A DNA stretch of 35,371 nucleotides from positions 1-35,371 of the forward strand of contig JANQEX010000052.1 of assembly GCA_028278105.1 (NCBI GenBank), in the 5' to 3' direction. Position 1 is the first letter of the stretch; every line of letters starts with the position of its first letter. The translations under genes were made by a program, and so were the position numbers. Origin of the DNA: Alphaproteobacteria bacterium. Lineage in GTDB: Bacteria > Pseudomonadota > Alphaproteobacteria > UBA9219 > RGZA01. Below the pieces are notes generated by a model. The model did no database searches. It saw nothing but the letters and a program-made list of their open reading frames with translations, and was not told where the DNA came from. Of the stretch, positions 1 to 35,371 are shown one piece after another.

Positions 1-33
1 CCTTCGGCTTCGCAGGGCGCACTTGCAAAAAGG

Positions 34-132
34 CCCGGCGGAGCTTTAGCGTAGCCGGGTCGCGGGAATGTCCGTGTTGGTAATTGTCCATTGAACCTAG
101 ATTTCAAAGCGCGGATGCCCGCCGTCGCGGGC
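34..132. repeat. Paired-palindrome (REPIN-like) element upstream of murE
   Basis: Two hairpins frame a spacer. The first has arms CCCGGC (34-39) and GCCGGG (54-59). The second has arms GCCCGC (117-122) and GCGGGC (127-132) around a 4-base loop. The spacer holds TTGTCCATTGAACCTAGA (84-101), which recurs exactly at 34483-34500. The 17 bases at 106-122 recur in inverted orientation at 15030-15046. The layout matches the elements near 15.0, 22.8 and 34.4 kb, so I read it as one interspersed repeat family. No gene is visible in 1-201. Confidence 0.6.
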
Positions 133-144
133 AGGACCGTCTTC

Positions 145-171
145 TTGATGGCTAGGGTCAATGCATATACC
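145..171 (+). promoter_or_regulatory. Possible promoter of the murE operon
   Basis: TTGATG (145-150) and TATACC (166-171) are separated by 15 bases and lie about 30 bases before the murE start. The match is weak and the spacing short. This is the only sigma70-like candidate I see between the repeat element and murE. The cluster may also be read from further upstream, outside the window. Confidence 0.25.
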
Positions 172-201
172 GGTAGCATGTCTGTTTAGCAGGATAACGC
201 G

Positions 202-1644
202 ATGTTGCTCTCCGAACTCGCAGGAGATTTCCGGTGGCGCGGACCTGACGTGGAAATCCGTGGCCTGGCGCGCGATTCACGCGAGGTGGAAAGCGGCCAC
301 CTGTTCGCCGCTCTTCCCGGCGCGACGGGTGACGGACGCTCTTATATAGGCGACGCCGTCCGCCGTGGAGCCGTGGCGATTCTGGCGCCTTCCGGCACGC
401 CCGTTCCCGGCAACCTGCCCGCCATTTTCAGCCACGGGCCGCGGCAGGCGTTGGCCCGGATTGCCGCGCGTTTTTATCCCGTCCAGCCGGATTTGCTGGC
501 GGCCGTTACCGGCACCAGCGGCAAAACCTCGGTCGTGCAGTTCACGCGGCAGATCTGGCAAGCCTGCGGGCATAAATCCGCCGCCATCGGCACATTGGGA
601 ATTATGGGTGACGGAATTGAACGCCACGGATCGCTCACCACGCCCGACTGCATCCGCCTGCACCGCGACTTGCAGACGCTGGCGCGGGAAAAGGGCATCA
701 CCCACGTGGCGGTCGAGGCCTCCAGCCACGGGCTGGACCAGTTCCGCCTGGACGGGCTGCGCCTGAAGCTGGCCGCCTTCACCAATCTTGGCCGCGACCA
801 TCTTGATTATCATCCCACGATGGAACACTATTTCGCGGCCAAGGCGCGGCTGTTCAAGGAACTCCTGCCGGAAGACGGCGTGGCCGTTCTGCGCCACGGC
901 ATCCCGGAATATGAAAGCCTTGCCGCAATCCTGAACCGGCGCGGGATACGCATCATCAGCTTTGGCGCGCATGATGGCGATCTTTGCCTGCGCGGGGCAA
1001 AGGAAACGCCCGAAGGGCAGGAGCTTGATCTGGATATTTTCGGCGCGCGGATAAAATGTCCGGTCAGGCTCGCGGGAAATTTCCAGGGGCTGAATCTGCT
1101 TTGCGCGGCCGGGCTGGCGCTTGCAGGCGGCCAGGCGGTGAAAAAGGTCACCGCCGCGCTACCAGGAATAAAGGGCGTACGCGGGCGGATGGAACTGGTG
1201 GGCGCGCATAAGGGCGCGCGCGTTTACGTGGATTATGCCCACAAGCCCGACGCGCTGGAAAACGCGCTTTCGGCGCTGCGGCCTTCCGCTCCGGGCCGTC
1301 TGGCCGTGGTTTTCGGGTGCGGCGGCGGGCGGGATGCCGGCAAGCGCTCCATGATGGGCAGCATCGGCGCGCGTCTTGCCGATATCGTGGTTGTTACCGA
1401 CGACAATCCACGGATGGAAGAACCCGCTTCCATCCGCCGCGCGATCATGCAAGGCTGCAAGGGCGCAACCGAAATCGCGGGGCGCGGCGAGGCGATTGCG
1501 CATGCCCTTTCGCTTCTGAAACCGGGCGACGCGCTGGTGATCGCCGGCAAGGGGCATGAGCAGGGCCAAATCCTGGGCGATGCCGTCCTTCCTTTCGATG
1601 ACGCGGACATGGCCCGCAAACTGATGCAGGAGCAAGCCGCATGA
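202..1644 (+). CDS. murE: UDP-N-acetylmuramoyl-tripeptide synthetase MurE (meso-DAP adding)
   Basis: Cytoplasmic ligase that adds the third stem residue to UDP-MurNAc-L-Ala-D-Glu using ATP. The 480-residue product has the Mur-ligase P-loop TGTSGKTS (103-110), TTPD at 146-149, a lysine at 214 in the FAAKARLF context where Mur ligases carry a carbamylated lysine, and DNPR at 401-404. DNPR is the known signature of enzymes that select meso-diaminopimelate rather than lysine. AGGA about 10 bases upstream supports the ATG. Its stop overlaps the murF start (ATGA). It is the first dcw gene here: ftsI, which usually precedes it, is absent from the 201 bases upstream. Confidence 0.97.
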   Translation: MLLSELAGDFRWRGPDVEIRGLARDSREVESGHLFAALPGATGDGRSYIGDAVRRGAVAILAPSGTPVPGNLPAIFSHGPRQALARIAARFYPVQPDLLAAVTGTSGKTSVVQFTRQIWQACGHKSAAIGTLGIMGDGIERHGSLTTPDCIRLHRDLQTLAREKGITHVAVEASSHGLDQFRLDGLRLKLAAFTNLGRDHLDYHPTMEHYFAAKARLFKELLPEDGVAVLRHGIPEYESLAAILNRRGIRIISFGAHDGDLCLRGAKETPEGQELDLDIFGARIKCPVRLAGNFQGLNLLCAAGLALAGGQAVKKVTAALPGIKGVRGRMELVGAHKGARVYVDYAHKPDALENALSALRPSAPGRLAVVFGCGGGRDAGKRSMMGSIGARLADIVVVTDDNPRMEEPASIRRAIMQGCKGATEIAGRGEAIAHALSLLKPGDALVIAGKGHEQGQILGDAVLPFDDADMARKLMQEQAA

Positions 1645-3056
1645 GCGAAAAGGTTTTATGGACTTCGGCGGAGATCGCCGCCGCTACTTCCGGTGTCTGC
1701 ACGGGGCGCTGGAACGCCGCCGGCGTGTCAATCGACAGCCGGACGGTGCAACCGGGTGATGTCTTCGTGGCCCTGAAAGGTCCCAATTTCGACGCGCATG
1801 ATTTTGTAGGCGAGGCACTGGCAAAAGGCGCCGCGGGCGCCATCGTCAATTACATACCCCCGCAAACGCCGCCCGAACGGCTGGTGTTGACGCCCGACAG
1901 TTTCCAGGCGCTTCAGGCGCTGGGCAAGGCCGGGCGTGACCGCAGTCCGGCAAAAATCATCGCCGTCACCGGCTCGGTCGGCAAAACGGGATGCAAGGAG
2001 GCGCTGCGGCAGGTGCTGCCGGCTTTCGCCTCGCAAGGCAGCTACAACAATCATTGGGGCGCGCCGCTGAGCCTCGCGCGCCTGCCGCGCGAGGCGGCTT
2101 ATGGCGCGTTCGAGCTTGGCATGAACCATGCGGGCGAGCTTGGCCCGCTCGCGCGCATGACGCGACCGCATGTGGCGCTCGTGACGGCCATCGCGCCCGT
2201 GCATCTTGAGTTTTTCGCGGGCCTTGAGGATATTGCGCGCGCCAAATCGGAGATTTTTGAAGGCGTCATGCCCGACGGCGCCGCCATTCTGAACGGCGAC
2301 GATGCCTACTTTGACCTTCTGAAAAACGCCGCCGCCGCCAAAGGCATCAAGAATATTCTGCGCTTTGGCAAGGACAAGGGATGCGACGCGCGGCTTGATG
2401 AATTTTCCCTTCAACCCGAAGGAAGTCATGTAAAGGCCGAAGTGCTGGGCGCGCCGCTATCCTACCGCGTCGGCGCGCCGGGGTTTCACTGGGTGAAAAA
2501 TTCGCTGGCCGTATTGCTTTGCGCGGGCGCCGTTGGGGCGGATGTCCGGGAAATCGCCCAGCGTCTTGCCGCGCTGGATCTTGCCAAAGGCCGCGGCACG
2601 GCAACCGAAATTCCTTTCGCGCGCGGCCGCTTTACGCTGGTGGATGAAAGCTATAACGCCAGCCCGGCGGCAGTCGCCGCCGCCATCAGCGTTCTGGCGC
2701 AGCGCGCGCCGCGCGGCAAGGGAAGGCTTCTTCTTGTTCTGGGCGACATGCGCGAACTTGGCAAAAATTCCGAGCCATTCCACCTGGATCTCGCTCCCAT
2801 GATAAAAGAAGCGGGCATTGCCCGCGTTTTCTGCTGCGGGCCCTTCATGCGCCTGCTGCATGAAAGCCTGCCCAAGGACACTCAGGGCGGCTGGAAACCC
2901 GATAGCGGCCAGCTTGCCCCGCTTGTGACGGCCGCGATGCGGGACGGCGACATCGTGACCGTCAAGGGTTCGTTCAGCATGGGCATGAAAAAGGTCGTGG
3001 ACGCGCTGCTGGCCATGCAGGAAGAAGAAAACACCAAAAAGCAGGCTGCCGTCTAA
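1641..3056 (+). CDS. murF: UDP-MurNAc-tripeptide D-alanyl-D-alanine ligase MurF
   Basis: Adds the D-Ala-D-Ala dipeptide, or whatever dipeptide-like product the ddl gene of this cluster makes, to UDP-MurNAc-tripeptide in the cytoplasm. The 471-residue protein has the N-terminal Mur-ligase domain with IDSRTVQPGD (31-40), the P-loop GSVGKT (111-116), NNHWG in the central domain, and the C-terminal ligase domain with DESYNASP and the GDMRELG stretch. The start overlaps the murE stop by four bases, so translation is probably coupled. Nothing looks truncated. Confidence 0.97.
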   Translation: MSEKVLWTSAEIAAATSGVCTGRWNAAGVSIDSRTVQPGDVFVALKGPNFDAHDFVGEALAKGAAGAIVNYIPPQTPPERLVLTPDSFQALQALGKAGRDRSPAKIIAVTGSVGKTGCKEALRQVLPAFASQGSYNNHWGAPLSLARLPREAAYGAFELGMNHAGELGPLARMTRPHVALVTAIAPVHLEFFAGLEDIARAKSEIFEGVMPDGAAILNGDDAYFDLLKNAAAAKGIKNILRFGKDKGCDARLDEFSLQPEGSHVKAEVLGAPLSYRVGAPGFHWVKNSLAVLLCAGAVGADVREIAQRLAALDLAKGRGTATEIPFARGRFTLVDESYNASPAAVAAAISVLAQRAPRGKGRLLLVLGDMRELGKNSEPFHLDLAPMIKEAGIARVFCCGPFMRLLHESLPKDTQGGWKPDSGQLAPLVTAAMRDGDIVTVKGSFSMGMKKVVDALLAMQEEENTKKQAAV

Positions 3057-3071
3057 CGAGGCTTACCTCCA

Positions 3072-4157
3072 ATGCTTTACCTTCTGCTCGCGCCTCTTGC
3101 CGAAGATTTCATACTTTTCAACCTGTTCCGTTACATCACTTTCCGCACCGGCTGCGCCACGCTGACCACCATGGCGCTGGCCTTCTGGCTGGGGCCGATG
3201 CTGATCCGCTGGCTGAAAAGCAAACAGGGCGAGGGCCAACCCATCCGCGATGATGGACCGGAAAGTCATCTGGTCAAAAAAGGCACGCCCACCATGGGCG
3301 GGATTATCATCCTGATCCCGTTTTTCATCAGCGCCCTGCTGTGGGGCGATCTGGCGAATGTTTATGTGTGGGTGGTGCTGCTGGTGACGCTGGGTTTCGG
3401 CCTTGTGGGATTTCTTGATGACTACCTGAAGCTCACCCGCCGTAACAGCAAGGGCATATCGGGCCGCGCGCGCCTCGCCGCGCAAGCCGGCATCGCCGTT
3501 CTGGCGGCGCTGATTATTTCCCTTTACGGCTCGCCCGATCTGCGCTGGTCCGTGGCCATGCCCTTTTTGAAGGATTTTCTGGTCAATCTCGGCCCCTTCT
3601 TCCTGATCTTCGCCATGCTGGTCATGGTGGGCGCGGCGAACGCCGTGAACCTGACCGACGGGCTGGACGGCCTTGCCACCGTGCCGGTGATGTTCGTGGC
3701 CATCAGCTTCGGCATCATTGCCTATCTGGCGGGCAACGCCATCTTCGCCAATTACCTGCAAATCCATCATGTGCCGGAGGCCGGCGAACTGGCCGTGCTG
3801 TGCGGCGCGCTGCTGGGCGCCTGTCTTGGTTTCTTGTGGTTCAACGCGCCGCCGGCCTCGGTGTTCATGGGCGACACCGGATCACTCGCCCTGGGCGGCG
3901 CCATCGGCAGCATCGCGGTGGTGACGCGGCATGAAATCGTGCTGGCCATCGTGGGCGGGTTGTTCGTGACGGAAACGCTGTCGGTAATGATTCAGGTGGC
4001 AAGCTACAAGCTGACCGGAAAGCGCGTTTTCAAAATGGCCCCGCTGCATCATCACTTCGAAAAACTGGGTTGGCCGGAGTCCACGGTCGTGATACGATTC
4101 TGGATCATCGCGTTTATTTTTGCCCTCGCGGGCCTTGCCACCCTGAAATTGCGCTAA
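3072..4157 (+). CDS. mraY: Phospho-N-acetylmuramoyl-pentapeptide transferase MraY
   Basis: Integral inner-membrane enzyme that moves phospho-MurNAc-pentapeptide to undecaprenyl phosphate, making lipid I. The 361 residues contain about ten hydrophobic segments and the family signatures PTMGG (73-77), the catalytic Asp pair in FLDDYLK (D116, D117), NLTDGLDG (193-200), FMGDTGS (265-271) and the histidine cluster HHH (326-328). GAGG ten bases before the ATG (3058-3061) is the ribosome binding site. It lies 15 bases after murF, and its stop directly abuts the murD start. Confidence 0.97.
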
Positions 4158-5549
4158 ATGATTTCGCCGCGTGACCTTGAAGGACAAACCATCGCCGTCA
4201 TGGGACTTGGCAAATCCGGGCTGGCCACGCTGCGGGCGCTGGCGGATTCGGGCACGAAGCTGATCGCCTGGGATGATGACGAATCCGCGCGGACGGCCGC
4301 CGCGAACCTCGCCGCGGCGGAAGACCTGGCCAAAGCCGACTGGACAAGGATTGACGCGCTCGTCCTCTCTCCCGGAATTCCGCACACGCTTCCCGAACCG
4401 CATCCCGTGGCGGCGCAGGCCAGGAAACACGGGGTTGAAATTATCGGCGATGCCGAGCTTCTGTTCCGCCACTACGCCGACCGTCCCCGTCCGCGCATGG
4501 TGGCGGTCACGGGCACCAACGGCAAATCAACGACCACCGCGCTCATCGCCCATATCCTGCAAGGCGCGGGCCGCAAGGTTCAGGCGGGCGGCAATCTGGG
4601 CACACCGGTCCTGTCGTTCGGCGAACTGGGCGAAGACGGGTTTTACGTCATTGAAATGTCGTCCTTCCAGTGCGAACTGACGCCCTCCGCCGCTTTCGAT
4701 GCCGTGGCATGGCTGAACATCACGCCCGACCATTTCGACCGTCATGGCGGCATGCAAGGCTATGTCAACGCCAAGAAAAATCTTTTGAGAAACGTCCGGG
4801 GCAGCCCCTTGCTGGCCATCGGCGTTGACGACGACGAAAGCCTGGCGGTTGCGGAAGAAACCGCCAAAAAGGCGCCGTGGCGCGTCACGCCCTTCGGCGC
4901 AAGCCGCATCCTTGATAAAGGCGTCAGCGGCGTGAATGGCACACTTTACGCCGGCGGCAAAAGGCTGTTTTCGATTGAGAACGCCGCCGCCCTTCCCGGC
5001 GCGCATAACGCCCAGAACGCCGCCGCCGCCTTCGCCATCTGCCGCGAGCTTGGCTTGAGCGATGCGGAAATTGAAAAGGGCATTCTTTCATATCCCGGCT
5101 TAGCGCATCGTCAGCAGCTTGTGCGCAAGCTGGACGGCGTGCGCTTTGTCAACGACAGCAAGGCCACGAATGCCGAGGCGGCAAGCAAGGCGCTTGCGTG
5201 TTATGACGTCATTTACTGGATCGCCGGCGGCAAGCCCAAGGACGGCGGGCTGAGCGGACTGGAAGGCTTCATGCCCCGCATCCGCCATGCTTTTCTTGTC
5301 GGCGAGGCCAGCGGCGGTTTCGCGGACTGGCTTCAAGGCAAGGCGGATTTCACCCGCTGCGGCACGCTGGACCGCGCCGTGGAAGCCGCCGCGCGCCGGG
5401 CGCGGGCCGACGGGATTGACGGCGCGGTGGTTCTGCTTTCGCCGGCTTGCGCGTCCTATGACCAGTTCCGCAGCTATGAGCATCGCGGCGAGGAATTCGC
5501 GCGGCTGGTTGCCGCCCGGCCCACCACGGAAGCCGGGAGGGCCGCCTGA
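4158..5549 (+). CDS. murD: UDP-N-acetylmuramoylalanine-D-glutamate ligase MurD
   Basis: Cytoplasmic ligase that adds D-Glu to UDP-MurNAc-L-Ala. The 463-residue product has an N-terminal Rossmann-like motif MGLGKSG (15-21), SPGIP (71-75), the P-loop GTNGKSTTT (119-127), the central EMSSFQ and ITPDHFDRHG motifs, and HRQQ and NDSKATN in the C-terminal part. The start follows the mraY stop with no gap. No separate ribosome binding site is obvious, because the region upstream is the mraY coding end, so coupled reinitiation is likely. The stop shares one base with the ftsW start (TGATG). Confidence 0.97.
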   Translation: MISPRDLEGQTIAVMGLGKSGLATLRALADSGTKLIAWDDDESARTAAANLAAAEDLAKADWTRIDALVLSPGIPHTLPEPHPVAAQARKHGVEIIGDAELLFRHYADRPRPRMVAVTGTNGKSTTTALIAHILQGAGRKVQAGGNLGTPVLSFGELGEDGFYVIEMSSFQCELTPSAAFDAVAWLNITPDHFDRHGGMQGYVNAKKNLLRNVRGSPLLAIGVDDDESLAVAEETAKKAPWRVTPFGASRILDKGVSGVNGTLYAGGKRLFSIENAAALPGAHNAQNAAAAFAICRELGLSDAEIEKGILSYPGLAHRQQLVRKLDGVRFVNDSKATNAEAASKALACYDVIYWIAGGKPKDGGLSGLEGFMPRIRHAFLVGEASGGFADWLQGKADFTRCGTLDRAVEAAARRARADGIDGAVVLLSPACASYDQFRSYEHRGEEFARLVAARPTTEAGRAA

Positions 5550-6664
5550 TGGTCATCGCGCGTTCCGACCGCTCCGTTCTTGGCCGCTGGTGGTGGACCG
5601 TCGATCACTGGCTTCTGGGCGGCATCGCCCTGCTGCTGATTATCGGGGTTTTCCTGATCCAGGCGGCAAGTCCGGCGGGGGCCTTGCATCTGGGCCAGTC
5701 CAGTTTCTACTTTGTTGAGCGGCATCTGTTCCAGCTTTCGCTGGGCGTGATGTTGATGATCGGCATATCCTTGCTGACGCCTCCCCAAATCCGCCTTGCC
5801 GCGCTTTTGCTTTTTCTGGCTTCCTTTCTTCTTCTTGTCGCCACGCTTTATATCGGCGCGGAGATCAAGGGCGCGCAACGCTGGATTCACCTGCCGGGCC
5901 TTTCCGTGCAGCCTTCCGAATTCCTGAAGCCGGCTTTTATCGTGCTGTGCGCCCGGCTTTTTTCGCGCACGGCGGAAACGCCGGGATTTCCCGGCGCCTG
6001 GCTGGCCGCGGGGCTTTTTGCCGCCATCGCCGCGGTGCTGTTGATGCAGCCCGATATGGGCATGGTGGTCCTGATTTCGGCCGTTTTCATGGTGCAGCTT
6101 TTCCTGTCGGGCGTTCCGGTGATGCTGATGGCTTTCCTCGTGGCGCTGGGCGCGGGCGGACTTGGCCTTGGCTACATGTTCCTGCCGCATGTGGCCAGCC
6201 GCATCGACCGCTTTCTCAATCCCGACAGCGGGGATACCTATCAGATCACCCGCTCGCTGGAAGCGTTCCACAATGGCGGCTGGCTGGGCATGGGGCCCGG
6301 CGAAGGGCAGGCCAAGATGCAGCTTCCCGACGCGCATACCGATTTTATCTTTCCGGTGGCGGGGGAAGAGTTCGGCCTGATCGCCTGCCTGATTATCGTG
6401 GCGCTGTTCGCCTTCATCGTGCTGCGCGGTTTCTGGCGGCTCGTCCGCGAGAGCGATTTCTTTATTTTCCTCGCGGTCGCCGGGCTTTTGACGGAATTCG
6501 GCCTTCAAGCGGCGATCAATATGGGCTCGTCCTTGCATCTGTTGCCCACCAAAGGCATGACGCTGCCCTTTATTTCTTACGGCGGCTCGTCCCTTCTCGC
6601 GCTGTCGATTGCCATGGGCATGCTGCTTGGGTTAACCCGGAAACAGGCGAGGACCTTGCGATGA
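5549..6664 (+). CDS. ftsW: SEDS-family peptidoglycan glycosyltransferase FtsW
   Basis: Inner-membrane SEDS protein of the division machinery. Family members polymerise lipid II together with the class B penicillin-binding protein FtsI, which is not in this window. The 371 residues have about ten membrane segments and the SEDS signatures HLPGLSVQPSE, a large periplasmic loop with GPGEGQAKMQLPDAHTDFIF, and the C-terminal PFISYGGSS. The position between murD and murG is the standard place for ftsW and argues against rodA. A GGAGGG shortly before the start lies within the murD end. Confidence 0.95.
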   Translation: MVIARSDRSVLGRWWWTVDHWLLGGIALLLIIGVFLIQAASPAGALHLGQSSFYFVERHLFQLSLGVMLMIGISLLTPPQIRLAALLLFLASFLLLVATLYIGAEIKGAQRWIHLPGLSVQPSEFLKPAFIVLCARLFSRTAETPGFPGAWLAAGLFAAIAAVLLMQPDMGMVVLISAVFMVQLFLSGVPVMLMAFLVALGAGGLGLGYMFLPHVASRIDRFLNPDSGDTYQITRSLEAFHNGGWLGMGPGEGQAKMQLPDAHTDFIFPVAGEEFGLIACLIIVALFAFIVLRGFWRLVRESDFFIFLAVAGLLTEFGLQAAINMGSSLHLLPTKGMTLPFISYGGSSLLALSIAMGMLLGLTRKQARTLR

Positions 6665-7821
6665 GCGCGCCATCCACTCCCCTTGTCGTGCTGGCCGCCG
6701 GCGGGACCGGCGGGCATATTTTCCCGGCCGAGGCGCTGGCGCGCGAGTTGGCGCGGCGCGGGCTTGCCGTGTGCCTGATGACCGACCCGCGCGGCGGGCG
6801 CTTCGGCACCGAATTGAAAGACGTGCCCGTCCTGCGCATTCGCGCGAAGTCCCTGGGCGGCTCTTTGGCCGGCAAGGCGCGTGGCGTGATCGAAATGCTG
6901 ATCGGCTTCTGCCAGGCCTGGCTCATCCTCCGGCGCCGGAAGCCCGTGGCGGTGGTGGGGTTTGGCGGCTATCCTTCCGTGCCGGCGGTGTTTGCCGCCG
7001 CGCAGCTTGGCATTCCCGTTTTCCTGCACGAGCAAAACGCGGTGCTGGGCCGCGCCAACAAGGTGCTGGCGCCGCTGGCCCGCAAGATCGCGCTTTCCTT
7101 TCCGCAAACGGCGGGATTCGACGCCTCGCACGCGGCGCGGGCCGTGTTTACCGGCCTGCCGGTGCGTCCCGCCATTTGCGCGCTGCGTGAAATTCCCTAC
7201 CCGCCCGCCGAAGGGGACGCGCCGCTTCATCTTCTGGTGATGGGCGGCAGCCAGGGCGCGCATGTCTTCTCCGATGTCGTGCCGAAAGCCATCGCCCTTC
7301 TGCCGGAACATCTGCGCGTGCGCCTTGTTGTCAGCCAGCAATGCCGCGCGGACGATCTTGAAAATGCGCGGCTTGCCTATACCGCCCTTGGCATGAAAGC
7401 GGAGCTTGCCCGTTTCTTTTCCGACATTCCCGAACGCCTGCTGCAATGCCATTTCGTGATTGGCCGTTCCGGCGCGTCCACCGTGGCCGAGCTTTGCGCG
7501 GCGGGCCGCCCGGCCATTCTTGTTCCCTACCCGCGCGCCCTGGCTGGCGAGCAGCAGGCGAACGCCCGGTTCATGGCCGAGGCCGGCGCAGGCTGGCTGA
7601 TCCCCGAAGCGGCCTTTACGCCTGAGGCTTTGGCGATCCGGCTGGAATCGTTTCTGGCCGCGCCCACGGCGTTAACAAAGGCGGCGGAAGCGGCGCGGAA
7701 TCTTGCCCGCATTGGGGCGGCGGAGGCCTTGGCCGAACTTGTCATGACGGCGGTTGATATTCCCGCGTTTCACGGCGAAAATGGCGATGCGCCCTTGAAC
7801 GCAAATCGTAACGCCGCCTGA
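6661..7821 (+). CDS. murG: Undecaprenyldiphospho-muramoylpentapeptide GlcNAc transferase MurG
   Basis: Peripheral membrane glycosyltransferase that adds GlcNAc to lipid I to make lipid II. The frame stays open far upstream, but the family N-terminus begins at the ATG at 6661, which overlaps the ftsW stop (ATGA). The sequence there reads [19 protein letters not shown], with the conserved GGTGGH loop at 14-19. The 386-residue protein also shows HEQN in the acceptor domain, the MGGSQGA donor-side loop, and [11 protein letters not shown] followed by PYP and EQQANA, which bind UDP-GlcNAc in the family. The tail of about 15 residues after the last helix is unremarkable. Confidence 0.96.
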
Positions 7822-7826
7822 CCGAA

Positions 7827-9293
7827 ATGAACACCAACATCGCCCCGCTTCACCAGAAAACCCGCATTCCGCTTGCCATCGGACCCTTGCACTTCGTGGG
7901 CATGGGCGGCATCGGCATGAGCGGCATCGCCGAAATCCTCCACCATCTTGGCTACAAGGTGCAGGGGTCGGACGCGGCGGAAAACGCCAATGTCCGGCGT
8001 CTGCGCGGCATGGGCATTGCCGTCGCCATCGGCCACAAGCCCGAAAATCTGGGGGAGGCGGCGGTGGTGGTCATCTCTTCCGCCATCCGGAAAGACAATC
8101 CCGAATTGCAGGCGGCCCGCGCGGCCATGCTGCCGGTGGTGCGCCGCGCCGAAATGCTGGGCGAGTTGATGCGCCTGAAATGGGGCATCGCCATCGGCGG
8201 CACGCATGGCAAAACCACCACCACCTCCATGGCCGGCGCGCTTCTGGAAAAGGCGGGGCTGGATCCCACCGTCATCAATGGTGGCATCGTCAACGCCTGG
8301 GGCACCAATGTGCGCCTGGGCGAAGGCGACTGGATGGTGGTTGAATCGGATGAATCCGACGGCTCGTTTCAGAAACTGCCCGCCACCGTCGCCGTCGTCA
8401 CCAACATGGACGCCGAGCACCTGGACCATTACGGCGATTTCGCCGCCGTGCGCCGGGCTTATGATACGTTCGTCACCAATATTCCCTTCTACGGCTTTGC
8501 CGTTCTGTGCCTTGACCACCCTGAGGTTCAGGCGATGGTTCCGCGCGTTTCCGACCGGCGGATCATCACCTACGGCTTCAACGCGCAGGCCGACGCGCGG
8601 GCCGTGAACGTGGAAACCGGGCCGCATGGCGCGCGTTTTGACGTGGTTTTCCTCGACCGTAAAACGGGCAAAAGCGAAAACCTGAACGGCCTCACCCTCC
8701 CCATGTACGGCCGCCACAACGTGCAGAACGCGCTGGCGGCGCTGACCGTCGCGCGCGAGCTTGGCGTGGCCGCTCCGGTTCTGCGCGAGACGCTGGCGAA
8801 TTTCACCGGCGTCGAGCGCCGTTTCACCCGCACCGGCGAAGCCGGCGGCATCGCCGTGATCGATGATTACGGGCATCATCCCGTGGAAATCGCCGCGGTG
8901 CTTTCGGCGGCGCGCGGCGCGCGCGCGGCGGCGGGGCGCACCATCGCGGTGATCCAGCCGCACCGCTATACGCGCCTTTCCGCGCTGTTCGAGGAATTCT
9001 GCTCCTGCATGAACGACGCCGACGCGGTGATCGTGGCCGACGTGTATCCCGCGGGCGAGCCGCCCATTCCCGGCATCACCAAGGAGGCTTTGGCCGAAGG
9101 CCTGCGCGCCCATGGCCACCGCGACGTGCATGTGCTGCCGTCTTCCGATGATTTGCCGCCGCTTGTCGCCAAAATCGCCCGTCCCGGCGACATGGTGGTA
9201 TGCCTGGGCGCGGGCAATATCACCAGTTGGGCAAAAAGCCTGCCCGGCGCGCTGGAAAAAATCCTTGCGGCCTCCAAAAAAGCCGCGTCGTGA
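7827..9293 (+). CDS. murC: UDP-N-acetylmuramate-L-alanine ligase MurC
   Basis: Cytoplasmic ligase adding L-Ala to UDP-MurNAc, the first stem-peptide step. The 488-residue product has the N-terminal dinucleotide-like loop [12 protein letters not shown] (25-36), the P-loop GTHGKT (125-130), [20 protein letters not shown], the [12 protein letters not shown] motif and DDYGHHP in the C-terminal domain. It starts five bases after murG with only a weak upstream ribosome site, which suggests it depends on translation of murG. The stop overlaps a possible GTG start of murB. Confidence 0.97.
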
Positions 9294-9307
9294 CGCCGGA
9301 GGACCGA

Positions 9308-10228
9308 TTGACCGCCGCCACCTCTTCTCCCCTTCTTTCACGCCTGCCCGCCGTGCGCGGCCTGCTGGAGTCCGATGCTCCCTTGCGCAACAGCACATGG
9401 TTTCGCGTGGGAGGAACGGCGGAAGTCCTGTTCCAACCCGCCGACGAGGAAGACCTGGCGTCTTTCCTGAAGCGGCTTCCCGCCGGCGTGCCGCTGACGG
9501 TTCTCGGTCTTGGCTCGAACGTCATTATCCGCGATGGCGGCGTGGATGGCGTGGTGGTGCGCCTGGGTTCGGGTTTTCGCGGCGTGGAGGTGGACGGAAC
9601 CATCGTCACCGCGGGCGCGGCAACGGTTGATTTTCAGGTGGCGCGGGCGGCGCTCATGCATGGGCTGACCGGACTCGAATTTCTGTGCGGCATTCCGGGC
9701 AGCCTTGGCGGCGGCCTGCGCATGAATGCCGGCGCCTATGGCCGCGAGTTCAAGGACGTCGTGATCGACGTGCGGACGGTTGACCGTCACGGCAACATCC
9801 GCACCCTCTCTTGCGCGGACATGGGCTTTTCCTACCGCCACAGCGGCGCGCCGGAGGACCTGATTTTCCTTTCCGCCCGTCTGAAGGCCGCGCCCGGCGA
9901 CACGAACGCCATCGCCGCGCGCATGGCCGAAATCCAGAAATCGCGCGAGGAAAGCCAGCCCATCCGCACGCATACCGGCGGCTCCACCTTCGCCAACCCG
10001 AATGGCGAAAAAGCCTGGCAACTGATCGACACGGCGGGATGCCGGGGCATGAAGCTGGGCGGCGCGCAGGTATCGGCGCAACATTGCAATTTCCTCATCA
10101 ACACCGGCAACGCCACCGCCGAGGAACTGGAAAATCTGGGAGAGGCCGTGCGCGCCCGCGTGGCGGAGAAAACCGGCGTGGATTTGCGTTGGGAAATCCG
10201 GCGGCTCGGCAAAAAATGCTCCCAATAG
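9308..10228 (+). CDS. murB: UDP-N-acetylenolpyruvoylglucosamine reductase MurB
   Basis: FAD-dependent reductase that completes UDP-MurNAc from enolpyruvyl-UDP-GlcNAc. It shows the FAD-binding motifs TWFRVGG and GLGSNVIIRDGG, then GIPGSLGGGLRMNAGAYG, FSYRHSG, and GGSTFANP with the serine that acts as proton donor in the family, and a Glu in the C-terminal LRWEIRRLG. The start is uncertain. A GTG at 9290 would overlap the murC stop, but the strong ribosome site GGAGG (9298-9302) lies five bases before the TTG at 9308, and the resulting N-terminus (TAATSSPLLSRLPAVRG) looks like family starts. I therefore prefer the TTG, giving 306 residues. Confidence 0.93.
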   Translation: MTAATSSPLLSRLPAVRGLLESDAPLRNSTWFRVGGTAEVLFQPADEEDLASFLKRLPAGVPLTVLGLGSNVIIRDGGVDGVVVRLGSGFRGVEVDGTIVTAGAATVDFQVARAALMHGLTGLEFLCGIPGSLGGGLRMNAGAYGREFKDVVIDVRTVDRHGNIRTLSCADMGFSYRHSGAPEDLIFLSARLKAAPGDTNAIAARMAEIQKSREESQPIRTHTGGSTFANPNGEKAWQLIDTAGCRGMKLGGAQVSAQHCNFLINTGNATAEELENLGEAVRARVAEKTGVDLRWEIRRLGKKCSQ

Positions 10229-10237
10229 GAAAATGAT

Positions 10238-10246
10238 TGCTATAAT
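10238..10246 (+). promoter_or_regulatory. Extended -10 promoter in front of the double ddl gene
   Basis: TGC followed by a perfect TATAAT (10241-10246) matches the extended -10 consensus TGnTATAAT. It sits in the 40-base gap between murB and ddl, the only AT-rich spot nearby. No clear -35 box is seen, which extended -10 promoters do not need. A transcript starting near 10253 would begin at or inside the GGAGG ribosome site (10253-10257), which lies 11 bases before the ATG. Confidence 0.5.
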
Positions 10247-10268
10247 TGCCCGTGGAGGATTTTAGATC

Positions 10269-12671
10269 ATGCGCATTGCTATTGTTTGCGGCGGACCTTC
10301 TGCCGAGCGCGGCATATCCCTGAATTCGGCGCGGTCGCTGCTTGATCACCTTTCCCCACAGGGCTGGGAGATTGTGCCCCTGTATTGCGATATGCAGCGC
10401 CGTTTTTTCCGTCTGTCCACGGCGCAGCTTTATTCAAATACCCCGTCTGACTTCGATTTTAAGCTTGCCCAGTCAGCGTACGCGCTAACCAAAGAGGAGT
10501 TTATCCGCGAATGCCGCGCGGCCGATCTTGTCTTTCCGGCCATACACGGCGCTTTTGGCGAAGACGGCGCGCTTCAAACTCTTTTGGAAAAGAACGGGAT
10601 CCCATTTATCGGGTCGCCCGCGTCGACATGCACCAGAATGTTCGACAAGGCCAGCGCCAACACGCATCTTTCCCGTCATGGCTTCGCTACCCTGCCAAAC
10701 TGCACCTTTAGCGCTGAAGACAAGCCGGAGGATATTGTGGCACGGGCCGGTGCTTTTTTTCGCAGGCATCACTTGACCCAGGCCGTGGTGAAGCCGACCG
10801 CGGGCGGTTCCAGCCTGGGCGTTGCCACCGTGACCTCCGCCGCCGAAGCCGCAGAAAAAGCCCGTCTTCTTTTTGAACAAAAGCGCGACACCAGCGCGAT
10901 CATCGAGCCCTATTGTGACGGGCAGGAATTCACCGTTCTGGTGTTACAGGCGCCGGACGGCAAGCCGGTTGCCCTTATTCCCACCGAAATACGTCTGGAA
11001 GGAAAGGAGTCGGAAATTTTCAGCTTTCGTCATAAATACCTGCCTAATTGCCATGTATCCTATCATTGTCCGCCACGCTTTTCCGATGAAATCATTGCCG
11101 CCATCCAGAAATCAGCCGAAATTCTGTTTGTCTTCTTCGGCATGCGCGATTTCGCACGTCTTGACGGCTGGCTTTTGCCCGAAGGAGGAGTGGTCTTTTC
11201 GGATTTTAATCCCATTTCCGGCATGGAGCAAAACAGCTTTCTATTCCATCAGGCAAGCCGCATCGGTTTTAGCCACGCCGAAATCCTTCGTTACATCGTC
11301 ATGCAGGCTGGGCGACGTGCAGGCATCACATTTTCTCAGAAAGAAGCGGTACCGCGGGGTCCCCGGCGCCCCGTGCATGTGCTGTTTGGCGGCGCCACTG
11401 CCGAGCGGCAGGTTTCATTGATGTCGGGAACCAATGTATGGCTTAAACTTTTACACTCCGCACATTATGCGCCCGATCCTTATTTACTTGCCTCCAATGG
11501 CGAAGTATGGCGGCTTCCCTACCCATTCACGCTAAATCACACCGTGGAAGAAATCGCTCTTCATTGCCAGAGCGCCGGAGAAACAATCCAAAGGCTACAA
11601 AAGCTTGTGCCGCCGATTCGGGCGCGGCTCGGCCTTGACCCCAACGCCATGCCGCAGGCCATGCCGCAACGCATGAGCCTTGAGCAGTTTTGCCAAGAGG
11701 CAAAGGCAAAAGATGCTTTCGTTTTCCTGGGCCTGCATGGCGGCGCGGGCGAGGATGGAACCATTCAGGCGATGCTGGATTCCTTCGGTCTTGACTACAA
11801 CGGCTCGGGACAAACCACGTCAAGGCTTTGCATGAACAAGGAAGAAACAGGAAAAATCATAAACGCGCTGAACGATCCGGGGCTGATCGCCGCGCCCAAG
11901 ATCAGTTTTCGGCTAGAGGAGGCCCTGCGCAATCCAAAAGGATTTTTTGCCCGCGCCTGTGAAGAACTGAACAGCACCGATCTGATTATCAAACCGCAAG
12001 ATAATGGCTGCTCGGCCGGTGTTGCGCGGATCCAAACGGTTACAGATTTTTCTGCCTACATGCGCGCATTGCAAAACGGCCTGTCCATGTTGTCCCCCCA
12101 TAGCCTCGCGCAACAGCCTAACATTATCGAACTTCCCGCCGCGCCCCGGCAATTGCTTTTGGAACCTTTTATCGCCACCGACGAAACCCTTGTGGACGGC
12201 GCAACGCTTATTCACCACCGTCGCAAGGGATGGATTGAGATGACGGTGGGAGTTCTGGAAGAAGCCGGGCGCATCCATAGTTTTCTGCCCAGCATCACCG
12301 TTGCCAAAAATTCCGTTTTATCGCTTGAGGAGAAGTTTCAGGGCGGCACCGGCATTAATCTCACCCCCCCGCCAGGCAGTATTGTCAACACAAGGCAAAT
12401 TGCCCTTATCCAGGCTCGGATTGCCGAGGCGGCCGAGGCGCTCGGCATTGAAAATTACGCCCGTATAGATATCTTTTTCAACATGGAAACGGATCAGGTT
12501 CTTGTTATCGAGGCGAACAGCCTGCCAGGCCTTACCGCCTCCACCGTGATTTTCCATCAGGCGCTGGCGGAAAATCCGCCGCTTGCACCGGGCGCATTCA
12601 TCGAAAAGCTGATTGTGCTAAAATCAAGACAGACACAGGACGTCCCGCCTTTGTCGCAAAGATGCTCATGA
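10269..12671 (+). CDS. ddl: Tandem D-alanine-D-alanine ligase-like protein, two fused ATP-grasp domains
   Basis: Occupies the usual ddl place between murB and ftsQ but encodes 800 residues, about 2.5 times a normal Ddl. Residues 1-355 form one complete Ddl-like unit and 366-790 a second. Each has the N-terminal GG-x-x-AER (E13, E379), the HG-x-x-GEDG motif (93-100 and 490-497) and the ATP-grasp loop after KP (K175, K575). Domain 1 keeps the S-S-x-G loop (S181), the K256-Y257 pair and R297/D299, but has D312 where E. coli DdlB has metal ligand E270, and SGM instead of PGM. Domain 2 keeps R732/D734, E748 and N750, but has C581 for S150, F690 for Y216 and T759 for S281. Which half makes which product is unknown. 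The base composition looks poorer in GC than the flanks. Confidence 0.9.
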   Translation: MRIAIVCGGPSAERGISLNSARSLLDHLSPQGWEIVPLYCDMQRRFFRLSTAQLYSNTPSDFDFKLAQSAYALTKEEFIRECRAADLVFPAIHGAFGEDGALQTLLEKNGIPFIGSPASTCTRMFDKASANTHLSRHGFATLPNCTFSAEDKPEDIVARAGAFFRRHHLTQAVVKPTAGGSSLGVATVTSAAEAAEKARLLFEQKRDTSAIIEPYCDGQEFTVLVLQAPDGKPVALIPTEIRLEGKESEIFSFRHKYLPNCHVSYHCPPRFSDEIIAAIQKSAEILFVFFGMRDFARLDGWLLPEGGVVFSDFNPISGMEQNSFLFHQASRIGFSHAEILRYIVMQAGRRAGITFSQKEAVPRGPRRPVHVLFGGATAERQVSLMSGTNVWLKLLHSAHYAPDPYLLASNGEVWRLPYPFTLNHTVEEIALHCQSAGETIQRLQKLVPPIRARLGLDPNAMPQAMPQRMSLEQFCQEAKAKDAFVFLGLHGGAGEDGTIQAMLDSFGLDYNGSGQTTSRLCMNKEETGKIINALNDPGLIAAPKISFRLEEALRNPKGFFARACEELNSTDLIIKPQDNGCSAGVARIQTVTDFSAYMRALQNGLSMLSPHSLAQQPNIIELPAAPRQLLLEPFIATDETLVDGATLIHHRRKGWIEMTVGVLEEAGRIHSFLPSITVAKNSVLSLEEKFQGGTGINLTPPPGSIVNTRQIALIQARIAEAAEALGIENYARIDIFFNMETDQVLVIEANSLPGLTASTVIFHQALAENPPLAPGAFIEKLIVLKSRQTQDVPPLSQRCS

Positions 12672-13552
12672 GCCGCGCCAAGCGCCGTATAACCATCCGC
12701 AAGCCGCGCAAGGAACAGCGTCCCGGCTTTTGGGCGGCGCTGCGTGGCTTGCTGTTGCCGGCCATGATTTTTCTGGCCGTGCTCGTGCTGGGCGGCACGG
12801 CGGTCCTGTGGCGCACCGGCAAGGTCGGGGAATGGGGGCGGGATCTGACCGCCGCCGCTTATGGCCTTTCGCGCCATGCGGGATTTTCCGTAAAGGAAAT
12901 CGTGGTGGAAGGCCGCACCCGGACCGAGCGCGGCGATATCCTTAAGGTGCTGGGCGCCAAAAAAGGATCGCCCATCCTTGCCTTTGATCCGCATGAGGCG
13001 CTGGAAAAACTGTGCGATATTTCCTGGGTGAAAAACGGCACGGTGGAGCGGCGGCTGCCCTCCACCATTTACGTGCGCCTGACCGAGCGGAAACCGATTG
13101 CGCTGTGGCAGCACAACAAGCGTTTTTTCCTGATCGACGACGAGGGCCACGCGCTGCGCGAAGCGCCGCTGGGCGAAAATCCGGCCTTGCCGCTGGTGGT
13201 GGGCGCGGGCGCCGGCAAGGAAGCCGCCGCATTGCTGACGCAGCTTTCAAGACACCCGTCCATCTTCCGGCGCATGCGCGCCGCGGTGCGGGTGGGCAAG
13301 CGCCGCTGGGACTTGCACATGGATAACAAGATTATCGTCAAGCTGCCCGAAGAGGATGCCAAAAAGGCGCTCACGCGCCTCGATAACCTGATATCCCGGC
13401 AGAACATCCTTGACCGCGATATCGTCGCGCTGGACCTGCGCCTGCCCGACCGCATGACGGTGGAAACGCCCCCGCCGCCCGGAGACACAAAGAAACCCGG
13501 CAAGAATCCCAAAGCCAAAAAAAATCGTGCGGTAAAATCCGGGGCCAGATAG
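12668..13552 (+). CDS. ftsQ: Cell division protein FtsQ
   Basis: Bitopic divisome protein that links cytoplasmic and periplasmic division proteins. It has a basic cytoplasmic N-terminus (about 20 residues rich in Arg/Lys), one membrane segment (LLPAMIFLAVLVLGGTAVLW), then a POTRA domain beginning FSVKEIVVEGRTRT and a beta domain with VERRLPSTIYVRLTERKP, WQ and FFLIDDEG. The C-terminal tail is Pro/Lys-rich. The ATG at 12668 overlaps the ddl stop (ATGA). An in-frame ATG at 12662 would add two residues. The spacing suggests coupling to ddl translation. Confidence 0.93.
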   Translation: MSRAKRRITIRKPRKEQRPGFWAALRGLLLPAMIFLAVLVLGGTAVLWRTGKVGEWGRDLTAAAYGLSRHAGFSVKEIVVEGRTRTERGDILKVLGAKKGSPILAFDPHEALEKLCDISWVKNGTVERRLPSTIYVRLTERKPIALWQHNKRFFLIDDEGHALREAPLGENPALPLVVGAGAGKEAAALLTQLSRHPSIFRRMRAAVRVGKRRWDLHMDNKIIVKLPEEDAKKALTRLDNLISRQNILDRDIVALDLRLPDRMTVETPPPPGDTKKPGKNPKAKKNRAVKSGAR

Positions 13553-13603
13553 TGGGCCAGAGCGCTTTGCCCGAATCGTTCCGCGCGGATAGGATGACCG
13601 GTC

Positions 13604-14875
13604 ATGCCCGAACGCCCTTCGCCCAAACATCGCCGCGCCCGCGCGCGCGGCGACACCATGACCGCTCTTGACATCGGCTCCAGCAAAATCTGCTGCCTGA
13701 TCGCCCGGAGGTTCGAAGCGGGCGACGTGCAGGTCATCGGCCTCGGCAACCAGATTTCGCACGGCGTGCGCGCGGGAAACATCGTGGACATGGAGGCGGT
13801 GCAAAACGCCATCAACGCCACGCTGGACAACGCCGAGGACATGGCAAGTGAAAAAGTCAACCGCGTGGTGGTGAATTTTTCGGGCGGCCGCCTGACCTCG
13901 CATCACGAAAAACTCGCCGTGCCCCTTGGCGGACGCGAGGCGGCGGACGAGGATATTCAGCGCCTGTTCGTGGCGGGACAGGACCACACGCTGGACGATG
14001 AATCCGAACTTTTGCATCTTGTTCCCACCGATTTCGGCATCGACGGGCAGGGAAACATCCGCGACCCGCGCGGCATGGCGGGATTGCGGCTCAGCGCCCG
14101 CCTGCATATGGTCACGGCGCAAACTGCGCCCATCCGCACCCTGCTGGCCGCCCTGGGCCGGTGCCAGCTTCAGGCGGAACATGTGGTCATCAGCCCCTAT
14201 GCCAGCGGGCTTTCCTGCCTGGTGGAAGACGAGATGGCGCTGGGCGCCACGGTGATCGACATGGGCGGCGGCGCCACAACCCTCGCCGTGTTTCAGGAAG
14301 GGCAGATGGTGCATGCCGACAGCATTCCTCTTGGCGGCATTCACATCACGCAGGACATCGCCCGCGTGCTCACCACCCCCCTGTCGCATGCCGAGCGGCT
14401 GAAAACCCTGTTTGGCGGGGCCTATGGCAGCCCGTCGGACGACAAGGAAATCATCGACGTGCCGCAGGTGGGCGAGGAAGCGCCGGAGCTGGCCAATCAT
14501 GTGCCCAAATCGCACCTGATCCGCATTATCCAGCCGCGGCTTGAGGAAACATTCGAATATGTGCGGGCAAGGCTGCAAGCGGCCAATGCCAGCACCAGCC
14601 TGACGCGGCGCATTGTGCTGACCGGCGGCGCCTGCCAGATGCCGGGAGTGCGCGACATGGCGGGCCGCATGCTGGACAAACAGGCGCGCATCGGCCGTCC
14701 GCTCCGCATCTCCGGCCTTTCCGACCCTTTAAGCGGCCCGGCATTCGCCACCACGGCGGGATTGCTGGCCTTTGCCGTGAATCCCGAAGCCGCCCTGCCC
14801 CGCTTCGGACAGGATCTAAGCGGCGGCGAGGGCTTTTTCACGGGTATCGTCAACTGGCTGAAGAATTTTGTTTAG
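13604..14875 (+). CDS. ftsA: Cell division protein FtsA
   Basis: Actin-like ATPase that tethers FtsZ to the inner membrane. The 423 residues show the phosphate-1 loop ALDIGSSKIC (21-30), the 1C-domain region around VVNFSGGRL, phosphate-2 loop VIDMGGGATTLAVF, the adenosine motif TGGACQMPG, and a C-terminal amphipathic stretch (GFFTGIVNWLKNFV) that fits the membrane-targeting helix. A 51-base gap separates it from ftsQ, and AGGATG upstream may serve as ribosome site. The basic N-terminal extension of about 18 residues before the fold begins is not unusual for the class. Confidence 0.95.
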   Translation: MPERPSPKHRRARARGDTMTALDIGSSKICCLIARRFEAGDVQVIGLGNQISHGVRAGNIVDMEAVQNAINATLDNAEDMASEKVNRVVVNFSGGRLTSHHEKLAVPLGGREAADEDIQRLFVAGQDHTLDDESELLHLVPTDFGIDGQGNIRDPRGMAGLRLSARLHMVTAQTAPIRTLLAALGRCQLQAEHVVISPYASGLSCLVEDEMALGATVIDMGGGATTLAVFQEGQMVHADSIPLGGIHITQDIARVLTTPLSHAERLKTLFGGAYGSPSDDKEIIDVPQVGEEAPELANHVPKSHLIRIIQPRLEETFEYVRARLQAANASTSLTRRIVLTGGACQMPGVRDMAGRMLDKQARIGRPLRISGLSDPLSGPAFATTAGLLAFAVNPEAALPRFGQDLSGGEGFFTGIVNWLKNFV

Positions 14876-15018
14876 GCGACTCCGGATTCCCTTGTTTCGC
14901 CTTAATCATTTCACCCCCGCCTTGAATTGCCTTGCCCCGAATCGGGGGGAAAGGCTAGTGCTAAGAAAAAGGGAATCATGACGTGGCTTGAGGCATGTCC
15001 CGGTCAAGCGGAACGTCG

Positions 15019-15115
15019 TGCCCGCGCAAGCGGGCATCCGCGCTTTAAAACTATCTTGTGATTAAAATTTAAAGCGTAGACCCTTGCCGGAGCCGGCCTT
15101 CGCGCAGGCGAAGGC
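15019..15115. repeat. Paired-palindrome (REPIN-like) element between ftsA and ftsZ
   Basis: Hairpin TGCCCGC / GCGGGCA (15019-15036), then inverted arms CGCTTTAAA (15041-15049) and TTTAAAGCG (15068-15076), then hairpin GCCTTCGC / GCGAAGGC (15096-15115). The outer hairpins face each other around the central stem, as in REP doublets. Bases 15030-15046 are an exact inverted copy of 106-122. It fills most of the 312-base ftsA-ftsZ gap. Outside it I see no gene and no convincing sigma70 promoter. Confidence 0.6.
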
Positions 15116-15187
15116 AGGGGTGATAGTTCCAGATCACCGGGGGTTGCCCTGATGGCCCGCCTGCAAGAAAGAAGAGAGTTTTCCGAA

Positions 15188-16795
15188 ATGCCCATCCAGC
15201 TTACCGTGCCCGAAGTGCAGACCCAGCTTCGCCCGCGCATCACCGTGTTTGGCGTGGGCGGCGCCGGAGGCAACGCCGTCAACAACATGATCCGCGCCAG
15301 TCTTGAGGGCGTGGACTTTGTCGTGGCGAATACGGATTCGCAGGCGCTGGGCGGCAATCTGGCGGAGCGGAAGATCCAGCTTGGCCTCAACCTCACGCGC
15401 GGGCTGGGCGCTGGCGCGAAGCCGGAGGTGGGGCGCGCGGCGGCCGAAGAGCAGATCGACGAAATCATGGCCTGCCTGGAAGGCACGAACATGGCCTTCA
15501 TCACCTCCGGCATGGGCGGTGGCACCGGCACGGGCGCGGGCCCGGTCGTGGCGCGCGCCGCGCGCGAGCAGGGCATCCTGACCGTGGGCGTGGTGACCAA
15601 GCCTTTTCACTTCGAGGGCTCGCACCGCATGCGCATGGCGGAAAGCGGCATTGCCGAGCTTCAGCAATATGTGGACACGCTTATCATTATCCCCAACCAG
15701 AATCTTTTCAGGGTTGCGAACGAGCGCACCACCTTTGCCGACGCCTTCCGCATGGCGGACGAGGTGCTGCATTCCGGCGTGCGCGGCGTCACCGACCTGA
15801 TGGTGATGCCCGGCCTGATCAACCTTGATTTCGCCGATATCCGTTCGGTGATGGGCGAAATGGGCAAGGCCATGATGGGCACCGGCGAGGCGTCGGGCGA
15901 AAAGCGCTCGGTCAATGCCGCCGAGGCCGCCATCGCCAACCCGCTCCTGGACGATGTGTCGATGAAAGGCGCGCGCGGCGTGCTGATCAACATCACCGGC
16001 GGCTACGACATGACCCTGTTCGAGGTGGATGAATCCGCCAACCGCATCCGCGACGAGGTGGACCCCGACGCCAATATCATCTTCGGGTCCACCTTCGATG
16101 AAAAGATGGAAGGCCGCATGCGCGTTTCGGTGGTGGCGACCGGCATCGACGTTTCCGCCGAACAGTCGCGCGGCATGGCCCAGCCCCCGTTCACCGCCGC
16201 GCCGCCGCGCCCGGTGGAAGCACATCCCGTCCCCATGCAGGCGCATCCCGCCCAGACGCCGCGTCCGGCAACGCCTGCCTTCGCGCCCGGCTTTGTGGCG
16301 CCCGCCGCCGCGCAAGCCGCCAGCGCCCGCGCCACGGCCGCCATGCCGCCGCCGCCTTCGGTCGGCGTCGCCAGCGCGGGCCTTGCCGGCACGCCTTCCT
16401 TTGGCATCAGCGGTGGGCGGCCGGAAACGACATCGCAAGCAGCCGTGCTAACCGGCATTCTGAACCGCGCGCGCGAAGCGCAGGGCGGCGCGAGCGAGCC
16501 TGCCGCCGCTCCTCCACCAGCGGAAGACATGGTCCAGCAAAATCCGCCCGCGGCGGATCAGGAGAAGCAGACGCAAAAACGCTCCACCTCGCTGTTCGCC
16601 CGTCTGGCCAGCTTCGCGGGGGCCGGTCCGCCGCATGCGCGTCCGGCGGAGCCCGCGCCGCAAACGCCGTCCCCCCCGCCGCCACAGGCCGCGCAGCAAA
16701 CAAATCTTGGCATTGATCCTTCCGACCGCCCGCGCGTTTCGTCGGAAGAAGAGAAGCTCGACATTCCCGCTTTCCTGCGGCGGCAGTCGAATTAG
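15188..16795 (+). CDS. ftsZ: Cell division protein FtsZ
   Basis: Tubulin-like GTPase that forms the Z ring. Starting at MPIQLTVPE (15188) gives 535 residues and matches alphaproteobacterial N-termini. An upstream in-frame ATG at 15152 would add 12 residues unlike the family. It has the nucleotide loop [14 protein letters not shown] (21-34), the tubulin signature GGGTGTG (110-116) and the T7-loop region [16 protein letters not shown] linker of about 200 residues rich in Pro/Ala follows, then the C-terminal conserved peptide DIPAFLRRQ that binds FtsA and other partners. The long linker is usual in alphaproteobacteria. A 312-base gap precedes it, so it may have its own promoter. Confidence 0.96.
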
Positions 16796-16815
16796 AAGGG
16801 TTGAGAGAATCGTAA

Positions 16816-16845
16816 GGGTCTGAGGGTCAAAGACCCTCATGACCC
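16816..16845 (+). terminator. Strong hairpin after ftsZ, possible terminator or attenuator
   Basis: TGAGGGTC (16821-16828), a 3-base loop AAA and GACCCTCA (16832-16839) form a perfect 8-bp stem. GGGTC (16816-16820) and GACCC (16841-16845) extend it past one bulged base. It starts 21 bases after the ftsZ stop. The bases that follow (TTCAGTCTCTTTC) are only moderately T-rich, so intrinsic termination is possible but not certain. The rest of 16846-17016 holds an AT-rich patch (about 16868-16895) that could carry the lpxC promoter, with no box I would defend. Confidence 0.45.
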
Positions 16846-17016
16846 TTCAGTCTCTTTCGACCCCCTGCTGAAAGTATTTTCATAAATTTATTATCAGCCT
16901 GCCCCTTTGGTGTAACACGCCGTATGCACCCGTGAATACAAGGCGGGGTTTGCAAATGTTAAAAATGAACCCGGAATCAGAACTGGAATGATCGGGGTTT
17001 GACCTTGCCGCGCGAT

Positions 17017-17958
17017 ATGAGCCTTTATCCGAATCCGCTTCTTTCACCCGCGCAGAAAACCCTTGCGCAGAGCGTATCCTGTACCGGCTTCGGCGCCCAT
17101 GGCGGCAAGCAGGTCACGATGACGCTGCATCCGGCATCAGCCGGCTCCGGCATTGTGTTCGAGCGTACCGACCTTTCCCCCTGGTACAACACCCTTCCCG
17201 CCCGCTGGGATTATGTGCGCGTCACGCCGCTTTGCACCCAACTTGTCAATGAAGCGGGCGTGGAGGTGCGCACCATCGAACATGTGATGGCGGCTCTCTA
17301 CGCCAGCGGCATCGACAATGCGCATATCGCGCTGAATGGCGACGAGGTGCCGTTGATGGACGGCGCGGCGGCTTTTTTCATGGACCTGTTTGAGGAAGCG
17401 GGCGTTGAGGCGCTTTGCGCGCCGCGGCGCTTCTTGAAAGTCTCGCAAGCCCTTGACGTGCGCGAGGGCGCGGCCTTTGCCCGTCTTGAGCCCGCCGCAA
17501 GCCCGGCCTTCCAGATTACGGTTGCCTATCCCCAGCACGGGATCGCCCCGCAAAGCCACGGCTTTGATTTCGGCGCGCAGAATTTCCGCGACGAACTGGC
17601 CGCCTGCCGCACCTTCGGCTTCGAGCCCGAAATCCATGCCTTGCGCGAAAAAAGCCTGACCCTTGGCTGCGATCTGGACAACGCCATTCTGGTCAGCGGC
17701 GAAGGGGCCGTGATGAACCCGGAAGGCCTGCGCTATCCCAATGAACTGGCCCGCCACAAGCTGCTGGACGCCATCGGCGACCTGTCCCTGGCGGGCGGGG
17801 TGATTCTGGGCCGTTTCAGCGGCAACCGCTCCGGCCATGCCATGAACAACGCCTTGCTGTGCAAGTTGTTTGCCACAAGGGACGCCGTGCAGGAAATGCA
17901 TCCGGCGCTTCCGGCCTCTTTCCGGGCGACCAGGCATGAAACGCATGTTTCTGCCTGA
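17017..17958 (+). CDS. lpxC: UDP-3-O-acyl-N-acetylglucosamine deacetylase LpxC
   Basis: Zinc-dependent deacetylase catalysing the committed step of lipid A synthesis. From the ATG at 17017 the protein has 313 residues. The expected zinc ligands are visible: H89 in TIEHVMAAL, and H247 and D251 in ELARHKLLDAIGD. The catalytic-site His274 is in SGHAMNNAL, and the Glu of the family is in EVPLMDGAA. TTG codons at 16999 and 17005 could extend the N-terminus by a few residues. No strong ribosome site decides this. A gap of 221 bases with a hairpin separates it from ftsZ. Confidence 0.95.
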   Translation: MSLYPNPLLSPAQKTLAQSVSCTGFGAHGGKQVTMTLHPASAGSGIVFERTDLSPWYNTLPARWDYVRVTPLCTQLVNEAGVEVRTIEHVMAALYASGIDNAHIALNGDEVPLMDGAAAFFMDLFEEAGVEALCAPRRFLKVSQALDVREGAAFARLEPAASPAFQITVAYPQHGIAPQSHGFDFGAQNFRDELAACRTFGFEPEIHALREKSLTLGCDLDNAILVSGEGAVMNPEGLRYPNELARHKLLDAIGDLSLAGGVILGRFSGNRSGHAMNNALLCKLFATRDAVQEMHPALPASFRATRHETHVSA

Positions 17959-18019
17959 AACAGCGTTATTTTTCCGGAATTTCCGTTCTTTTTGCGCTTC
18001 CGTCGCGCCCGTCCGGCTG

Positions 18020-18028
18020 TGCTATAAA
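18020..18028 (+). promoter_or_regulatory. Possible extended -10 element directly before bamD
   Basis: TGC followed by TATAAA (18023-18028) resembles an extended -10. A transcript would begin six to nine bases later, that is at or just past the bamD ATG (18034), so it would be leaderless or would miss the start codon. No good ribosome site precedes the ATG either. No -35 box sits at a sensible distance (TTGCGC at 17992 is 25 bases away). It may be fortuitous. Confidence 0.25.
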
Positions 18029-18033
18029 AGGGC

Positions 18034-18843
18034 ATGAGCCTGAAATTCCCCGTTCCCGCCGCGCTGGCCGCGGTCCTGCTGGCGCTTTCGGCCTGCGCCA
18101 ACGATCCCGTTGAAAAGCCTTATGTCGAGCAGCCGGTCGAAGAATTGTATCATGGCGGCCTCGCCGCCATGAAGCAGAAGGAATACGGCGAGGCCGCCCG
18201 CCTGTTCGACGAGGTGGAGCGCCAGCATCCTTATTCCGAATGGGCGGGACGCGCTCAACTGATGGCGGCCTATGCCCAATACCAGCAATACAATTACGCC
18301 GACGCGGTCAACACCCTGAGCCGGTTTATCCAACTGCATCCGGGACACAAGGACATCGCCTACGCCTATTACCTGCGCGCGCTTTGCCATTACGAGCGGA
18401 TCAGCGATGTGGGCCGCGACCAGAGCGATACCGAAAAAGCCATGCAGGAGCTTACCGACGTCGTGCGCCGCTTTCCCGGCACCCCCTACGCGCGCGACGC
18501 CAACCTGAAGCTCAGCCTTGCCCGCGACCACCTGGCCGGAAAGGAGCTTGAAATCGGCCGCTATTACCAGCGCCAGAAACTGCACATCGCGGCGCTGGGA
18601 CGCTTCCGCAAGGTCGTGACCGACTATCAGACCACCAGCCAGGTTCCCGAAGCCCTGGCGCGGCTCGTGGAAACCTACCTTGCGCTTGGCATACCGCGCG
18701 AAGCACAAACGGTGGCCGCCGTGCTGGGCCATAACTTTCCCTCCAGTTCCTGGTACAAGGAATCCTACGCCCTGCTGATGAAGCAGAACCTTGCGCCGAA
18801 GCTGGATTCGGAAAGCTGGATTGCGAAGCTCTTCAACAGCTAG
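18034..18843 (+). CDS. bamD: Outer membrane assembly lipoprotein BamD
   Basis: Lipoprotein of the BAM complex, which folds and inserts outer-membrane beta-barrels with BamA. The 269-residue product has a signal peptide ending in the lipobox LSAC with the acylated cysteine at 21. TPR-like repeats follow: YHGGLAAMKQKEYGEAARLFDEVE, AQLMAAYAQYQQYNYADAVNTLSRFI, and later KLHIAALGRFRKVV. The HPYSEWA and RFPGTPYA turns are typical. The position between lpxC and recN is the normal alphaproteobacterial place for this gene (older name comL). Confidence 0.93.
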   Translation: MSLKFPVPAALAAVLLALSACANDPVEKPYVEQPVEELYHGGLAAMKQKEYGEAARLFDEVERQHPYSEWAGRAQLMAAYAQYQQYNYADAVNTLSRFIQLHPGHKDIAYAYYLRALCHYERISDVGRDQSDTEKAMQELTDVVRRFPGTPYARDANLKLSLARDHLAGKELEIGRYYQRQKLHIAALGRFRKVVTDYQTTSQVPEALARLVETYLALGIPREAQTVAAVLGHNFPSSSWYKESYALLMKQNLAPKLDSESWIAKLFNS

Positions 18844-18858
18844 GGACGGGAAAGGCGC

Positions 18859-22645
<3,787 letters not shown>

Positions 22646-22757
22646 GGCCCATAAGAAACACGAACATTCCCGCGCCCGGCTTCGCCTGCGGCACCGCCGA
22701 GGTCCTGGCGCGCCCGTCGCGCCGGAGCTTGCGGAGGCGGAAAAGCGGGAATCCCAT

Positions 22758-22891
22758 TGAGCCTGTTTTGAAAGCCCCCTGGCCGCTCATGCCGGCGAAA
22801 GCCGGCATCCATCTCTGCTTGAAAAATGTGGATTCCGGCTTACGCCGGAATGAGCAATTCGATTGATTCCGGCATTTTCAAAACAGGCTCA
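22758..22891. repeat. 134-bp element: two palindromes inside 16-bp perfect inverted repeats
   Basis: TGAGCCTGTTTTGAAA (22758-22773) is the exact reverse complement of 22876-22891. Inside lie two perfect hairpins, ATGCCGGC-GAAA-GCCGGCAT (22789-22808) and ATTCCGGC-TTAC-GCCGGAAT (22832-22851), which are themselves near-inverted copies of each other. The architecture is that of a REPIN or small MITE-like element. It lies between the convergent ends of ligA and the aminopeptidase gene, where it could also serve as a two-way terminator. No gene is visible in 22646-22981. Confidence 0.65.
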
Positions 22892-22981
22892 TTTATATTT
22901 TAACAAACGGAACTCCGGGCCGCGCGCCCTTCCGACGCTTGCCCGGAATATTTAATCGATAAACCAGCAAACATGATGGAT

Positions 22982-24805
22982 TCAATGACTCCACAACTCC
23001 ACCGCCGCCGTCGCGGCGCGGAGCCAGCGGCGTTCGTCCTCGCCCAGCCTGCTTTCATGCGCCGCGTAAACGTTGCGGTGATATTCGTCCAGCCAGCTTT
23101 TTTCATCCGCCGTCAGCATTTCCGCGTCGATGGCGTTGCGGTCGATGGGCGCCAGTGTGAGCGTTTCGAACTCCAGCATGGGCTTGTCGTCCATCATGAC
23201 CGCGCTTTCCCGCACGGCGACAAGGTTTTCGATGCGGACGCCATAGGCGTTCTTTTTGTAATAGCCCGGCTCGTTCGAGAGCACCATGCCCGGCTGCAAG
23301 ACCGCCTGCCCGCGCGCGGAGATGCTTTGCGGCCCCTCATGCACACCCAGAAAAGCCCCCACGCCATGCCCGGTCCCGTGGTCGAAATCCAGCCCCGCCC
23401 GCCATAAATACTGCCGCGCCAGCACGTCCAGTTGCGCGCCGGTGACGCCGGCGGGAAAGCGGATGGAGGCCAGGGCCACATGCCCTTTCAGCACGCGGGT
23501 GACATTGCGCTTCATCTCGTCGCTGACCGCGCCAATGGCCACGGTGCGGGTGACGTCGGTCGTGCCGTCGCGGTACTGGCCGCCGCTGTCGATCAGGTAA
23601 AGCTCGCCCGGCTTCAGGCCGCGGTTGGTCCCGGCCGTGCCGCGGTAATGCACCACCGCTCCGTTTGGTCCCGCGCCGGAGATCGCGTGAAAACTGGGAT
23701 AAAGGAATTCGGGATTTTCCCTGCGGAATTCCAGAAGTTTTTCCTCGGCCTGCAATTCATCCACGCCCGTTCCGGCCGCCTGTTGCAGCCAGAACAGAAA
23801 GCGCGTCAACGCCAGCCCGTCGCGCCGGTGCGCGGCGCGCATGCCCGCGATTTCAACCGCGTTCTTGCAGGCGCGCGGCAACTCGCACGGGTCATCGCCC
23901 CGATCCAGCCCCGCGCCGGCGTCCGTCAGCGCATGAATCACGGCCAGGGGCGTGGTGGCCGGGTTGACGCGGAATTTCCTGCCGCCCCGCCCCAGCGCGC
24001 GCAGCGTGGGGATGAAGTTTTCCTCTTCAACAAGCGTCACATCCTCGCCCGCTGCAAGGCGCACCGCCTCGGAGCATTTGGCGGGATCGATGAACCAGTC
24101 CACCTTGCCGCTGTCATGCAGCAGGGCGTGGCTGAGCGGAAGCGGCGTGCCCTCCACGTCCCCGCCGCGCATGTTCAAAAGCCAGGCCACCGAAACGGGG
24201 CTGGCGATCACGGCGGCGGCGATCCTGTCTTTTTTCAATGACGCGGCAAGGCGTTCGCGCTTGCTGGCCGAGCTTTCGCCCGCGAATTCGGGCGGGTGCG
24301 GGAAAACCGGCGCCCTGGGCGGCGGCGGCGCGCTTTGCCATATGGCATCAAACGGATTGCTCCCGACCGGCGTCATTTTCGCGCCCAAGGACCGGACCAC
24401 CGTATTTACTTTTTCCAGCCATAATTCGGTGTGCAGCCAGGGATCATAGCCGATCACCGCCCCTGCCTTGACGTGCTCGCGCAGAAAATCGGTCAGAGGC
24501 GCGCGCAGATAGTGGCGCAATTCGAAGAGAGAGGATTCCACCTCGCGCGCGGCCTGAAGCGTGTAGCGGCCGTCCACCGCCAGCGCGGCATGATCCTTCA
24601 GCACCACGCCCATGCCGGCCGAGCCGGTAAAGCCCGTCAGCCAGGCAAGCCGCATGGCGCAGGGCGGAACATATTCGTTCAGATAGCGGTCGGAGACGGG
24701 GATAAAAAAACCATCCAGCTTTTGCGCGGCAAGCCGGGCGCGAAGGGCTTCAAGCCGCCCCGGCTGATCGCTTTTCGATGCGGCGAAGGGAAAAGATTCT
24801 GTCAT
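22982..24805 (-). CDS. Xaa-Pro aminopeptidase, three-domain M24B type
   Basis: Metallopeptidase that removes an N-terminal residue preceding proline. At 607 residues it is the long form, with two creatinase-like N-terminal domains before a C-terminal pita-bread domain, as in eukaryotic cytosolic aminopeptidase P and many alphaproteobacterial proteins. The five metal ligands are all visible: D406 and D417 (DSGGQYRDGTTD), H480 (HGTGHGVG), E512 (NEPGYY) and E526 (RIENL). HEGPQ, with a conserved catalytic His, is present too. No signal peptide is seen, so it should be cytoplasmic. It is the second gene of a - strand pair, 60 bases after the helicase gene. Confidence 0.92.
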   Translation of the reverse strand: MTESFPFAASKSDQPGRLEALRARLAAQKLDGFFIPVSDRYLNEYVPPCAMRLAWLTGFTGSAGMGVVLKDHAALAVDGRYTLQAAREVESSLFELRHYLRAPLTDFLREHVKAGAVIGYDPWLHTELWLEKVNTVVRSLGAKMTPVGSNPFDAIWQSAPPPPRAPVFPHPPEFAGESSASKRERLAASLKKDRIAAAVIASPVSVAWLLNMRGGDVEGTPLPLSHALLHDSGKVDWFIDPAKCSEAVRLAAGEDVTLVEEENFIPTLRALGRGGRKFRVNPATTPLAVIHALTDAGAGLDRGDDPCELPRACKNAVEIAGMRAAHRRDGLALTRFLFWLQQAAGTGVDELQAEEKLLEFRRENPEFLYPSFHAISGAGPNGAVVHYRGTAGTNRGLKPGELYLIDSGGQYRDGTTDVTRTVAIGAVSDEMKRNVTRVLKGHVALASIRFPAGVTGAQLDVLARQYLWRAGLDFDHGTGHGVGAFLGVHEGPQSISARGQAVLQPGMVLSNEPGYYKKNAYGVRIENLVAVRESAVMMDDKPMLEFETLTLAPIDRNAIDAEMLTADEKSWLDEYHRNVYAAHESRLGEDERRWLRAATAAVELWSH

Positions 24806-24865
24806 GCGGCCAGTGTGCGAGGCTGCCGGGGCCGCCGCAAGATCAAAATGCTTCTTGCGCCGGCC

Positions 24866-27145
24866 TTACGCCGGAAAGTCCTCCGCCGCTTCTTCGGCCG
24901 GAATCACGAAAGCGGCCATCACCTTTTTCGCGCCCGCATGCTCGAAGGCGATTTCAAGCTTGTCGCCGTCAACGGCCGTCACCGAGCCATAGCCGAATTT
25001 CTGGTGAAAAACGCGCGCGCCGTGGCGGTAATGACGGACGGGTTCCTTTTCCTCCACCCTGCGGGCCTTGCCTTCCAGCGTCACGCGCGGACGCGGGGGA
25101 TGGTGGAAATCGCCGAAGCTTGAGACCGGCGAATCCAGCGCGCCGCGGCCGAATGCGCCGCCGCGCGGACGGGCGTTGAACAGGCCGGGCTCGACGTCTT
25201 TCTCGATATGCTCCGACGGCAACTCATCGACGAAGCGGGAGGGAACGGCATGCGTCCATGAGCCGTGCACAAACCGGTTGGCGGCATGGCTGATGACCGC
25301 TTTTTTACGGGCGCGGGTGAGGCCCACATAGGCAAGGCGTCTTTCCTCCTCCAGCCCCCGGACGCCGTTTTCCTCCAGCGTACGACGGGAGGGGAAAATC
25401 TCCTCCTCCCAGCCGGGCAGGAACACCACGTCGAATTCCAGCCCCTTGGCCGCATGAAGCGTCATCAGGCTGGCTTTTTCGGCGCTTTCGTCTTCATGCG
25501 CTTCCATCACAAGGCTGATATGCTCCAGAAAGCCTTGCAGCGTATCGAACTCGCTCATGGCGTTGATCAGCTCTTTCAGGTTTTCAAGGCGGCCGGCGGC
25601 GTCGGGCGTTTTCTGCGCCTGCCACATGGCGGCATAGCCCGATTCCTCCAGCACGGTTTCGGCAAGATCGGCATGGGACATTTGCCCGATCTGGCCGCGC
25701 CAGCGGTCGTAATGCATCATGAAGCCTTGCAGCGCCGTGCGCAGGCGCGGGGGGAATCCGCTTTCGCCCAGAATACGCCGCAGCGCCTCGACCAGCGGAA
25801 CCCGGTCGGCGCGGGCGCGCTGGTGGATGATTTGCAGGCTGGCCGTTCCCACCCCGCGCCGGGGAAGGTTGATGACGCGCTCGAACGCCAGATCATCCTC
25901 CGGCACGGCGATCAGGCGCAGATAGGCCAGCGCGTCACGAATTTCCTGCCGCTCGTAGAAGCGCGGGCCGCCGACGACGCGGTACGGCAGGCCGATGGAA
26001 AGAAAGCGCTCTTCAAACTCGCGGGTCTGGAACCCGGCGCGTACCAGAACGGCGATGCTGGACAGCCCCATCCCCTTGCGCTGAAGGGATTCGATTTCAT
26101 CGCCCACGAAGCGGGCCTCGCTTTCGCCGTCCCACAGCGCCTGAACGCGGATTTTCCCGCCCGGATCCGAGGCCGTCCACAGCGTTTTGCCGAGCCGGTC
26201 GCGGTTATGGGCGATAAGGCCGGAGGCGGCGCCCAGAATATGCCCGGTGGAGCGGTAATTTTCCTCCAGCCGGACGACCCGCGCGCCGGGAAAATCGCGC
26301 TCGAACCGCAGGATATTGCCGATCTCCGCGCCGCGCCAGCCATAGATGGACTGGTCTTCGTCGCCCACGCAGCAGATGTTGCGCGCCGCGCCGTCCAGCC
26401 CCAGCATCAAAAGCCGCAGCCACAGATATTGGGCCAGGTTGGTGTCCTGATATTCGTCCACCAGCACATAGCGGAAGCGGTTCTGGTATTCCTGCAAAAG
26501 ATCGGGATGGTTTTGCAGAAGGGTCAGGTTGTGCAACAGCAGGTCGCCGAAATCGCAGGCGTTCAGCGCCTTCAGCCGGTCCTGATAGATGCGGTAAAAA
26601 TTCAGGAAGCGCCCGTTTTGCGCGGCGTCCTCGGCGGGAACCTTTTCGGGACCCATCCCGCGATCCTTCCAGCGCTCGATGACCGCCAGGACCATGCGCG
26701 CCGGCGTGCGCTTGGTATCCACGTTTTCGGCTTCCAGAATCTGCTTGATGAGGCGGACCTGGTCGTCGGTATCAAGAATGGTGAAATTCGTTTTCAGCCC
26801 CACGCGCTCGGCGTGCTTGCGCAAGATGCGCGCGGCCAACGAATGGAACGTGCCCAGATACCAGCCTTCGGTCGGCTGGCCGATGAGACGCGCCACGCGC
26901 GCCTGCATCTCCCGCGCCGCCTTGTTGGTGAAGGTGACCGCCAGGATCTGGTGCGGCTCGGCCTGTCCGGCAAGCAGAATATTGGCAAGACGGCTGGTCA
27001 GCACCCGCGTCTTGCCCGTGCCCGCCCCGGCCAGGACCAGAAGCGGTCCTTCCAGCGTTTCCACGGCAAGGCGCTGCACGGGGTTCAGGCCGGCAAAAAT
27101 ATCGGGAACGGCCGGTTTCTCCGGCGCAAATAAGGCATGCTGCAT
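24866..27145 (-). CDS. uvrD: UvrD/PcrA-family superfamily 1 DNA helicase
   Basis: 3'-5' DNA helicase of nucleotide excision repair, mismatch repair and replication restart. The 759 residues show the Q-motif region LNPVQRLAVE, Walker A AGAGTGKT (39-46), motif Ia FTNKAAREM, Walker B VDEYQDTN, motif III DEDQSIYGWRGA, motif IV LEENYRST, motif V MTLHAAKGLEFDVVFLPG and motif VI RRLAYVGLTRARK. The C-terminal domain ends with the Tudor-like stretch GARVFHQKFGYGSVTAVDG that in PcrA/UvrD contacts RNA polymerase. Whether it is best called pcrA or uvrD cannot be decided here. An SOS box lies just upstream. Confidence 0.95.
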   Translation of the reverse strand: MQHALFAPEKPAVPDIFAGLNPVQRLAVETLEGPLLVLAGAGTGKTRVLTSRLANILLAGQAEPHQILAVTFTNKAAREMQARVARLIGQPTEGWYLGTFHSLAARILRKHAERVGLKTNFTILDTDDQVRLIKQILEAENVDTKRTPARMVLAVIERWKDRGMGPEKVPAEDAAQNGRFLNFYRIYQDRLKALNACDFGDLLLHNLTLLQNHPDLLQEYQNRFRYVLVDEYQDTNLAQYLWLRLLMLGLDGAARNICCVGDEDQSIYGWRGAEIGNILRFERDFPGARVVRLEENYRSTGHILGAASGLIAHNRDRLGKTLWTASDPGGKIRVQALWDGESEARFVGDEIESLQRKGMGLSSIAVLVRAGFQTREFEERFLSIGLPYRVVGGPRFYERQEIRDALAYLRLIAVPEDDLAFERVINLPRRGVGTASLQIIHQRARADRVPLVEALRRILGESGFPPRLRTALQGFMMHYDRWRGQIGQMSHADLAETVLEESGYAAMWQAQKTPDAAGRLENLKELINAMSEFDTLQGFLEHISLVMEAHEDESAEKASLMTLHAAKGLEFDVVFLPGWEEEIFPSRRTLEENGVRGLEEERRLAYVGLTRARKKAVISHAANRFVHGSWTHAVPSRFVDELPSEHIEKDVEPGLFNARPRGGAFGRGALDSPVSSFGDFHHPPRPRVTLEGKARRVEEKEPVRHYRHGARVFHQKFGYGSVTAVDGDKLEIAFEHAGAKKVMAAFVIPAEEAAEDFPA

Positions 27146-27157
27146 CCGGGCACTTTA

Positions 27158-27172
27158 GAACATTTTTAGAAC
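27158..27172 (-). promoter_or_regulatory. LexA (SOS) box of alphaproteobacterial type before uvrD
   Basis: Read on the - strand the site is GTTC-TAAAAAT-GTTC, an exact match to the GTTC-N7-GTTC LexA operator described for alphaproteobacteria. It lies 12 bases before the helicase ATG, where a bound repressor would block transcription or early elongation. It occupies the 145-base divergent gap between uvrD and the small + strand gene at 27291, but its closeness to uvrD points to uvrD as the target. Confidence 0.75.
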
Positions 27173-27290
27173 ATGTGAAGCGCCCAGAATAAAGGAAACA
27201 AACGAAAAACCGGCCTGTTTACCTGTTTTTAGAAGGGTTTGGCCTATTCTGTTGCCATGAGGCGTGAACATATTTTCGAGGGGCTGAAAA

Positions 27291-27560
27291 ATGGACAAAC
27301 CCTATCTTCTTTCCACCAGTCCTGAGATCAAGGAACGCTGGATGGTTGTTTATACCAACAGCCATGGCGACCGGGAAATCCTGGGCCAGGACCTGAATGC
27401 AAAAGAAGCGGAAGAGTGCATGAGCGGTATTTGCAAGCAGGAACGCCACCCGCCCCTCAACCAGCTTAGCCTGCATAGCTACACGCCCTTGACGCGGGAC
27501 GGCATCATCACCCGGCTGGCGCTGAACGCGGCACCTGCGAAGCGTCCGAAAGGGCATTAA
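27291..27560 (+). CDS. Small conserved-looking hypothetical protein, 89 residues
   Basis: I do not recognise the family. The ATG has a good ribosome site (GAGGGG about seven bases before it). The product is polar, without membrane segments or signal peptide. It contains a beta-like WMVVYTNSHGDREILGQDL followed by a helix with a cysteine (AEECMSGICKQ) and a basic C-terminus. Codon use (G/C third positions) agrees with real coding. It is divergent from the SOS-controlled helicase and convergent with the GGDEF gene, whose stop is 12 bases away. Confidence 0.65.
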   Translation: MDKPYLLSTSPEIKERWMVVYTNSHGDREILGQDLNAKEAEECMSGICKQERHPPLNQLSLHSYTPLTRDGIITRLALNAAPAKRPKGH

Positions 27561-27572
27561 CACACCGGAAGA

Positions 27573-28721
27573 TCAGGCGGGCGGGGCGGCCGGTTCGGGC
27601 GCGGCCGGTTGACCGGCTGTTCCGTCAAGCTCGGAATCCAGTTCGGAAAAGCGGTCCTTGGTCTTCGCATCCATGTGCGCGGCGTCCTGCGTTTCCGGGT
27701 CCTGCGCCATGACGCGATTGCGTCCCGCGGCCTTGGCCAGATAAACGCCGGTGTCGGCGCGGCGCAGCAACTGGGACAGCGGCTCCGTCCAGTTCCATTC
27801 GGCCAGCCCGATTGAAATCGTGACCGTGCCGAGCGAAACATTGGTATCGCGGCGCACAACCTTCTTGGTCGCCACGAACTGGCGCAGGGCTTCGGCCACG
27901 CGATGGGCATCGGCCAGCCTGGTCTGCGCGAGGATAATCACGAATTCCTCGCCGCCATAGCGGCAGATCACATCGCGTCCTTTCAGGTTTTCGGTCAGCG
28001 TACGCGCCACCAGGCGCAGTACCTGGTCGCCGACCTGATGGCCATGGGTATCATTGAATTTCTTGAAGTGATCGATATCCACCATCAGAAGCGACAAGGA
28101 CGTTTTCTGTTCTTCCGCTTCCTGGGTCAGGCGCTTAAGCTCGTTGGTAAAGCGCTTGCGGTTGCCCACGCCCGTCAGCGGGTCCGTGAGGCTTTCCTGC
28201 TGGGCCTTGCTGAGGTCTTCCTTCAGAACCGTAAGTTGTTCCGATGATTCCTCAAGCTTCTCCTGAAGCTTGGCGTTCTGCTGGGTGACGACCTTGGTTT
28301 CTTCCACAACCCGCGTCACGGTGGCGCGGATTTCCTCGACCGAAATCGCGGGTTTCGCCAGATCGCCGGTGAAGCTGCTCAGGGTCTGGTTGAACTGGGT
28401 GGTGCCTTCGTTGGCGCTTTCAATCATTTGCATGACGCGGGCCAGTTCGGCGTTCAAGGCCTCCATGTTGCGGCTGACCGCCTCGCGTTCAATCGCCACG
28501 CCCACATGACGCTCATAGATAACCTGCGCCTGATCCCGGCTCAGGCCGCCGCGGCGGACCGCGTCGTCCATCAACTCCTTGATTTCCGGCAAGCGGCCGC
28601 TGGCATAGGTATACATCAGCGAAAAATTTTCGGGCGTGGGCGGCAGGCCGAGAAACTCAAGGCGCATCATCGCGGCCTTGGCAAATTCGGTGGCTTTTTG
28701 AAGGGTATCGTGCTCGTGCAT
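27573..28721 (-). CDS. Diguanylate cyclase (GGDEF domain)
   Basis: Predicted to make cyclic di-GMP. The 382 residues consist of an N-terminal helical region (FAKAAMMRLEFLGLPPTPENF, a type often seen before GGDEF domains in alphaproteobacteria) and a coiled coil at about 130-178. A full GGDEF domain follows with DPLTGVGNR, DIDHFKKFND and the active site GGEEF (256-260). A low-complexity Ala/Pro tail ends it. The product-inhibition I-site RxxD reads KGRD (247-250) here, so the first Arg is replaced by Lys. No membrane segment is seen, and the input signal is unknown. Confidence 0.93.
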   Translation of the reverse strand: MHEHDTLQKATEFAKAAMMRLEFLGLPPTPENFSLMYTYASGRLPEIKELMDDAVRRGGLSRDQAQVIYERHVGVAIEREAVSRNMEALNAELARVMQMIESANEGTTQFNQTLSSFTGDLAKPAISVEEIRATVTRVVEETKVVTQQNAKLQEKLEESSEQLTVLKEDLSKAQQESLTDPLTGVGNRKRFTNELKRLTQEAEEQKTSLSLLMVDIDHFKKFNDTHGHQVGDQVLRLVARTLTENLKGRDVICRYGGEEFVIILAQTRLADAHRVAEALRQFVATKKVVRRDTNVSLGTVTISIGLAEWNWTEPLSQLLRRADTGVYLAKAAGRNRVMAQDPETQDAAHMDAKTKDRFSELDSELDGTAGQPAAPEPAAPPA

Positions 28722-28832
28722 ACGTCAATACTTGGGATGCGCCCGCCGGAAGCGGTTTTCGCCGGAAAAAACCTTTTCCGCTTCTTTTTTATGCCGTAAA
28801 TGCTTAAGGAAACGAAAAAACGGGCAGCCGCG

Positions 28833-29477
28833 TTACAATATATTGGGGATTGTTGCAGCGCCAAAATCATCTTTCCATGATTTTTTTAGCGCTTCGTCCA
28901 GTTCTTTCATTCCGGCCTTGAGTCCAAGCGCCCGAAGCGATGTCACGCCGTAACCATCCAGCCCGCAGGGCACGATGCCGGAAAAATGGGACAAATCCGG
29001 CTCCACATTGATCGACACGCCATGCCAGGTCACCCAGCGCCGGACGCGCACGCCGATGGCGGCTATTTTTTCTTCCTGCCCTCCGCGGACAACCCAAAGA
29101 CCGACGCGCCCCTCGCGCGGCTCCGCCTTCACGCCGAGCCGGGCCAGCGCCGTCCGCACCCAGTTTTCCAGAAACCGCACATAGGCGCGAAGATCGCAGC
29201 CGCGCTTGCGCAGATCGATCATCACATAGGCCACGCGCTGACCCGGCCCATGGTAAGTGGTGCGCCCGCCCCGGCCCGCCGGGTAAACGGGAATATCCCC
29301 TGGTGCAAGAAGCTCGCGCGGCGCGGCGCTGGCGCCGGTGGTATAGACCGGCGGATGCTCCAGCAACCACACTTTTTCATCCGCCTTGCCGGCGGTCATG
29401 GCTTCGACATGCGCCTCCATGGCGGCAAGGGCCGCAGGATAATCGACAGGCTGTTCTTCGGTCCGCCAGACTGGCAT
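28833..29477 (-). CDS. lipB: Octanoyl-[acyl-carrier-protein]-protein N-octanoyltransferase LipB
   Basis: Transfers octanoate from acyl-carrier protein to lipoyl domains, the first step of lipoate synthesis. The 214 residues from MPVWRTEEQ (29477) show the family motifs LLEHPPVYTTG, GRGGRTTYHGPGQ, the catalytic lysine K137 in EEKIAAIGVR and the acyl-carrying cysteine C171 in GIVPCGLDGYGVTS. The frame continues upstream to 29561, but those 28 extra residues (basic, unlike LipB) are unlikely to be translated. GGA about 11 bases before the chosen ATG is a modest ribosome site. lipA is not next to it. Confidence 0.94.
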   Translation of the reverse strand: MPVWRTEEQPVDYPAALAAMEAHVEAMTAGKADEKVWLLEHPPVYTTGASAAPRELLAPGDIPVYPAGRGGRTTYHGPGQRVAYVMIDLRKRGCDLRAYVRFLENWVRTALARLGVKAEPREGRVGLWVVRGGQEEKIAAIGVRVRRWVTWHGVSINVEPDLSHFSGIVPCGLDGYGVTSLRALGLKAGMKELDEALKKSWKDDFGAATIPNIL

Positions 29478-29567
29478 GGATATTCCATTTCGGCGCAAGC
29501 ACCGGCGCATGGCCATCGCTATACCATGCCGCGATCCCCCCAAAACAGGGGATTTACGCAATCACGC

Positions 29568-29599
29568 TTGCATTTTGCCACCGGGACCGTATTTATAAG
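29568..29599 (+). promoter_or_regulatory. Likely promoter of tRNA-Leu
   Basis: TTGCAT (29568-29573) is followed after 16 bases by TATTTATAAG (29590-29599), which holds several overlapping -10 candidates. Initiation would fall near 29605, about 15 bases before the mature tRNA 5' end. The stretch is AT-rich compared with its surroundings. Confidence 0.45.
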
Positions 29600-29620
29600 G
29601 CCCCTGTTCAGGGCTCTTAT

Positions 29621-29705
29621 GCGGTCGTGGCGGAACCGGTAGACGCGCAGCGTTGAGGTCGCTGTGGGGTAACCCGTGGAAGTTCGAGTCTTCTCGACCG
29701 CACCA
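29621..29705 (+). tRNA. tRNA-Leu, anticodon GAG
   Basis: Acceptor arms GCGGTCG (29621-29627) and CGACCGC (29695-29701) pair fully, with discriminator A and an encoded CCA (29703-29705). The anticodon stem CAGCG/CGCTG (29648-29652 and 29660-29664) closes the loop TTGAGGT, with GAG at 29655-29657 reading CUC/CUU leucine codons. The long variable arm (GTGGGGTAACCCGTG region) marks a class II tRNA. The T arm contains GTTCGAGTC. It stands alone and converges on the gene that ends at 29736. Confidence 0.95.
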
Positions 29706-29735
29706 TTTTCCCGGCTGGACCGCTTCGTGCGCCGG

Positions 29736-31262
29736 TCATGCGGCCCGGTCCGTTTCCGGTTTTTCGCTTGCTTCAGCGCTGGACGCTTCGCCGGTTTCTT
29801 CGTTGTCCGGGGTTTCTTCACCATCATCCCCGCTTTTTTTTACCGCCGGGGATTGGCGCGGCCCCTTGCGCGTCAGGATATCCCCGATACCCGCGCGCGG
29901 CGCCGGGAGGGCGCGCTTGTCCGCCGCCGCAACGGCCAGACGCACGTTCTCGGCGGCGGCGCGGGCCTCATCCTCGGCCATGATGTCTTCGCCGATCAGG
30001 GCGCGGCCCGTCGTCTCAACCTCCTGCAAACCCTGCATAAGGGTATCCATATGCTCGGCCAGGCTGGCCAGCGTTTCGGCCACAACCCTGGGAGCGGCCA
30101 CATGGCGCGGCGATGCGTTCTGGTAATAGCTGGCGTAATCGGCGCATTGGCCGTAGACGGAAGCCACCTGCCGCGCAAGCTCGGCCCCCAGAAGTCCCAG
30201 CGAGCCAACATGGGCCTGATAGACGAAACTGCGGGTGCGCGGCCAAAGCTGGGACGGCGCGCGCGGATCATCCCCGTCTTTCGCGCGCATCAGGTCACGG
30301 GCGCGGGTGCGGCAGATCATGCGGGCCGACATGAGTTCGCCGCGCAACGCCGCCGCCAGCGCGCGGCGCTTTTCGGCCAGCACTTTTTTCTCCCGCCACA
30401 TCAGGGCAAAGGCGAAAACACAGGCCGTCACCAAAAACAGAACCGCGCCGGAAAGGATCTGATAGCGCTCAAGAAAACCGCCAGGCCCTGCTGTTTCGGA
30501 AACCGCCATGGGTGCTTGCGCATTGTTCGAAGTCCTGACCGGAGCGGCGGCGGCCGAAAGTCTTTGCAGGGCCGAAGGAATATCGGGAAGCGGCGCGATG
30601 TTCTTGTCCTTTGCGCCGGAAGCCGGTGACGCGGCCACGGATTCCGGCAGCGCCTTCGTCTCGTCTCCTTCGGGCATGGGAACCATGGCCGCCTTGCCGG
30701 GATTGCTGACCGGCACGGCCATGGCCATGGGCGTGGGCGCGAAAATGCCGCGGCCGTTGGCCTGCGCCTCCTGCTCCGCGCGTTCGTAAACCCCGGACAA
30801 CGTGTTGCCCTTGAGCGCCCGGCGGTCCACCATCGCCCAGCCCTGCCGCAGCATTTCGAAAGACAGGTCGGGCACCTTCACCGTGCCGCAGAAAGCCAGC
30901 AGATGCCCTTCGCGGTCGTGGCCGGTGGCCTTGCACAGAACGGTCGTGCCGGAAAGCATGCGATCCAGGCTGAGACGCGCATGCGGCCCATAGCTGGAAA
31001 CCAGCGACGGCGTGATGATGCCGAAAAGGCGGACTTCCTGTCCGGCCACATTCAGGCGCTCACCGTCAACGGCCTTGCCCGCGCCCTCGTATTCCTGCTT
31101 TTCGGCAGGACGCGGCGCGGGATCATCCAGAACCTTCGCCTCCACCGGGATGCGCGGTGATTTTTTCGGTGGCGGCATCAGGTCGTCACGGGCCAGGGCC
31201 GGCACGGCTTGCAGCGCCAGCGGCAACAGGAGCAAGGCGAGTCGAAGGACGGTCACGCGCAT
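29736..31262 (-). CDS. Membrane protein with degenerate staphylococcal-nuclease-like domain
   Basis: 508 residues from the ATG at 31262 (a GTG two codons earlier is possible). An N-terminal signal peptide ends near VPALA. A SNase-like domain spans about residues 55-175 (GKAVDGERLNVAGQ, VRLFGI, SYGPHA, LRQGWAMV), then a Pro/Ala linker, one membrane segment (about 269-288) and a cytoplasmic helical region of about 215 residues with an acidic tail. The nuclease domain looks inactive: where SNase has D40 and E43 (GIDTPE) this protein has GIITPS, D21 is Glu, and R87 is His. Only the R35 equivalent remains. It may bind rather than cut a ligand. The function is unknown. Confidence 0.8.
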   Translation of the reverse strand: MRVTVLRLALLLLPLALQAVPALARDDLMPPPKKSPRIPVEAKVLDDPAPRPAEKQEYEGAGKAVDGERLNVAGQEVRLFGIITPSLVSSYGPHARLSLDRMLSGTTVLCKATGHDREGHLLAFCGTVKVPDLSFEMLRQGWAMVDRRALKGNTLSGVYERAEQEAQANGRGIFAPTPMAMAVPVSNPGKAAMVPMPEGDETKALPESVAASPASGAKDKNIAPLPDIPSALQRLSAAAAPVRTSNNAQAPMAVSETAGPGGFLERYQILSGAVLFLVTACVFAFALMWREKKVLAEKRRALAAALRGELMSARMICRTRARDLMRAKDGDDPRAPSQLWPRTRSFVYQAHVGSLGLLGAELARQVASVYGQCADYASYYQNASPRHVAAPRVVAETLASLAEHMDTLMQGLQEVETTGRALIGEDIMAEDEARAAAENVRLAVAAADKRALPAPRAGIGDILTRKGPRQSPAVKKSGDDGEETPDNEETGEASSAEASEKPETDRAA

Positions 31263-31346
31263 GAACACCGGAAAATCTGGATCGTCGGCGAGGGAGTGAA
31301 GGTTAACTTTCCGGCGTCATAAAATGCAAGCCCTAATCCGGCTGGA

Positions 31347-33065
31347 TCAGGCGGATGCGGCGGTGTTCCGGCCATTTTTCCGCGCTTCTTCCTCATCCAG
31401 AAGCATCTTGCGGGAATTTTTCCCGACAACCGTTTTTGGCAGGCGGGCGCGCAACTCGATCAGCTTCGGCGTTTCGATGGGCGAGACTTTATCAGCAAGA
31501 AAAGCCGTCAGATCGTCACGGGTGATGGTCTTGCCGTCTTTCATGACCAGATAGGCTTTCACCGTCTGGCCGCGATAGGTATCGGGCAGGCCCGCCACCA
31601 CGCATTCGGCGATATCGGAATGCCGCAAAATCGCCTCTTCCACGATGCGGGGATAGACGTTGAAGCCGCTGCAAAGGAACATGTCCTTCAGGCGGTCGAT
31701 GACATAAACATACCCGTCCGCGTCCATATAACCGGCATCGCCGGTGTAAAGACGCCAGTCGCCGTTCGGTAAACGGCGCAGGATTTCGGATGTTTCCGCC
31801 TCGTTCCCCCAATAGCCTTTCATCACCTGCGGTCCGCGGATGCAGATTTCGCCGCGCATGGTGGGCGGCAGCACCGTTTCATGATCCTCGATGCTGACGA
31901 TTTCGATGATGGTGCGCGGAAACGGCAGGCCAATCGAGCCGGCCTTGTTGCGCCCGTCCAGCGGATTGCAGCTGACCACCGGCGCGCTTTCGGTGAGGCC
32001 GTAGCCTTCGGCCACCACGCAGCCGGTGACCGACTCGAACGCGCGCTTGACCTCCACCGGCAGCCCCGCGCCGCCGGAAATGCAATAGCGCACCGAGGAA
32101 ATGTCGTAATTCACCAGGCGGCGGTAATTGGCGATGGCCGCGTAAAGCGTGGGCACGGCCGGAAACAGCGTGGGCTGCTTGGCGTGAATGGTCTCCACCA
32201 GCGAAGCCAGCTCGTAACGCGGCACGACGATGATCGTCGCGCCCAGCAGCACGCCCAGATTCATCGCCACCGTCATGGCGAAGACGTGAAAGAAGGGCAA
32301 AACGCCCAGCACCACCTCTCCCCCCTCGCGGGCGGCGCTGAACCACAGCCGGCATTGCATGGCATTGGCGGCCAGATTGGCGTGGGTCAGCATCGCCCCT
32401 TTCGGCACGCCGGTGGTGCCGCCGGTGTATTGCAGCACGGCCACGTCCGTTGCCGGATCGATTTCGACCGGCCGCGCGTCGCCATGATTGTGCAGCACCT
32501 GGTGACAGGTTACGTGCCGGGCGTCGCGGGGAATACGCGCCGTCTCCCGTCCGTGAAGCAGCCACCAGGCCAGCCTCTTATAGACGGGCAAGGCATCGGC
32601 GATGCGGCAAACGATCAGCCGTTCCAGCGGCGTGCGGCCGAACATCTTGCGCGCCTTGTCGTAAATCATCCTGACGTCGACGGTGACGGCCAGTTTCAAC
32701 CCGCTGTCCCTGACAAGATGCTCCAGTTCCTGCTCGGCATATAACGGGTCGATATTCACCACGATTCCGCCCGCCTTCAGGATGGCGAAATAGAAAATGA
32801 CGAAATAGGGCGTGTTGGGCAGCAACAACCCCACCCGGTCGCCCTTTTTCACGCCAAGCGCCTGCAAGCCCGCGGTGGCGCCATCCACCAGCCTTGCGGT
32901 TTCCTCGTAGGTGGTGATGCGGTCCACGAAATCCATGCAGGCGCGGCGCGGGAATTTCGCCGCCGCGCGGTCAAGGATTTCCCACAGGGGATAGCGCGGC
33001 ATCCCGGCATGCCAGTCGATGCCGGGAGGATAGTGCGCAAGCCAGGAATAGTCGTGATCGGTCAT
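31347..33065 (-). CDS. Long-chain fatty acid-CoA ligase, FadD-like
   Basis: Adenylate-forming enzyme that activates a carboxylic acid to its CoA thioester. The 572 residues from MTDHDYSWLAHYPPG (33065) show the AMP-binding P-loop YTGGTTGVPKG (213-223), LPFFHVFAMT, the A5 motif YGLTES (355-360), YTGDAGYMDADGYVYVIDRLKDMF with the hinge, and a C-terminal catalytic Lys near VGKNSRK. ATG 33110 or TTG 33140 would extend the N-terminus. I chose 33065 because homologues typically start with this motif, though GGGA before 33110 is the better ribosome site. The substrate chain length cannot be told from sequence. It may be fadD. Confidence 0.9.
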   Translation of the reverse strand: MTDHDYSWLAHYPPGIDWHAGMPRYPLWEILDRAAAKFPRRACMDFVDRITTYEETARLVDGATAGLQALGVKKGDRVGLLLPNTPYFVIFYFAILKAGGIVVNIDPLYAEQELEHLVRDSGLKLAVTVDVRMIYDKARKMFGRTPLERLIVCRIADALPVYKRLAWWLLHGRETARIPRDARHVTCHQVLHNHGDARPVEIDPATDVAVLQYTGGTTGVPKGAMLTHANLAANAMQCRLWFSAAREGGEVVLGVLPFFHVFAMTVAMNLGVLLGATIIVVPRYELASLVETIHAKQPTLFPAVPTLYAAIANYRRLVNYDISSVRYCISGGAGLPVEVKRAFESVTGCVVAEGYGLTESAPVVSCNPLDGRNKAGSIGLPFPRTIIEIVSIEDHETVLPPTMRGEICIRGPQVMKGYWGNEAETSEILRRLPNGDWRLYTGDAGYMDADGYVYVIDRLKDMFLCSGFNVYPRIVEEAILRHSDIAECVVAGLPDTYRGQTVKAYLVMKDGKTITRDDLTAFLADKVSPIETPKLIELRARLPKTVVGKNSRKMLLDEEEARKNGRNTAASA

Positions 33066-33216
33066 GAAACCCGGAGCCCTGCGGGATTCAGGGTTCCATT
33101 GTCCTTTCATCCGGTAAATTCCCGTCGCACTTTTTGACAAGCGGCGCGGAAAATCGTTGCCGCGATGCGGGACGTTTTTACTATCTTCGGGACGTCAAGT
33201 GGAGTAGAATAAATGG

Positions 33217-33632
33217 ATGAGCGAAGAGCCCGACAATCTTATCCTCAAGCATCTGCGCGAGCTGCGCGCGGAAATGAATGCGCGCTTCGAGGCTATTGAA
33301 AAGCGAATTGGAAAAATCGAATATAACACAAGCCTTCTGGCCGACGGCATGCTGTCATTGCGCCGCGATGTACAAACCCTTTTATTATGTGCTCCCTGAA
33401 GGTATCCAGGGCGCCCATTTTCACTCGCTCTGCGGTACGCGCGCCGCTTGTTGAAAAAAACCTTCGCTATTTGCAACCCCGCTCCCCGCAACCGCTCGTG
33501 ACCGGACCGGGGCCGCTTCATACGACGGCTTGTGTTACCATCGCCTCGGCGGGGCATGGCGAAAGAATGGCCGGCGTCGAAACCCGCCTCGACCATATCG
33601 AGCGGCATTTGCAGGTTCCCGAAAGCGAATAG
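33217..33632 (+). pseudogene. Small coiled-coil protein gene, apparently interrupted
   Basis: The first 54 codons (from ATG 33217, with GGAG 12 bases upstream) encode a polar coiled coil, MSEEPDNLILKHLRELRAEM... through LRRDVQT. Then the frame becomes LLLCAP and stops at 33399. In another frame, 33559-33632 encodes ERMAGVETRLDHIERHLQVPESE, which has the same heptad style and would be a natural continuation. Between them, about 33381-33558 shows no coiled-coil pattern in any frame. I infer that about 175-180 bases were inserted into, or degraded inside, a gene of roughly 77 codons. The alternative is that the 60-residue product is the complete protein. Confidence 0.45.
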
Positions 33633-33683
33633 CCTCCCGTCACCGGGCTTTCCTAAGCGTCCCGCCGCCTCCTGTTTCTTGCC

Positions 33684-34208
33684 TTACTTGAACAACTTCT
33701 TCAGGCCCTCAAGAGGAGAAGACGAAGAAGGCTTCTGGGTCTCAGGCGTTGCGGATGGCAAAGGAGGAGGAGGTGATGGTGGTGGCGTGGCCGGCTGGGG
33801 CGCCGCAGATGGCGCGGGAGGCATAGGAGGCGCGGGCGGTTTGTAGGAAAGATCCTGCTCGCACCAGATCATATCGCCGCCGGGCTTGGCTTTGCTCTTG
33901 TATTTCTTCATTCCCGGCGGACATTCCTTGTTCAGATTTTTCGGGAAGATATGCACTTTTTTGGCAAAGACGCAATAGACCAGACCGCTGTCTTTCACCA
34001 GGTCCTGCTCCGGTCCCCTATAAGGTTCCGATCCCGCCGGGCAGGAGGCGCCGGAAAAAGCGAAGACCGAAGGACCCGGATTGAGCAGCCGCATTTTTTG
34101 CATGTCTTCGGGCGAGGGAATGGGCGGCGGCATTGGCGCGTCCGCGGCATGGCAGGGAAAAGAAAGCAGTGCCAGAAAGCCGGCAAGAGCGAACAGATTT
34201 TTTTGCAT
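33684..34208 (-). CDS. Secreted protein with duplicated four-cysteine motif and Pro-rich tail
   Basis: 174 residues from ATG 34208, chosen because GGAG stands six bases before it. The codons upstream give no sensible N-terminus. The signal peptide MQKNLFALAGFLALLSFPCHA probably ends at A-D-A. The mature part has two similar blocks: C-P-A-G-x3-Y-R ... LVYC and C-P-P-G-x3-Y-K ... MIWC, each with cysteines about 21-23 residues apart, suggesting two disulfide loops. The C-terminal third is Pro/Ala/Ser-rich and ends in a basic LEGLKKLFK. It is likely periplasmic or secreted. I do not recognise the family. Confidence 0.7.
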   Translation of the reverse strand: MQKNLFALAGFLALLSFPCHAADAPMPPPIPSPEDMQKMRLLNPGPSVFAFSGASCPAGSEPYRGPEQDLVKDSGLVYCVFAKKVHIFPKNLNKECPPGMKKYKSKAKPGGDMIWCEQDLSYKPPAPPMPPAPSAAPQPATPPPSPPPPLPSATPETQKPSSSSPLEGLKKLFK

Positions 34209-34360
34209 GACAGACTCCATGACAGGGACCACGCGGAAAGTATAGCCGGTGCGTCCGTGCGTGCAATGGGCAAGCAAGGCAAGACTCCCAGCGGACGAAC
34301 AAAATGTAACAATAATGTGTCATTCCAAAAAGTCAGTAGTGTCTCAGTTAGAAAAACATC

Positions 34361-34451
34361 ATGCCCGCCCCCGCCTCCGCGAGGGCAGGCTCCGGCGGGC
34401 ATCCCATTTGGTTCTGTTATAAAAAAATGGGACTCCCGCCTTCGCGGGAGT
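34361..34451. repeat. Paired-palindrome (REPIN-like) element near 34.4 kb
   Basis: The left hairpin has ATGCCCGCC (34361-34369) pairing with GGCGGGCAT (34394-34402). Central arms are TCCCATTT (34402-34409) and AAATGGGA (34425-34432). The right hairpin is ACTCCCGC-CTTC-GCGGGAGT (34432-34451). The layout is the same as in the elements near 0.1, 15.0 and 22.8 kb. Confidence 0.6.
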
Positions 34452-34482
34452 GATTGTCTTTATTGGATTTTCCATCTTGTAT

Positions 34483-34500
34483 TTGTCCATTGAACCTAGA
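34483..34500. repeat. 18-bp direct repeat shared with position 84-101
   Basis: TTGTCCATTGAACCTAGA is identical to 84-101 and in the same orientation. In both places it sits between two palindromic modules. For random sequence of this size an exact 18-base match is unlikely (about one in a hundred), so it is probably part of the repeat family. Confidence 0.6.
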
Positions 34501-34528
34501 ACTCTCCTTCCTCTGGCCCGCCTTGACT

Positions 34529-34722
34529 CCCCTCCCCTTGCCCGCCTTCGCCAAGGCTCCGGCGAGGTCCTTGGAGAAAGCTTGTCCGCCGTAGCTTGCA
34601 GAGCGAAGGCGGAAGGGAGGGGTTGGGGGCGGGGTGAAGCGTTGGTCTTTTCAAAGCCTCGGCATTTACGCTACTGGAACCCGGCGACCCCACCCCTTGA
34701 TCCCCTCCCTCAAGGGGAGGGG
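34529..34722. repeat. C/G-tract inverted repeats in the gene-free stretch 34209-34867
   Basis: Arms of about 20 bases (34529-34551 with 34603-34622, CCCCTCCC...CCGCCTTCGC against GCGAAGGCGG...GGGAGGGG, one small indel) form a long hairpin. A second perfect 8-bp stem, CCCCTCCC/GGGAGGGG, lies at 34702-34722. A degenerate repeat of the same flavour continues to about 34842. I see no credible gene in 34209-34867: open frames here are by-products of the repeats. Confidence 0.5.
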
Positions 34723-34867
34723 AAATATATTCATGTCATGCTGGCGAAAGCTTTCCTGTCTCGCCCAAGGACCTCGCGGGACCGAATGAGCAAACCTGTC
34801 CGCCAGAGCCTTGGCGCAGGCGGGCCAGAGGGAGGGGAATAAAAAAGCCGCGTCCCTTGAAGGAATG

Positions 34868-35371
34868 TTACTCAAAATCGCAAGCGCTGGTGTAGATATG
34901 GCCGCCGCGGACCGTCGCCGCCAGCCGGGCGCCGTCGCTGCTGCTGGCGATTCCATTCCAGACCCGGGTGCCCGCGCCGGCGTGCCGCGTCCAGGCCGCG
35001 CCGGAGTCGCTGCTGGTGTAGATACTGCTGTTGCCGCCGGCCACCGCCAGCCTGTCGCCGCCGCTGCTGCTGGCGATGCCGCGCAAGGTCGGGCTGCACA
35101 TGCTGGCGCGCAGCGTCCAGGCCACGCCGGAGTCGCTGCTGGTGTAGATACAGCCGGCGCCCGCCGCCAGCCTGTCGCCGCCGCTGCTGCTGGCGATGAT
35201 GCGCCATTCCCGGCGGCCCGCGCCGGCGCGCTCCGTCCAGGCCGCGCCGCTGTCGCTGCTGGTGTAGATATAGCCGCCCCAGGCCGCCGCCGCCAGCTTG
35301 CTGCCGTCGCTGCTGCTGGCAATGGCGCGCCAGTTCCGGCGGCCCGCGCCGGTGCGTTCCGTCCAGGCCGC
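34868..35371 (-). CDS. C-terminal part of a tandem-repeat (BNR/beta-propeller-like) protein, cut by the window end
   Basis: The - strand frame is open from the window edge to the TAA at 34868-34870, 167 codons. It contains four repeats of 42, 40, 42 and about 43 residues, each reading roughly AAWTERxGAGRRxW, xxIASSSDGxKLAA and GGYIYTSSDSG. Repeats of this W..IASSSDG..GGYIYTSSDSG type resemble sialidase/BNR-like beta-propeller blades in exported or surface proteins. The family assignment is by pattern only. DNA copies are highly alike (GTCGCTGCTGGTGTAGATA recurs at 35006, 35132 and 35252), which suggests recent amplification. The protein ends SACDFE. The N-terminus lies outside the window. Confidence 0.75.
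   Translation of the reverse strand, partial: AAWTERTGAGRRNWRAIASSSDGSKLAAAAWGGYIYTSSDSGAAWTERAGAGRREWRIIASSSGGDRLAAGAGCIYTSSDSGVAWTLRASMCSPTLRGIASSSGGDRLAVAGGNSSIYTSSDSGAAWTRHAGAGTRVWNGIASSSDGARLAATVRGGHIYTSACDFE

Follow-up and report, generated by a model that had tools for sequence, protein, structure and literature searches.

A two-domain D-alanine–D-alanine ligase with unlike halves in the dcw cluster of an alphaproteobacterium

The window analyzed here, a 35,371-nt stretch of DNA from an alphaproteobacterial contig, carries within its dcw cluster a single open reading frame that encodes two D-alanine–D-alanine ligase (Ddl) units in one chain. Ddl, which D-cycloserine targets, is essential and has been studied in depth; by standard teaching, two identical subunits form a homodimer. 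The protein described here belongs to a family that, as a whole, has exchanged the homodimeric Ddl for two covalently joined, dissimilar halves, both of which bear an invariant active-site signature of their own. This bacterial fusion is real and widespread, and no earlier report of it was found in the open-access literature that we searched. With a probability of roughly 0.7, we interpret the protein as a covalent pseudo-heterodimeric Ddl that derives from a tandem gene pair, is the only such enzyme of its cell, feeds MurF, and has replaced the ordinary ddl gene in place. By this account, two adjacent paralogous ddl genes, like those present in a few Patescibacteria today, probably fused, the fused gene would then have moved between lineages, and in the alphaproteobacterium it would have displaced the ordinary ddl from its dcw slot. 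The resulting chain of two non-equivalent units would act as the sole source of D-Ala-D-Ala, which MurF adds to the peptidoglycan precursor. The Tyr-type N half would be suited to synthesis of the dipeptide, and the Phe-type C half may have an altered specificity for the second substrate or may provide a helper site.

Gene structure and domain assignment

The open reading frame extends from position 10269 to 12671 on the forward strand, begins with ATG, and comprises 800 codons with no internal stop. A GGAGG sequence located 10 bases upstream of the ATG (10254..10258, +) is a probable ribosome-binding site. On the basis of Pfam matches and a 19-sequence alignment, residues 1-350 (10269..11318, +) constitute the N half, a Tyr-type Ddl unit. 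This is followed by a linker of about residues 351-365 (11319..11363, +), which differs among the aligned homologues, and by a C half (residues 366-786; 11364..12626, +) that Pfam, the alignment and the structural model delimit as a Phe-type Ddl unit with insertions. The upstream neighbor is murB (9275..10228, +), as judged from Pfam and from synteny with the related genomes G001-G003, and the downstream neighbor, similarly assigned by Pfam and synteny, is ftsQ (12662..13552, +), which overlaps the ddl stop codon. Pfam matches further identify murC-murB upstream and ftsQ-ftsA-ftsZ downstream of the double ddl, with murC (7827-9293) being a gene of its own. The double gene thus occupies the ddl slot of the dcw cluster, which lies between murB and ftsQ. 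The first-pass annotation had described a chain with two complete Ddl units, encoded where a single ddl gene is usual, and this description is borne out by the flanking genes and by the pair of Pfam domains found in each half.

Both halves consist of the domains Dala_Dala_lig_N and Dala_Dala_lig_C, with scores above the Pfam cut-offs for the N half (PF01820, 90.6 bits; PF07478, 83.6 bits) and for the C half (69.1 and 51.5 bits, respectively). When compared with TIGR01205, which has a cut-off of 245.65 bits, the N half scores 176 bits, the C half 119.1 bits and the whole protein 289.6 bits, such that only the sum passes. The two halves are related to each other (24% identity, E=2e-14; hhalign E=6e-26), and their low identity shows that neither a recent duplication nor an assembly repeat is involved.

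Structure prediction of the full chain, a check that had been proposed together with the original observation, was carried out with AlphaFold2 using a 29-sequence alignment and yielded a model with a mean pLDDT of 86.8 and a pTM of 0.87. A model of the C half alone reached a pLDDT of 89.1 and a pTM of 0.87. The top structural matches of both models are Ddl crystal structures, and both halves thus adopt the Ddl fold by prediction. The weakest internal stretches of the whole-chain model, residues 246-254 and 682-694, fall at the two omega loops. Judging from the high pTM, the halves may pack against each other in the manner of a Ddl dimer. The idea of a pseudo-dimer that was put forward in the first-pass annotation is plausible, given this pTM and the occurrence of separate, adjacent gene pairs in three relatives.

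Distribution of the fusion

Protein searches aimed at the spread of the fusion recovered over 90 homologues of full length, which are distributed over Patescibacteria, Chlamydiota, a single alphaproteobacterial order and a scatter of other lineages. A search within the order to which the source genome belongs detected the fusion in ten more genomes, at about 57-66% identity, and overall it is present in 11 of the 33 genomes of the order that we examined, in 7 of 15 genera. When one genome was scanned for each species, 80 contigs with full or nearly full fusions emerged, predominantly from Patescibacteria; beyond that phylum, the carriers were metagenome-assembled genomes (MAGs) of Alpha-, Gamma- and Deltaproteobacteria and one Parachlamydiaceae MAG. 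Within phyla, the fusion was present in 14 of 380 sampled genomes of Patescibacteria (one match being partial), in 2 of 399 of Pseudomonadota (the source genome included), in 19 of 234 of the phylum of the Parachlamydiaceae MAG, which we read as Chlamydiota from the label of that MAG, and in 2 of 58 of the phylum of the MAG labeled Deltaproteobacteria, where one copy has an internal stop. The lineages that bear the fusion mostly have small genomes or depend on hosts, and many of the carriers are parasites or host dwellers.

The source genome is a draft in 119 contigs, a state that leaves room for an assembly or binning error in which two ddl genes were joined. Such an artefact is vanishingly improbable and is ruled out by numerous assemblies, made independently of one another and from several phyla, in which continuous frames of ~800 amino acids recur with unchanged order and motifs.

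For phylogenetic and conservation analyses we used 96 full-length fusions, among which a few genomes are present twice. The resulting tree separates a mainly patescibacterial group from a group of Chlamydiota and Proteobacteria with a support of 0.98, and the alphaproteobacterial order forms one branch inside the latter. Five fusions from contigs labeled Gammaproteobacteria, Rickettsiales, Thiotrichales, Dadabacteria and Actinomycetota (L039, L052, L087, L091 and L109) nest in the patescibacterial branch, a placement that could reflect either mis-binned contigs or transfers. Plasmids, phages and viruses were also considered as vehicles for mobile spread; the plasmid and phage matches were single Ddls of about 1 kb only, and a scan of viral contigs returned no relative.

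The double enzyme as the sole Ddl

The source genome has a size of 2.05 Mb and is estimated to be 100% complete. A Pfam profile search of this genome found no second Ddl. Two further PF07478 matches were examined as candidates, and their sequences read as AccC and PurK, leaving the double enzyme as the only Ddl. The suggestion that no other ddl exists, which was originally based on the window, therefore extends to the whole genome. This condition is shared by other carriers, as a PF01820 domain outside the fusion is absent from 10 of 11 distant fusion genomes and from all 17 fusion genomes of a second set. Counting G473 and G063 once, since they are apparently one genome, the double enzyme is the only Ddl in 26 of the 27 other fusion genomes tested. 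The sole exception is a Kaiserbacteria genome (G062) that has a second Ddl-type frame of 435 residues (C1:580148-580420).

Replacement of the ordinary ddl gene

Close relatives of the source organism retain an ordinary ddl gene at the same location. The arrangement murC-murB-single ddl-ftsQ occurs in one genome of the same genus (G001) and in two of the same family (G002 and G003), and a further member of the family (G004) has murC-murB-single ddl. Between the window and these four genomes, MurB is 64-67% and FtsQ 52-62% identical (66% and 62% for G001), compared with only 26-28% for the ddl products. Relative to fusion-bearing members of another family in the order, MurB is 58-61% and FtsQ 38-48% identical, and the double Ddl of the window shares 57-63% identity with other fusions. 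Thus, the flanking genes track kinship and ddl alone does not, indicating that ddl was exchanged by itself. Because genomes of the same genus and family carry the ordinary ddl beside murB, this exchange represents a replacement in place.

The position of the fusion is not fixed, as it lies outside the dcw slot in five genomes of one genus (g5), where its neighbors, as read from their sequences, include a probable PBP1A gene or carA-carB. Some genomes of the same order (L019, L025 and L030) and one from elsewhere in the class (L021) encode, instead of the DdlB-like enzyme, a different type of single Ddl with a length of about 410-445 residues; accordingly, the order has at least three kinds of Ddl.

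Active-site signatures of the two halves

We mapped the active-site residues of both halves onto E. coli DdlB and counted conservation over the 96 fusions, using residue roles (Glu270 as a metal ligand and Glu15-Ser150-Tyr216 as a triad) that are established for this enzyme. The N half keeps Glu15, His63, Lys97, Lys144, Ser150, Glu187, Lys215, Tyr216, Arg255, Asp257, Asn272, Gly276 and Ser281 (DdlB numbering). Its Lys256-Tyr257 (11034..11039, +), corresponding to Lys215-Tyr216 of the omega loop, is present in 96 of 96 sequences. Equally invariant, and specific to the family, is the segment (11202..11237, +) in which Asp312 replaces Glu270 and is accompanied by Asn314 and an SGMEQNS loop at residues 317-323. 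The C half keeps Glu15, His63, Lys97, Lys144, Glu187, Lys215, Arg255, Asp257, Glu270 and Asn272, and differs from DdlB in all 96 fusions by the changes Ser150 to Cys (Cys581; 12009..12011, +), Tyr216 to Phe (Phe690, within the omega-loop motif EEKFQGGTG at residues 687-695; 12327..12353, +) and Ser281 to Thr (Thr759). The last of these closes an invariant stretch that begins with the metal ligands Glu748 and Asn750 (12510..12545, +). Exceptions to conservation in the C half are limited to two sequences at positions 582 and 632 and to a Gly/Ala alternation at 754. A ten-residue DdlB set (Glu15, His63, Ser150, Lys215, Tyr216, Arg255, Asp257, Glu270, Asn272 and Ser281) is consequently incomplete in both halves, with Glu270 missing from the N half and Ser150, Tyr216 and Ser281 missing from the C half. 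The triad is therefore intact in the N half, where one metal ligand is altered, whereas the C half retains its metal ligands and has lost two of the three triad residues.

These departures bear on the division of labor between the halves. Either half could be impaired, the N half by the Asp at its metal ligand and the C half by its two triad losses, and it has to be considered that one half makes D-Ala-D-Ala and the other binds ligands as a structural or regulatory partner. The first genes of the unfused pairs described below, which lack His63, Asn272 and Gly276, suggest that one partner can degenerate. A non-catalytic half would nevertheless be expected to drift, and the remaining listed site residues are invariant in both halves (96/96) apart from positions 582, 632 and 754 of the C half; we regard a single catalytic half as a somewhat unlikely arrangement. 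In the form in which the first-pass annotation had stated it, with one half catalytic and the other regulatory, the proposal is not supported, as all 96 fusions keep the residues of the nucleotide, phosphate and metal sites in either half, with the conservative Glu-to-Asp change of the N half as the one departure. Both halves probably bind nucleotide and catalyze. That the double enzyme produces D-Ala-D-Ala is likely on indirect grounds, namely its status as sole Ddl of the genome, its dcw position and the alr and murI neighbors in relatives.

The invariant occurrence of Tyr in the N half and Phe in the C half at position 216 (96/96 for each) is also compatible with two different products. For the enzymes of lactic acid bacteria, the identity of this one residue, Phe or Tyr, sets depsipeptide versus dipeptide activity (PMC5996685), and the Phe of the C half is shared with D-Ala-D-Lac ligases of the Phe type, such as LmDdl2 of Leuconostoc and those of lactobacilli. 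A bifunctional enzyme could thus be envisaged in which D-Ala-D-Ala comes from the N half and another D-Ala product, for example a depsipeptide, from the C half. Unlike those ligases, however, the C half is joined to a Tyr-type half, carries Cys150 and Thr281, which fall outside the Tyr/Phe rule, and scores only 52.5 bits with the D-Ala-D-Lac model NF000206, far below its cut-off of 550. The rule itself is based solely on lactic acid bacteria, and in view of the two additional changes and the low model score it is no more than suggestive for the C half; we consider two distinct products rather unlikely. The Tyr/Phe split nonetheless constitutes a natural experiment on substrate choice by Ddl.

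Unfused gene pairs and the origin of the fusion

In three Patescibacteria (G076, G137 and G098), two single ddl genes follow each other on one strand. Consecutive single-domain ddl genes are located at L148 1919-5715 (-), where the pair is immediately preceded by a co-directional alr, at L149 1515-4305 (+) and at L150 1405-4003 (+). In each of the three unfused pairs, the second gene has Cys150, Phe216 and Thr281, as does the C half, a combination that was absent from 33 other single Ddls (20 singles and 13 patescibacterial). The first gene, in which His63 is replaced by Leu, Asn272 by His and Gly276 by Ile, indicates that one partner may be degenerate in these pairs.

The first-pass annotation had proposed to check whether the halves form separate clades, and the N and C halves do so. 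A 37-sequence tree groups the C halves with the second genes (support 99), the N halves with the first genes (82) and all four together (95). This topology suggests fusion of a tandem gene pair, which we favor as the history of the protein. The alternative that the halves arose within the chain, when a single ddl was duplicated and without any relation to the unfused pairs, is compatible with the AU test, in which an exclusive clade of N and C halves yields p=0.18. It is nonetheless improbable, given the support of 99 for the grouping of the C half with the second unfused gene and the three substitutions that these two share and that none of the 33 other single Ddls has in full. A topology in which both unfused genes join the C half is likewise not rejected (p=0.55), and in a first tree of 78 sequences with loose trimming the N halves fell beside long-branched single Ddls and the first unfused gene on the C side. 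Since the AU test leaves these alternatives, fusion of a tandem pair is favored and not proven.

Genomic context in relatives

Among 71 loci from the genome-contig scan that have a neighbor on the downstream side, alr, which encodes alanine racemase, is a direct neighbor of the fusion in 20, in most of them as the following gene in the same orientation, and murI, which encodes glutamate racemase, adjoins it in five; NCBIfam confirms one alr and one murI representative beside fusions. Many patescibacterial fusions have one of these two genes as a neighbor. Together with the dcw position, these neighbors tie the double enzyme to the supply of D-Ala-D-Ala for peptidoglycan.

Relation to known ligases

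The double enzyme resembles ordinary Ddl (PF01820 plus PF07478, TIGR01205; E. coli DdlA and DdlB) in the fold of both halves, in nearly all catalytic residues, in its dcw position and, among relatives, in its linkage to alr or murI. It differs from the one-unit, homodimeric enzyme in having two units per chain, in the substitutions fixed in each half and in that neither half alone attains the TIGR01205 cut-off. The MurC-Ddl fusion of Chlamydiaceae (NF011171) similarly ties Ddl covalently to a domain of the same pathway, but its partner is MurC, whereas that of the window protein is a second Ddl, and the latter scores 124.2 bits against a cut-off of 1015 for that model. The unfused patescibacterial pairs share with the fusion two consecutive Ddl units, the second with the three C-half substitutions, and differ in encoding two separate proteins, the first of which lacks three of the residues that the N half keeps.

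The same two-Ddl architecture has been described for plants, where the putative ligase DDL of Arabidopsis and Physcomitrella consists of two fused DDL enzymes and is found throughout the plant lineage (PMC9954125). That protein, which we know from this description, differs from the bacterial one in being eukaryotic and plastid-targeted. A list of plant genes that are putatively chlamydial includes D-alanine-D-alanine ligase B (PMC2376095), and moss Ddl has been reported to be closest to the Fibrobacteres-Chlorobi-Bacteroidetes group (PMC9434261). The presence of the architecture in genomes of environmental chlamydiae makes an origin shared between the plant and bacterial double Ddls plausible; we consider it rather unlikely that the bacterial fusion, via Chlamydiota, would be the source of the two-domain plant DDL. 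For plant DDL, expression of a bacterial relative in E. coli could serve as a direct test bed.

A few fusion loci show further features. In a Paceibacterota MAG, a continuous frame of 1193 residues encodes the Ddl-Ddl protein together with a fused class I/II aminotransferase (L060 4962-8540, +), and at another locus (L090) an aminotransferase gene, 39% identical to that of L060, directly follows the fusion. An aminotransferase was considered as a general partner of the double enzyme and is clear in these two cases only, fused in one and adjacent in the other. In a Gammaproteobacteria MAG, a fusion frame of 913 residues extends upstream through a helix-turn-helix stretch that resembles a HigA-like antitoxin (L037 4634-5000, +), representing either read-through from a neighboring gene or a genuine extension.
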